Below, in pieces: positions 1 through 58,221 of a stretch of DNA of 58,221 nucleotides (the stretch's first letter is position 1; each line of letters opens with the position of its first letter). Position numbers and translations under genes: made by a program. A model generated the notes under the pieces. It was not told where the DNA came from, made no database searches, and worked only from the letters and a program-made list of their open reading frames with translations. Source of the DNA: Chitinophagales bacterium (GTDB lineage: Bacteria; Bacteroidota; Bacteroidia; Chitinophagales; JADJOU01); assembly GCA_016787225.1 (NCBI GenBank), contig JAEUUY010000031.1, positions 1 through 58,221 on the forward strand, given 5' to 3'.

Positions 1-9
1 ATCAGGAAA

Positions 10-250
10 TAATTAAAAAAAATAAAATACATTATATCAATAAAACAATTGAGAAATATAAAATTGCAAAAGACTGTATACTAGCTAATTGAGGGGTAGT
101 TAGATAGAATTAATCATTAGAAGCCACAACGTGGCGAACTAAATGATTTAGTTGGGGTTATCCCGATTTAGAATTTGTTTCAAGATTTATAAAATATTGA
201 AATACAAATTCTTAATCGATTCAACATTTTCTAATGCAGAATTTGGGATA
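10..250 (-). repeat. Contig-end copy of dispersed repeat, inverted relative to the window end
   Basis: Bases 10 to about 130 match the reverse complement of 58221 back to about 58100 without visible differences; similarity then continues with substitutions and a short insertion to about 250 / 57958. The inner part (about 103-250) is also related to 13636-13797, giving three copies in the window. It contains a small hairpin GCCAC-N3-GTGGC-like motif and an AT-rich palindrome. No open reading frame or transposase is visible. The outer 120 bp occurs only at the two window ends. Confidence 0.85.
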
Positions 251-520
251 AAGCTTTGTTACGCTAAATCTACCTTTGTCAATCATTTCGAGACTACATA
301 CCCTTAAAAATCAACCCAGACCCTATTGAATGTCTTTAAATGTAGTCTTGACGAATATTTTATCTCATTCCTATTAAATAGTTATTCTTCGTAGTGGTCT
401 TAAAATATCTGATGCTTGCTATCTTTCGGAGACAATCATTTTCTTCAAGCCAGAACAATGAGGGCTCTGGGCTACTGAAATGAGTTAAGCAATAGTCTGT
501 GTATTATGAATAGGTTAAAA
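251..520. other. Gene-free stretch between repeat and tracrRNA
   Basis: No plausible open reading frame, tRNA or strong hairpin is seen. An 8-bp inverted pair GACTACAT/ATGTAGTC (about 290-350) spans roughly 60 bases but has no T-run. I see nothing else that can be supported here. Confidence 0.5.
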
Positions 521-521
521 T

Positions 522-600
522 AAAAAAGGCGACGATTGCTCGCCACCTTAGATGTTTACACAACGGAATAATCCTTATTGTGAATTGCTTTAAAATTGTA
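522..600 (-). ncRNA. tracrRNA of the type II-C CRISPR system
   Basis: Read on the minus strand, this starts with an anti-repeat (578-600) that can pair with the 5' part of the CRISPR repeat read on the same minus strand (GTTGTGAATTGC...), with one base missing in the A/T run. A hairpin (CACAA...TTGTG) follows, then a GC-rich stem GGCGA/TCGCC (540-544/528-532) and a run of six T, a standard intrinsic terminator. A Bacteroidetes -7 box TATATTTG lies just upstream on the minus strand (604-611). The layout anti-repeat, nexus-like hairpin, terminator is that of type II-C tracrRNAs. It is transcribed divergently from cas9. The exact 5' end is inferred. Confidence 0.88.
528..544 (-). terminator. Intrinsic terminator of tracrRNA
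   Basis: Minus-strand stem GGCGA, loop of 7 bases, TCGCC, followed by TTTTTT (522-527). It is the only strong GC-rich hairpin in the region and fixes the transcription direction of the tracrRNA. Confidence 0.85.
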
Positions 601-603
601 ATG

Positions 604-611
604 CAAATATA
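604..611 (-). promoter_or_regulatory. Likely tracrRNA -7 promoter element
   Basis: Minus-strand TATATTTG fits the Bacteroidota -7 consensus TAnnTTTG and ends 3 to 4 bases before the anti-repeat, so transcription would start at or inside the anti-repeat. No clear TTG is seen about 19 bases upstream, so the -33 element is weak. Confidence 0.6.
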
Positions 612-725
612 GAATAATTTTATTTTTCTAATAAGTTAATCTTTTTAGCATAAATTTAACATTCAAAACGACACTATTTGGCAATAGCATCTATGATATA
701 GTCGCAATTTTTAAATTAAACATAT

Positions 726-3700
726 ATGAACAATACAATTTTAGGTCTAGACCTAGGCACAAACTCAATAGGGTGGGCATTAATAGAAAAAGAAAAGCAA
801 CAAATCATTGGACTAGGGAGTAGGATTATTCCTATGTCACAAGATGTTCTAGGTAAATTCGACAGTGGAATATCTATTTCACAAACAGCAGAAAGAACAG
901 GCTATAGAGGTGTCAGGAGATTAAGAGAGCGACATCTGCTAAGACGAGAGAGATTACATAGAGTCTTAAATATTCTAGACTTCCTACCGATTTTTTATAA
1001 AAATCAAATAGACTTTGACCAGCGATACGGTCAATTTAAAATAAACTCAGAACCTAAGCTAGCCTACAATGAAAACAATCAGTTTATCTTTCAAAACTCC
1101 TTTAGCGAGATGGTTGAAGATTTTAGAAAAGCGCAGCCCAATTTATTCTATACAAAAGAAAATGGCAAAGAAACCCTTATACCCTATGATTGGACAATCT
1201 ATTATCTGCGAAAAAAAGCCCTAAGCCATAAAATAGAAAAAGAAGAACTCGCATGGCTATTACTAAATTTTAATCAAAAACGTGGATACTATCAGCTAAG
1301 GGGCGAAGATGAGGAAGTAGTTCCAAATAAGAAAGTTGAGTTTCATTCTTTATTGGTGACTGAAGTTATTGCAGATGAACCTCAAAAAGGAAAATCAGAA
1401 TTATGGTATAATATTGTTTTGGAAAATGGCTGGATATATAGACGTGCTAGTAAAATTGAGTTGTTTGATTGGAAGGGTAAAATCAAGGAATTTGTAGTGA
1501 CCACAGACTTAAATGATGATGGTTCGGAAAAAATGGATAAAGATGGTAAGGTCAAGAGAAGTTTTAGAGCTCCAGCTGAGACGGATTGGACACTTATGAA
1601 AACAAAAACTGAGCAAACCATAGACAAATCAGGAAAAACTGTTGGACAATACATCTACGATACTCTTCTACAGAATCCATCACAGAAAATTAATGGAAAA
1701 CTGGTACGTGTAATTGAACGAAAATTCTACAAAGATGAACTGGAACAAATATTAAAAACACAAAAAAAATTTCACACAGAATTACAAGATGAAAATCTAT
1801 ACAAATTGTGTTTGGAAGAATTATATGAATTTAATGAATCACACAGAAACAATATTGCCAAAAGGGACTTTGTCTATTTGTTTCTGAATGATATTATCTT
1901 CTATCAAAGACCATTAAAGAGCAAGAAATCTTTGATTAGCGATTGTAAATTCGAAAGTAGAAGATATAGTAAAGATGGTAAAGAACAAAATGAACCGCTA
2001 AAATGTATCGCTAAATCACATCCATTATTTCAAGAATTTAGACTATGGCAATGGATTAAAAACTTGCAAATATTTGAAATAGAAAATGACGATAATCCTA
2101 TAACTGATAAGATTATTTCCTCCGAAGAAGACGTTGCAAATCTCTTTGATTTTTTAAACAATCGAAAAGAAATCTCACAAGAAGCCTTACTCAAATACCT
2201 CCTAGAACCCTTAAAACTAAAAGCCAAGGAACTAAAAACAGAGATATCCAAGTACAGATGGAATTATGTGCAAGATAAAGAATATCCTTGCAATGAGACT
2301 AGGGCGATGATTTTAATCAGATTGGCTAAGTGCGCTATTAATCCCAATGAATTTCTCACCAAAGAAATTGAAGAAAGTTTGTGGCATATACTATATTCAG
2401 TAAATGATAAAGATGAAATCAAATCTGCATTGGAAAAATTTGCCGCCAAATATTCATTAGGTGATGATTTTGTAGAGCAGTTTAAAAAATTCCCTCCTTT
2501 TAAAAATGAATATGGAAGCTATTCTGCAAAAGCTATCAAAAAGTTATTACCATTGATGAGGGTCGGTAAACACTGGAGTGAAGCAGATATTCATCCAGAG
2601 ACAAAAAATAGAATTGAAAAAATACTATCCGCAGAATATGATGAAACTATTAGAAATAAAGTTAGAGATAAAGCTATTGATTTAACGGATATAACTAAAT
2701 TCAAAGGATTACCATTGTGGCTGGTCAGCTATATTGTCTACGATAGACATGCGGAAGAAATCAACCTTGAAAAATGGAAATCACCAGCCGATATCGAAAC
2801 ATATTTAAAAAGCTTCAAACAACATTCCTTAAGAAATCCTATCGTAGAGCAGGTAATAATGGAAACGCTCCGAGTAGTCAAAGATTTATGGATTTACTAC
2901 GGAAATGGTATTGAGAACTTTATAGATGAAATACACTTAGAGCTAGGCAGAGAGATGAAGAACCCTGCCGATAAACGAAAGAAAATAACGGAACAAACGA
3001 CCGCCAATGAAAACACTAACCTTCGAATAAAAGCCCTATTGGCAGAAATGCTCAATGATGCGAAAATAGAAAATGTAAGACCACATTCTCCCATGCAGCT
3101 AGAAATACTAAAAATCTATGAAGATGGAGTATTAAATTCTGGTATAGAGATAGAAGATGATATTCTCAAAATAAGCAAGATGGCTCAGCCGAGTAAAACG
3201 GACTTGTTTCGATATAAGCTATGGCTAGAACAGAAATATCGCTCACCCTATACAGGTGCGGTCATCCCTCTAAGTAAATTATTTACCCCTGCCTATGAAA
3301 TAGAGCACATTATACCCCAAAGTAGATATTTCGATGACTCCTTCTCTAATAAGGTAATCTGTGAAAGTGAAGTGAATAAAGACAAGGGCAATCTATTGGC
3401 TTTTGAATATATCAACCAAAATAGCGGAAAAAAAATTGAACTTAGTAGCGGAAAATATATCTCACTTTTCACCATAGACCAATACGAAAATTTCATCAAA
3501 ACAAGTTATGCAAAAAACTATGGCAAGGGTAAAAAACTAATGTTACTGGATATACCAGAAAAAATGATAGAACGGCAGATGAATGACACGAGGTATATCA
3601 GCAAAGAAGTAAAAAATCTATTATCACGAATAGTAAGACAAGATAAAAACGATGAAGGTACTACTGCCAACAATTTATTGAGCACCAATGGTCAAATCAC

Positions 3701-5080
3701 TTCAATTCTGAGACATGACTGGGGACTAAACGATATATGGAATGACTTAATAACTCCTAGATTCGAGCGATTAAATGAACTCACCCAGTCCAATCATTAT
3801 GGACAGATAAATCCAAATACTGGAAAATTTCTGCCGAGTGTGCCTCTCGATGCGCAAAAGGGCTTTAACAAAAAGAGAATCGACCATAGGCATCACGCAC
3901 TGGATGCATTAGTCATAGCCTGCGCTACGAGAAATCATATCAATTATTTGAATAATCAGAATGCCCTAGACAAAGATAAAACAAGAGGTCAAAAAACCAG
4001 AGAAGATCTGAAAAGAGTACTATGTGAGAAAAAATTTAATGCCGATGCTGAAAAAAATTATAGTTGGATTTTCAAACAACCGTGGGATACTTTTGCATTA
4101 GATGCTAAAAACAAACTGGAAACTACAGTCATTAGCTTTAAACAAAATCTGCGTGTCATCAATAAAACAGTCAATAAATACCAGCGGTGGGAAAATGTCA
4201 ATGGAAAACTGAAAAAAAATATAGCTACCCAATCCAAAGGAGACAGCTGGGCTATTAGGAAACCATTGCACAAAGATACTGTTTCAGGAAAGGTAAATTT
4301 AAAAGGAGTAAAAGTATCTAGAGATAAAATGATAACGGCTACAAGAAAGACCTTAGACACTAGTTTTACCATAAAAGTAATTGAAAAAATAACGGATACA
4401 GGCATCCAATTGATTTTGAAAAACTATTTAGCAGCGAAGGGAGGTGTCCCTGAAATAGCGTTCACTCCTGAAAGTATAGAAGAAATGAATGCAAATATTT
4501 CCTTATACAATAATGGAAAAGCGCACAAACCTATTGTTAAACTGAGAATATGGGAAGAAGGCAGCAAATTTGCTATAGGTCATACAGGAAATAAAGTTCA
4601 TAAATATGTAGAAGGTGCAAAAGGAACGAATCTATATTTCGCCATATATAGAGATGACAAAGGTAAAAGAAGCTATGAGACTATCCCTTTCAACGAAGTC
4701 CTAGAAAGCCAGAAACAAAGTGCTGCTCTGAAACAAAAGCCCCAGTCTGTGCCCGCAAAAAATGCCAAAGGAGACCCTCTCCTATTCAGTCTATCTCCTA
4801 ATGACCTCGTCTATGTGCCGAGTGCTGAAGAAATAGACAATCCTTCTATGGTCGATTTTTCAAATCTTACCAAAGAGCAAGTGAATAGAATTTATAAATG
4901 TGTGAGTTTCTCTGGATTTCAATGTTTTTTTGTAAAGGGAGAGGTTGCAACATCTGTAGTTAATAAATTAGAATATTCTTCGCTAAACAAAATGGAAAAT
5001 TCAATTGAAGGTATTCAAATTAAATCATGCTGCTGGAAATTGGACGTAGATAGACTAGGTAATATTATAAAAGTTGTCCA

Positions 5081-5084
<4 letters not shown>
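726..5084 (+). CDS. cas9: CRISPR-associated endonuclease Cas9, type II-C
   Basis: RNA-guided DNA endonuclease of 1452 aa. RuvC-I motif LGLDLGTNSIGWAL carries the catalytic Asp at residue 9. An arginine-rich bridge helix follows at about 55-80 (RGVRRLRERHLLRRERLHR). RuvC-II HLELGRE has Glu739, the HNH core EIEHIIPQS has His861 with Asn residues downstream (SNKVI), and RuvC-III HRHHALDALV has His1057 and Asp1060. All catalytic residues are present, so it should be active. The length and the C-terminal PAM-interacting region match the large II-C Cas9 proteins of Bacteroidota. The stop overlaps the cas1 start (ATGA), and no csn2 or cas4 is present, which supports subtype II-C. The PAM cannot be read from the sequence. 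Confidence 0.98.
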
Positions 5085-6315
<1,231 letters not shown>

Positions 6316-6371
6316 TGCCAAATTTTTGGCTAAAATCTTCAACAACAAGCCCTTAAATCAGGGCTGTTGTT
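6316..6371. promoter_or_regulatory. Array-proximal hairpins between cas2 and the first repeat (candidate leader or array-end terminator)
   Basis: Two inverted repeats fill the gap: GCCAAA-N2-TTTGGC (about 6317-6330) and AACAAC-A-AGCCCT-TAAATC-AGGGCT-GTTGTT (6341-6371). The last arm is the first six bases of repeat 1, so the hairpin spans the junction. Near-consensus repeats sit at this end, which is usual for the leader side. Because crRNAs appear to be made on the minus strand, the same hairpins could also stop transcription leaving the array. The sequence does not decide between these roles. Confidence 0.55.
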
Positions 6372-8245
6372 AAAGATACAATTTTAAAAGCAATTCACAA
6401 CTATTGGTCTAATAGTTCAAATCGACTTAATGTTGTTAAAGATACAATTTTAAAAGCAATTCACAACGGCAAAAAGTGCTATGGAAACGCACGGGAAGTT
6501 GTTAAAGATACAATTTTAAAAGCAATTCACAACAATACTGAGTTTCTTTGGCTCCTCTATCTTGTTGTTAAAGATACAATTTTAAAAGCAATTCACAACG
6601 GAACCAAATTGACTATAGATAATAATGAAGTTGTTAAAGATACAATTTTAAAAGCAATTCACAACATCGGTGCCATTCTCTACCATGTGAGTAAAGTTGT
6701 TAAAGATACAATTTTAAAAGCAATTCACAACGAGACAGTGGACACAGCAAGTAACTGGTATGTTGTTAAAGATACAATTTTAAAAGCAATTCACAACAAT
6801 CCCTGTTATCAGCCAATTGGCATTAAGGTTGTTAAAGATACAATTTTAAAAGCAATTCACAACGCTATTTCCTTATCGCCCAAATAATGATAAGTTGTTA
6901 AAGATACAATTTTAAAAGCAATTCACAACGACACTCTCTTACGTGTTTAGTAATTGGGTGTTGTTAAAGATACAATTTTAAAAGCAATTCACAACTAGAG
7001 CAAACAAATAATGACGTTGCAGATGGTTGTTAAAGATACAATTTTAAAAGCAATTCACAACGGAATAGTTTTTGCACTTAAAAAATTCGTAGTTGTTAAA
7101 GATACAATTTTAAAAGCAATTCACAACAGTGTCCTCTCTTTTCTCTGATTAGCTGTCGTTGTTAAAGATACAATTTTAAAAGCAATTCACAACGGCTTAA
7201 AAACTATAGCGACAATACGATAGGTTGTTAAAGATACAATTTTAAAAGCAATTCACAACGAAGCCTTCCACGATTAGCGAGTCTATGCGTTGTTAAAGAT
7301 ACAATTTTAAAAGCAATTCACAACAAATTCCATACGCTCTCTACAAACCGAGCGGTTGTTAAAGATTCAATTTTAAAAGCAATTCACAACATAAATTCTA
7401 CGGCAAACTCCCTGAGCATGTTGTTAAAGATACAATTTTAAAAGCAATTCACAACATTCTAAACTACTGAGTTCGTTTCCTTTGAGTTGTTAAAGATACA
7501 ATTTTAAAAGCAATTCACAACTCAGCATCAACAATTAGACGAATCAAATGTGTTGTTAAAGATACAATTTTAAAAGCAATTCACAACCCATGCATGGTGA
7601 TAAATTTTAGGCAAAGTGTTGTTAAAGATACAATTTTAAAAGCAATTCACAACCGCTGACTACTATGCCCGTATCGTAGAGAAGTTGTTAAAGATACAAT
7701 TTTAAAAGCAATTCACAACATGCCTGATGGAACTTCGTATTCAAACTGGCTGTCGAAGATACAATTTTAAAAGCAATTCACAACCAACTACATGCTACAT
7801 CCTCTATTATAGAGCTGTCGAAGATACAATTTTAAAAGCAATTCACAACTATTAAGGCTATTTTCATTTGAGTAGTTCAGCTGTCGAAGATACAATTTTA
7901 AAAAGCAATTCACAACTCTAAAGTTCCGTTAGAAACCCCTATTTTTGCTGTCGAAGATACAATTTTAAAAGCAATTCACAACGATAGCATTGAACCACTT
8001 GTCCCGTTTAGTGCTTTCGAAGATACAATTTTAAAAGCAATTCACAACATATTGCTCTTGCTATGCTATCTGGAGTATGCTGTCTAAGATACAATTTTAA
8101 AAGCAATTCACAACGATACAGTTATAGACCTCGAAATTTCAATCGCTGTCGAAGATACAATTTTAAAAGCAATTCACAACTTTTAGCCACTGCAACCACT
8201 TATTATCATGTTGTTAAAGATACAATTTTAAAAGCAATTCACAAC
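6366..8245 (-). CRISPR. Type II-C CRISPR array, 29 repeats and 28 spacers
   Basis: The 36-bp repeat begins GTTGTTAAAGATACAATTTT and ends AGCAATTCACAAC on the plus strand; spacers are 29-30 bp. Repeats 1-21 (6366-7719) and 29 (8210-8245) are consensus apart from one change in repeat 16 (7355-7390, GATTCAA for GATACAA). Repeats 22-28 (7749-8180) start GCTGTCGAAG instead; repeat 24 has an extra A (37 bp), repeat 26 reads GCTTTCGAAG and repeat 27 GCTGTCTAAG. The minus strand is assigned because the tracrRNA anti-repeat pairs with the minus-strand repeat and each minus-strand repeat holds a TTG-N19-TATCTTTA promoter. Spacers look unrelated to each other; their targets cannot be named without a search. 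Confidence 0.98.
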
Positions 8246-8281
8246 TTAGTTCTCATTTGATGAAAGTAAAAAGCTGTCGAA
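8246..8281. other. Array distal edge: last spacer-like segment and possible repeat remnant
   Basis: After repeat 29 comes a 27-bp segment, then GCTGTCGAA (8273-8281), the first nine bases of the variant repeat, which runs directly into the 21-bp minisatellite. It may be a truncated repeat cut by the minisatellite, or a diverged minisatellite unit that resembles the repeat by chance, since minisatellite units contain AGCTAGATGAAAGTTCG. Confidence 0.5.
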
Positions 8282-8772
8282 AGTTCGTTCGAGCTAGATG
8301 AAAGTTCGTTGAGAAAGGATGAATTTTCGTTGAAGCTAGTTAAAAGTTCATTCGAGCCAGATGTATATTCGTTCGAGCATAATGAAAGTTCGTTGAGACA
8401 AGATGAATCTTTGTTGAAGCTAGTTAAAAGTTCATTCGAGTCAGATGTATATTCGTTCGAGCATGATGAAAGTTCGTTGAGACAAGATGAATCCTCGTTG
8501 ATGCTAGTTAAAAGTTCATTCGAGCCAGATGTATATTCGTTCGAGCATGATGAAAGTTCGTTGAGACAAGATGAATCTTCGTTGAAGCTAGTTAAGAATT
8601 CATTCGAGCCAGATGTATATTCGTTCGAGCTAGATGAAAGTTCGTTGAGACAAGATGAATCTTTGTTGAAGCTAGTTAAGAGTTCGTTGAGACAAGATGA
8701 ATTTTCGTTGAAGCTAGTTAAGAATTCATTCGAGCTAGATGAATCTTTGTTCGAGCTAGTGGGTGGACAATA
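8282..8772 (+). repeat. 21-bp minisatellite with 84-bp higher-order period
   Basis: About 23 tandem units of 21 bp, such as AGTTCGTTGAGACAAGATGA(A) and units with TTGAAGCTAGTTAAA. Four unit types recur in order, giving an 84-bp period repeated several times with few changes. Because 21 is a multiple of three, one frame stays open (8309-8773, 154 aa) and encodes heptads such as SSLRQDE, SSFEPDV, YSFEHDE and SLLKLVK. I see no signal peptide or other domain. A related 21-bp minisatellite is at 27640-28021. I regard it as a repeat that is open by construction; an expressed heptad protein cannot be excluded. Confidence 0.85.
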
Positions 8773-8773
8773 A

Positions 8774-9303
8774 TAGCCATTTGAACGAATATATTTCCAA
8801 AAAGAGCGTCAAAACTCATTACTCAGCTTCAGCTAAGCCTAGCTTTAGTACTAAATCTTATCAAACCTATTGCATAACTCCTCTGCGCTCTCTGCGCCTC
8901 TGCGGTTAAACCCAGCCTATCCACTTAAAACTTTCGTGTCCTTCGTGATACCATTGTGTACTTTGTGGTAAAACCTCTCACACCGCAGGTGTCTATGATT
9001 CGTGCTAATCTGTGTCATTCGTGGCTACCACCGCATTCATTTAATTACCCTCTGCGCTCTCTGCGCCTCTGCGGTTAAAACCCACATATCCACTTAAAAC
9101 CTTCGTGTCCTTTGTGATACCATTGTGTACTTTGTGGTAAAGCCGACACACCGCAGGTGTCCGTGATTCGTGCTAATCTGTGTCATTCGTGGCTACCACC
9201 TCATTTATTTAATTACCCTCCGTGAACCTCTGTGTCTTCTCCGTGCGCCTCCGTGTCCAACTACCTGCAAGCGTAAAACTAGCAAATCGTACTAATCTAT
9301 ACC
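8774..9303. repeat. 169-bp tandem duplication built from dispersed TGCG/TTTGTG motifs
   Basis: Bases 8881-9049 and 9050-9218 are two nearly identical copies with a few substitutions. They contain motifs such as CTCTGCGCTCTCTGCGCCTC and CACTTAAAAC..TTCGTGTCC, followed by further variants (CTCCGTGAACCTCTGTGTC) to about 9262. No coding frame is evident. Related short motifs occur at 21906-21955, 31037-31160 and 49190-49240, so this is a dispersed repeat family of the genome. It separates the minisatellite from the convergent mnmE gene. Confidence 0.75.
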
Positions 9304-10629
9304 CTATTTACCAATACAAAACTTCCCAAAGATAGTACCCAAAATATCCTTGTCCACATCGATATGACCCGTAATATCACCGATATGTCGCAGCGCATCA
9401 CGCAGGTGAAACGCAAGTAAATCACCAGATAGGTTCCCATTCATTCCATGCTGCACTTGATTGAGAGCAGCCAAAGCCAGACCAAGCGATTCCAGATGTC
9501 TAGTATTCGAAATAATCGTTTGATTTTCACCGATGCCTTCGCGGATAGACCTCAGCAGTTTTTGTTTGAGCGTATCCAATCCCTGCTTAGTCACAGTTGA
9601 TATCGCTATCGTATGTTGCCCAAAATCCATATCGCCTACCAAATCTATCTTATTCGCTATCGGAAATATAGTTTTGTCTTCCTGTGCTATCTCAAGAGGC
9701 AAACCCTTACTACAATCAAAAACATTGAGCACAATCCTCGCTTGTTCTATCATTTTCTTACTGCGAGCTATACCTATACTTTCTATCGTATCACTCGACT
9801 CCCGGATTCCCGCCGTATCGATAAACCGAAACCGAATGCCATCGATGGTGATAGCTTCCTCTATCGTATCTCGTGTCGTACCCTCGATATCACTCACGAT
9901 AGCACGCTCTTCATTGAGTAGAGCATTGAGTAGGCTGCTCTTCCCAGCATTCGGTGGTCCTACGATAGCTACTGGTACGCCATTTTTAATCGCATTTCCG
10001 TATTGAAAACTATGAATCAAATTTTCAATCTTTGACTTCAAATTCTGAACAAGCTTATGGAGTTCTTCTCTATTTGCAAATTCCACATCCTCTTCCCCGA
10101 AATCCAGTTCTAACTCTATCAGTGCAGTAAAATTAATTAATGATTCCCTTAACTCAGCCAGCTCGCTCGATACACCACCACGCATTTGGTGGAAAGCGAT
10201 TTGATGAGAAGCTTTAGTTTCCGAAGCTATCAAATCAGCTACAGCTTCTGCTTGAGCAAGATCCAGTTTACCATTGAGAAATGCTCTCTGCGTAAACTCA
10301 CCCGGCGCAGCCATGCGTGCACCTCGCTGCATCAATAACTCCAAAATCGATTTGATAATAAACGGAGAACCATGGCATGAAATCTCTACTGTATCTTCTC
10401 CCGTATAAGACTTAGGATTTCTAAATACAGACACCAATACTTCGTCAATGATCTCTTCCCCATTGCGTATTGTACCAAAAACTTGTTTCTGGCTTTCGAC
10501 TTCACTTAATTTCTTCTTGTGGTGAAATACGTCATTTACTATGTCTATAGCTTTCGACCCACTCAGTCGTATGACAGCTATAGCTCCAGAACCAGGAGGA
10601 GTGGCGAGCGCTATGATGGTATCATTCAT
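9304..10629 (-). CDS. mnmE: tRNA modification GTPase MnmE
   Basis: With MnmG it installs the 5-carboxymethylaminomethyl group on wobble uridine 34 of certain tRNAs. The protein has 441 aa. The N-terminal tetrahydrofolate-binding domain begins MNDTIIALATPPGSGAIAVI. The G domain holds GPPNAGKSSLLN (about residue 224), TTRDTIEE, DTAGIRES and NKIDLVG. The C-terminus ends in CIGK, the catalytic cysteine motif of the family. The start codon overlaps the stop of the upstream add gene by 4 bp, so the two are translationally coupled. Length and motifs are normal. Confidence 0.97.
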   Translation of the reverse strand: MNDTIIALATPPGSGAIAVIRLSGSKAIDIVNDVFHHKKKLSEVESQKQVFGTIRNGEEIIDEVLVSVFRNPKSYTGEDTVEISCHGSPFIIKSILELLMQRGARMAAPGEFTQRAFLNGKLDLAQAEAVADLIASETKASHQIAFHQMRGGVSSELAELRESLINFTALIELELDFGEEDVEFANREELHKLVQNLKSKIENLIHSFQYGNAIKNGVPVAIVGPPNAGKSSLLNALLNEERAIVSDIEGTTRDTIEEAITIDGIRFRFIDTAGIRESSDTIESIGIARSKKMIEQARIVLNVFDCSKGLPLEIAQEDKTIFPIANKIDLVGDMDFGQHTIAISTVTKQGLDTLKQKLLRSIREGIGENQTIISNTRHLESLGLALAALNQVQHGMNGNLSGDLLAFHLRDALRHIGDITGHIDVDKDILGTIFGKFCIGK

Positions 10630-11633
10630 ATTGCTTGAAATTTATTAACTTCATGCAGTCTTTTCTCTTTTGCATCATGTTTTAAAAGCGAATACTGAAA
10701 CGAATTTCTTACAAGTTCTAGAATGTCATCGTGCGTTAAATCAAGTGCGTCAACCATAGCATCATAATTCGCTACGAGTTGCCCACCGAAATAGGCGGGA
10801 TCATCAGAGTTGACAGTTACTTTCAGTCCTAAATCCATCATTCGTTTTAAAGGATGTTGATTCAAATCTTTGACTACTTGCAAAGCCTTATTAGACAGAG
10901 GACAAACAGTTAAAGCTAGATTTCTTTGAATAATTTCCTTTACTAAATCCTCATCTTCCAGACAACGATTTCCATGATCTATTCGCGTTATTTTTAAGAT
11001 ATCGATTGCTTCCCAGATATATTCTGGCGGTCCTTCCTCACCAGCATGTGCCAGTGGGATATAGCCTTCTGCTAACGAGGCTTCAAATACTCTTTGAAAT
11101 TTACTCGGTGGATGACCCATTTCAGAAGAATCTAATCCTACTGCTTTGATGTGATGCTTGAATGGTTTAGACATTTCCAAGATTTCAAATGCAGACTCTT
11201 CCGATAAATGCCGCAGATAAGACATGATAAGAAAAGAAGAAATTCCAAATTCTTTCTCCGCTTGCTGACATGCTTTGGATATACCCTTTATCACCGTTTC
11301 AAATGAAATACCTCTATCTTTATGACTTTGCGGGTCAAACATAATTTCGGTATGTACAATATTCTGCTCCTTACATTTCAGCATATACGCCCAAGTAAGG
11401 TCAAAGAAATCCTGTTCTTGTATGAGAACTTGTGTCCCTTTATAATATATATCTAGAAAATCTTGAAGGCAATCAAACTGATAAGCATTTCGCAGTTCAT
11501 CGACTGACTGATAAGGAATAGAAATTTGATTGCGCTGCGCTAATTCAAAGAATAACTCAGGTTCGAGCGTACCTTCGATATGCAAATGCAGTTCTGCTTT
11601 AGGGATTTTACGAATAAATTCTTTGATATCCAT
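10626..11633 (-). CDS. add: Adenosine deaminase
   Basis: Zinc enzyme of the amidohydrolase fold that converts adenosine or deoxyadenosine to inosine in purine salvage. The 335-aa protein has the metal ligands HLHIEG (His16, His18), HAGEEGPPEYI, HGNRC and the signature TVNSDDPAYF near the C-terminus. All the expected ligands and the catalytic Glu are present. Substrate choice between adenosine and related aminopurines is inferred from overall similarity. It is the first gene of a two-gene unit with mnmE. Confidence 0.92.
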   Translation of the reverse strand: MDIKEFIRKIPKAELHLHIEGTLEPELFFELAQRNQISIPYQSVDELRNAYQFDCLQDFLDIYYKGTQVLIQEQDFFDLTWAYMLKCKEQNIVHTEIMFDPQSHKDRGISFETVIKGISKACQQAEKEFGISSFLIMSYLRHLSEESAFEILEMSKPFKHHIKAVGLDSSEMGHPPSKFQRVFEASLAEGYIPLAHAGEEGPPEYIWEAIDILKITRIDHGNRCLEDEDLVKEIIQRNLALTVCPLSNKALQVVKDLNQHPLKRMMDLGLKVTVNSDDPAYFGGQLVANYDAMVDALDLTHDDILELVRNSFQYSLLKHDAKEKRLHEVNKFQAI

Positions 11634-11690
11634 GTTGAGAAATATCGGCTAAGATATTCATTCATATCTAGAACCAATAAAAAATTCATA

Positions 11691-12200
11691 TCATGACTTT
11701 TTAAAGCCTATTCTAGTTCTATCTTTGATATCCTCTGCTTGCTTATCCTTATTGAGCAGATAGTTCAGTGCATCGAATACATCCTTAAATTTTTTATTAT
11801 AGGTCAACTCAAGTTCCTTTAACTTGTCAGATAATTCATTATGTGATAAAGTTAATTTTCTCATATAAACAAAGGCTCTAACTATAAATATATTCACTTC
11901 TATAGCTTTAGGACTTTGCAAAACTGATGCTAGCATCGCTACACCTTGCTCAGTGAATAAATAGGGTGTGTATCTGATTCCACCATGTAAACTTGAGGTG
12001 CCAAATTGGCACCTCAAGTATGACCATTCTTCTTCGGTTAACTCTATTAAAAAGTCTGATGGAAATCTCTCTCTATTTCTATTGACAGCGCGTTTGAGAT
12101 ATTTAGTCTCAATTCCATATAATTCAGCTAGGTCATAGTCTATCATAACTTTAAAACCTTTGAATTCAATTATTTTCGATTTGATTAACTCTAATTCCAT
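11691..12200 (-). CDS. ORF6N domain protein
   Basis: Putative DNA-binding protein of about 169 aa. The ORF6N domain is visible in the first two thirds: MIDYDLAELYGIETKYLKRA, then FLIELTEEEW and YTPYLFTEQGVAMLASVL. The C-terminal part is helical and charged (SDKLKELELTYNKKFKDVFD). The open frame extends upstream to 12293, but that part is the terminator hairpin of ssb, so the ATG at 12200 (MELELIKSKI) is the more likely start. ORF6N proteins are common in phages and as stand-alone genes in Bacteroidota; no phage genes are nearby. The role is unknown. Confidence 0.8.
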   Translation of the reverse strand: MELELIKSKIIEFKGFKVMIDYDLAELYGIETKYLKRAVNRNRERFPSDFLIELTEEEWSYLRCQFGTSSLHGGIRYTPYLFTEQGVAMLASVLQSPKAIEVNIFIVRAFVYMRKLTLSHNELSDKLKELELTYNKKFKDVFDALNYLLNKDKQAEDIKDRTRIGFKKS

Positions 12201-12212
12201 TTCTTCATATTT

Positions 12213-12275
12213 AAAAAAAAGCCACCAAAACCCTCCAGCACAAACCAATCTTTGCGCCTTCGGGACTTGGTGGCT
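12213..12275 (-). terminator. Terminator after ssb
   Basis: On the minus strand AGCCACCAA (12275-12267) pairs with TTGGTGGCT (12228-12220), followed at once by a run of eight T. The loop is long (about 38 bases) and can fold further. It sits 18 bp after the ssb stop and ahead of the ORF6N start. Confidence 0.8.
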
Positions 12276-12293
12276 AAAACTAAAAAAAATCAA

Positions 12294-12635
12294 TTATGCA
12301 GACTCTTTGCTGCTAAATAAGTTGAATTCGTTCACTACGATTTCGGTGACATATTTTTTCACGCCATCTTTTTCATAGCTGCGGCTCACAAGTTTACCTT
12401 CTATAGCTATTTCACTTCCTTTTTTAAGGAGTTTCTCTGCATTCTCAGCGGTTTTACCGAAGAAAACGAGATTATGCCAGTAGGTCTCCGTTACTTTTTC
12501 TTTTTTATCATTGTAATAGTAATCAGAAGTAGCGATAGATACGCGGGCTATCTTGATGCCCTTTTCTGTGTTTACGATAGTAGGTACTGCGCCTAAATTA
12601 CCAATTAGTCTTACGGAATTTTTAATTGTGCTCAT
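12294..12635 (-). CDS. ssb: Single-stranded DNA-binding protein, short form
   Basis: OB-fold protein that coats single-stranded DNA. The 113 aa begin MSTIKNSVRLIGNLGAVP and include ETYWHNLVFFGKTAENAEKL and IAIEGKLVSRSYEKDG, the typical SSB core. It ends FNLFSSKESA without the disordered linker and acidic DDDIPF-like tail through which main SSBs recruit partners. It may therefore be an accessory SSB (for repair or uptake) rather than the replication SSB; this is inference. The gene ends in a clear terminator. Confidence 0.88.
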   Translation of the reverse strand: MSTIKNSVRLIGNLGAVPTIVNTEKGIKIARVSIATSDYYYNDKKEKVTETYWHNLVFFGKTAENAEKLLKKGSEIAIEGKLVSRSYEKDGVKKYVTEIVVNEFNLFSSKESA

Positions 12636-12775
12636 GTGTGAAGTAATTTAAATTGTTTAAAAATTAAAGTTTAAAATTGAATTTGTTTATGTCGAATTGC
12701 AATTGACAGTGCAAAGATGGGGGTATGGGGTAATGGATAACAAGAGTCTAAGTATTTGTAGTCGAATAAAACCAT

Positions 12776-12804
12776 TTGCAAATGATTAAAAACGATTATA
12801 TTTG
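12776..12804 (+). promoter_or_regulatory. Promoter of the PhnA-like gene
   Basis: TTG (12776-12778), an 18-base spacer and TATATTTG (12797-12804) match the Bacteroidota consensus. The start codon follows 36 bases later. Confidence 0.6.
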
Positions 12805-12840
12805 TTGAAAATTAATTGTTTATAAAAAAACTATCTTAGC

Positions 12841-13170
12841 ATGAATTGTCCAAATTGTAAATCTCCAGACACCTATCCCATCGATAATTTATGGAATTGT
12901 ACTGCTTGTTTTCACGAATGGGACCCAAAAGAGGAAGTTGCAGCCAGTGATGAATTAATCGTCAAAGACTCCAATGGCAATTTACTTCAAAATGGGGATA
13001 GCGTGATTGTCATTAAGGATTTACCAGTAAAAGGTTCTCCTAAACCTGTCAAAGCGGGCACTAAAGTCAAGAATATCAGACTCACAGATGGAGATCATAA
13101 TATAGACTGCAAAATAGAAGGATTCGGTGCTATGGGTTTGAAATCAGAATTTGTAAAAAAAGCTAATTAA
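12841..13170 (+). CDS. PhnA/YjdM family zinc-ribbon protein
   Basis: Small protein of 109 aa. An N-terminal zinc ribbon (CPNCKSPD...[10 protein letters not shown], four Cys) is followed by the PhnA domain with [32 protein letters not shown] and [20 protein letters not shown]. The family name comes from the phosphonate operon, but these proteins are not the phosphonoacetate hydrolase and their biochemical role is unsettled. Four bases separate the stop from the next small zinc-finger gene, so they are likely cotranscribed. Confidence 0.9.
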
Positions 13171-13173
13171 ATC

Positions 13174-13524
13174 ATGGATAAACTATGTCAAAACTGCTCC
13201 AAACCTTTAAAAGGTCGTGCGGATAAAAAGTTTTGCGATGAGAATTGTCGAAACCAATACAACAATACCCTCAATAGCGATACCAATGCGGAGATGCGCC
13301 AAATTCAAAATATCCTAAGAAAAAATAGAAGAATATTGCAAGATGTATTGGGAGAGCATGATAAGCTCAAAACCTCTTTGAAAAAACTTACGGATAAAGG
13401 TTTTCTACCTGACTATCTTACACACTTATATAATACCAAATCAGGCAGTCAATATCGATATAGCTTTGAATATGGAGTTATGCTATTAGAAGAGGGTATG
13501 GTATTGATCGTTAAGAAGGGATAG
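13174..13524 (+). CDS. Small zinc-finger protein of unknown function
   Basis: 116 aa. The N-terminal treble-clef-like ribbon has CQNCSKPLKG...KKFCDENCRNQYNN with four Cys in CxxC-CxxxC spacing. A helical segment follows (MRQIQNILRKNRRILQDVL) and the protein ends in a beta-rich tail (RYSFEYGVMLLEEGMVLIV). It resembles small zinc-ribbon proteins that are common and uncharacterised in Bacteroidota. The tight spacing to the PhnA-like gene suggests an operon. No function can be assigned. Confidence 0.8.
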   Translation: MDKLCQNCSKPLKGRADKKFCDENCRNQYNNTLNSDTNAEMRQIQNILRKNRRILQDVLGEHDKLKTSLKKLTDKGFLPDYLTHLYNTKSGSQYRYSFEYGVMLLEEGMVLIVKKG

Positions 13525-13635
13525 CGTTATAATCTAGAATTTATAAATATAAGTTAAAAACTGAAAAACCTAGTCTTATAGCTAACAATATAACTTCTTG
13601 TAAGATAGATAAATGTTCAATTCAATGATCACTTT

Positions 13636-13797
13636 AACCCAAATTCCGCATTAGAAAATGCAGAATCGATTAAGAATTTGTATTTCAATATTTTGCAATC
13701 CCGTACGTACGGGATTGAAACAAATTCTAAATCGGGATAAACCCAACTAAATCATATAGTTCGCCACGCAGTGGCTTCTAATGATTAATTTGGGTTT
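13636..13797 (+). mobile_element. MITE-like element, complete copy with terminal inverted repeats
   Basis: A 162-bp element bounded by AACCCAAATT (13636-13645) and AATTTGGGTTT (13787-13797). Inside are hairpins GCATT-N5-AATGC, a palindrome GAATTTGT..TTTCAAT..CCCGTACGTACGGG..ATTGAAA..ACAAATTC and GCCAC-GCA-GTGGC. Two further copies lie at 103-250 (inverted) and 57958-58130. It has no coding capacity, so any movement would need a transposase in trans. It lies in the 360-bp gap before cca, which otherwise shows nothing. Confidence 0.75.
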
Positions 13798-13885
13798 AAC
13801 TTTGCAAATTTTTCAATCTCTGTATTTCAATTTAGAATAAATAATAGTTCCCGATTTTATCTTAAGAATTAGTTTTGTCCATGAA

Positions 13886-15295
13886 ATGTTAACCCAACTC
13901 AATCAAATATTCTTCAAAACCTGTTCAAAAGTCTCTATCGAAACTTCTACACCATGTTATGCCGTTGGCGGCTGGGTCAGGGATTTATATCTCGAAAGAG
14001 AATGTAAAGATATCGATGTCGTAGTGGTTGGGAATGGAATAGATTTCGCTAAAAAAGTAGCGGAGAAACTAAATCCAAAATTAAAAGTAAATTATTTCTC
14101 AAACTTCGGAACAGCTCAATTTAACTATCAGGGGATAGATTATGAGTTCGTAGGTGCGAGAAAAGAGTCTTATCAGCGAGATTCACGCAAACCTATTGTA
14201 GAAGATGGCACTGTCGAAGATGATATATCCCGTCGGGATTTTACGATAAATTCTATGGCTATTTCGCTTTGTGAAAATAACTATGGTGAATTGTTAGACA
14301 TTTACAATGGTCAACATGATCTTGAAACTAAGATTCTAAAAACTCCTCTAGATCCTGATATTACCTTTTCAGACGATCCACTGCGCATGCTTCGCGCGAT
14401 TCGCTTCGCATCACAACTCAATTTCACAATTGAAAAAGAATCTTTAGAAGCCATTACCAAAAATGCTTCTCGCATGGACATCATTTCCAAAGAGAGAATT
14501 CATACAGAGTTGAATAAAATATTACTAAGTCCAAAACCCTCTATAGGATTGGAATTATTGTTTCAAACAGGATTATTGGATTATGTTTTACCAGAGCTTA
14601 AATTGCTGCATGGAGTGGAATTATATAAAGGCAAAGGCCATAAGGATAATTTCTATCATACCCTTCAAGTGGTCGATAATGTAGCTCAAAAGTCTGATAA
14701 CTTATGGCTTAGATGGTCTGCTCTATTGCATGATATTGCCAAACCTCAAACGAAATCCTATAGTGAAGAAAACGGCTGGTCATTTCATGGGCATGAAGTT
14801 TTAGGAACTAAAATGGCTGTCAATATATTTAAAACCTTGAAACTGCCATTAGATCAACCTTTACAATACGTCCGCAAAATGATTTTTCTTCACCTTCGTC
14901 CTATTGCCCTAACGAAAGAAGAAATTACAGACTCTGCCGTTAGGCGTTTATTGTTCGAAGCTGGAGATGATATCGAAGATTTACTTCTCCTCTGCCAGTC
15001 GGATATTACGAGTAAAAATGAAGCCAAGGTAGCACGTTATTTAGAAAATCTTGAGAAGCTCAAACTTAAAATCAAAGAAGTAGAAGAACGCGATCATATC
15101 AAAAATTTTCAGCCTCCTATAACTGGAGAAATTATTATGGAGACTTATGATTTAAAGCCGTCAAGAGTCATAGGTGATATCAAGAATCATATCAAAGAGG
15201 CTATTCTAGATGGGGTCATACGAAATAATTATGAAGAAGCTTATGCTTTAATGCAAGAGATTGCACCAAATTATATATCGAATGACCAAGCCTAG
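13886..15295 (+). CDS. cca: CCA tRNA nucleotidyltransferase with HD domain
   Basis: Adds or repairs the 3' CCA end of tRNAs. The 469-aa protein has the nucleotidyltransferase head (YAVGGWVRDLYLERE, then KDIDVVVVG with the two catalytic Asp) and the motif RRDFTINSMAI. RNA-binding helices follow (DDPLRMLRAIRFASQL), then an HD domain (LLHDIAKP, His282/Asp283) that in related enzymes has phosphatase or phosphodiesterase activity. The architecture fits the bacterial HD-containing class. Its end overlaps the start of miaA by 14 bp, joining two tRNA-maturation genes. Confidence 0.93.
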   Translation: MLTQLNQIFFKTCSKVSIETSTPCYAVGGWVRDLYLERECKDIDVVVVGNGIDFAKKVAEKLNPKLKVNYFSNFGTAQFNYQGIDYEFVGARKESYQRDSRKPIVEDGTVEDDISRRDFTINSMAISLCENNYGELLDIYNGQHDLETKILKTPLDPDITFSDDPLRMLRAIRFASQLNFTIEKESLEAITKNASRMDIISKERIHTELNKILLSPKPSIGLELLFQTGLLDYVLPELKLLHGVELYKGKGHKDNFYHTLQVVDNVAQKSDNLWLRWSALLHDIAKPQTKSYSEENGWSFHGHEVLGTKMAVNIFKTLKLPLDQPLQYVRKMIFLHLRPIALTKEEITDSAVRRLLFEAGDDIEDLLLLCQSDITSKNEAKVARYLENLEKLKLKIKEVEERDHIKNFQPPITGEIIMETYDLKPSRVIGDIKNHIKEAILDGVIRNNYEEAYALMQEIAPNYISNDQA

Positions 15296-16193
15296 GTTTA
15301 TAGCCATTTCTGGACCTACAGCTTCTGGTAAAACTGCACTTGCGATTGCTCTAGCCAAGAAATTGAATGCCGAAATCATTTCTTTTGATTCTAGACAGAT
15401 ATATCAGGAACTCAAAATAGGGGTTGCAAGACCTAGTGAAGAAGAATTAGCGGAAGTGAAGCATCATCTTATCGGCCATAAATCTATTCACGATAAATAC
15501 ACAGCGCAGGATTTTGTGAAAGAAGTTGAAAGTATAAAGTCGAAAGTTAAAAGTCAAAATCCCTTCATACTCGTCGGGGGTACAGGATTTTTTCTTTATG
15601 CATTAGAGAAAGGATTAGATGAACTGCCCGATATATCAGAAGGCACGAGAACAAAATTGCAACAAGAATTTGATCGATACGGTTTAGTTTATATGCAAGA
15701 ACGAGTGAAGGAAATTGATCCTGTTTCTTATTCTCAAATGGAAACAACCAATCCTCGGAGACTCCAGCGTATAGTAGAGATATGGGAAGAGACAGGTTGT
15801 GTCTTTAGTGAATTGATTGCAAATTCAAGTAATAATTCTTTTCCAGAGTTAGAAATAAAAAATATAGTATTAGATATTCCCAGAGATTTATTGTACGAAA
15901 GAATCAATCATCGAGTGGACTTAATGCTAGGGCAAGGATTGGTTGATGAAGTAAAAAATCTTCAAGAATTTAAACAACTCAATGCCCTACAAACCGTCGG
16001 ATATAAAGAACTTTTTGACTATTTAGACGGAAGTGTGACACTGGATTATGCCATTGATAAAATAAAACAACATAGCAGAAACTATGCGAAAAGACAAATT
16101 ACATGGAATAGAAAATATAAGAAAGATGCATTATGGGTCAATCCATTGTATGAAAATTGTGTAATGAAAATACTAGAATATGTCACTCATTGA
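15282..16193 (+). CDS. miaA: tRNA dimethylallyltransferase MiaA
   Basis: Transfers dimethylallyl from DMAPP to A37 of tRNAs reading UNN codons. From the ATG at 15282 the protein has 303 aa; an earlier ATG at 15261 would add seven residues without homology. The P-loop GPTASGKT and the DSRQIYQELKIGVARPS motif are near the N-terminus, with VGGTGFFLYAL and LQTVGYKELFDYLDG further on and RQITWNRK near the end. The stretch at about 15525-15565 encodes EVESIKSKVKSQN from an AAAGT-rich repeat that also occurs between genes at 30165-30285. The end overlaps the MFS gene by 14 bp. Confidence 0.95.
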   Translation: MTKPRFIAISGPTASGKTALAIALAKKLNAEIISFDSRQIYQELKIGVARPSEEELAEVKHHLIGHKSIHDKYTAQDFVKEVESIKSKVKSQNPFILVGGTGFFLYALEKGLDELPDISEGTRTKLQQEFDRYGLVYMQERVKEIDPVSYSQMETTNPRRLQRIVEIWEETGCVFSELIANSSNNSFPELEIKNIVLDIPRDLLYERINHRVDLMLGQGLVDEVKNLQEFKQLNALQTVGYKELFDYLDGSVTLDYAIDKIKQHSRNYAKRQITWNRKYKKDALWVNPLYENCVMKILEYVTH

Positions 16194-17409
16194 TCAATAT
16201 AGAAAGTTAGAAAGACCAATCTATTATCTTATCATTGCAGAATTTCTTTTGCAGTGTATCAATGCTACATTTCTTGTTTTAGTCAATTACTATTTAATTA
16301 AATTAGGTTATAAAGATTATGAAATAGCCAAATTTGTCTCCTATCGCTATATTTCAGTACTCATACTGGGTGTGCCTTTTGGATTGTTATACAAGCGTAT
16401 TCATCTATTGCCAATGATTAAGATTGGAGCTTTGTTGTTTGTAGCAAATGCCATAGTTATCATCATTATTGCTCCCCTACACTCTAATCTGGCTATGACT
16501 ATATTGATGTTTCTATTTGGTGTTTTTCTTTTGATGTCTCATGTCGTTTCTTTGCCATTTCTGCTAAAGATAACAAGTAAAGATAACTTAAGTATATCAT
16601 TATCGCTATTCTTTCAAACCTGGGGTGCATCCGTTATGACCGTAGGAATAGTTTCTTTTATATACAATAAATTATTGACGAATTATAATTCAGAGAAAAC
16701 CATCATTCTTACCATATTTGCCTTAGCTAGCATCGCCGTGGTACTCCTTTTCAAAATTCCAAAAAACATAGAAGTCAAGGCTCAGGAAATGGAAGAAATG
16801 ACAGATACCAAGCCGAGTGAAGGTGATACAAGAAATATATTCTATCTGCTCTTACCTACGTTGATAATTGCTATTGGCGCAGGTTTTAGCATTCCTTTTT
16901 TCAATCTTTTCTTTTTCTATACCTATCAGATGGATTCAGATAGTTACTCCATTGTACTAGGACTTTCTCATCTTATTGTTATTATATTTATGATGTTTAC
17001 TCCATGGATACAATCTAAACTCGGCTATCAGAAAGGCATAGTAGGCATTCAATCCTTAGGTATTCTCTGCTTAATCGTTATGGTTTGGGCAAAAGAATTT
17101 TTCCCGATATCTATAGCTTATATTTTGTCAGTAACTTTTTTTATACTTCGCCAACCATTGATGAATAGTGCGCAACCTATCATCACTAATTATAAAATGA
17201 ATGTGATTGGTAAAAAAAATCAAGCCTTGATAGGTAGCATTGAAGCTACTATTTGGTCTGGGTCATTTTGGTTTAGTTCTATCATATTTGCTGAACTTAG
17301 AAAAATAGACTTAAGCTATGCCACCATTTTTAATATCACCATAATTCTTTACATAATCGGTGCCATGAGCTGGTTTTTTATAATAAGAAAGTTAGGGAAC
17401 AATAAGTAA
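16180..17409 (+). CDS. MFS transporter
   Basis: Integral membrane protein of 409 aa with about 12 hydrophobic segments split into two halves by a polar loop near residues 205-220 (EEMTDTKPSEGDTRN). It begins YYLIIAEFLLQCINATFLVL and has an MFS-like loop FGLLYKRIHLLP between segments 2 and 3. The general fold is clear; the substrate is not. Its 14-bp overlap with miaA implies cotranscription with cca-miaA, but a functional link to tRNA maturation is not evident. Confidence 0.8.
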   Translation: MSLIDQYRKLERPIYYLIIAEFLLQCINATFLVLVNYYLIKLGYKDYEIAKFVSYRYISVLILGVPFGLLYKRIHLLPMIKIGALLFVANAIVIIIIAPLHSNLAMTILMFLFGVFLLMSHVVSLPFLLKITSKDNLSISLSLFFQTWGASVMTVGIVSFIYNKLLTNYNSEKTIILTIFALASIAVVLLFKIPKNIEVKAQEMEEMTDTKPSEGDTRNIFYLLLPTLIIAIGAGFSIPFFNLFFFYTYQMDSDSYSIVLGLSHLIVIIFMMFTPWIQSKLGYQKGIVGIQSLGILCLIVMVWAKEFFPISIAYILSVTFFILRQPLMNSAQPIITNYKMNVIGKKNQALIGSIEATIWSGSFWFSSIIFAELRKIDLSYATIFNITIILYIIGAMSWFFIIRKLGNNK

Positions 17410-17421
17410 TAATTATGCTTC

Positions 17422-17811
17422 CTAGTTAAGAATTATAATGCCAGCAAAGATGAAAAAAATCAATGAAAAAGCAATGATAAAGGAGGTAACAAAAAACAGC
17501 TTTAAAAGCCTTATCCCTTTTATTAAACGATTTTGTTCACTCAAATGAATAGAATAAGAAAGGTAATTAGAACTTATCCATAGCAAAATTGAAGGAATTA
17601 TCATTGATAATGCTACAATAAATGCAACTTAAGCACCTCCACCTTCACTTGAATCTATGTTAATATTCTTAATGTAAAAAAGATAAAACCAAATAGAAAA
17701 AAGAGCTATGATTGACAAAATACCTAATACAGATAAAAATTTCAACCACTTTGCAATAGATAAAATTGCTAATTCTGTTTCTTCATCAATCTATAACTCG
17801 AACTCAGACAT
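17422..17811 (-). pseudogene. Broken DUF5362-like membrane protein with two in-frame stops
   Basis: The minus-strand frame from the ATG at 17811 reads MSEFEL-stop-IDEETELAILSIAKWLKFLS and continues to a second stop (codon 61), then reads on to 17422 with no frame change. The two stops are TAG at 17791-17793 (codon 7) and TAA at 17629-17631. The protein without stops would be about 129 aa and matches the size and layout of the paralogues at 17818-18246 (MSNFDLQINEK, with Gln at codon 7) and 18465-18854. The unbroken frame on both sides of each stop shows recent decay. The tail alone (17422-17604) could be read as a 60-aa ORF but lacks the N-terminal half. Confidence 0.8.
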
Positions 17812-17817
17812 AAACTT

Positions 17818-18246
17818 TTATCCTAGCCCTGAAACCATAGCCATAACCATAACACCTATTATTATAACAATGTAAAGAACTAATATACCTACTACCATAT
17901 AACCTGTAAATTTAAACAGTTTAGACAAGTTACTTACCCCTAAATCAAAATTAGTTTGAGTGGAATTTTGTATCGCTTCTTTTAAATTCTTGGACATTCT
18001 ATACATAAATGTTACAGGAAAAAAATAAAAAGCAGCAATTAAAAAATAAAAGACACTTAGCGCACTCGTGGGAAATCCAGGTATACCAGAAGAAACATTA
18101 CTACCTGCTACGATTAAGATGAAACCAGCTAGAACCATAAAACCCATACCCACATAACCAATTATTGCTAAGAATTTGGCCCATTTGGCTGCAATTAATA
18201 GATCTTGTTTATTTTTCTCATTAATTTGTAAATCAAAATTTGACAT
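17818..18246 (-). CDS. DUF5362-like small membrane protein
   Basis: 142 aa with a short cytoplasmic N-terminus (MSNFDLQINEKNKQDLLIAA) and four predicted membrane segments: WAKFLAIIGYVGMGFMVLAG, a glycine-rich loop, SVFYFLIAAFYFFPVTFMYR and a C-terminal hydrophobic stretch LVLYIVIIIGVMVMAM. A conserved cytoplasmic motif MSKNLKEAIQ sits between segments 3 and 4. The protein resembles the DUF5362 family of Bacteroidota, whose function is unknown. It lies six bases upstream of the decayed paralogue and 218 bp from another copy, so the cluster arose by tandem duplication. Confidence 0.78.
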   Translation of the reverse strand: MSNFDLQINEKNKQDLLIAAKWAKFLAIIGYVGMGFMVLAGFILIVAGSNVSSGIPGFPTSALSVFYFLIAAFYFFPVTFMYRMSKNLKEAIQNSTQTNFDLGVSNLSKLFKFTGYMVVGILVLYIVIIIGVMVMAMVSGLG

Positions 18247-18464
18247 AGTTATAATATTATATATGTAAAATTAAGAAACTAATTGGTTTTAACTCAATTA
18301 AATTTGACACACCAAGAATAAAGCAATTCAAGAAACTTAAAAAAGCTGGAAATCAATCCAAAGAGAGCTTAAAATTCATATAATTTCTTTAAAAACATTG
18401 TCTTTATACATAGGCAAATTAAGCAACTTATTTGCTATCCATGCAAAAGAAACGATTAGCGCGT

Positions 18465-18854
18465 TTATATATTAGTGATAACCAAATAGCTAATAAAAAA
18501 GAATGCCAACAAACTCAATATGGAGTATTTAAAAAAACAAGCTAAATAAAATAGTCCACTATCTAAGCTAGATTGAAAAGTACTTTGTATAGCCTCTTTC
18601 AAATTTTTGGAAGCTTTAAAACTATAAACACAAGATGGAAGCATACATCCTACCAGAATGAGCATTAAAGTTGGTAACTCAATATCTGTATTTGTTCTTT
18701 TGCCATCTTCTCCTAAAAATATTATGAGCATAGCAAAAGTAAATATGATAAAAATCAAAAGTATTCCAAAATACATAGTAATTTTAGTCCATCTAATAAG
18801 CACTATTAGTTTTTCTTCGGTTTGCTCTGTAATAGTTAAATCAAACTCTGACAT
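18465..18854 (-). CDS. DUF5362-like small membrane protein, diverged paralogue
   Basis: 129 aa starting MSEFDLTITEQTEEKLIVLI, with hydrophobic segments MYFGILLIFIIFTFAMLIIF, LMLILVGCMLPSCVYSFKA and SILSLLAFFFISYLVITNI. The motif ASKNLKEAIQSTFQSSLDSG aligns with SKNLKEAIQNSTQTNFDLG of the neighbour. It is the third member of the tandem cluster. Function unknown. It is followed on the same strand by the two relatives and preceded by an RDD protein. Confidence 0.75.
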   Translation of the reverse strand: MSEFDLTITEQTEEKLIVLIRWTKITMYFGILLIFIIFTFAMLIIFLGEDGKRTNTDIELPTLMLILVGCMLPSCVYSFKASKNLKEAIQSTFQSSLDSGLFYLACFFKYSILSLLAFFFISYLVITNI

Positions 18855-18930
18855 AGAATTACTTAAAAATTAAAGACCGAATTTGTTTTTAATAATTTTC
18901 TAATCAACTTGAATATTATAATAATAAAAA

Positions 18931-19356
18931 CTAGAAGCTTAAAGACTTAATCTCCTTTACTACAAGCGTATCAGCTATTGAATCATGGAGACATTGTTTC
19001 TTTTCACCTGTAAAGAAGAAAATAAATCCCAGACCGCAAGTGAGTACATTAAGAGCATTTGCAAAGAAACGCAATGAAGCTTGACCAAAAGTCACGTCTT
19101 CTCCTCTTAGACTTAACAATTTTATATCAAAAATTCGCTGCCCTATGGTAGACTGTTCTTTACTGCTCTGTAATACAGCCCAATAAAGCCACCCAGCAAT
19201 AATTGGGATGCAAAAACTAGGAATCGTTATAATTAATGAGTCAATAAATCTAGCAAAGAACCTCTCTCCAAAACTTGCAAAAACAAATCTTCTTGGAACA
19301 CCATCAATTTCAAATTCAAAGCTGCCATCAGTTTCTATAATAATTTCATTACTCAT
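18931..19356 (-). CDS. RDD family membrane protein
   Basis: 141 aa with the RDD signature: RFFARFIDSLIITIPSF (Arg and Asp in the first membrane segment), TIGQRIFDIKLLSLRGEDVT, and the C-terminal HDSIADTLVV. Two to three membrane segments are visible. RDD proteins are widespread, often near transporters or other small membrane proteins, and some have been linked to ion transport; the role here is unknown. The upstream 268 bp (19357-19624) hold no gene that I can support. Confidence 0.85.
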   Translation of the reverse strand: MSNEIIIETDGSFEFEIDGVPRRFVFASFGERFFARFIDSLIITIPSFCIPIIAGWLYWAVLQSSKEQSTIGQRIFDIKLLSLRGEDVTFGQASLRFFANALNVLTCGLGFIFFFTGEKKQCLHDSIADTLVVKEIKSLSF

Positions 19357-19624
19357 AAGACTCTTATTAACCTGAATAGCAAAATTAATAATTTCAACAT
19401 GAATTGTTAGAATTTATATATCTATTGAAAATTATAAAGCTTGAATAACTCACATGTATTAGTATTAGTTCAATTTCACTAGGCATTTGCACCTAACAAA
19501 TATTGCTACTTTATTTATTGTAGAGTTTTTAATCCTAGTAATTTCAATTGACTTTATCAGCATTCACTTGAAATTGTTGATTATAGCTTAAACTATATCA
19601 TATTATTAATAAAGAAATGATATT

Positions 19625-21901
19625 TCAATCTATCGTGAAGAAATTCATCTTCACATTCCCTTCTGTATCTTGCACTGTTAGTTTATGTCTGCCTTTTATA
19701 GGGCTCCAGCTTATTTTATGTTCGCTCATAGTTGTTGAGATAAAATTATTATCAATAAACCAATGTACACGAGCCTCTTTATTTCTATGAATGGCTTGAA
19801 ACACTATTTGATTGGATACTTCTGAAGCATGTCGAATAATAGTAGCATTTTGTTTTGGGAATACAATCTCTAAAGCATCTAATTCAGAATGGGTACAATT
19901 AGGATGAAAAGGTGGTAGGCTTTTATATAAAGGATGGATTAGCTGATAATAACTCTCTTCTACGACAGGTAATTTAAACCAAGTTTTCTCTACGATGCTA
20001 TCTTCTGAGTAGCACAATCTGCGCACCTGATATTGTTGACTTGCATCTAACAATAACTTAGTGTGATAAGGACATACATCTTTTAACTCTGCATTTTGGG
20101 GAATTTCTAAGTGAATTGACTTACAGTTCTCGGTTGGCTTATGACCACTCTCAGAACAAACTAATACATGCTTTAAAGCCTCACTTGGCTTATTATACCA
20201 CGATTTCTTCCCTTTAGGAAGTGTATTCAATATATCAAAAAGGATTGGAGCGGCTTTTTGAATACCTGTCAAATTAGTTCGTCCGTTCCCATCTGCATTT
20301 CCTACCCAGATGGCTATCACATAATTCGGATTTACGCCTACAGCCCATGCATCCCGAAATCCATGAGAAGTACCCGTTTTCCATGCTATTTTTTGGCTCT
20401 GTCTATATTGCCAATTGTCTTCATTCTCTGGTCTCACCACATGAGATAGTGCTTCGAAGGTCAACCAAATAGAACCTTGACTCAGCTTAATATCCTTTTT
20501 AGCCTCCACATGTTTACCTAATTCGAAACTAGCAATAAGATTATCTGCACCTTTAAGTTTGTGTGAAAGCTGAAGATAGGCATTCGCTAGTTCCAATAAT
20601 TCTAGTTCTCCTCCGCCTACCACCAAGGATAGTCCATAATGCCTGGAAGATTTAGTAAAATGACGAAAGTTATAATCTTTCAAATTCATATAAAATTTAT
20701 CATAGCCGTATTTTTTTAATGCTAGTAACCAAGGTATATTCAAAGAACGCTCCAACGCCTCGTGAGCAGGTACTAAACCATCAAATCTTCTTGAACTATT
20801 CTGAGGTTCATAGCCGTTTATATCTATCGGAATATCTTGTAATAAAGTATTGGGAGAAATAAGTCCGGCATCTAACATATGAGCATAAAGCAAGGGTTTT
20901 AAAGTGCTACCACTGCTTCGTGGTCTCCGAATCATATTAACTTTGTAACCATTTACACTATCTTTAGTATTGCCAACATAGGCCAGTACCTCGCTCGTAT
21001 TCGCATCGATTACTATAGCACTCAAATTTTGAATAAGATTTTGTTTAAAAGACTGGTGATACATCTCTAAAATATCTGTTACAGTTTTTTGAATGGATAA
21101 ATCTAAAGTGGTAGTAAAATTGCCATTCACAGCTCCAGTCTCTGAGGCTAGATGATAGGCATAGGAAGGAATTGAAAAAACTCTTTGAGGTAATGGTTCA
21201 TCCATAGCCAATTCGTAATCCATTTCACTTAGAATATTTTCATCCCTTAATTTTTTCAAAAGGGCATTGCGTTTTTTCAACAAAAAAGTTTGATTTTTTC
21301 CAGGGTAGATATAAGATGGTTGATTAGGCAATACTGCCATAGTAGCAGCTTCGGACCACGATAAAGCTTGTGAAGGTTTCTGATAATATCGCCATGCTGC
21401 CGCCTCTATACCAACGATATTTCCCCCATAAGGCGCATTAGAGACATAATAAGCAAGAATATCCTTTTTTGAATATATAAGTTCAAATTTTAAGGACATG
21501 AATACTTCCTTTAACTTCTGCCAATAAGTTCTTGGGGGGTTATTATGCAGGAGTCTTATTGTCTGCATGGTTATCGTTGATCCGCCTCGCTTGATATCTC
21601 CTTTCTTCAAATTCAAAATAAAGGCTTTGAATAAAGAGATAGGATTTACTCCTGGGTGAAAGTGAAAATACGCATCTTCATAATGCAATACGCATTGCTC
21701 TAACTTATCGCTCACTGAATCTATCTTCGGAAATCGCCACTGCTCATCGTCTGCTACACTGGCATATAGCAGCTGTCCATGTCTATCATACATCGCCAAA
21801 CTCTTCGGGGCTTCGAATAAATCTTTAGGCAAAGAAAAAAACAAAAACCAAAGAAGGAATAGGCTTAGGAAAAGTTTAAAGGCAGTGTAAGCAAATTTCA
21901 T
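19625..21901 (-). CDS. pbpC: Penicillin-binding protein 1C
   Basis: Bifunctional peptidoglycan synthase of 758 aa anchored by one N-terminal membrane segment (LFLSLFLLWFLFFSL). The GT51 glycosyltransferase domain shows HYEDAYFHFHPG (Glu75) and KRGGSTITMQTIR. The transpeptidase domain has SSGSTLKP (Ser332, Lys335) and the KTGTS box (WKTGTSHGFRDAWAVG). The C-terminal extension with VCSESGHKP and a final beta domain (VHWFIDNNFI) is the BiPBP_C region typical of PBP1C. It lies 147 bp downstream of a giant alpha-2-macroglobulin gene, the arrangement known from Escherichia coli yfhM-pbpC. Confidence 0.95.
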   Translation of the reverse strand: MKFAYTAFKLFLSLFLLWFLFFSLPKDLFEAPKSLAMYDRHGQLLYASVADDEQWRFPKIDSVSDKLEQCVLHYEDAYFHFHPGVNPISLFKAFILNLKKGDIKRGGSTITMQTIRLLHNNPPRTYWQKLKEVFMSLKFELIYSKKDILAYYVSNAPYGGNIVGIEAAAWRYYQKPSQALSWSEAATMAVLPNQPSYIYPGKNQTFLLKKRNALLKKLRDENILSEMDYELAMDEPLPQRVFSIPSYAYHLASETGAVNGNFTTTLDLSIQKTVTDILEMYHQSFKQNLIQNLSAIVIDANTSEVLAYVGNTKDSVNGYKVNMIRRPRSSGSTLKPLLYAHMLDAGLISPNTLLQDIPIDINGYEPQNSSRRFDGLVPAHEALERSLNIPWLLALKKYGYDKFYMNLKDYNFRHFTKSSRHYGLSLVVGGGELELLELANAYLQLSHKLKGADNLIASFELGKHVEAKKDIKLSQGSIWLTFEALSHVVRPENEDNWQYRQSQKIAWKTGTSHGFRDAWAVGVNPNYVIAIWVGNADGNGRTNLTGIQKAAPILFDILNTLPKGKKSWYNKPSEALKHVLVCSESGHKPTENCKSIHLEIPQNAELKDVCPYHTKLLLDASQQYQVRRLCYSEDSIVEKTWFKLPVVEESYYQLIHPLYKSLPPFHPNCTHSELDALEIVFPKQNATIIRHASEVSNQIVFQAIHRNKEARVHWFIDNNFISTTMSEHKISWSPIKGRHKLTVQDTEGNVKMNFFTID

Positions 21902-22048
21902 CTTTCAGAGTTGTAACACAAAGTTCCACAAAGTGAGGCACAAAGTTTCACGAAGAAATACGAATAAAACAATTTATAAGAATTAATCTTGCTATACTTT
22001 CAAACTAAAAAATTTATCACAATAAATCAACTATTCATAATTCAAAAT
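21902..22048. repeat. ACAAAG-rich dispersed repeat between pbpC and the macroglobulin gene
   Basis: Bases 21906-21955 read as imperfect tandem copies of CACAAAGTTCCACAAAGTGA, related to the motifs at 8881-9262, 31037-31160 and 49190-49240. No gene is seen. Confidence 0.55.
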
Positions 22049-25000
22049 CTATCTATACACAACCGTCCTATAAGATCCAATCACAGTTCGATAGGCTGGA
22101 TTATACATAGATTCGAGAATAATGGCTGGCACTTGATAATTTCCTTCATAACTTGCATTGAAATCTTGAACAATTGTCTTTGTTTCGTTTGCTCCTAACG
22201 AGAAATAACTCATGACCGCATCATCTCGTATATCTTGATAATCCATACCCGAATTGACGTCAGCGCCAGCTATACGCTTATTGATAATCTCCCAACCTGC
22301 AGGCACATAATTCGTCAATGCCATATTGCTAAGAGTTGTCCCTGACCGATTCGTCACCTTAATAATTTGTTTAAAATCTGTCTGACGAGCAATTTTATCT
22401 GCTGAAATTTTGTTGCCAGACTTATCGACATACTCTACATTGAGAGATAAGAAATTATTAGACAAAGGTTTCACTTGCATTTCAATTCCTTTGCGAACGA
22501 TATTGACAACCGTAATCGCATTCGAGTTATTCGTCAATGTCAAGTTTCCAGTTACAGGATCCACGGCTTGCGAGTAGGCTGGTTTATTGCCTTTCAGGCT
22601 ATATGCTTTTCCATTGTAATTCGCACTGATATCAATCGGTTCTACTTTATATTTCGCCAAATAGCTAGAAATAGATTTGAGTAGCATAGCTGTAGCCTGT
22701 GTACCTAAATAACTGCGGGAATTGAGTGCCGATATATTTTTTCTAAATAAGGTATATGCATTTGCCTTATCCCCTAGCTTTAAAAACAATTCCAACAAAT
22801 AAGCTTGATCTACATGATGGGAGCCATAGGTATATCGGTCATCAATATAAGGGACTATCTCTACAGGAATTGAGGCCAATAATGATTTTGCAACATCCGT
22901 TTTACCTGCATAAAAATAAGCTAATGCTAATTTGGCTTTAGACCCATTATCTATCTGTACTTCTTTTAATCGATTCATCGCACCTAGATTAGCTTTACCT
23001 CCCAGGGCTAATACCATCAGGCGATATGCTTGATACGAATGCTGATAGGACTGCCCTGCGATAGGATTGAAACTCGAAGCATAGCCATTCAACGATTCTA
23101 ACGATGAATTCAGTAGGCTGCTATTGAGATCATAGCCTTTATTCTTAGCCTCCGCCATAAAATGGGTGGCATAGCTTGTGGCATAATCATCATAAAATCC
23201 ACTATTTGGCCAATAGGAAAGTCCACCACTGCTTGATTGGAAGGACTTATACTTTTCAAAACCATCCTTTAAATTAGAAGCTATCATCTCTTTATCTTCC
23301 GAAGTGAGCGTCGTCAAATCTGCTAGGTAAAGTTGAGGGAAAAGCGCAGAGGTCGTTTGTTCCAAACAGCCGTGTGGATAGGCTATCAACTCATCTACTT
23401 TAGATTTAATATTCAATTCTGGAATCGATGAGGATTCAATGTAAATTTTATTTGTGCCAGGGACGCCTAAAGGCTGAACCGCTATCGTTTTTGTTTCATG
23501 CGGATTTAAAACGATTTGCTGCACATCCATAGATGGCGGATTAGCTATCCGCAAAGGTACTTCCATTTCATAATTTGAAACATATCTACCGGATTTAGCA
23601 ATTATTTTGACCTTTGTCACACCTTGTTTAAAACCCGTCTTGAGCTTAAAGTTTACAATTTGATCTTGAAAATTAGAGAAAGTCAACACTTGACTCTTAC
23701 TGCCTACCAGACCAACCCTTTCATCCGTGACTACTTGGACGCTTACATTCTTTATCGACTTATCCGTAATAAAGACATTAACAGGAAGCTCTATCTCCTC
23801 ACCTAAGGACAAGACGCGTGGTAATGTACCTAAAACCATAAGAGGCTTCGCTACTTGAACATCCTTGGTCACCGAACCAAACTTATAATCTTTACCAGCA
23901 GCGACAACCATCACTTTTAGATTTCCGACATAATTTGGCACATCGATGGTATGCGAGTTGCTACCACCTTTAAGTTCGAAGGGTCCAAGATATTTCACCA
24001 CCGACTCATAGCGATTGCTTTTCGCTTTATTCATTTGACTCAATTCATCTTCTCCACCACCGATAGAGAACACATCCCTGAAAACACCTGTAAATACTCC
24101 CATAACGTCATCAAATATATCCCATGTCAAGACGCCTAATGCTTCTTTGCTATAGAAAAACTTCCATGGATCAGGAGTTTTGTAACCACTGATTCCAAGT
24201 AATCCTTCATCTACTATAGCTAATGTATAAGTCATATTATTATCATTAGCCTCACTCACTTTGATATTCAATTTAGTCTCAGGTTCTATCTTCGCAGGTA
24301 CTGTTATTTCAGGATTTAGAACAGATTTAGAATTATCGACATAAATAGGTATAATACCATAGGTGCGAATGGGCAGGTTGTTTTTTGTATTTGGTTGCGG
24401 CTGAATAGCACTCACATAGGCATACACATTTGGAGACATATTTGCTTCTACCTTAAAACTGATTTCATTTTTCCCCTGCACTAAATCAAACCATTCCGCT
24501 TTGACGACTTCATTTCCATTTTCAATACTCAATAAGGCTCGTCCTTTGAAATAGCTGACCATAGATATTTTTGCGGTCTCTCCTACTTGGTATTTTTCTT
24601 TGTCTTTCGACATTTGAATGACTTGGGATGATTCTTCGCTAGTATTCTCATAATATGGAGATTCAAAATATACAAAGCTCGCACTCGAATGATTAGAAGC
24701 TAAATCTGTCACTTTTATTAAGTAATTTCCCCATTGATTTCGCTTCATAAATACAGGTATCTGTGCCTTACCATTGATAATATCCACTTCTTTTTCAAAT
24801 AGTATGGATTTTACTTTTTCTTGATCAAAGTAACGATTAGAATTATAGCTATTATACCACCAGTTGTATTCAACTCGGTAAACTCCTACCTTAACTTTAT
24901 TGGAGGAAAGCAATTTACCTTCCCCATTGACATTCGCGATATCTATATTATAATGCTTCTCACAATCTAAGTAATAACTACTATTTCCACCAATTTTGTG

Positions 25001-27523
25001 TCCAGCATAGGACTGATAGTAAGAGAATTTTTTCGTATCATATTGTATGGAAAATTCGCCTCCATTTTCAAACACTTTCGTCGTAGATACGGCATTTAAC
25101 ATACCAGGGATAGCAGAGGCATCTGCTTCTAAATTAAAATTGAATTCGAAGGAACCGTCAGACGCTGTGTTTCCAGAATAAACGGATTGTTCAAATGGTT
25201 TAAATTCTTTTGTCTTATCATTAAATGTAAAAGTACTAAAGCCATTGAACACAGCAGGAGTATTGTAAAAATTCATATCAACAGATGCTTTCAAACCTGC
25301 TGAACTAGCACCATTTAACCATGAAGTTTGATACTTTACCTTATCTCCATTTTTTATAAAATCTGAAGTGTTTTCTGCTACTATGCGCAGTCTATTGGGC
25401 TTAACTGTTTCTACTTTTACCGTCTTATCATATTTCAGCCCTCCACATTTAAAGCGAGCAGTCCAGTTTCCTGTAGGAGCATCAGCTGTTGTCTTGGTCA
25501 CAAAACTATAGAAGCCATTCAAATTTTTCTCTACGACCATTCTATCCATAACCTGTCCAGAAGGATTTAGGAGTTCCATTTGACAAGGAAGGTCTTTTGG
25601 TAATTCATTATAACCATTAGATAAAATCATAGTCAAATACACTTTATCTCCAGGACGCCAGACTCCACGCTCACCATAGACAAAACATTTCATTCCTTTC
25701 TGCGTACTATTTCCTTCTACATCGAATACATCGATAGACTGGGCAGAATAATTCTCTAGTTTGATATACGATTTTTGACCATTGTCACTAGCCACAACAA
25801 AATAAGGCTTCTCAGTCGCTGATATAGTAGCAAATCCATCGCCATCTGTGGAGGCGTGACCTATATTTTGAAATTGATAACTAAAGACCTCTACCTTAGC
25901 CCCTGAAAGAGGTTTGGCAGTTAATAGATCGACACAAGTAGCGTAAACTTTATTATCTGTGCCTTTTTTTGCTATCAGTCCAATATTTGAAATGAGAAAA
26001 TTTTTCTTAGAAAAACGTTCATAATTATAATAAGAATCATCTGCCGGATCATCTCTTTTTTCATAGTCATAATCATCGGGATAGTAATACTCGTAGTCAT
26101 AATCATTTTCTAATTCGCTTTCTTCGTCATCGAATCGATTCTGAGCCATAGAAAATTTGAATAAGTTAGAATTCGCTGTAGTTTTGTCATCGGCATAGTT
26201 AGCAGTCATCGAGCGATCAAAAGATAATCTCACTTGATAAATAGCTCCTTTCTCCAATTTGGCCAATTCAGATAAATCCAAATTATAATTGTAAGCTCTG
26301 TTGGCTTTAAATCCCGTTTTTCCATTAAGTTTAATCACCTGTGAATAAACCTTTCGTCCAAATCGCTTCATATTGTATGTTTCACTCAAACTTCCATTTT
26401 GTAGAAAATACAACACATTGGATTGGAAAATTTTATGAACTTCTACTTTGATTTGATTTAATCCTACCGTTTTGATAGGAACGGAAGCCCCATTATTATC
26501 TACTATAATATTTCCGTCTCCTATCAGCTGAGCACTTGGGAGCAATGAACCAAAGCTAGCCTCCTTCACATAATCTTTCGCCAATTTCTTACCATGTTTG
26601 CTTTTGGTACCGGCGAGTATCTTTAGCTCTACATCACCGAAGATATTTTGATTTGAAGGAGAAATAATCATTCTATTTCCTGTAATTTCCATGGTATTAT
26701 CAAACTTACCTTCAATACTGCACATTTCTTCATTCTCAGTAGGGGAAAGAGATTCTGAAAACACTACCGTGATCTGATTATTCTTATCCTGATCGACAGA
26801 CATAGAAGTCACGACAAAATCTGATTTGGTGGGGATTTCAATAACTAGATCTTCCTCGGCATTCGTTACATTTTTTAAATCAATATCCAAATCTATTTTT
26901 TGAACCTTGTCTGTAGCTGTAATTTTTTTAATGACAAAGTCATGTATCGTACCATCCGCAGAGTGCGTCCACGTCACTTGATTTTCCGTATCAAACTTAA
27001 CATTAGATTCCACATCTTTTGCTTCCACAAAATCTGCTGTTTTTATGGCTCCTTGATAATCGAATACTTTAGATTGAGCTGATTCAGAAACTATCTCAAT
27101 ACCTTTATCAACAAAGCTTGTCGAAGGCGCTATCGTTTTCAAGGTATATTTAAATAATTCATGTTCATCATCCACTTCTCTTATAGCCTTATCCAAGGCA
27201 AACTCTATGGTATAGGATTGATCTTCTATTAGAGGTTTATTAGGGATAAATACAATCTTATTCGGAGCTTTCAAAATAGTGCGACCTTCTATACTTGGTG
27301 AAATATCAAACAAAGGAGTCTTGATCTCATCACCTATTTTCTCTCCACCCATATAGTTGTCTTGGAGCTCAATTTCAAAAGGTGAACGCACAGATACTAC
27401 ACCATAGGTAAAGCCTGAAATATAGCGACTGAAGCTACTAGGCGGCAACTCCATATTTTTATTTTTACAAGAAAATTCTAGAAGCAGTAAAACTGCAAGT
27501 AACAATCTTAAACAAGGACGCAT
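22049..27523 (-). CDS. Bacterial alpha-2-macroglobulin family lipoprotein
   Basis: Very large (1824 aa) periplasmic protease trap. The N-terminus MRPCLRLLLAVLLLLEFSC ends in a lipobox with the lipidated Cys19. Bacterial Ig-like domains follow, then the macroglobulin domains (MG2-like region with GERGVWRPGDKVYLTMIL) and the A2M central domain with YVGNLKVMVVAAG. The thioester motif HGCLEQTTS (Cys1386) is intact, so the protein can probably attach covalently to attacking proteases. An acidic Tyr/Asp-rich stretch at about 475-500 (DYDYEYYYPDDYDYEKRDD) is unusual. Pairing with pbpC supports a role in protecting or repairing the breached envelope. Confidence 0.93.
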   Translation of the reverse strand: MRPCLRLLLAVLLLLEFSCKNKNMELPPSSFSRYISGFTYGVVSVRSPFEIELQDNYMGGEKIGDEIKTPLFDISPSIEGRTILKAPNKIVFIPNKPLIEDQSYTIEFALDKAIREVDDEHELFKYTLKTIAPSTSFVDKGIEIVSESAQSKVFDYQGAIKTADFVEAKDVESNVKFDTENQVTWTHSADGTIHDFVIKKITATDKVQKIDLDIDLKNVTNAEEDLVIEIPTKSDFVVTSMSVDQDKNNQITVVFSESLSPTENEEMCSIEGKFDNTMEITGNRMIISPSNQNIFGDVELKILAGTKSKHGKKLAKDYVKEASFGSLLPSAQLIGDGNIIVDNNGASVPIKTVGLNQIKVEVHKIFQSNVLYFLQNGSLSETYNMKRFGRKVYSQVIKLNGKTGFKANRAYNYNLDLSELAKLEKGAIYQVRLSFDRSMTANYADDKTTANSNLFKFSMAQNRFDDEESELENDYDYEYYYPDDYDYEKRDDPADDSYYNYERFSKKNFLISNIGLIAKKGTDNKVYATCVDLLTAKPLSGAKVEVFSYQFQNIGHASTDGDGFATISATEKPYFVVASDNGQKSYIKLENYSAQSIDVFDVEGNSTQKGMKCFVYGERGVWRPGDKVYLTMILSNGYNELPKDLPCQMELLNPSGQVMDRMVVEKNLNGFYSFVTKTTADAPTGNWTARFKCGGLKYDKTVKVETVKPNRLRIVAENTSDFIKNGDKVKYQTSWLNGASSAGLKASVDMNFYNTPAVFNGFSTFTFNDKTKEFKPFEQSVYSGNTASDGSFEFNFNLEADASAIPGMLNAVSTTKVFENGGEFSIQYDTKKFSYYQSYAGHKIGGNSSYYLDCEKHYNIDIANVNGEGKLLSSNKVKVGVYRVEYNWWYNSYNSNRYFDQEKVKSILFEKEVDIINGKAQIPVFMKRNQWGNYLIKVTDLASNHSSASFVYFESPYYENTSEESSQVIQMSKDKEKYQVGETAKISMVSYFKGRALLSIENGNEVVKAEWFDLVQGKNEISFKVEANMSPNVYAYVSAIQPQPNTKNNLPIRTYGIIPIYVDNSKSVLNPEITVPAKIEPETKLNIKVSEANDNNMTYTLAIVDEGLLGISGYKTPDPWKFFYSKEALGVLTWDIFDDVMGVFTGVFRDVFSIGGGEDELSQMNKAKSNRYESVVKYLGPFELKGGSNSHTIDVPNYVGNLKVMVVAAGKDYKFGSVTKDVQVAKPLMVLGTLPRVLSLGEEIELPVNVFITDKSIKNVSVQVVTDERVGLVGSKSQVLTFSNFQDQIVNFKLKTGFKQGVTKVKIIAKSGRYVSNYEMEVPLRIANPPSMDVQQIVLNPHETKTIAVQPLGVPGTNKIYIESSSIPELNIKSKVDELIAYPHGCLEQTTSALFPQLYLADLTTLTSEDKEMIASNLKDGFEKYKSFQSSSGGLSYWPNSGFYDDYATSYATHFMAEAKNKGYDLNSSLLNSSLESLNGYASSFNPIAGQSYQHSYQAYRLMVLALGGKANLGAMNRLKEVQIDNGSKAKLALAYFYAGKTDVAKSLLASIPVEIVPYIDDRYTYGSHHVDQAYLLELFLKLGDKANAYTLFRKNISALNSRSYLGTQATAMLLKSISSYLAKYKVEPIDISANYNGKAYSLKGNKPAYSQAVDPVTGNLTLTNNSNAITVVNIVRKGIEMQVKPLSNNFLSLNVEYVDKSGNKISADKIARQTDFKQIIKVTNRSGTTLSNMALTNYVPAGWEIINKRIAGADVNSGMDYQDIRDDAVMSYFSLGANETKTIVQDFNASYEGNYQVPAIILESMYNPAYRTVIGSYRTVVYR

Positions 27524-27639
27524 AATGGAAGAAAATTAAAGTATTGATACAAATTTAAGGCAATAACGCATTGGGGTTTTAGAAATTTTAAGAACCAAGG
27601 AGAAATGTGGAAAAAGATAGGAGTTGTAAATCGATTATA
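27524..27639. other. Spacer upstream of the macroglobulin gene
   Basis: A short non-coding segment that should hold the promoter of the minus-strand macroglobulin gene. I see no well-placed consensus promoter. Confidence 0.3.
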
Positions 27640-28021
27640 TTTTAATGGAGCGACAACTAAGTTCATCAAGACGAGTATTAACTCTCATAATCCAAGAACT
27701 ATTCACATCAAAGCGAAAATATAGTCTGACGGAGCGCCAACGAACTTCATTAAAGCTATTATTAACTCTTACAAAGCAAGAATATCCTGCATCAAAGCAA
27801 AAATATACTCTTTGATAGTGATAACTAAGTTCATCAAAGCGTGTATTAACTCTCACAATCCAACAATTATTCACATCAAAGCGAAAATATAGTCTGACGG
27901 AGCGCCAACGAACTTTATTAAAGCTATTATTAACTCTTACAAAGCAAGAATATCCTGCATCAAAGCAAAAATATACTCTTTGATAGTCACAACTAAGTTC
28001 ATCAAAGCGAGTATTAACTCT
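27640..28021 (-). repeat. 21-bp minisatellite with 168-bp higher-order period
   Basis: Read on the minus strand this is a run of 21-bp units such as AGAGTTAATACTCGCTTTGA(T) and AGACTATATTTTCGCTTTGA(T). Eight unit types repeat in order, giving a 168-bp period (for example AGTCTGACGG at 27723 and again at 27891). A 79-aa frame (27635-27874) is open through most of it and reads as heptads such as VNTRFDE and LSYHYQR. The unit AGTTCGTTGGCGCTCCGTCA resembles AGTTCGTTCGAGCTAGATGA from the minisatellite at 8282-8772, so the two belong to one family. It reaches the stop codon of the O-methyltransferase gene. Confidence 0.82.
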
Positions 28022-28669
28022 TTAACAAAAACTACCCTTCTTCCCTATCAAAACCCCATCTCTCAAGGGTAAAATGCTACATTTCCAACCAGATTCAGTA
28101 AACATAGCGTTCGTTGTTTGCAAAATAGCATTGGTTCTATTATCAGGTTTTTCATCAAGCACTTGTCCACTCCATAGAATATTGTCCACGAGGATAAATC
28201 CACCTGGTCTGATCTTATTTTTTAAACAATGAAAATAATTAGGGTAGTTTGCTTTGTCAGCATCGATAAAAGCGAGATCAACGGAATTATCGCCTAAGGT
28301 TTCACAAAAAGGCAAGGCTTCTTCCAGTCGATATTCAATAAGATTTTCTAAATGGAGTTTTTGAAAATATTTCTTAGGTAAATGAGAAATTTCTTCATTA
28401 ACATCAAGTGTTATAAGCTTAGAATCTTTGGACATAGCCAAAGCCATGCAAATCGCACTATAACCTGTATATGTTCCGAGTTCGACCACTAATTTAGGAT
28501 TCAAGGCCGAAACAAATTGATGCAAAAACATTCCTTGTTCCTTACCTGAGAGCATATTGGGCATGGGGATAGACGCGTAGGTCTCTTTCTCCAATTCCTC
28601 TAATTCTGGACAAAGGTGAGCGGTCAAGTTTGAAATATAAGATTGAATATCAGGATGGGTAATATGCAC
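28022..28669 (-). CDS. O-methyltransferase family protein
   Basis: SAM-dependent methyltransferase of 215 aa, similar to bacterial catechol/caffeoyl-CoA type O-methyltransferases. The SAM-binding glycine motif is VVELGTYTGYSAICMA at about residue 57, followed by LITLDVNEE, and the metal-binding acidic motif DLAFIDADKANYPNYF with DNILWSG downstream. All core motifs are present. The natural substrate is unknown. It is divergent from the nitronate monooxygenase-like gene, with a 50-bp shared upstream region containing TATCTTTG on the minus strand (28713-28720). Confidence 0.88.
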   Translation of the reverse strand: MHITHPDIQSYISNLTAHLCPELEELEKETYASIPMPNMLSGKEQGMFLHQFVSALNPKLVVELGTYTGYSAICMALAMSKDSKLITLDVNEEISHLPKKYFQKLHLENLIEYRLEEALPFCETLGDNSVDLAFIDADKANYPNYFHCLKNKIRPGGFILVDNILWSGQVLDEKPDNRTNAILQTTNAMFTESGWKCSILPLRDGVLIGKKGSFC

Positions 28670-28719
28670 GGTAAACTATTTAGTAAGGAGAAATTTTGAT
28701 TGATTAATTTTGCAAAGAT

Positions 28720-29667
28720 ATGAAGTCAAGGAATAGAATTTGTGAACTTTTTAATATAGAAAAACCTATCATTCAAGCAGGAATGATATGGTGCAGCGGT
28801 TGGGAATTGGCTTCGGTTGTTTCGAATAGCGGAGGACTCGGAATTATCGGTGCAGGGTCTATGTATCCTGATATATTGAGAGAGCATATTCAGAAATGCC
28901 AATCCGCTACAGATAAACCTTTTGCGGTCAATCTACCTCTACTTTATCCAGATATAGATCAACATATACTATCTTGCATCGAATTGAAAGTACCTATAGT
29001 ATTCACATCAGCAGGAAATCCAAAAACATGGACGGAAACGTTGAAGAAAGAAGGTATCAGGGTTGTTCATGTAGTGAGTTCAAGTAAATTTGCACTTAAA
29101 AGTCAAGATGCAGGAGTAGATGCTATCGTAGCAGAAGGCTTCGAAGCAGGCGGACACAACGGACGTGAAGAGACCACGACCATGTGTTTAATTCCTAAGG
29201 TAAAAGCCACGATTCAAATTCCACTAATTGCAGCAGGTGGCATAGGTTGCGGCAAGAGTATGCTCGCCGCTTTTGCTCTCGGAGCAGATGCTGTGCAGAT
29301 AGGTAGTAGATTTGTGGGAAGTATAGAATCCAGTGCGCACAGCCTTTTCAAAGAAAAAGTATTGACTGCACAAGAAGGTGATACTCGACTAAGTCTGAAA
29401 GCTTTAACTCCTGTGCGATTATTAAATAATGATTTCGCTCAAAAAGTAGTGTCTGCCGAAGCGAGCTGTGCGAGTAAAGAAGAGCTAGAGGTCTTATTAG
29501 GACGTGGACGAGCAAAGAAAGGAATGTTTGAAGGTGACCTCATCGAAGGGGAATTAGAAATAGGTCAGGTCAGTGCGAATTTCTCCGAATTGAAGTCAGC
29601 TGCTGACATCGTGGATGAAATCTGGAATGAGTTTCTCGCAGAAAAACAAAAACTCATAGATCGATGA
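28720..29667 (+). CDS. Nitronate monooxygenase / FabK-like flavoprotein
   Basis: TIM-barrel FMN enzyme of 315 aa. It begins CELFNIEKPIIQAGMIWCSG and carries the family motifs NSGGLGIIGAGS, AVNLPLL, VAEGFEAGGHNGRE and the phosphate-binding AAGGIGCGKSMLAAFALGAD followed by AVQIGSRF. These fit the nitronate monooxygenase (2-nitropropane dioxygenase) family, which also includes FabK enoyl-ACP reductases; the sequence alone does not separate them. The stop overlaps the next gene start (ATGA), so it is coupled to a DnaJ-domain protein. Confidence 0.85.
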   Translation: MKSRNRICELFNIEKPIIQAGMIWCSGWELASVVSNSGGLGIIGAGSMYPDILREHIQKCQSATDKPFAVNLPLLYPDIDQHILSCIELKVPIVFTSAGNPKTWTETLKKEGIRVVHVVSSSKFALKSQDAGVDAIVAEGFEAGGHNGREETTTMCLIPKVKATIQIPLIAAGGIGCGKSMLAAFALGADAVQIGSRFVGSIESSAHSLFKEKVLTAQEGDTRLSLKALTPVRLLNNDFAQKVVSAEASCASKEELEVLLGRGRAKKGMFEGDLIEGELEIGQVSANFSELKSAADIVDEIWNEFLAEKQKLIDR

Positions 29668-30164
29668 CTATAGCGCAGGCTAGGACGGTATTAGGTTTAT
29701 CAGAGAACTTCGACCTAGACCAACTCAAAACGCAATACCGAAAAAAAGTGCTCATAGCCCACCCTGATAGAAATGGTGGGGATGAGAAAAAGTTTCTTTT
29801 AGTTCAGCAAGCGTTCGAAATTCTAACCAACTTCAAAGAAAATGGAAGAGTATATCAACAAGCGAACCAAAAAAGACATCACAATCCAGGAGGAGTATAT
29901 GAGCAGCGACGACAAGCGGAGCAAGCCTATAAAGAGAAAGCCCATTATTACTATCAGCGAAAACGCAGAGTGCGCAGAGATGAATCTATTGTCGATGAAT
30001 TTAGAACCAATGTTAAATATTTTTTCCTTACAGTATTAATCTTTATCGCTTTTTTTATTTTGCTTTTAATTGCAATGGCATTTGGGGCTTTTGGTGTAAT
30101 CTTCTTATTGGTAGTCAGTGCCGTTAGCATTTCTAGAGTTAATTTTAAAAAATTCAAGTTGTAG
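29664..30164 (+). CDS. DnaJ-domain membrane protein
   Basis: 166 aa. The N-terminal J domain has TQYRKKVLIAHPDRNGGDEK, with the HPD tripeptide needed to stimulate DnaK, and QQAFEILTNF. A basic, Tyr/Arg-rich linker follows (YYYQRKRRVRRD), then two hydrophobic segments (YFFLTVLIFIAFFILLLIAM and GVIFLLVVSAVSI), so the J domain is tethered to the inner membrane. It lacks the zinc finger and C-terminal domains of DnaJ itself. Its partner and target are unknown. Confidence 0.88.
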   Translation: MTIAQARTVLGLSENFDLDQLKTQYRKKVLIAHPDRNGGDEKKFLLVQQAFEILTNFKENGRVYQQANQKRHHNPGGVYEQRRQAEQAYKEKAHYYYQRKRRVRRDESIVDEFRTNVKYFFLTVLIFIAFFILLLIAMAFGAFGVIFLLVVSAVSISRVNFKKFKL

Positions 30165-30288
30165 TCAGAAGTCTAAAGTAGCAAGGTAAAAGTTTAAAGT
30201 TTCCTAATTGCTTGGTAAACCCATAAGTTTAATCTAATTTTGACACGAAGTAACTTTCAACTTTATACTTTTCACTTTTAACTAATTT
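30165..30288. repeat. AAAGT-rich inverted repeat
   Basis: Two AAAGT-rich stretches face each other: AGTCTAAAGTAGC.. near 30168 and AACTTTCAACTTTATACTTT near 30255, the latter in reverse orientation. The same motif, in forward orientation, is built into the miaA coding region at about 15525-15565. It lies just ahead of the SCO1-like gene. Confidence 0.5.
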
Positions 30289-30966
30289 ATGAGTAAAAAC
30301 TTCATTCGAATCGCCTACGCACTCAATATCCTTGTCTTGATCGCTGCATGGTGGATAGGTGTTAAAATCATAGAAGGTGCGCAACCCTTATCCAGTGGAT
30401 TAGGCTATTATGCCAAAGATACGACGACGGCGATGCAATATATCGTGCGAGATTTTTCCTTTTATGACCAGGATTCACAACTCATCACGAGAAAAAACTT
30501 TGAGAACAAAATTTGGGTAACCGATTTTTTCTTCTCCACCTGCGAAGGCATTTGTCCCATTATGAATATGAATTTGGCTGCTATACAAGATAGCTTTGCT
30601 GCGGATACGAATATTCTCATGTTATCACATACCGTAGACCCAGAAACGGATAATGTAGCGACACTTAAAACTTATGCACAAAAACACCGAGCGATAAAAA
30701 ACAAATGGCATTTCGTCACAGGAGAGGCGGCGACTATTTATGACTTGGCCAGAACCTCCTACTTCGCTGCTACACCCAAAGACAGCACCCACGGAGAAGA
30801 CTTTGTCCATAGTCAACTCATCTGCTTGATAGACCCGCATCTGCATATTCGTGGTTATTACGATGGTACTAGTGGGAAAGATATGCTCAAATTGGTCAAA
30901 GATATTCGACTGCTGAAAATAGAGTATGAAATGGTGAAGAAGGAGAAGTGGTTGGGAGTGTTTTAG
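30289..30966 (+). CDS. SCO1/SenC family protein
   Basis: Thioredoxin-fold copper chaperone likely needed for cytochrome oxidase assembly. 225 aa with an N-terminal membrane anchor (RIAYALNILVLIAAWWIGV). The copper ligands are in TCEGICPIMN (Cys85, Cys89) and the distal His174 (FVHSQLICLIDPH). SHTVDPETDNVATLKTYA is typical of the family. The domain lies outside the cytoplasmic membrane. No oxidase genes are in the window. Confidence 0.92.
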   Translation: MSKNFIRIAYALNILVLIAAWWIGVKIIEGAQPLSSGLGYYAKDTTTAMQYIVRDFSFYDQDSQLITRKNFENKIWVTDFFFSTCEGICPIMNMNLAAIQDSFAADTNILMLSHTVDPETDNVATLKTYAQKHRAIKNKWHFVTGEAATIYDLARTSYFAATPKDSTHGEDFVHSQLICLIDPHLHIRGYYDGTSGKDMLKLVKDIRLLKIEYEMVKKEKWLGVF

Positions 30967-31221
30967 ATTTGAGAATTGAGATGTTAGAATTATGACTTTT
31001 CGGCTTTGTCTTTTCGAGAAATTTGTTTGACGGGAGTTGGAACACAAAGAAACACTAAGATATAGCACAAAGACACACAAAGTCTTACACAATGAATACA
31101 AAATTATCAAAAAACATAGTGTTCTCTGCGTGTTCTTTGTAAACTTTGTGTTAAAAAAATTATTATTAGTTTAAACGTAAAGTACACAACTACTTAAAAA
31201 TTCAACATTCATAATTAAACC
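30967..31221. repeat. ACAAAG-rich dispersed repeat
   Basis: Bases 31037-31085 carry CACAAAG-type units on the plus strand and 31118-31155 carry the complementary kind (TTCTCTGCGTGTTCTTTGTA, CTTTGTG), so the region forms an imperfect inverted repeat of the same family as 8881-9262. No gene is supported. Confidence 0.55.
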
Positions 31222-31737
31222 ATGCTTTACCGAACCGAATGGAAATCCCCACTAGGTGAACTCATACTCATGGCTACCGAAGATAAACTCTGTCTCTGCG
31301 ACTGGAAGTATCGAAACATGCGGGCTAGCATAGATAAACGAATTCTAGACTATTACAAAACTGAACTAAGAGAAGAATCCAATGAAATCATCAACGAAAC
31401 CATCCACCAACTCAATGACTACTTCGAAAAAAAGCGAACCGAATTCGATATACCCCTAGAACTCATAGGCACTAAGTTTCAGCAGCGGGTGTGGCAAGAA
31501 CTTCAGCGCATACCCTATGGAAAAACCATCAGCTATCTCCAACTCTCCAAAAACCTAGGCGATGAAAAAACTATACGTGCCGCCGCCACCGCCAATGGTG
31601 CCAATTGCATATCGATCCTCATTCCCTGCCACCGCGTCATAGGCTCCGATGGCGCGCTCACGGGCTATGCAGGAGGATTACCTGCTAAGAAAAAATTGTT
31701 GATTATAGAGGGAAGCGGGCAGAAGGAGTTGTTTTGA
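31222..31737 (+). CDS. ogt: Methylated-DNA--protein-cysteine methyltransferase
   Basis: Suicide repair protein that removes O6-alkyl groups from guanine. 171 aa with the C-terminal active-site motif LIPCHRVIGSDGALTGYAGG (acceptor Cys136) and the preceding helix-turn-helix region (FQQRVWQELQRIPYGKTISY). The N-terminal domain is shorter and more diverged, as usual in Ogt-type proteins. It is a single gene flanked by repeats upstream and a convergent membrane-protein gene downstream. Confidence 0.94.
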   Translation: MLYRTEWKSPLGELILMATEDKLCLCDWKYRNMRASIDKRILDYYKTELREESNEIINETIHQLNDYFEKKRTEFDIPLELIGTKFQQRVWQELQRIPYGKTISYLQLSKNLGDEKTIRAAATANGANCISILIPCHRVIGSDGALTGYAGGLPAKKKLLIIEGSGQKELF

Positions 31738-31764
31738 AAAAATACCAAAATTATACTTGTTAAT

Positions 31765-32493
31765 TTAATACTGCGCAGTCTTGTTAAACTCTTGAGCATA
31801 TTCATATCCAAGGAAACCTAATTTCGAACAAATTTCTATAGTATCTCCTTCTGATATAGATTCAAATAGAGGTTTTTTGATTTTGAAACACTCATCCTTT
31901 TTTGAACTTGTGTTCACATATATAGAATAAGTCCGGATACCTGAACTCTTTTTTTCGATTCTAAAATTTCTACATTGAATTTCATTCTTCGAAAAAAAAT
32001 GATTTATAAAGCTTGAAATAGTTGGTGTTAGAAGAAATAAACCTAGGAATAATCCAAAGTTAACAGTATATCTTCTTTTACTTTCATGATAAGTTGAAGG
32101 TGATAGTTTTAAAATTAATAAAGTAATAATAATGGCCAATACTATGCCTAAAATTCCTGATATCCAAAAGAACCTAGTTCCTAAAAATGTATTTTCAATA
32201 TTTCGAATTTCAAAAATTGATAGGAATACACTTACAAAGCAAAAAAATGAAGAAAATGGATATATAATTTTATTGAATTTAGTAGGTTTTTTTTCAAAAT
32301 AAGTCTTTGGAGGAAAGAAGGCATCTATAATTAATGGCGAAAGTTGCACTAATGTTATAAGTTGATAAATTATAATAAGAAAAAATCCCAATGCTATAAA
32401 TCTTCGACTTGATTTATCATCTGCCAAAATATATAATGGAACGATGCAAACTAAAATATAAAACAATCTTTTGAAAAGTTCTTTTTTTAGCAT
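31765..32493 (-). CDS. Membrane protein of unknown function
   Basis: 242 aa with about five hydrophobic segments: LFYILVCIVPLYILAD, FIALGFFLIIIYQLITLV, IIYPFSSFFCFVSVFLSIFE, FWISGILGIVLAIIITLLIL and VNFGLFLGLFLLTPTISSFI. A C-terminal soluble domain of about 75 residues contains two Cys (NEIQCRNFRI, KDECFKIKKP) and probably lies outside the membrane. I recognise no family. It is convergent with ogt and downstream of a gap of 225 bp with no other gene. Confidence 0.6.
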   Translation of the reverse strand: MLKKELFKRLFYILVCIVPLYILADDKSSRRFIALGFFLIIIYQLITLVQLSPLIIDAFFPPKTYFEKKPTKFNKIIYPFSSFFCFVSVFLSIFEIRNIENTFLGTRFFWISGILGIVLAIIITLLILKLSPSTYHESKRRYTVNFGLFLGLFLLTPTISSFINHFFSKNEIQCRNFRIEKKSSGIRTYSIYVNTSSKKDECFKIKKPLFESISEGDTIEICSKLGFLGYEYAQEFNKTAQY

Positions 32494-32718
32494 TTGATTT
32501 TCATAAAAATGGATCTCAGAACAACTAATTACTAATCACATTAAATTCAACATCTTGCTAATGCCCAGCAATTTAAGGGAAATTGATAAAGAACAATACT
32601 ATTTACTCAATTTTAAGTTTTTCAAACAATATTCTATTTCGTTTTCTTTCACTTGGGTGAGCAGCTTTTAGGTTACAAGTTCTAACTTTGCTTCGCTTTC
32701 GAAGAGAAAAATTATCCA

Positions 32719-33135
32719 TTAATTATTCTCCACATACCTCTTAAAATTATCCAAAATCGCTTGCCAGCCTTGCTGTTGAAGTTCTACAGGATTTTCATTT
32801 TCAGGATCGAAGATTATAGCGACTTCGGTTTGATTGCCATCTTCCTTGATTAAAACGTTAACCACTCGATTATCTGGCATCGTATAAGTATAGCTTTCAC
32901 CAGTTATAATTTCGTTATATATGGCTTCAAAGTCAAAACCAAAACTACCATCTTTGGCTTCCATACGCGCTATGTATTTACCTCCTACTTGCATTTCATT
33001 GGAAGCGGAAGGACAGTGCCATGTATCGGCTGCAAAGTTCCATTTCGTGATATGCTCGGGTTTTGTATAATAGTCCCAAACTTTTTGTTTGTCAGCGGCA
33101 ATCCTTGCTTTGATGGTTATCTTGTTATTGGTCAT
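32719..33135 (-). CDS. AHSA1/SRPBCC domain protein
   Basis: 138 aa of the START-like (Bet v1) fold. Typical motifs are ITIKARIAADKQKVWDYYTK, the HITKWNFAADTWHCP turn, GGKYIARMEAKDGSFGFDFE and the C-terminal helix GWQAILDNFKRYVE. These small proteins bind hydrophobic ligands; the ligand here is unknown. The gene follows a DUF1801 gene by 11 bp on the same strand; such pairs are frequent and suggest an operon. Confidence 0.88.
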   Translation of the reverse strand: MTNNKITIKARIAADKQKVWDYYTKPEHITKWNFAADTWHCPSASNEMQVGGKYIARMEAKDGSFGFDFEAIYNEIITGESYTYTMPDNRVVNVLIKEDGNQTEVAIIFDPENENPVELQQQGWQAILDNFKRYVENN

Positions 33136-33146
33136 ATATAATTGAT

Positions 33147-33539
33147 TTAGTTTAATCGTTCTAGTACTCCCTTGCGTTTGACAATATTCTTATAATCCCA
33201 CTGTATTTCTCTAGACTTCTGGAGCCAGCGTTTGAGGTCGTCAGGGATTATGTCGGTCGCATCATTGTAAAAAATGGAAGCATCTTTAAATTTCCCTCCT
33301 TTCATATTTAGCTTTTCTTCATTAAAGTCCAAGCCACTCCAAAACATCAGCCGAATTCCCTTTTTCTGTTTACTGTAACCCACGATAGGATTTCCATTTA
33401 AAAACCAGACAGGATGCCCATGCCATAACTTGGATTCGGCATCTGATAATTCATAATCAATTATTTTCACCAGCAAATCGCATATCTCTTTATCCGATTC
33501 GACTTGCTTATCGTTGTATTGTTTGATTTCTTTATTCAC
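33147..33539 (-). CDS. DUF1801 family protein
   Basis: 130 aa with the DUF1801 (YdhG-like) core: LWHGHPVWFLNGNPIVGYS, RLMFWSGLDFNEEKL and KGGKFKDASIFYNDATDI. The fold resembles small frataxin-like proteins; function is not settled. The gene lies upstream of the AHSA1-like gene, from which it is separated by 11 bp. Confidence 0.82.
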   Translation of the reverse strand: MNKEIKQYNDKQVESDKEICDLLVKIIDYELSDAESKLWHGHPVWFLNGNPIVGYSKQKKGIRLMFWSGLDFNEEKLNMKGGKFKDASIFYNDATDIIPDDLKRWLQKSREIQWDYKNIVKRKGVLERLN

Positions 33540-33589
33540 AATTTCAAAATTACCAAAAAAATAAACTAAATCTCAGTTTTTATAAAATC

Positions 33590-33946
33590 TCAATACAACC
33601 ACACATCTTCAAAATGTTCTATTTCAGGTGCTTTATTGTCATAGATAAGAATAGCTAGGATATCGAGGAAAGTTTCATCTTCTATTTTGTTTTCAAATTT
33701 GTACTGATCTATGGTTTCAAGTAGAAGTTTGATTTTCTTTCTATGAACTGCTTGTTCGGGTTCTCCTCCGCCCTTTCTGGTCTTGACCTCAAAGAAAACG
33801 TACTTTCCCACTGGGTTTGTGGTGACCAGGTCTATCTCTCTTTTTCCACTTCTATAATTTTTCCGAACGATATTAAATCCTTTTCGGACTAGATATTCAC
33901 ATGCAATTTGCTCGCCAAATTTTCCTAAATCATTATGTTCAGCCAT
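33590..33946 (-). CDS. YraN family (UPF0102) endonuclease-like protein
   Basis: 118 aa with the nuclease-like core of YraN: GKFGEQIACEYLVRKGFNIV, NYRSGKREIDLVTTN (Glu-Ile-Asp) and VFFEVKTRKGGG (Glu-x-Lys), which together form a PD-(D/E)xK site. The family is nearly universal in bacteria but its role remains uncertain. It is divergent from the SIS-domain isomerase gene. Confidence 0.92.
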   Translation of the reverse strand: MAEHNDLGKFGEQIACEYLVRKGFNIVRKNYRSGKREIDLVTTNPVGKYVFFEVKTRKGGGEPEQAVHRKKIKLLLETIDQYKFENKIEDETFLDILAILIYDNKAPEIEHFEDVWLY

Positions 33947-34004
33947 AGTTTTTAGCGAAATAGTTTAGTTTTGCTATCTTTTAACGAAGCAAATATAAAA
34001 AGAG

Positions 34005-35003
34005 ATGAACGAAAAAATGCGAGAATTGACGGAGAATCTTCCGAATCAAATCAGTGAAGCACTCAATATAGCCGCCCAATCAAAATTGACGCCGGTGAAA
34101 GGGATTAAAAACATTGTGATATCTGGGCTAGGAGGCTCAGGTATAGGTGCAACCTTAGTTTCCAATTGGATTTTTGATAGCTGTAAATTTCCTATAACCA
34201 TCAATAAGGGTTATTTCTTACCTAACTTTGTCAAAAAGAACACCATGGTTATCTGTAGCTCATATAGCGGCAATACAGAAGAAACTATTCATGTCTTAGA
34301 ACAAGCGCATAAACTCGGTGCCAAAATAGTATGTATCTCTAGCGGAGGAAAGATGATAGATTTTTGCAAAACGAATCAACTAGACTATATACAAGTACCA
34401 GGTGGCATGCCGCCTAGAACGTGTTTGGGTTATTCTATAGTGCAATTGATGCAGGTATTGACATTTCATAAATTTATTCCAGGAAAATTATTCAAGCAAT
34501 TGACCAAGATTCCTGACTTCCTCAAAAAAGAAGAGGCTTTCATTCAAAAATTATCTGCCAAGCTATGTGATAAAATTTTCGATAAAATGCCAATCATCTA
34601 TGGTGATGAACGATTTGAAGGAGTCGTCGTTCGGTATAGACAGCAGATCAATGAAAACGCTAAAATGCTTTGCTGGCATCATGTGATTCCAGAGATGAAT
34701 CACAATGAAATGGTAGGCTGGAGAGATGAGAATCATAATCTAGCTGTTTTATTTATCGATAACAATCTAGATTTTAAACGCAATGTGCAGCGCAGAGAAA
34801 TCAATGAAGAAGCTATAAGGAAGTATACTCCTAATATTCATCATATCCAATCAAAAGGTAGAAATATTATAGAGCAATCGTTCTACCATATTTTCTTTAC
34901 GGATATTTTATCGATATATCTAGCGGAGAAAAGAGGTTTTGAGTCTATGGAAATAGATGTTATCAACCATTTGAAGTCGACACTAGAGAAGACAAGCTTT
35001 TAA
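34005..35003 (+). CDS. Bifunctional phosphoglucose/phosphomannose isomerase (SIS domain)
   Basis: 332 aa. The first SIS domain shows NIVISGLGGSGIGATLVSNW and the sugar-phosphate-binding SSYSGNTEETIHVLEQA. The second half contains HVIPEMNHNEMVGW with the catalytic Glu/His pattern, and TDILSIYLAEKRGFESMEID. This layout matches the archaeal/bacterial bifunctional PGI/PMI family, which interconverts glucose-6-P or mannose-6-P with fructose-6-P. Substrate range is inferred. Confidence 0.88.
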   Translation: MNEKMRELTENLPNQISEALNIAAQSKLTPVKGIKNIVISGLGGSGIGATLVSNWIFDSCKFPITINKGYFLPNFVKKNTMVICSSYSGNTEETIHVLEQAHKLGAKIVCISSGGKMIDFCKTNQLDYIQVPGGMPPRTCLGYSIVQLMQVLTFHKFIPGKLFKQLTKIPDFLKKEEAFIQKLSAKLCDKIFDKMPIIYGDERFEGVVVRYRQQINENAKMLCWHHVIPEMNHNEMVGWRDENHNLAVLFIDNNLDFKRNVQRREINEEAIRKYTPNIHHIQSKGRNIIEQSFYHIFFTDILSIYLAEKRGFESMEIDVINHLKSTLEKTSF

Positions 35004-35101
35004 GTTTTTGTTTTTCTAAAGTGGAAAAGAAATAATTAATAAAAAATATTAAACCTTTTGCACTATTTTTGTCTCTTAGGAATAATTAAATCATCATTAT
35101 C

Positions 35102-35941
35102 ATGAAAAAATCATTTTTAATCCTAATAACGAGCGCACTCCTTTTGGGTTCTTGTAAAAAGGCAGCTGAGACTATCGATGAAATTCAAAAAGACAAAACC
35201 ATGGCACAGGACAATCATATGGCAGAAGATGAAGCCGATGATATCAGTGTAATCTCTGATGAAGCCTATAGCTATGGAGAATTAAAATCCAGAGGTGGTT
35301 CTGGTGGATCTGGCATTATGGGAGATACCGTAAAAATCATTCGCTCTAAAACTGATAGTACGATCACTATCGATTTTGGTATCAATGGTATCATAGGTAA
35401 AAATGGTAAAATCCGTAAAGGAAAAATTATAATAAAGTTTAATGGTGGATACAGGGTTGTGGGTTCTGCCATTAGCCAGACTTTTGACAATTATTTTGTA
35501 AATGGCAAAAAAATAGAAGGAACTAGATCCATCACCTACAAAGGAGACTCTAGTGGTATGCCAAAATGGACCATTCAATCTGACTTGACGATTACAAAAA
35601 ACGATGGTAAAAAAGTAACATGGTCTAGTACTAGAACTCGTATAATGACAGCTGGATATTCAACTCCGCTCAACTGGTACGATGATGAATACACTATAAC
35701 AGGAACAGCGAATGGAACCACGTCCAATGGTGACACCTACACGATGTCTATTGGCAAGCCTTTGTTTATAAAAGTTAGTTATACTCCTCCAACGCTTTGT
35801 AAATACATAATTGACGGTACCATTACATATACTAGAGGTTCCAGAACAGCAACTCTCGACTATGGCTATGGTGGAATTACTAGTTGTGACAATCAAGCTG
35901 AACTCAACTATAATGGCTCGAAAACCATTATAACACTATAA
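35102..35941 (+). CDS. Lipoprotein of unknown function
   Basis: 279 aa. A signal sequence ends in a lipobox (SALLLGSCKKAAE), so the mature protein is lipidated. A linker with acidic residues (NHMAEDEADDISVISDEA) and a Gly-rich turn precede a beta-strand-rich body with repeated T/G/N patterns (TITIDFGINGIIGKNGKIRK, KGDSSGMPKWTIQSDLTITK). I recognise no domain. It is followed by a strong terminator, so it forms a single transcription unit. Confidence 0.75.
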   Translation: MKKSFLILITSALLLGSCKKAAETIDEIQKDKTMAQDNHMAEDEADDISVISDEAYSYGELKSRGGSGGSGIMGDTVKIIRSKTDSTITIDFGINGIIGKNGKIRKGKIIIKFNGGYRVVGSAISQTFDNYFVNGKKIEGTRSITYKGDSSGMPKWTIQSDLTITKNDGKKVTWSSTRTRIMTAGYSTPLNWYDDEYTITGTANGTTSNGDTYTMSIGKPLFIKVSYTPPTLCKYIIDGTITYTRGSRTATLDYGYGGITSCDNQAELNYNGSKTIITL

Positions 35942-36011
35942 CCCTACACTGCTGTGTATCTAACGAAGTTTAGCTAGACTTTACTTCGAAAGATGAAACG
36001 TAAACCTCTCT

Positions 36012-36041
36012 AAATCCCCGAACTATCGGGGATTTTTTTTT
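36012..36041 (+). terminator. Terminator between the lipoprotein gene and recQ
   Basis: AAATCCCCGA (36012-36021) pairs with TCGGGGATTT (36026-36035) over a 4-base loop, and the T-run continues to about 36041. Confidence 0.9.
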
Positions 36042-36055
36042 AACTTTACCCTGTG

Positions 36056-37966
36056 ATGCAGTTGGCAAGAGAAATATTAAAAAAATATTGGGGATATAGT
36101 GATTTTAGACCAGCCCAAATACCAATAATTGAATCTGTAGTATCAGGACGAGATACCCTAGGATTATTAACCACAGGAGGTGGTAAATCCATTTGCTTTC
36201 AGGTACCTGCTATGATGACTGAGGGTACATGCGTCGTCGTAAGCCCTCTGATAGCCTTGATGAAAGATCAGGTAGCTCAGCTCAATCGACGTAAAATTCC
36301 TTCGGCAGCCTTTTATTCAGCTCAATCGAAAGAAAATCAAACTAAAATATTAGACTATCTTCATGCTGGTAAATTGAAATTTCTCTATATTTCACCGGAG
36401 CGATTAAATACTCAAGATTTTAGAACTCGATTGAGGCAAGTGAAAATCAATTTATTAGTCATAGATGAAGCTCATTGTATTTCCCAATGGGGTTATGACT
36501 TTCGTCCAGCTTATTTAAAGATAACCAATGCCTATGAAGTATTAACAAAAGTTCCTATACTAGCCTTGACTGCTACTGCTACACCGAGGGTCGTGGAGGA
36601 TATTCAGGAAAAATTAGAAATGAAGCAACCGAAGATATTCGTTTCTAGTTACTTCAAACCAAACTTGAGTTATCAAATTAAGTTTTCGGAACGTAAAGTC
36701 GAAGATTTAGTAGCATGGATAAATAGGCTATCAGGTTCCGGCTTGATCTATGTCAATAGACGAATAGTAGCAGAAGAACTAGTCAAGCAATTGCGAAATC
36801 AATTCCATATAAATGCTGATTACTACCATGCAGGATTGTCAGCAGAAGTAAGGAATGAGAAACAAGATGCCTGGCTTAAAAATCCGAATTCCATAATGAT
36901 AACAACAAATGCTTTTGGAATGGGAATAGATAATCCAAAAGTGAATTATGTGATACATTATCATTTCCCAGCGAGTCTGGAAGCATATTTCCAAGAATGT
37001 GGACGCGCAGGAAGAGGTGGACAAAAAAGCTATGCCATCAGTTTAATTTCAGATGCAGACATACATGAAAAGGAAGAATTAATAAAAAACTACCCAACAA
37101 TAGACGAGGTGAAAAACCTCTTATTATTATTATTCAATTACTTCGATATCCCTTATGAAACAGGGAAAAACAGGCGATTCAATTGGTCGATAGATGAGTT
37201 TCTTATCAAATACAAACTAGATTACGGACATACCCAGAAATGCCTGCAAATTCTAGAAGATAACGAGTTTATATATATTCAAGATGCTTTCTATAAACCA
37301 GATGAAATACAGATAATAGCCAATGAAAATCAAATAAAAGATTTCAAAGATCAATATCCTGACTATGGACAATTATTGACTAATATGATTCGTGGTTTTG
37401 AAGGTATTTACTATAAAAAGAAGGTAAATCTGTATAAATTCTCTAAAACCTATCACTATAATATCTCAGAGCTCAAGAACAGTTTACGAAATCTAGCTAA
37501 AAAGGAAATCATACATTATGAAGCAGCTAGCAATAAACCAACTCTGGAATTTCTTATCGATAAATTAGCTGCAAAAGATATTCCTTTAGATATACAACAA
37601 TACAGAAAAAGAAAGGAAATATTACTGAATCAGCTCCAAGCCTGTCTGAACTATATACAAAGTAAAAAACCGTGTAGAAGTCAACAATTATTGACTTATT
37701 TAGGAGAATTAAACTCTGATAAATGCGGCATTTGTGAAGTATGCCTTGGTGAAAAAAATTTCATTTCACAAGAAGATTATCTTCGTATGAGAGACATCTT
37801 ACTTTTAAACTTAGAACTGAATAACTATACTCCTATAGATAAACTGGCGAAACTACTTAAAAAATATCCAGAACAGGCTATTCGCAAAGTCCTAGATCGT
37901 ATGCTTGAGATAAATGAGATAGAGAAAGGAGTAGGTGAGGTTTTTAGGAGAAAAAAGAGTTTCTGA
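36056..37966 (+). CDS. recQ: ATP-dependent DNA helicase RecQ
   Basis: 3'-5' DNA helicase of 636 aa (a GTG three bases earlier is an alternative start). Helicase motifs are in order: FRPAQIPIIESVV (motif 0), TTGGGKSICFQVPA (Walker A), VIDEAHCISQWGYDFRP (DEAH box with aromatic-rich loop), LALTATATPRV, and TNAFGMGIDNPKV with QECGRAGRGG. A zinc-binding region follows (CRSQQ...KCGICEVC) and a winged-helix-like region precedes the end. A separate HRDC domain is not obvious. The gene starts directly after a terminator. Confidence 0.92.
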   Translation: MQLAREILKKYWGYSDFRPAQIPIIESVVSGRDTLGLLTTGGGKSICFQVPAMMTEGTCVVVSPLIALMKDQVAQLNRRKIPSAAFYSAQSKENQTKILDYLHAGKLKFLYISPERLNTQDFRTRLRQVKINLLVIDEAHCISQWGYDFRPAYLKITNAYEVLTKVPILALTATATPRVVEDIQEKLEMKQPKIFVSSYFKPNLSYQIKFSERKVEDLVAWINRLSGSGLIYVNRRIVAEELVKQLRNQFHINADYYHAGLSAEVRNEKQDAWLKNPNSIMITTNAFGMGIDNPKVNYVIHYHFPASLEAYFQECGRAGRGGQKSYAISLISDADIHEKEELIKNYPTIDEVKNLLLLLFNYFDIPYETGKNRRFNWSIDEFLIKYKLDYGHTQKCLQILEDNEFIYIQDAFYKPDEIQIIANENQIKDFKDQYPDYGQLLTNMIRGFEGIYYKKKVNLYKFSKTYHYNISELKNSLRNLAKKEIIHYEAASNKPTLEFLIDKLAAKDIPLDIQQYRKRKEILLNQLQACLNYIQSKKPCRSQQLLTYLGELNSDKCGICEVCLGEKNFISQEDYLRMRDILLLNLELNNYTPIDKLAKLLKKYPEQAIRKVLDRMLEINEIEKGVGEVFRRKKSF

Positions 37967-38085
37967 GCGTCGAATTTTAACAAATGTAGGATCAGATTTT
38001 ATCTTAATAATCAAGTGATTACTCTTTTTCACAAATCGTGAAGTCCTAATTTTCAGACAAAAATGGGGAAATCTTGAAAATAGGC

Positions 38086-38115
38086 TTGTAAACAAAAAAT
38101 AAAGTATTATCTTTG
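38086..38115 (+). promoter_or_regulatory. Promoter of the rplU-rpmA operon
   Basis: TTG (38086-38088), a 19-base spacer and TATCTTTG (38108-38115) match the Bacteroidota promoter consensus. The rplU start follows 27 bases later. The element serves as an internal reference for the promoter seen inside the CRISPR repeats. Confidence 0.75.
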
Positions 38116-38141
38116 CAAACTCAAAAAAACGCAGTAGAGAT

Positions 38142-38444
38142 ATGTATGCAATCGTAGAAATAGCTGGAAAGCAGTATAAAGCAGAAAATGGAAAATTTCT
38201 TTATGTAGATTTAATAGGTGGCAAAGAAGGCGATAAAGTATCCTTTGACCGTGTATTGTTAACCGATAATGGAGGAAAAGTAACTGTAGGGACACCTACC
38301 ACAGGTACATCTGTATCTGCAACCATATTGAAGCATAAAAGAGCAGATAAAGTGATCGTTTTCAAAAAGAAGAGAAGAAAGGGCTATAAAGTGAAAAACG
38401 GTCATAGACAAGGTTATACCCAGATTCAAATAGAAAGTATTTAA
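38142..38444 (+). CDS. rplU: 50S ribosomal protein L21
   Basis: 100-aa protein of the large subunit. The start MYAIVEIAGKQYKAENGKFL and the motifs ISVDR-like SFDRVLLTD and KVIVFKKKRRKGYKVKNGHR are diagnostic, ending in the QGYTQIQIESI tail. It is followed after 26 bp by rpmA, the usual gene order. A good promoter lies just upstream and a terminator follows rpmA, so the two genes form a complete operon. Confidence 0.98.
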   Translation: MYAIVEIAGKQYKAENGKFLYVDLIGGKEGDKVSFDRVLLTDNGGKVTVGTPTTGTSVSATILKHKRADKVIVFKKKRRKGYKVKNGHRQGYTQIQIESI

Positions 38445-38470
38445 TTTTAAACCCTAAAAATTAGAAAGAA

Positions 38471-38728
38471 ATGGCTCACAAAAAAGGTGTCGGTAGCTCG
38501 AAGAACGGAAGAGAATCACACAGTAAGAGATTAGGAATCAAAATGTTTGGTGGTCAGGCAGTGACTCCAGGTAATATCATTGTTCGTCAAAGAGGAACTG
38601 AATTTCACCCTGGAAATGGTGTTGGAATAGGCAAGGACCATACGATATTCGCTATGATAGAGGGTGTGGTAGAATTTAAGAAAAAGGCAAATGAGAGAAC
38701 TTATATCAGTGTTCTTCCTCAAGCATAA
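38471..38728 (+). CDS. rpmA: 50S ribosomal protein L27
   Basis: 85-aa protein that reaches the peptidyl-transferase centre with its N-terminal tail. [20 protein letters not shown] and [20 protein letters not shown] are diagnostic, and the end [14 protein letters not shown] is normal. There is no cleavable N-terminal extension of the Firmicutes type. It is the second gene of the rplU operon. Confidence 0.98.
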
Positions 38729-38753
38729 TCTAACTATTCTTTAATTATTTATA

Positions 38754-38791
38754 AAAAACTCTGCTTAACTCAATGGCAGAGTTTTTTTTTA
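38754..38791 (+). terminator. Terminator after rpmA
   Basis: AACTCTGC (38757-38764) pairs with GCAGAGTT (38776-38783) over an 11-base loop and is followed by further T residues. The sufD gene starts 14 bases beyond the T-run. Confidence 0.88.
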
Positions 38792-38804
38792 TATTTTTGC
38801 CTCT

Positions 38805-40124
38805 ATGAATACCAGTACATATAGTTATAAAGATATTTTCAAAGAACAAGAAAAAAATCTAGGTGCTCTTCAGAATAGTTTTATCCATAATGCTAAACTA
38901 GATGCTTTTGATGATTTCTATAAGTTAGGATTTCCTACTCGTAGAAATGAGGCATGGAAATATACCAATGTATCCGCATTTACCCGCGCCTCACTCAATC
39001 CTTTGTTTTACCCCCAAGTGCATAGTGATATCAAGAAAAGTGACTTTCGCTATTATGATCATATCAAAGCAAATAAGTTGGTCGTAGTCAATGGGAGTTT
39101 TCAAAAACATTTATCCGAAATCCATGAAGACCCAGACAAGGTAGCTATTATGTCTGTATCAGAAGCTATTACGGGTGGAGATCCATGCTTTGCCAAGCAT
39201 TTCAACTCACTCGCTCAAAATGGCACAGATCATTTCTCAGCGCTTAATACCTCCATGTTTGGGGATGGTATATTGATACATGTTCGCAAGAATGTGCAAT
39301 GTCAGTATCCTATTATTTGGTTTTTTATATCCAAAGACAACTCCGATTGTATTATCAATCCTAGAAATCTTATAATTTTAGATAAAGGCGCACAAGCTGA
39401 GATAATCAAAGATCATCAAGGATTGACAGAAGGAGATTATTTTATCAATGCCGTGACCGAAATCATACTTTCCGAAGATTCTACTCTGGACATGACTTCC
39501 ATTCAAAATGAGACTTCTCATGGATTGCACTACGTAAGTACCAAGGAAATCACTCAAAAGAAAAATTCTACATTAAACTTTAATACGATTTCTCTTTCTG
39601 GAAAACTGATACGCAACAATCTGCGATCTGCACTACAAGATGTAGATATTCAGTGCAATATACGGGGTTTGTATTATGGCAAAGACCATGACACCATTGA
39701 TAATAACTTTCTAGTAGAGCACAAAGCTGAAAACTGCATGAGCAATCAGCTCATAAAAGGGATATTAAAAGACGATTCTAATGGTATTTTTACAGGTAAA
39801 ATATTTGTACATAAAGGCGCAAATAAAACCAATGCATATCAAAAAAATAACAATCTCCTCCTATCTGAAAATGCGACAATGAATTCTCGTCCTCAGCTAG
39901 AAATCTATGCCGACGATGTGAAATGCAGCCACGGTGCTACGAATGGGCAAATAGACGAGAATGCTAAATATTATCTCATGTCTAGAGGATTAACTGAAGA
40001 AACTTCCCTTTCCTTTATTCAGTATGCCTTTGTAGCAGAGGTATTTAGTTTTATAAAAAATGAAGGTATTCGAAATTATCTCGATGAGGTTTTTCGCTAC
40101 AAGCTAGGACTGGGACATATCTAA
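38805..40124 (+). CDS. sufD: Fe-S cluster assembly protein SufD
   Basis: Subunit of the SufBCD scaffold that builds Fe-S clusters. 439 aa of right-handed beta-helix: GFPTRRNEAWKYTNVSAFTR near the N-terminus is the SufD hallmark. Later motifs are FTGKIFVHKGANKTNAYQKN, SENATMNSRPQLEIYADDVK with the conserved CSHGATNG, and YYLMSRGLTEETS. No sufB, sufC or sufS is in the window, so it stands alone after the ribosomal operon here; the partners must lie elsewhere. TATTTTTG at 38792-38799 may be its -7 box, giving a very short leader. Confidence 0.93.
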   Translation: MNTSTYSYKDIFKEQEKNLGALQNSFIHNAKLDAFDDFYKLGFPTRRNEAWKYTNVSAFTRASLNPLFYPQVHSDIKKSDFRYYDHIKANKLVVVNGSFQKHLSEIHEDPDKVAIMSVSEAITGGDPCFAKHFNSLAQNGTDHFSALNTSMFGDGILIHVRKNVQCQYPIIWFFISKDNSDCIINPRNLIILDKGAQAEIIKDHQGLTEGDYFINAVTEIILSEDSTLDMTSIQNETSHGLHYVSTKEITQKKNSTLNFNTISLSGKLIRNNLRSALQDVDIQCNIRGLYYGKDHDTIDNNFLVEHKAENCMSNQLIKGILKDDSNGIFTGKIFVHKGANKTNAYQKNNNLLLSENATMNSRPQLEIYADDVKCSHGATNGQIDENAKYYLMSRGLTEETSLSFIQYAFVAEVFSFIKNEGIRNYLDEVFRYKLGLGHI

Positions 40125-40151
40125 GGTTAGTTTTTAAACTCAGATTAATTA

Positions 40152-40324
40152 TAACCACATAAGCACATAGAAAAGTTAGAAAATTTTTATAGACATTAAA
40201 ATGCTCAAACATAGTTTAGACTCTATAGTGAAGGCGCTTTAGCGCACTATGCTGTCCTATTTATAATATATATTGTACTGTCTAATTCTAAATCTATAAT
40301 AAAATCTATGTTTCTATGTGGTTA
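40152..40324. mobile_element. MITE-like element with 19-22-bp imperfect terminal inverted repeats
   Basis: TAACCACATAAGCACATAG (from 40152) faces CTATGTTTCTATGTGGTTA (40306-40324). Between them is a hairpin GCGC-TTTA-GCGC. At about 173 bp with no coding sequence it looks like a miniature inverted-repeat element and differs in sequence from the 13636 family. It fills most of the 389-bp gap between sufD and kup, which holds no supported gene. Confidence 0.65.
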
Positions 40325-40513
40325 GAAAACAATTTGTCGCAAGGTTTTTCTATGAAAATATTGGGCTTTTTGTATCTCCATTTATTTTATAAAAATTCTT
40401 CTTTAACACATTATTGGTCGTGGATTTGCAAGTTTTTCAGCAGAACCTATCTAAATAATACCAATAGCTCTATAAACCCATATTCTGATAGAAGGTTTGA
40501 TTTCGAATTTAGT

Positions 40514-42511
40514 TTAATAATTCGGCTTATGTTCTAATCTCACTAATGTCTGGTCCATAGTTGGTTTAATCACCAAAGGTATTTTCTCTACAACCAGTAG
40601 GTTTTTATCAATATTGAACCACTTTTCAGGTGAGGCAGTGAAAGACTTAAACCAAAGATTGATTTGAATAGCCAGTCTATCCCAGAATCCGAGGTCATTA
40701 TCTGTAGATAGCTCTTCTTCTAAGATTAGAAATTTAAAATCACCTGATAGTTTTTCATCATCAATTAAATGATAACGTCTATCAATATTGGTTATTTCTC
40801 CTTTCTTAACCATATCTTCTACAGCTTGTTTTAGAAACTGACTTATTCTTTCTTCAACCTTAAAACCTAGAAAAAAAGTAATGCGATAAATATCATTTTT
40901 TACGATTTCCTCTACCTTGTATTCACAGGTAAATGGATAACGGGTCACATGTACATGCACAAACCAATAATTATCTGCTCGCTTGGGCTGCTTATGCAGT
41001 ATGGAATAGAAGACTTTATTCTCTACTTCTTCCTCCTTTGGAGAAGTCGTCATAAATACAAGATTCGTAGCAAATTTTTCCTGCGACGTATCATGACTAA
41101 GAGCCATTAGCTGATCTTTGTAGGCGTTAATAGGTACAAACTCTCTAAGAGCTTTTTTGATTCGCATGGTACGATAACGGCTAAACATTAGCACAATAAA
41201 AACTCCAGCTATTAATACTGCGATATATCCGCCATGAAAAAATTTCAGTAAGTTTGAATAGAAAAATAAGGTTTCAATAAATAAAAATATTCCAATAAGA
41301 CCAATGAGGTATAACACTGATTTTCGCTTGACAATAAAGTATTCTCTTAACAAAATGGTAGTCATTATCATAGTAACCGTTATGGATAAACCATATGCAG
41401 CCTCCATATTGGCTGCTTTCTCAAAATAAAGCACTACAAAAATACAACCTACAAGTAGAAAATTATTTATAAAAGGTATGTAGATTTGTCCTTCAGACAT
41501 TGACGGGTATTTCACTTCAATTTTTGGAAATATATTTAAGCGTATGGCTTCACTTATTAAAGAATAACTTCCGCTTATGACCGCTTGCGAGGCTATGATG
41601 GCCGCCAAACACGCAAGTATGACCATGAAAACTTTAACTGCTCCAGGAATCATGTAGAAGAATGGATTTTGACCATTTAAAGTTTCACCGACATGATTAA
41701 GTAAAAACGCACCTTGACCCAAATAATTGAGAATAAGACAAGTCTTAACGAAAATCCAGCTGATTCGTATATTTTCTCTTCCTACATGCCCTAAATCTGC
41801 AAAAAGAGCCTCCGCACCTGTAGAACAAAGGAATACTGCTCCAAGCAACCAAAATCCACTAGAACTGGCGAGAGTAGTTGGATCTTGATAGAAGTTAAAT
41901 ATCATTTTGATAGCATAATAAGGATTTAGAGCTTGTAAAATTTGAGGATTTTGTAGAATACCATAAACTCCTATTGTTGCTAACATTGAGAACCAAAGCA
42001 ACATAATAGGTCCAAAACTTCGACCAACTTTCGCAGTGCCCAATTGCTGGAGTAAAAAGATACCTAAAATAACAGCAATAACAATAGGAACAGTATTAAT
42101 ATCAGGCTTGAAAAAAGAAAGTCCCTCAATAGCAGAAGAAACCGAAATAGGTGGTGTAATGACACTATCTGCAAGCATCATAGCGCCTCCTATCATAGCT
42201 ACCCATATAAGATATCCTCTTTTTCTTTTTCGTTTGATCAACGCGAAAAGTGAAAAAATTCCTCCTTCACCTTTGTTATCAGCTTGCAGAGTGAATATTA
42301 CATACTTAACTGTCGTCAATAAGGTAATTGTCCAAAACACCGCTGATATGCCTCCATAAACGAGGTCTTCTGAGATTACTTTATTAGTAATAATTGCGCT
42401 CATTACGTAGAGTGGCGATGTACCAATATCACCATAAATAATTCCTAAAGAAACTAATAAACCGGTTAAAGAAAGAGGGTGATGATGTCCACCTTTTGAG
42501 GAAGTTTGCAT
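40514..42511 (-). CDS. kup: Kup/HAK potassium transporter
   Basis: Low-affinity K+ uptake permease of 665 aa. The N-terminal motif SLGIIYGDIGTSPLYVMSAI is diagnostic. About 12 membrane segments fill residues 15-430 (for example WVAMIGGAMMLADSVITPPI and VFLCSTGAEALFADLGHVGR, both family signatures). A soluble C-terminal domain of about 220 residues follows. Length is normal. The gene is monocistronic as far as can be seen; it precedes a BBP2 porin gene by divergence of function only, both being on the minus strand. Confidence 0.95.
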   Translation of the reverse strand: MQTSSKGGHHHPLSLTGLLVSLGIIYGDIGTSPLYVMSAIITNKVISEDLVYGGISAVFWTITLLTTVKYVIFTLQADNKGEGGIFSLFALIKRKRKRGYLIWVAMIGGAMMLADSVITPPISVSSAIEGLSFFKPDINTVPIVIAVILGIFLLQQLGTAKVGRSFGPIMLLWFSMLATIGVYGILQNPQILQALNPYYAIKMIFNFYQDPTTLASSSGFWLLGAVFLCSTGAEALFADLGHVGRENIRISWIFVKTCLILNYLGQGAFLLNHVGETLNGQNPFFYMIPGAVKVFMVILACLAAIIASQAVISGSYSLISEAIRLNIFPKIEVKYPSMSEGQIYIPFINNFLLVGCIFVVLYFEKAANMEAAYGLSITVTMIMTTILLREYFIVKRKSVLYLIGLIGIFLFIETLFFYSNLLKFFHGGYIAVLIAGVFIVLMFSRYRTMRIKKALREFVPINAYKDQLMALSHDTSQEKFATNLVFMTTSPKEEEVENKVFYSILHKQPKRADNYWFVHVHVTRYPFTCEYKVEEIVKNDIYRITFFLGFKVEERISQFLKQAVEDMVKKGEITNIDRRYHLIDDEKLSGDFKFLILEEELSTDNDLGFWDRLAIQINLWFKSFTASPEKWFNIDKNLLVVEKIPLVIKPTMDQTLVRLEHKPNY

Positions 42512-42593
42512 AAAAAAGTATTGCTATTTTTTATTTGAATTATCAAAAATTGTGCAAATTTAAGAGGAGTTTGAATTTTGTATTCGTTTATTT

Positions 42594-43670
42594 TTAAAAA
42601 GAGAATATACAAGCCGAAGTAATGGAGTGATTTCTTTCATTCAGATGATTAAAAATAGCATCTTTAGACTGTAAAAACTTGTATTCTAGTCGAATTTTGA
42701 TATTCGAATTTATATGATAATCTTGATTTAAAGATGTCCCAAAAGTCTGGAATCCGTTTAATGAGCCTGTAGGAAAAATGATACCTTGTTTATCAGCATA
42801 GTATTCTACTCGAGCCGCAGTTGTCCAGTTTGGAGTCCAACGATAACGAAGAATAAATACAGGCGAATACCATGTAGCATAATCATTAAAGTTATATTTA
42901 TCTATTCCTAGATCAAGTCCAAAAATAAACCCCCATTTTTTCTGCGATTCATATTGAAGATATAGATTATGAAATTGTCGTAGCGCCTTCAAACTATCTG
43001 GTTGAGCATTCCCTATGAAATTACTATAATTTAAAATCCACCCATCTTTAGGCTTATACTGAAACTGGAAACCTAATGCAGGCATAGGAGAACTATTGGG
43101 TAATCGCTGTATGCGCTGCCAGCCATTTAAGACGAGAATAGAAGAATAGAACTTTTCATTTTTACTGGTATAGGAGAGTTTAGCACCAGCCTCATAATAT
43201 GGTGATCCCTCTGCCAAAAGACTTCTAGTCAAGGTCCAACAATCTCCACTGACTACACTTTCAAATCCTAGATGAGATGGCATAATCCCAATATCAAACC
43301 ATATATTTTTACTTTTTAATAACTTAATACCTGCATTCGCTTCATAGATAAACTTTGCCCATGCGGGCTCAGAGGCTAAATTATATTGTGCATAGGTTCC
43401 TACCATAGCACCTAAATTAGCTCTGTAGTTTTGTTTTTGATAATTTGCCTTTACAAAGATGAGATTGGCTGTGATTTCGTTGTGTCTTTTATGATTATAA
43501 ACGAAGTTTGATTTTTCATTATTAAAAGGCATTGAAAAATCATAACTGTAGTAGAATTCGCCATATGCACTGAGGGTTAACGGTTTCGTTATAGTATCGG
43601 TGTGTGCCGTTTGACCTTTTAAATTAGAACAATAAAATATTGGAAAGAGGAGTAAAAAATGGAATCGCAT
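42594..43670 (-). CDS. Outer-membrane beta-barrel porin, BBP2/OmpL-like
   Basis: 358 aa with a signal peptide (MRFHFLLLFPIFYCSNLKGQ). The mature part is made of alternating amphipathic strands, with FYYSYDFSMPF near the N-terminus, WFDIGIMPSHLGFESVVSGD in the middle, and a C-terminal strand ITSACIFSF ending in Phe, as required for barrel insertion. The motifs fit the BBP2 (beta-barrel porin-2) family of Bacteroidota. The solute is unknown. Confidence 0.8.
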   Translation of the reverse strand: MRFHFLLLFPIFYCSNLKGQTAHTDTITKPLTLSAYGEFYYSYDFSMPFNNEKSNFVYNHKRHNEITANLIFVKANYQKQNYRANLGAMVGTYAQYNLASEPAWAKFIYEANAGIKLLKSKNIWFDIGIMPSHLGFESVVSGDCWTLTRSLLAEGSPYYEAGAKLSYTSKNEKFYSSILVLNGWQRIQRLPNSSPMPALGFQFQYKPKDGWILNYSNFIGNAQPDSLKALRQFHNLYLQYESQKKWGFIFGLDLGIDKYNFNDYATWYSPVFILRYRWTPNWTTAARVEYYADKQGIIFPTGSLNGFQTFGTSLNQDYHINSNIKIRLEYKFLQSKDAIFNHLNERNHSITSACIFSF

Positions 43671-43790
43671 AAATTTTACAAATCGACGGTGAGATTAAAT
43701 TTAAAAAACTATATACTTGAAAATTATAATCTTGCAATATTAAGCCATTAACTCAATTGCTAAGATCATCGATACTTTTTTTAAAAAACA

Positions 43791-43967
43791 CTAAGTCTTA
43801 ATTAACTCTTTTTTATGAGTACGTCTTTTTGTAGATAATGAAGTTTTTATTTTTTTCAGCCTTTTCCGTTCTTCTATAAATTCTGTAAACTCTTTTTCTT
43901 CTCTTTCGGAAAGAGGAATAGTTTTAATTATGAAGTCAACACCATCAGGTTCCTTGATATATCCCAT
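43791..43967 (-). CDS. Small conserved protein of a two-gene module
   Basis: 58 aa starting MGYIKEPDGVDFIIKTIPLS and ending with a basic tail (STKRRTHKKELIKT). A charged helix sits in the middle (EREEKEFTEFIEERKRLKKI). The start lies 7 bp after the stop of the 171-aa gene, so the two are surely cotranscribed. I recall similar MGYIKEP-type small proteins beside similar partner genes in other Bacteroidota. The pair has the layout of a toxin-antitoxin or enzyme-partner module, which is inference. Confidence 0.75.
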   Translation of the reverse strand: MGYIKEPDGVDFIIKTIPLSEREEKEFTEFIEERKRLKKIKTSLSTKRRTHKKELIKT

Positions 43968-43974
43968 ATTCAGT

Positions 43975-44490
43975 TTATTTAAAATATTTTTCTACTAATT
44001 TTTTGGCTTCATCAGACTCTATAAACATTCTTTGATTTCGATAATGTATAGCTCCTAAAGTCTTTTGGTAATGAATGATGAGTTGTGTTTTTGCGGTAAA
44101 TGCTACATAACCATCAAATCCACTTTGAAAAGAGACCTTACAACAATAGGCCACTAAATTACCAGCTACGCCTTCGTATATTTTTTTCTTTCCAATATTG
44201 AATGGCGCACTTTCTAAGAGATTCATTTCAACATATCCCTTTTTCTTAGATAAACTCACTATTCCTTGTACGACATGCGGACTGCTAGTTATTGTCAATT
44301 TATATACTTCTCGGGTTAAATCTACATATTCAATATTCCAATCAAAATTCCATTTATTTTTCTTGTTAATAGTTTTCAACTCCTGTTTTGTCAAAAGAGA
44401 AACTTCTGTCTGAAAACTATCGCCTGTATAAACATTAACAATAGAATCCGTTAATCTATCAATAACAAAATCTAATTCTCGATTTTTCAC
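43975..44490 (-). CDS. GNAT-like protein of a two-gene module
   Basis: 171 aa starting MKNRELDFVIDRLTDSIVNV. The C-terminal half looks like a degenerate acetyltransferase fold: VQGIVSLSKKKGYVEMNLLE, then YEGVAGNLVAYCCKVSFQSG (in the place of the acetyl-CoA loop and helix) and FDGYVAFTAKTQLIIHYQKT. The classic Q/RxxGxG/A motif is not clear. Upstream residues 25-60 (DSFQTEVSLLTKQELKTIN) are specific to this family. It lies directly upstream of the 58-aa gene. Assignment as GNAT-like is moderate. Confidence 0.7.
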   Translation of the reverse strand: MKNRELDFVIDRLTDSIVNVYTGDSFQTEVSLLTKQELKTINKKNKWNFDWNIEYVDLTREVYKLTITSSPHVVQGIVSLSKKKGYVEMNLLESAPFNIGKKKIYEGVAGNLVAYCCKVSFQSGFDGYVAFTAKTQLIIHYQKTLGAIHYRNQRMFIESDEAKKLVEKYFK

Positions 44491-44594
44491 ACCTCTAAAA
44501 TACTAAATTTAAAGTAAATTATAGTTGATTTTTAGCTCTTTCATTGTGGGTATTATATTTCCATTCTCAAAAAGTAAATATCACTCTTCAATAT

Positions 44595-45536
44595 TTACTT
44601 CTTCTTACTATGCTCGAGATTTCGCATCAAACCCTTATATCCTGTGCGTTTGATTGGGCTATCGTGAAAAACTTCATTGAAATTGTCTTCCGTGATTTCT
44701 TCCCAGGTACTTCTTCTCATATCTGAGAAAATATCTTTATCCTGAAATTCAGATTCTGCGTGCTGTCGGGCTCGAGCATTGATAGGACATACGTCTTGAC
44801 AGATATCGCAGCCATAAATCCAGTTTTGACTATTTTCAGAATAATGCGCAGGCATAGTTTCTGCCTTGTATTCAATAGTTAAATAAGATATGCACTTATT
44901 GCTATCCACCACATAGGGTGCCACGATAGCTTGTGTAGGACAGGCATCTATGCATTTCGTGCAGCTACCACAGAAATTTTTGACAGCTACATCGTAGTCT
45001 AGCTCTATATCTACAAATATTTCCGCTAGAAAAAAGAAGCTACCTTTGGACTTGGTGAGTAGCAATGAATTCTTCCCTATCCAGCCTACACCGCTCTTTT
45101 CAGCCCATACGCGCTCCATCACCGGTGCACTATCTACAAATCCCCTCGCACTGACATCCCCTACTTCTTTTTTTAGAAAATCGATGACCAATTTTAATTT
45201 TCTTTTCAACACCTTGTGATAATCACGACCTCTAGCATACTTGGAAATCTTAATTTTTTCTGGAGCATTTTCTTGACTCTCTTCCTTAAAGTAATTATAA
45301 GATAAACTAATAATACTTTTAGTATTCTCATGTAGTTTTTGAGGTGATATTCGCAGGTCAAAATGTCGCTCCATATAACTCATTTCCCCCTGAAAACCAT
45401 TCTTTAACCACAGTTCTAAATCTTTTGCTTCCTTTTCTAAAGTAATAGCTTTAGAAATTCCAATATCTTGAAAACCAATGCTTTTAGCATATTCTTTTAA
45501 TTTCTGACTTAATAAAAATCTGTTAATATTCTCCAA
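44595..45536 (-). CDS. queG: Epoxyqueuosine reductase
   Basis: Last step of queuosine synthesis in tRNA, a cobalamin- and Fe-S-dependent reduction. 313 aa. The N-terminal catalytic region includes SIGFQDIGISKA and RDYHKVLKRKLK; two [4Fe-4S] sites are given by CGSCTKCIDACPTQAI and CDICQDVCPIN. PVMERVWAEKSGVGWIGKNS is a family hallmark. The C-terminal HEAT-repeat extension of some homologues is absent. It is divergent from nrdB over 170 bp. Confidence 0.96.
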   Translation of the reverse strand: MENINRFLLSQKLKEYAKSIGFQDIGISKAITLEKEAKDLELWLKNGFQGEMSYMERHFDLRISPQKLHENTKSIISLSYNYFKEESQENAPEKIKISKYARGRDYHKVLKRKLKLVIDFLKKEVGDVSARGFVDSAPVMERVWAEKSGVGWIGKNSLLLTKSKGSFFFLAEIFVDIELDYDVAVKNFCGSCTKCIDACPTQAIVAPYVVDSNKCISYLTIEYKAETMPAHYSENSQNWIYGCDICQDVCPINARARQHAESEFQDKDIFSDMRRSTWEEITEDNFNEVFHDSPIKRTGYKGLMRNLEHSKKK

Positions 45537-45705
45537 ATCTTAGTCTTGCAATGGGTCGCAAATTTTAATATATTTTTTTAAACACCTGTGGATATATAAT
45601 TGTGAAATCGTCACTTAAAAAATTAGTTTTGTCATCAGAAAGTAACCACAGGATTTTCTACAAAAATTAATAAATTCTTAACAAAGATACAAATATAATC
45701 ATCTC

Positions 45706-46701
45706 ATGGAAAAAGCGCAGAATATTGAGCCTATATTACAAGACACCAAAGACCGTTTTGTGCTTTTCCCTATCCAATATGATAGTATTTGGAAAATGTA
45801 TAAAGCAGCTGTCAATAGTTTCTGGGTAGCTGAGGAAATAGATTTACAGCCTGATTTAGAAGATTGGAATAATAAATTAACTGCTGACGAAAAGCATTTT
45901 ATTTCTCATGTATTGGCATTCTTCGCAGCGAGTGATGGCATAGTGAATGAAAATCTGGTAGTCAATTTTATGCAAGATGTCACTATTCCAGAGGCGCGTT
46001 GTTTTTACGGTTATCAAGTAGCTATTGAGAATATACATGCAGAGACCTATAGTCTATTGATAGATACCTATATCAAAGATCCGAACGAAAAGGAAAGATT
46101 ATTCAATGCTATAGAGACCGTACCATGTGTCAAGAAAAAAGCAGAGTGGGCACTGAAATGGATTGAGAAATCGACTTCTTTCGCAGAGCGCCTTGTGGCT
46201 TTCGCTGCGGTAGAAGGTATCTTCTTCTCGGGTTCTTTCTGTTCTATCTATTGGCTTAATAATAGAGGATTGATGAAAGGTTTGAGCTTTTCGAACGAAT
46301 TAATCTCAAGAGACGAAAACCAGCACTGCGATTTTGCTTGCTTGTTATATTCTATGTTAGAAAACAAACTTTCAAAAGAAACCGTTACTTCTATCATCAC
46401 CGAGGCCGTGACTTATGAAAAAGAATTTGTGAGCGACGCCTTACCTGTATCCCTCATAGGAATGAATTCTGGAGCTATGTGTCAATATATCGAATTCGTA
46501 GCTGATAGATTATTAGTCTCTCTTGGATATCCAAAGGTTTATAATGCGACTAATCCATTCCCATGGATGGAAATGATATCGATGAGACCTAAAACAAATT
46601 TCTTTGAGAGAAAAGTAGGTGAATACCAAAAAGCGGGAGTAGATAAGGCAGCAGAGGATACAGCCTTTAGCATACCACAAACCAATGAAATAGATTTTTA
46701 A
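45706..46701 (+). CDS. nrdB: Ribonucleotide reductase class Ia, small subunit
   Basis: Di-iron radical-generating beta subunit of 331 aa. Iron-ligand segments are visible: [20 protein letters not shown] (Glu and helix B), [16 protein letters not shown] (Glu-x-x-His) and [18 protein letters not shown] (Glu-x-x-His). [11 protein letters not shown] carries the radical-site region. The C-terminus ends [11 protein letters not shown], suitable for docking into the large subunit. There is no N-terminal ATP cone. The stop is 19 bp ahead of nrdA, so both form an operon. Confidence 0.96.
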
Positions 46702-46720
46702 AAATATAAAGTAATATAAT

Positions 46721-49153
46721 ATGTACGTAATCAAAAGAGGAGGAAATCAAGAGCCCGTCATGTATGACAAAGTCACGGAGCGTGTACGCAAGCTGTGCTA
46801 TGGTTTGAATCCAGAATATGTAGTGCCTCAGCGTGTGACCAAATATGTCATCAGCGGTATATTCGATGGTGTGAGTACCTCACAGCTTGATGAATTAGCG
46901 GCTCAGACTGCAGCTTCTATGACTCCTATTCACCCAGACTATGCGGTCTTAGCTGCGCGTATCGCTGTTTCTAATTTACATAAAAATACCAAGAAGAAAT
47001 TCTCTGAAGTGGTAGATGATTTATATCATTATGTACAAAAAGAAACAGGTGCCAAGGCTGGCTTGATAGCGGATGATGTCTATGAAGTTGTTATGGCTAA
47101 TAAAGATAGACTCGATGCAGCTATAGTACATGCGAGAGATTCTTTCTATGATTATTTCGGTTTTAGAACCTTAGAGAAATCGTATTTACTTAAAATCGAT
47201 GGGAAAATCGCAGAAAGACCGCAGCATATGATCATGCGGGTAGCTGTAGGTATCCACAAGGGCGATATCGACTCAGCTATTGAGACCTATAACATGATGA
47301 GTGAGAAATGGTTTACCCATGCTACACCTACTTTATTTAATGCAGGTACGCCTAATCCGCAGCTTTCTTCTTGTTTTCTACTCACTACCAAAAATGATAG
47401 CATTGATGGTATATTCGATACGCTCAAGCAATGCGCCCAAATTTCTAAAAGCGCAGGTGGTATAGGTTTAAGCATACATAATATCCGAGCCAATGGTAGC
47501 TATATCAAGGGTACGAATGGTACATCGAATGGAATCGTACCTATGCTGCGTGTATTTAACGATACTGCGCGCTACGTAGATCAGGGAGGAGGCAAACGCA
47601 AAGGTGCTTTTGCTATATATCTTGAGCCTTGGCATGCCGATGTCTTAGACTTTCTTGACCTCAAAAAGAATAATGGTAAAGAAGAAATGCGTGCAAGAGA
47701 TTTATTCTACGGCATGTGGATTCCAGACTTATTCATGAAGCGACTCAAAGTAGATGGAGATTGGTCACTATTCTGCCCTAATGAGTGTCCTGGTTTAGCG
47801 GACACCCACTCAGCAGAATTCGAAACGCTTTATGAAAAATATGAAGCAGAAGGAAAGGCCAAGAAAACTATTAAAGCATCTGAAGTTTGGTTGAAAATCC
47901 TCGCTTCCCAAGTAGAAACAGGTACTCCATATATTCTATACAAAGACCATGCGAATTCAAAATCAAATCAGCAAAATCTAGGAACGATTAAGAGTTCGAA
48001 CCTATGCTGCGAAATCATAGAATACACATCAGAAGATGAGGTGGCTGTTTGTAACCTAGCATCTATCGCTTTGAATAAATTTGTGACAGAAGATAAAAAA
48101 TACGATTTTAAAAAACTGGAAGAAGTGACCGCTCGTGTCACGAGAAATCTCAATCGTATCATCGATGTCAACTACTACCCAGTCATAGAAGCACAGAATA
48201 GCAATATGCGCCATAGACCGATAGGTATTGGAGTACAGGGCTTGGCGGATGCATTCATTTTAATGCGTATGCCATTCGAATCGGAAGCAGCTAAAAAGCT
48301 CAATAGAGATATTTTCGAAACCATATACTACTCCGCAATGAAGACGTCGATAGAACTTGCAAAAGAAGAAGGTAAATACTCTAGCTTTGAAGGGTCTCCG
48401 CTATCCAAAGGAATATTCCAGTTCGATTTGTGGAATGTCAATCCAGGAAATGAGCGATACGACTGGGAAAGCTTGAGAAAAGAAGTAATGGAGCACGGTG
48501 CTCGCAACTCACTCTTACTAGCTCCTATGCCTACCGCATCTACCTCACAGATATTAGGAAACAACGAGTGCTTCGAGCCTTATACCTCCAATATTTATAT
48601 CCGTAGAGTGAATTCTGGGGACTTCATTATCGTCAATAAGCATTTATTGAATGACCTTGTGGACCTAGGTTTATGGTCAGAGGATTTGAAAAATAAAATC
48701 ATAGCTGCCGATGGATCTATCCAAAATATCCAAGGCATTCCGCAGCATATCAAAGATCTCTACAAAACCGTATGGGAAATCAAGCAGCGCGTCATCATAG
48801 ACATGGCTGCCGATAGAGGTGCCTTTATCTGCCAGTCTCAATCTATGAATATCCACTTAGAAAATCCGAATAACGCTATGCTCACGGCTATGCACCTGCA
48901 TGCATGGGAAAAAGGATTAAAGACAGGAACTTACTATTTACGATCTAAAGCAGCTACTCGCGCGGCACAGGTGACTATCGAAAAAGAAGTAGCACAGCAG
49001 CCAGAAACCGAAGTAGTGCCAGAAACCAAGGTACAAACCATCAAAGAACCTGCTAAATTCGCAGCAGATGTTCTCGATAGCTTCACCGCCGAACCAGTCG
49101 TCAACGGCCCTGTATGCACCATGGAAGAAGGGTGTATTAGCTGTAGTGGGTAG
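46721..49153 (+). CDS. nrdA: Ribonucleotide reductase class Ia, large subunit
   Basis: Catalytic alpha subunit of 810 aa that reduces ribonucleoside diphosphates. It begins with an ATP-cone ([20 protein letters not shown]), the allosteric activity switch. The active-site Cys is in [40 protein letters not shown] and [20 protein letters not shown] are diagnostic. The C-terminal redox pair is GCISCSG. A linker rich in Glu/Pro/Val ([19 protein letters not shown]) precedes it. The operon order nrdB-nrdA is reversed compared with E. coli but common in Bacteroidota. Confidence 0.97.
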
Positions 49154-49466
49154 GGGTTGGAAGTTTTTAGTTATTAGTTGCAAGGGATTAAACGCAAAGT
49201 GAGCAGAGATTAACAAAGGGTCTCTGTGCCACATTAGCAGAAAAAAGAGTAATAGCACAGACATCACTTCGTCTATGTCCGCGCCAGAAGGGATTAACAT
49301 AAATTCAATCAGCAGAATTTACGAACTATTAGTTTAGTTAACGCCTTCGTCCATTATGGTATGAGTTATAACCATATCAACGCCCTGATAGGTGTTTCAC
49401 CTTACACAAATATAAAAACTTATACCTTTGAAATAATCGCCTTAAAATATACCTTTCCACCCACTC
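49154..49466. repeat. Gap with ACAAAG-type repeat motifs
   Basis: Bases 49190-49240 contain AACGCAAAGTGAGCAGAGAT and CAAAGGGTCTCTGTGCCAC, of the same family as 8881-9262. The remainder (49320-49466) shows no gene and no clear terminator. Confidence 0.5.
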
Positions 49467-49481
49467 TTGAAAGATAGTATT

Positions 49482-50135
49482 ATGATGAACGAACAACTAA
49501 AAAGAATATTAGTTAAAATAGATCAACTCAAAGGATTGGATAGTTATTTTACTGTATTTGGCTCACAAGAACATAAATACCAACTAAATCATCCTGTCTC
49601 AATCGACAAAGTTCATGAATTTGAACGAAAATATGACATAAAACTGCCAAGAGAATATGTAGATTTTGTTACAATACTTGGTAATGGAGGCGCTGGACCG
49701 TTTTATGGACTCGAGCTATTTGAAAATTGTTTGTTTGATGATCTAAACTATAAATATGAAAATTCTTTGTTAAATCCAAGTAAGCCCTTTTTGTTTACAG
49801 AACCTTGGAACCCCCGATTTTCGACTAAATTCAGCAAAGATAATGCAGAAGAAAATGAAATAGAATATGCAAAATTTGAAGAGATATATTATAGCAAAGA
49901 ACATATGAATGGAACTATTACTATATGTAATTATGGCTGTGGTGCAAGTTTGCACTTAATAGTCTATGGCAAAGAGTATGGAAATATATGGACGGATGAC
50001 AGAGGAAGTGAGAATGGAATTTATCCTTCTTTTGAACTTGGGAATAACCAAAATATTTCCTTTTTAAATTGGTATGAGCTGTGGTTAGATAATTCACTTC
50101 AAAAATTCCTTGCCCCTACAGGTGGTTCTATCTGA
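49482..50135 (+). CDS. SMI1/KNR4 (SUKH) family protein
   Basis: About 217 aa from the ATG at 49482; the upstream frame opens with a TTG at 49467. The SUKH core is visible: KVHEFERKYDIKLPREYVDF, then ILGNGGAGPFYGLELF, GTITICNYGCGASLHLIVYG and GNIWTDDRGSENGIYP. Proteins of this superfamily often neutralise nuclease or deaminase toxins of contact-dependent systems. No toxin gene is adjacent, so it may be an orphan immunity protein. It lies 80 bp ahead of a restriction-modification pair on the same strand. Confidence 0.85.
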   Translation: MMNEQLKRILVKIDQLKGLDSYFTVFGSQEHKYQLNHPVSIDKVHEFERKYDIKLPREYVDFVTILGNGGAGPFYGLELFENCLFDDLNYKYENSLLNPSKPFLFTEPWNPRFSTKFSKDNAEENEIEYAKFEEIYYSKEHMNGTITICNYGCGASLHLIVYGKEYGNIWTDDRGSENGIYPSFELGNNQNISFLNWYELWLDNSLQKFLAPTGGSI

Positions 50136-50214
50136 CTTAGAAAAAATCGGTTTCGTTTTTTGATATCCTTTGTAATTTTGTATATAGGTTACAGAGGTAA
50201 GATACGATGATAAA

Positions 50215-51477
50215 ATGAATTTAAAGGAGCGGATTAGCATTGATGAATTGGATGGAAAGCGTTTCCAAATTCGACTCATAGAGCCATTAGAGGATCGAAA
50301 AGCTATTTTGACTCATTATCTTCATAACATCCAAAATGGGGTTTCAAAACACTACAAAAAAAACGCTTTAAAAGTCTTAAAAGAATACATAGACTATAAA
50401 GTCGAAAATGATAATATATCAATAGTTGCCGAATATGCCATTCAACAAATGTTATTTGAAGTCCAGAATGTACCTTTTCCGACACCAAAAAATTACACGT
50501 TTAAATTTATAGATTTATTTGCAGGAATTGGAGGTTTTAGGATTGCAATGCAAAATCTGGGTGGAAAGTGTGTATTTACAAGTGAATGGGACAAAGAAGC
50601 TCAGAAAACGTATAGAGCAAATTTTGGAGAAGTGCCTTTTGGCGATATAACTAAATCGCATGTTAAAAGTTATATTCCCAAAGAATTTGATGTTTTATGT
50701 GCAGGATTTCCATGCCAAGCTTTCTCAATAGCAGGCAAACGCGGTGGCTTTGATGATACAAGGGGGACGTTATTTTTTGATGTAGTTGAAATAATTAAGA
50801 AACATAAACCCAAAGCGATTTTTCTTGAAAATGTAAAAGGTTTGAGAAGCCACGATAAAGGGCACACTTTGGCAACTATATTGAATGTATTACGCAATGA
50901 TTTAGGTTATTTTGTACCCGAACCTCAAATAATAAATGCTAAAGAATTCGGAGTTCCTCAAAATAGAGAAAGAATTTATATTGTAGGATTTCATGAAGAC
51001 ACTGGTGTCTCAAATTTTCAATATCCAAAACCAATTAAGAAAAAGGTGAAATTTGCTGATATAAAAGAGAAGCAGGTTGTACCAACAAAGTATTACTTAT
51101 CAACTCAATATGTTCAAACTTTAGTAAATCATAAAGCACGACATGAAGGGAAGGGAAATGGATTTGGATATGAAATTATTTCTGATGATGGCATTGCAAA
51201 CACAATCGTTGTTGGAGGAATGGGTAGAGAGAGAAATTTAGTGTTAGACAATAGAATTACAGATTTTACACCTACTACACACATTAAAGGTGAAGTAAAT
51301 AGAGAAGGGATTCGCAAAATGACTCCACGAGAATGGGCAAGACTACAGGGGTTTCCAGATAATTTTATTATTCCAGTTGCGGATGCTTCTGCATATAAAC
51401 AGTTTGGCAATTCTGTCGCTATACCAGCTATTCAGGCTACAGCAAAAAAGATTTTAGAATTAATTTTAAATAAATGA
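50215..51477 (+). CDS. DNA (cytosine-5)-methyltransferase of a type II R-M system
   Basis: 420 aa. After a 95-residue N-terminal extension (DELDGKRFQIRLIEPLEDRK, with helices) the C5-MTase motifs come in order: I FIDLFAGIGGFRIAM, IV GFPCQAFSIAGKRGGF (catalytic Cys), VI FLENVKGLRS, VIII QNRERIYIVGF, and IX-X MTPREWARLQGFPDNF and QFGNSVAIPA. The variable target-recognition region lies between VIII and IX; the recognised sequence cannot be read. The stop overlaps the next gene by 4 bp (ATGA), and that gene is the likely cognate restriction enzyme. Confidence 0.95.
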   Translation: MNLKERISIDELDGKRFQIRLIEPLEDRKAILTHYLHNIQNGVSKHYKKNALKVLKEYIDYKVENDNISIVAEYAIQQMLFEVQNVPFPTPKNYTFKFIDLFAGIGGFRIAMQNLGGKCVFTSEWDKEAQKTYRANFGEVPFGDITKSHVKSYIPKEFDVLCAGFPCQAFSIAGKRGGFDDTRGTLFFDVVEIIKKHKPKAIFLENVKGLRSHDKGHTLATILNVLRNDLGYFVPEPQIINAKEFGVPQNRERIYIVGFHEDTGVSNFQYPKPIKKKVKFADIKEKQVVPTKYYLSTQYVQTLVNHKARHEGKGNGFGYEIISDDGIANTIVVGGMGRERNLVLDNRITDFTPTTHIKGEVNREGIRKMTPREWARLQGFPDNFIIPVADASAYKQFGNSVAIPAIQATAKKILELILNK

Positions 51478-52097
51478 ATCAACTAAATAAATTAGGAATC
51501 ACTGTTGGAAAGGATAATAAAGCTGAAATAGTTTTCGATTCGTTGTTTTCAGATTTCAGGCAGGTCAAGTATAGATATCCAACAGAATATGTTGCTACCT
51601 ATTGGAACGCTTTTAAGAATCATGAAGAAAGCAATAATAATCTTAATGGAAAAATTTTTGAATACATTTTAGCTACTTTGTTCGTACGTGAAGGATTATT
51701 ACCTTTATATTTGAGTGCAAAAGTTGCGTTTGTTCCAAACGTTATTTATGACTTAATGTTTTATACCGCAGAACGTGGTCCTATTTGTATTTCAGCAAAG
51801 ACAAGTTTAAGAGAGCGATATAAACAAGCTGATTTGGAAGCAATAGCTTTAAAATATGTACATAGAAAAGCATTAAGCTATTTAGTAACACTTGAAGAAA
51901 ACGAAGCAAGAAGCGTAAAAGCAAAAATTAAAAGTGGAGATGTAATTGGGCTTGATAACGTTGTGGTTGCGACTAACTCTGAGTTCAATGATTTAATAAA
52001 TGAACTTAAAACATTTCAATTTTCAGAACCTCCAACAGTAAAAGTAATAGAAAGTAATCAAGTCATTACATCAGAAAAATTAATGAATTTGAATTAA
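51474..52097 (+). CDS. Putative type II restriction endonuclease
   Basis: 207 aa, coupled by ATGA overlap to the C5-methyltransferase, which is the main evidence for its function. The segment NVIYDLMFYTAERG..PICISAKTSLRERYKQAD fits a PD-(D/E)xK-like core with Asp (YDLMF) and Ser-Ala-Lys (ISAK) where Glu-x-Lys is more usual. Flanking helices are charged (LEAIALKYVHRKALSYL). No GIY-YIG or HNH motif is present. I cannot name the specificity. Confidence 0.78.
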   Translation: MNQLNKLGITVGKDNKAEIVFDSLFSDFRQVKYRYPTEYVATYWNAFKNHEESNNNLNGKIFEYILATLFVREGLLPLYLSAKVAFVPNVIYDLMFYTAERGPICISAKTSLRERYKQADLEAIALKYVHRKALSYLVTLEENEARSVKAKIKSGDVIGLDNVVVATNSEFNDLINELKTFQFSEPPTVKVIESNQVITSEKLMNLN

Positions 52098-52734
52098 TAA
52101 ACAGGACGAATATCTAAAAGCCAATTATTAAACCCTGCGCCTATCAAGGTATTGCCACCTTGGCTAATAAATTTTAAGATTTCAAGGTTGATAAAAATCT
52201 ATGGGCTATGTTGAATTGTATGGGTAAAATATTTATCGGTCTATGTTGAATAGTTTGGCTTGATTTGGAGCCATGAATCACATGTCACCCCTCTGGGGTT
52301 TAAAAGTTATAGGTTATTTTGTCTATTACAAACAGACCACTCCTACGGAGTTAAAAGCCGAATGTTAAATTGAACTATATACCGGATTCAATTGAAAACT
52401 AATTTATACAACCCTACTCTGTTTAACTGCAAAAATAAAATGAAGTTTCTAGATATGAGTCTCTGACTACGTCGCGGTGCACTGAAATCTCTGATTTCAT
52501 GCTTTTTATTCATTGCAACACAAATATAGCTTTTTTATTTTGTAAATTACAAATTTACTAACACTTCGACGAAGTCACAGACATTCGCTGAACGCTGCAC
52601 GAATTCGACTATAGACTCCGGCGAACAGGGGAAAGCAAAAAAAACTTTTCGAAATTTAGCTTTTAGAGCCATTTTCACAATTATTCAAATTAGTATAGCT
52701 ATTTAATCGTAATTTTATAATCTAAAATTTTATC
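52098..52734. repeat. Gene-free stretch with dispersed short repeats and possible gene remnant
   Basis: About 640 bp without a supported gene. It holds inverted motifs around ACCCCTCTGGGGT and ACTCCTACGGAGT (about 52288-52352), in the style of dispersed repeats of Bacteroidota. A minus-strand frame at about 52098-52200 reads FISQGGNTLIGAGFNNWLLD and stops on both sides; it may be the worn C-terminus of a lost gene. Further short palindromes such as TGAAATC-N4-GATTTCA (about 52480-52500) occur near the right side. Confidence 0.45.
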
Positions 52735-53394
52735 ATGTTCAGAAGTTTAACCTTTGGTTTTTTATTGATTTGGAATTATCATGCATTTACGCAGAATGTA
52801 AAAAATATAGAATTGGCGCCAAAGGGTGTTTATGCAGAGGTGGATGTCGAAGTTAGCAACGGATTGGTGAACTTTTTAACGAGAGGTGAAGCGGATGTCA
52901 AGCAGAAGGCTGCCGAAGAGGTATTGAAAAACCCAAACAATTATAACCCTACGGTTTTATTTGCCTTATCGCAGGTACTTTTTAATTCTGATAAAAAAGA
53001 TCAGGCTTGTTTTTGGTTCTATGTAGCTCAACTCAGAGCTCGCTATGATGCAAATCGATGCATGGATATAACAGCCACATCGGGACTTGCCGTTCTCAAT
53101 GAACAATATGGCACTACTATCAATCAATATGCATTTAAGGATATAAATAAATTGAAGGAAACGGTAAAAAGTGTCGTGTCATTTGTCAGATCGAATGAAG
53201 AAAACTATGACCCTAGATGGATGAATCTACATGGAATGGATGCTATAAATGCTAGTCTAGATAAAGAAGATAATAAGAAAACAAAACAGAAAGAACTCAG
53301 TCAACCAAAAGCAGAGTGGAAGGCGATTAAAGAGAAAACAATCAATGATTATTTTGCAGACTTTCAAGAGTTTTTGAAATCTTTGAAAAAGTAA
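52735..53394 (+). CDS. Secreted protein of unknown function
   Basis: 219 aa with an N-terminal signal sequence (RSLTFGFLLIWNYHAFTQ). The mature part is mainly helical with TPR-like features (PTVLFALSQVLFNSDKKDQA, CFWFYVAQLRARYDANRCMD). The C-terminus is strongly charged (EDNKKTKQKELSQPKAEWKA). I recognise no family with confidence. It stands alone, between a repeat-rich gap and the ABC-F gene. Confidence 0.65.
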   Translation: MFRSLTFGFLLIWNYHAFTQNVKNIELAPKGVYAEVDVEVSNGLVNFLTRGEADVKQKAAEEVLKNPNNYNPTVLFALSQVLFNSDKKDQACFWFYVAQLRARYDANRCMDITATSGLAVLNEQYGTTINQYAFKDINKLKETVKSVVSFVRSNEENYDPRWMNLHGMDAINASLDKEDNKKTKQKELSQPKAEWKAIKEKTINDYFADFQEFLKSLKK

Positions 53395-53461
53395 AACTTC
53401 TTATACAACAAGTTCTACATAGATTTTTTCTTGTAGATTTGCGCTCCAATTTTTCTTATCC

Positions 53462-55324
53462 ATGAACTACCTTGCTATCGAAAACCTTACGCTTCATTAT
53501 GGCGATAAGGTCATATTTGAAGATATCCATTTCTATATCAATAAAGGCGATAAAGTAGCATTGGTAGCCAAAAATGGCACAGGTAAAACGACGCTTTTAA
53601 AAATGATATTCGGTGAGGAATTACCTAATAGTGACGCTAAGTTCTTTATTCACTCTGATGTCAAAGTGGGGTATCTGCAGCAGGACACCCCTTTGGACGA
53701 GTCTAAGACGATACGCGAAGTATTATATAGTCAAAACTCTGAGAAATTTCTAGCGATAGATCATTATAAAAAAGCTATGGAGGGCAAGTACTCTCTGGAA
53801 GAAGCTATGGCAGCTATGGACAAGCTACAGGTGTGGGATTTAGAGTCTAGGATGAGTCAGATTTTAGGCAAATTGGATATTTATGACCTCGAACAGCGGG
53901 TGGGAAGTCTATCTGGTGGTCAGAAAAAACGAGTAGCCCTTTCTGCTATATTAATCGAAGAACCCGATCTCATCTTGATGGATGAGCCGACCAACCACCT
54001 CGACCCTGAGATGATCGAATGGTTAGAAAACTATCTCAGAAGTAGAGAATTGACACTACTAGTCATAACCCACGACCGCTATTTTCTCGATGCTGTCTGC
54101 AATCAAATCGTAGAATTGGAAAACGGTAAAATGCAAAAATATCAAGGGAACTATGCCTACTATTTAGAAAAGAAGCAAACTCAAATAGAAGTTCTCTTCG
54201 CTCAAAATGAGAAGATGAAGAATATATTTCGCAGAGAGAAAGAATGGATGAGCAAACAACCAAAAGCTAGAACCACCAAGGCTAAATCCAGAATCAATAG
54301 CTTTGAAAATATCGAAGAAAACACGATACTCAAGCCTAAAAAAGAAGAATTGAAATTGGAGACAGTCGAGAATAGACTGGGGAGCAAGATTCTTGAATTT
54401 CACAAGGTTTACAAATCATTTGGTGATAAGAAAATTCTTGAAAATTTTGAATATAAATTCAAGAGAAATGAGAAAGTAGGTATTGTAGGAAAAAATGGTG
54501 TGGGCAAGACGACGTTTTTAAACCTGATATTAGGTCTAGAGAAGCCGGACAAAGGTGAAGTAGTGGTAGGAGAAACTGTAAAAATAGGATACTATAGACA
54601 GGAAAATAATGAGTTCGATGGTGAAAAGCGTATGATAGAAATTATCAAAGATGCAGCAGAGCATATTCCATTGAAAGGTGGTAAATCCTATACTGCTGCG
54701 CAAATGCTGGAGCGATTTTTATTTCCCGGACACATGCACTATGTATTTGTCAAAAAACTAAGTGGTGGTGAAAAGCGCCGTCTGTCGCTGATTCGCACCT
54801 TGATGCTCAATCCAAATTTCCTTATACTCGACGAACCAACGAATGATTTGGATATCATCACCTTAAATGTATTGCAGGAATTTATAGAAGAGTTTGAAGG
54901 CTGTGTCATAGTTATATCGCACGATAGATACTTTATGGATAATTGTGTAGAGCACCTCTTCTGCTTCGAAGGCAATGCCAAAATCCGAGACTATTATGGT
55001 ACTTACACGGAGTACAGAAACGAAATTCAAGAGAATAAATACAATCAAACCGAAACAAAAACTACCACAGAGAAAGCAATAGAGCTAAAACCTAGCAGTA
55101 AACCATCAGGTATTAAGCTGAGCTATAATGAACAAAGAGAGTTTGAAAAAATAGAGAAAGAACTCCCAAATTTAGAAACTGAGCAGTTAGAATTATCAGC
55201 TAAACTCATGGATAATTTACCATTCGATGAAATGCAAAAAGTCACAGACAGACTCTCTGTCATCGCCAAGATTATCGAAGATTATAATATGCGCTGGCTA
55301 GAACTAGCGGAGAAAATGGGGTAA
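53462..55324 (+). CDS. ABC-F family ATPase
   Basis: Cytoplasmic protein of 620 aa with two ABC domains and no membrane segments. The first has AKNGTGKTTLLK, LSGGQKKRVALS and LILMDEPTNHLDP; the second GKNGVGKTTFLN, LSGGEKRRLSLIRTL and LILDEPTNDLD. The linker between them is a charged helix pair, and the C-terminus (about 540-620) is a coiled coil (YNEQREFEKIEKELPNLETE). This resembles the Uup group, whose members act on ribosomes or stalled replication. Convergent with glutamine synthetase III. Confidence 0.92.
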   Translation: MNYLAIENLTLHYGDKVIFEDIHFYINKGDKVALVAKNGTGKTTLLKMIFGEELPNSDAKFFIHSDVKVGYLQQDTPLDESKTIREVLYSQNSEKFLAIDHYKKAMEGKYSLEEAMAAMDKLQVWDLESRMSQILGKLDIYDLEQRVGSLSGGQKKRVALSAILIEEPDLILMDEPTNHLDPEMIEWLENYLRSRELTLLVITHDRYFLDAVCNQIVELENGKMQKYQGNYAYYLEKKQTQIEVLFAQNEKMKNIFRREKEWMSKQPKARTTKAKSRINSFENIEENTILKPKKEELKLETVENRLGSKILEFHKVYKSFGDKKILENFEYKFKRNEKVGIVGKNGVGKTTFLNLILGLEKPDKGEVVVGETVKIGYYRQENNEFDGEKRMIEIIKDAAEHIPLKGGKSYTAAQMLERFLFPGHMHYVFVKKLSGGEKRRLSLIRTLMLNPNFLILDEPTNDLDIITLNVLQEFIEEFEGCVIVISHDRYFMDNCVEHLFCFEGNAKIRDYYGTYTEYRNEIQENKYNQTETKTTTEKAIELKPSSKPSGIKLSYNEQREFEKIEKELPNLETEQLELSAKLMDNLPFDEMQKVTDRLSVIAKIIEDYNMRWLELAEKMG

Positions 55325-55361
55325 AAAAGTGTTGAACTTATTATTATAAACTCAACACTTA
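55323..55361 (-). terminator. Terminator after glutamine synthetase III
   Basis: On the minus strand AAGTGTTGA (55360-55352) pairs with TCAACACTT (55335-55327), followed by a T-run (55328-55323). On the plus strand it is preceded, not followed, by the A-run, so it mainly serves the minus-strand gene although it may help stop the convergent ABC-F transcript. Confidence 0.75.
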
Positions 55362-55381
55362 AAACTTATAATTATTAACTT

Positions 55382-57574
55382 CTATTTCAAACTCAATATT
55401 TCTCTATACTTCGGTAGCGGCCATAGTTTGTTATCTACTAACTGCTCTAATTTATCTGCATGGTAGCGGATTTCGTCGAAATAAGGAACTACTTTATCAC
55501 AGTATGCTTTGGCTTTGGCGGCATTGTCCTCGATTTTATTACAGATTTTTCTGGCTTCTATCATAGAATCGACCAATGACTTAACTTGAGCAAGGTGTCC
55601 TGAAAGGTTCTCTACAAGCTCTGCCTGAGCCTTGTACATATTTTTATCGAATCCCGCTTCTTTCAGTTTTAAAATATTATCCAGCATATTATTTTGATAT
55701 TGGATAGCTGCAGGAATAATGTTATTCACGCAAAGTTCACCGATTAATCTTCCTTCGATTTGTACTTTGAGTAGATAGTTGTGATTGAATATATCATAAC
55801 GAGCCTCCATTTCTCTCTCGGAGAGGACTCCATGACGAGCGAATACATCTACATTTTCTTTGACCATCCAGAAATCAAGTGCGTATGGAGTGGTGCGAAC
55901 ATTATTCAATCCGCGTTTAGCAGCCTCTGCCGCCCATTCTTCGCTATAATTATCCCCTTCGAATAAGATATTCTGTGATTCTAAAATATAGTTTTTCAAT
56001 ACACGCATGATAGCACCTTCCTTCTTCTCCCCTTCTTTGCTTATAAGAGCTTCCACATCATTTCTAAATCGTAAAAACTGATCTGCTACGATAGTATTGA
56101 TGACGACCATGGTCGAAGAGCAGTTCGCGGAGGATCCTGTAGCTCTTATTTCAAATTTATTGCCCGTAAAGGCAAAAGGCGAAGTTCTATTTCTATCCGT
56201 ATTATCCAATAAGATATCCGGAATCTGATTATGAATATGCAACTTTAAATCATCGGTCAATAATTGATTAGATTTTTTATCACTCACTTTTTCTGCTATG
56301 TCGTTGAGAACATCTGTCAAGGCCTTACCTATAAATACGGAGATAATAGCTGGTGGAGCTTCATTGGCTCCTAGTCTATGATCATTGCCTGCGGAGGCTA
56401 TAGCTGCTCTCAATACATCACTATATTTGGCCACTGCCGCTATCACATTGACAAAAGTGGTGAGGAAAAGGAGATTATTTTTAGGGGTCTTACCTGGGGA
56501 GAGTAAATTTTTACCGGTATTAGTGCCCAAAGACCAGTTATTGTGTTTACCACTTCCATTGACCCCTTTAAAAGGTTTTTCGTGCAGCAACACTTTCAAT
56601 TTGTGCTTCTGCCCTACTTTGTCCATAACGTCCATCAGAAGCTGATTATGATCTACCGCTACATTGCACTCTTCAAACATAGGGGCGCACTCAAACTGGC
56701 AAGGAGCTACTTCGTTGTGTCTTGTACGAATAGGAATACCTAGAAGATGACATTCTTTTTCTAGGTCTATCATAAAATTTAAGGCTCTATCTGGTATAGC
56801 CCCAAAGTAATGGTCTTCTAACTGCTGTCCTTTGGCTGGTATGGCACCTAAAAGCGTTCTACCGGTATACATAAGATCTGGTCGTGCATGGTAAAAAGCC
56901 TCATCTACTAAGAAATACTCTTGTTCCCAGCCCAATGTAGCTGTGATTTTAGTAGCTGCTTTGTCGAAATAATTCACGACGGGCAATACCGCCTTTTCTA
57001 GTGCCTCTATAGATTTGAGCAAAGGTGCTTTAAAATCTAAGGTTTCCCCTGTATAGCTTATAAATATGGTAGGAATACAAAGTGTTTTTCCAAAATTGCT
57101 CTCCATTAAAAAAGCTGGCGATGTAGGATCCCAGGCAGTATAACCTCTGGCTTCAAATGTTTGTCGTATACCACCATTTGGAAAACTAGATGCGTCAGGT
57201 TCTTGTTGAACTAGATTATTGGCACCAAAACTCTCTATAGCCTTGCCATTTTCCGTAGGTTCAAAGAAAGAATCATGCTTCTCTGCCGTGAGACCAGTCA
57301 ATGGCTGAAACCAGTGTGTATAACTCTTGGCACCGTTTTCTATGGCCCAATTTTTCATGCCTTGTGCGATATGCTCTGCTGTCTCTCTATCTATTTTTTG
57401 ATTGTGTGATATACATTCCTTGAGCTGCTTATATACCTTGTTCGATACATAATTTTTCAATTTGTCATCTGTAAATACATTCTGAGCATAGTAGTCCGAA
57501 ACCTTGTGAGAAATAAAATCAATCTCTGGACTTTTCCTATCAAGAGCTTCTTGTATAGCATGAAAACGATTCAT
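55382..57574 (-). CDS. glnN: Glutamine synthetase type III
   Basis: Makes glutamine from glutamate, ammonia and ATP. 730 aa, the large GSIII form typical of Bacteroidota. Motifs: LGWEQEYFLVDEAFYHARPD (catalytic Glu region), HNEVAPCQFECAPMFEECNV, EKPFKGVNGSGKHNNWSLGT (ATP-binding) and NRTSPFAFTGNKFEIRATGS. The C-terminal helical part (IEARKICNKIEDNAAKAKAY) is unique to this type. Upstream AT-rich DNA should hold its promoter. Confidence 0.97.
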   Translation of the reverse strand: MNRFHAIQEALDRKSPEIDFISHKVSDYYAQNVFTDDKLKNYVSNKVYKQLKECISHNQKIDRETAEHIAQGMKNWAIENGAKSYTHWFQPLTGLTAEKHDSFFEPTENGKAIESFGANNLVQQEPDASSFPNGGIRQTFEARGYTAWDPTSPAFLMESNFGKTLCIPTIFISYTGETLDFKAPLLKSIEALEKAVLPVVNYFDKAATKITATLGWEQEYFLVDEAFYHARPDLMYTGRTLLGAIPAKGQQLEDHYFGAIPDRALNFMIDLEKECHLLGIPIRTRHNEVAPCQFECAPMFEECNVAVDHNQLLMDVMDKVGQKHKLKVLLHEKPFKGVNGSGKHNNWSLGTNTGKNLLSPGKTPKNNLLFLTTFVNVIAAVAKYSDVLRAAIASAGNDHRLGANEAPPAIISVFIGKALTDVLNDIAEKVSDKKSNQLLTDDLKLHIHNQIPDILLDNTDRNRTSPFAFTGNKFEIRATGSSANCSSTMVVINTIVADQFLRFRNDVEALISKEGEKKEGAIMRVLKNYILESQNILFEGDNYSEEWAAEAAKRGLNNVRTTPYALDFWMVKENVDVFARHGVLSEREMEARYDIFNHNYLLKVQIEGRLIGELCVNNIIPAAIQYQNNMLDNILKLKEAGFDKNMYKAQAELVENLSGHLAQVKSLVDSMIEARKICNKIEDNAAKAKAYCDKVVPYFDEIRYHADKLEQLVDNKLWPLPKYREILSLK

Positions 57575-57957
57575 AATGGAAATATTTTATTATTTATGCG
57601 GGCAAAATTATAGAAATTTTATTATTTAAATAATATTTTCTCATATATATTTTATTTTAATATAATGTAGAGGAAATTTATACACAGATATATCATTTTA
57701 TTACTTGGTAATCAATTATTCATAACTGTTGACAATTGCAACTATACTATAATACCGTAAGCGTATTAGTAATACCGTTTGTATTTATGTATCCGTCCAA
57801 TATCACTGTAGTTCATTGTACTGAACATTAATAACAACGGCATTTACCATAGCAAGGTTTTAAAATGAGTTGGACCATTTTAAAACCGCCATTGGTTATA
57901 ATAAATTTGTAAAGATGGAATTTTATAAATCCCTAGCAACTGACTAGAGGGTATCAT
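57575..57957. promoter_or_regulatory. AT-rich region upstream of glutamine synthetase III with a palindrome
   Basis: No gene is seen. The main signal is a perfect 12-bp inverted repeat GGTTTTAAAATG (57856-57867) and CATTTTAAAACC (57876-57887) with an 8-base loop, flanked by a looser outer pair AACGGC/GCCATT. The motif TAATACCGT occurs twice (about 57752 and 57772). Their roles are unknown; the palindrome could be part of a repeat element. Confidence 0.5.
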
Positions 57958-58221
57958 AAACCCAAATTCCGCATTAGAAAATGCAGAATCGATTAAGAAT
58001 TTGTATTTCAATATTTTGCAATCCCGTACGCACGGGATTGAAACAAATTCTAAATCGTCCCGAAGGTTCTTCGGGACAACTAAATCATATAGTTCGCCAC
58101 GCAGTGGCTTCTAATGATTAATTCTATCTAACTACCCCTCAATTAGCTAGTATACAGTCTTTTGCAATTTTATATTTCTCAATTGTTTTATTGATATAAT
58201 GTATTTTATTTTTTTTAATTA
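57958..58221 (+). repeat. MITE-like copy plus flanking sequence at the window end
   Basis: Bases 57958-58130 form a copy of the element at 13636-13797, with extra GTCCCGAAGGTTCTTCGGGAC-like palindromic bases replacing part of the sequence. The rest up to 58221 matches the reverse complement of the window start. The left terminal AAACCCAAATT is present; the right end differs from the 13636 copy. Confidence 0.82.

Follow-up and report, generated by a model that had tools for sequence, protein, structure and literature searches.

We found that the CRISPR array in the window (the whole 58,221-nt stretch of DNA analysed, a single contig of a 2.96-Mb genome of the order Chitinophagales, Bacteroidota) probably owes its transcription, on the minus strand and in the direction of cas2, to weak primary-sigma promoters that lie inside its repeats. 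We put the probability of this reading at roughly two in three, with promoter activity, start sites and processing all deduced from sequence. Repeat-borne promoters are already known in type II-C systems; what appears to be new is a Bacteroidota version built around a -7 box, which the window carries in a slightly imperfect form.

The locus is a type II-C CRISPR-Cas9 system, consisting of cas9, cas1 and cas2 only, without adjoining csn2 or cas4, on a contig that begins 725 bp before cas9 (Table 1). Its crRNA strand is the minus strand, read towards cas2, as judged from two sequence features: an antirepeat at 578-600 that matches positions 2-25 of the window repeat (minus-strand sequence GTTGTGAATTGCTTTTAAAATTGTATCTTTAACAAC), and the orientation of the predicted tracrRNA gene. 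Both agree with an earlier note on this DNA, which had described the array as inverted relative to cas9-cas1-cas2 and transcribed towards cas2. An Rfam search gave no hit, and the best match between the window spacers and phages had E = 0.6, so that these matches offered no PAM-based test of the strand.

Table 1. Positions in the window of the CRISPR-Cas features and of the promoter used for comparison.
Feature	Position	Strand	Basis or remark
cas9 (1452 aa)	726..5084	+	TIGR01865
cas1 (type II)	5081..5980	+	TIGR03639
cas2	5977..6315	+	TIGR01573
CRISPR array (29 repeats, each 36 nt; 28 spacers, 29-31 nt)	6366..8245	-	orientation from antirepeat; reads from 8245 towards cas2
Predicted tracrRNA (antirepeat 578-600, intrinsic terminator 526-549)	526..600	-	fold z -4.3, terminator, antirepeat
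tracrRNA -7 box TATATTTG, 3 nt before antirepeat	604..611	-	sequence
-7 box TATCTTTA of 5'-most full repeat (repeat positions 24-31)	8215..8222	-	start predicted at ~8209-8210 from published rule and tracrRNA box-to-antirepeat gap
Candidate -33 element TTG (repeat positions 2-4), with 19 nt between it and box	8242..8244	-	sequence; not specific
-7 box TATCTTTA of last (leader-side) repeat, facing leader	6371..6378	-	sequence
Seven variant repeats (repeats 2-8) near old end, box TATCTTCG (6) or TATCTTAG (1)	7749..8180	-	sequence
Repeat 14, box altered to AATCTTTA, predicted dead	7360..7367	-	sequence
Remnant of older repeat end, CTTTCGACAGC, 27 nt upstream of first full repeat	8273..8283	-	by eye; resembles variant-repeat ends
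17-bp hairpin of last repeat 3' end and inverted copy in leader (6337-6346)	6336..6376	-	fold z -7.55
Comparison promoter before rplU, TTG-N19-TATCTTTG	38086..38115	+	sequence

Read on the minus strand, the 36-nt repeat has TTG at positions 2-4 and TATCTTTA at positions 24-31, separated by 19 nt. These features and the array coordinates are as the earlier note gave them, and the promoter to which it compared them, before rplU, is an exact instance of the TTG-N19-box arrangement (TTGTAAACAAAAAATAAAGTATTATCTTTG). Its statement that each repeat contains the motif was too broad: TTG-N19-TATCTTTA, of the form TTG-N19-TAnnTTTR, is exact in 21 of the 29 repeats, while the remaining eight carry variant boxes (Table 1), one of repeats 2-8 having a 1-nt insertion as well. 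The description of the box as Bacteroidota-type stands insofar as it is the box of the host phylum at the spacing seen in tracrRNA promoters, but its eighth base is A where the consensus has G. The main window repeat thus matches five of the six consensus positions of the -7 box in the Bacteroidota primary-sigma promoter (TTTG/TTG ... TAnnTTTG); many of its relatives match all six. Upstream of genes in 413 kb of this genome, TAnnTTTG was found 125 times in sense and 69 times in antisense orientation (4.4 times the coding level), whereas TAnnTTTA had no sense bias (75 sense vs. 82 antisense; 1.5 times the coding level). A sigma-70 scan (51 found vs. 35 in shuffles) was set aside as it models the wrong promoter type for Bacteroidota.

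We scored boxes with a matrix trained only on 67 tracrRNA boxes. Because TATCTTTA falls at the 21st percentile of these boxes, we describe the window promoters as weak. One could then suppose that the class does use repeat promoters but that the window box (TATCTTTA, decaying to TATCTTCG) lacks the strength to serve as one, the array being transcribed from outside or nearly silent. The A at the eighth base, the missing sense enrichment of TAnnTTTA and the eight variant repeats all speak for this account. We nevertheless consider it improbable, given that 28 of the 29 repeats reach the cut-off score of 6.5, that no box with such a score was found on the minus strand in 8246-8790 upstream of the array, and that TAnnTTTA recurs in other lineages (L053, L090 and L241).

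The tracrRNA genes of the class provide a yardstick for promoters inside repeats. TAnnTTTG lies no more than 30 nt upstream of the antirepeat in 44 of 80 class loci, compared with 2 on the opposite strand of the same short region. The gap between box and antirepeat is most often 4 nt, and TTG peaks at N18-20 upstream of the box (37 instances), with no such peak for the GTT control. Given that the Bacteroidota -7 box spans -12 to -5 (PMC9723704) and that the gap is usually 4 nt, class tracrRNAs are predicted to start at the first antirepeat base. The distance from TTG to the box is the same in repeats as in tracrRNA promoters, and the published rule would place +1 of the window units at the last repeat or first spacer base, in keeping with the start at the repeat/spacer border that the earlier note had proposed.

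To place the window repeat among its relatives, we sampled 80 type II Cas1 loci from the class and 80 named loci, which together yielded 123 oriented repeats. Exact TAnnTTTG was present in 35 of the 99 repeats that are less than 90% identical, nearly always as TATCTTTG and mostly 18-21 nt after TTG, and by our own count about 17 families have a comparable box. Among the 40 repeats less than 80% identical, 7 had the exact box at a TTG spacing of 17-24, as against 0.3-0.4 in shuffles (maximum 3), and the opposite strand of the same repeats had none. The density of TAnnTTTG was 4.5 per kb in repeats and 0.32 per kb in spacers (a difference of about 14-fold), and it was found in none of 23 non-type-II repeats of the same class. 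Boxes scoring at least as high as TATCTTTA occurred on the crRNA strand of 50 of 114 distinct Bacteroidota II-C repeats and on the opposite strand of none. Taken against shuffles, spacers, the opposite strand and other CRISPR types, the box in class repeats is clearly non-random. A chance origin, in which AT-rich repeats simply yield TAnnTTTR, would be hard to dismiss for the window repeat by itself, where we estimate the match as only modestly improbable (about 1%, or 1 in 70), but the same class-wide comparisons make it very improbable indeed.

The comparison with related II-C repeats, which the earlier note had suggested as a check, bore out the box and its strand; it also showed that about half of the class repeats lack a good box, with none in Sphingobacteriales or Flavobacterium columnare-type repeats. 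Repeats from Chitinophagaceae carry TAnCTTAG at N22-24 from TTG, one base away from TAnnTTTG (L174, L176, L177, L181, L183 and L185). In L194 and L229 the tracrRNA box and the repeat box share the ending TTAG.

Pairing with the tracrRNA mostly ends at repeat positions 21-26 in the class, and the box sits at or just past that end. As the box begins where pairing ends, pairing alone does not explain its conservation. It may instead be conserved for some other job at the DNA level (e.g., recognition of the repeat by Cas1-Cas2), in which case its likeness to a promoter would be secondary and transcription would come from outside. Consistent with this, the nn of the box is nearly always TC in repeats and free in tracrRNA boxes, which is tighter than a promoter needs, and CTTTGA beside the pairing end persists in Sphingobacteriales, where a good box fails to form. 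However, the box differs among lineages that share type II Cas1, its distance from TTG is that of tracrRNA promoters, other phyla have a -10-like hexamer elsewhere in the repeat instead, and the 5' flanks of class arrays are not enriched for the sense promoters that outside transcription would use. We therefore regard a DNA-level job as an unlikely explanation. A test of whether arrays without a box compensate with an upstream promoter gave a weak result (p = 0.053), and there were too few variants for within-array substitution rates.

The comparison with other phyla is based on only seven type II repeats (four further loci yielded no array), which came from Bacillota, Fusobacteriota, Alpha- and Betaproteobacteria, Bdellovibrionota and one proteobacterial-looking contig, and which were oriented by their 5' GTTG-like end and the position of the array after cas2, not by tracrRNA. 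On the crRNA strand, positions 31-36 of all seven are occupied exactly by a TAnnnT hexamer (TATAAT, TACAAT or weaker forms); three of the hexamers agree with TATAAT at no more than 3-4 positions. TAnnTTTG is absent from all seven repeats. With TAnnTTTG in Bacteroidota and TAnnnT at 31-36 elsewhere, the repeat seems, from these sequences, to carry a promoter box suited to its host. The same control bears on TTG, which the earlier note had treated as an element of the promoter: since GTTG opens five of the seven repeats, TTG at positions 2-4 is not evidence on its own. The proteobacterial-looking contig (L108; 6.4 kb) belongs to a Bacteroidota genome and holds a II-C locus that is GC-rich and Neisseria-like, its repeat ending in TACAAT; the contig is probably a contaminant.

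In the class, 106 of 111 arrays run opposite to cas1, and where repeats are degenerate they are found at the crRNA-strand 5' end (40 arrays) and seldom at the other (2 arrays), which indicates that arrays grow at the 3' end of transcription. In the window, too, the variant old repeats are at the end far from cas2, and new spacers would accordingly be expected to enter at the 3' (cas2) end. In 29 class arrays all that is left of the 5'-most repeat is its 3' half, as against 2 the other way round. We rejected this pattern as proof of selection on the promoter: the truncated repeats keep the box, but a correctly spaced TTG is no commoner in them than chance predicts (3 of 27 vs. 3.65 expected), and half-kept oldest repeats are also found in non-type-II arrays, so that they lend the promoter no specific support. 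Changes of this sort had, moreover, been described before (Feussner 2025, PMC12080349).

The old end of the window array has some further features. A canonical repeat (8210-8245) stands outside the block of seven variant repeats, with the remnant, whose end is of the variant kind, further out; this layout suggests recombination or conversion among old repeats. Directly beyond the array, at 8284-8770, are 21-nt tandem repeats that are open as a 154-aa frame and contain plus-strand TATATTCG boxes, one per 84 nt.

At the opposite end, 69 of 110 leaders have an intrinsic terminator on the crRNA strand past the last repeat, mostly at a distance of 80-100 nt; the corresponding figures are 5% for random windows and 5 of 69 for 5' flanks. 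We found no terminator inside the window array, whose last repeat is instead predicted to pair with its short leader in the 17-bp hairpin, the probable end of array transcripts. Given that nothing terminates between units, we expect nested transcripts with common 3' ends. This runs counter to the suggestion in the earlier note that every crRNA could be made without a long precursor, as does Campylobacter jejuni, where II-C crRNAs start from a promoter in each repeat (by dRNA-seq) and yet RNase III is needed and intermediates of ~103 nt are formed (PMC3656092); the suggestion holds only for crRNA 5' ends. Class leaders also carry an inverted copy of the last ~10 nt of the repeat (at least 8 of 10 positions in 46 of 107 leaders vs. 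9.2 when loci exchange repeat ends by permutation; e.g., L213, L059, L243 and L232). It often lies at a distance of 57-64 nt, between an A-run and an intrinsic terminator that follows directly. This copy, of which we found no description, could be an integrase site or a transcript-end structure.

In the model that we propose, the two halves of a repeat would serve different spacers: the 5' half (positions 2-25) would serve the preceding spacer by pairing with the tracrRNA, while the TAnnTTT(R)-type -7 box in the 3' half (24-31) would serve the following one by starting RNA at the repeat/spacer border. The tracrRNA would be made from its own TAnnTTTG promoter, with a predicted start at the first antirepeat bases. 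Array transcripts would probably run on through later units and stop at the leader hairpin, and would still need 3' cutting by RNase III or a similar enzyme. With spacers added on the cas2 side, where transcription ends, every new spacer would lie downstream of a repeat promoter.

The proposed arrangement resembles those of C. jejuni and Neisseria meningitidis (for the latter, repeat-borne promoters are cited in PMC7038990 and PMC5006608) in having cas9-cas1-cas2, an array opposite to cas, a promoter in the 3' part of the repeat and a start near the spacer. It differs in that these species use a sigma-70-type -10 box, whereas the Bacteroidota element is a TAnnTTTG-type -7 box at another repeat position, recognised here from sequence alone. 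The II-C repeat of Clostridium cellulolyticum likewise has an extended -10-like end in an array opposite to cas, but belongs to another phylum and to the sigma-70 type (PMC7038990). Repeat promoters are treated as general in a study of more than 650 II-C systems, which also reported that mutations of the oldest repeat fall mostly within its first 15 nt and that this repeat may need to keep its promoter (Feussner 2025, PMC12080349).

Closer relatives are found within the class. For F. columnare II-C, TTG in the repeat was proposed as a promoter and the RNA-seq evidence consists of eight reads, which run within the array towards the leader (Hoikkala 2021, PMC8092290), and the TTG proposal was repeated for F. 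psychrophilum (Chen 2023, PMC10309648). Both share with the window a TTG in the repeat and transcription towards the variable end; however, only TTG was proposed there, and the F. columnare-type repeat (L064) has no TAnnTTTG, whereas the window locus and many relatives have the -7 box. The authors who described Riemerella anatipestifer II-C, which is of the same class but has 47-nt repeats and the antirepeat TGAAAGCAATTCACAA, reported no potential promoter in its repeats (PMC5006608). We found no report of TAnnTTTG in Bacteroidota II-C repeats in the open-access papers that we searched.

Many type II-C Cas9 proteins come from Bacteroidota, yet in the papers that we read the start of their guide RNAs is documented only by the eight reads and TTG. 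With a -7 box named and a start predicted, guide RNA initiation becomes testable, the published negative for Riemerella is called into question, and the crRNA strand and end become clear to tool builders. The regularity of the tracrRNA promoters (TTG-N18-20-TAnnTTTG-N4-antirepeat) means that they could guide the search for tracrRNA genes in uncultured Bacteroidota and serve to calibrate promoter models there. More broadly, our findings suggest that repeats track the sigma factor of their host. We tentatively propose, at somewhat less than even odds, that II-C repeats are modular, combining a conserved tracrRNA-pairing half with a 3' half whose box is read by the host primary sigma (TAnnTTTG at 23-31 in Bacteroidota, TAnnnT at 31-36 elsewhere). 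If this is true, a II-C system could move to another phylum only once the promoters of the tracrRNA gene and of each repeat had been retuned, which would amount to a barrier to transfer at the level of transcription.
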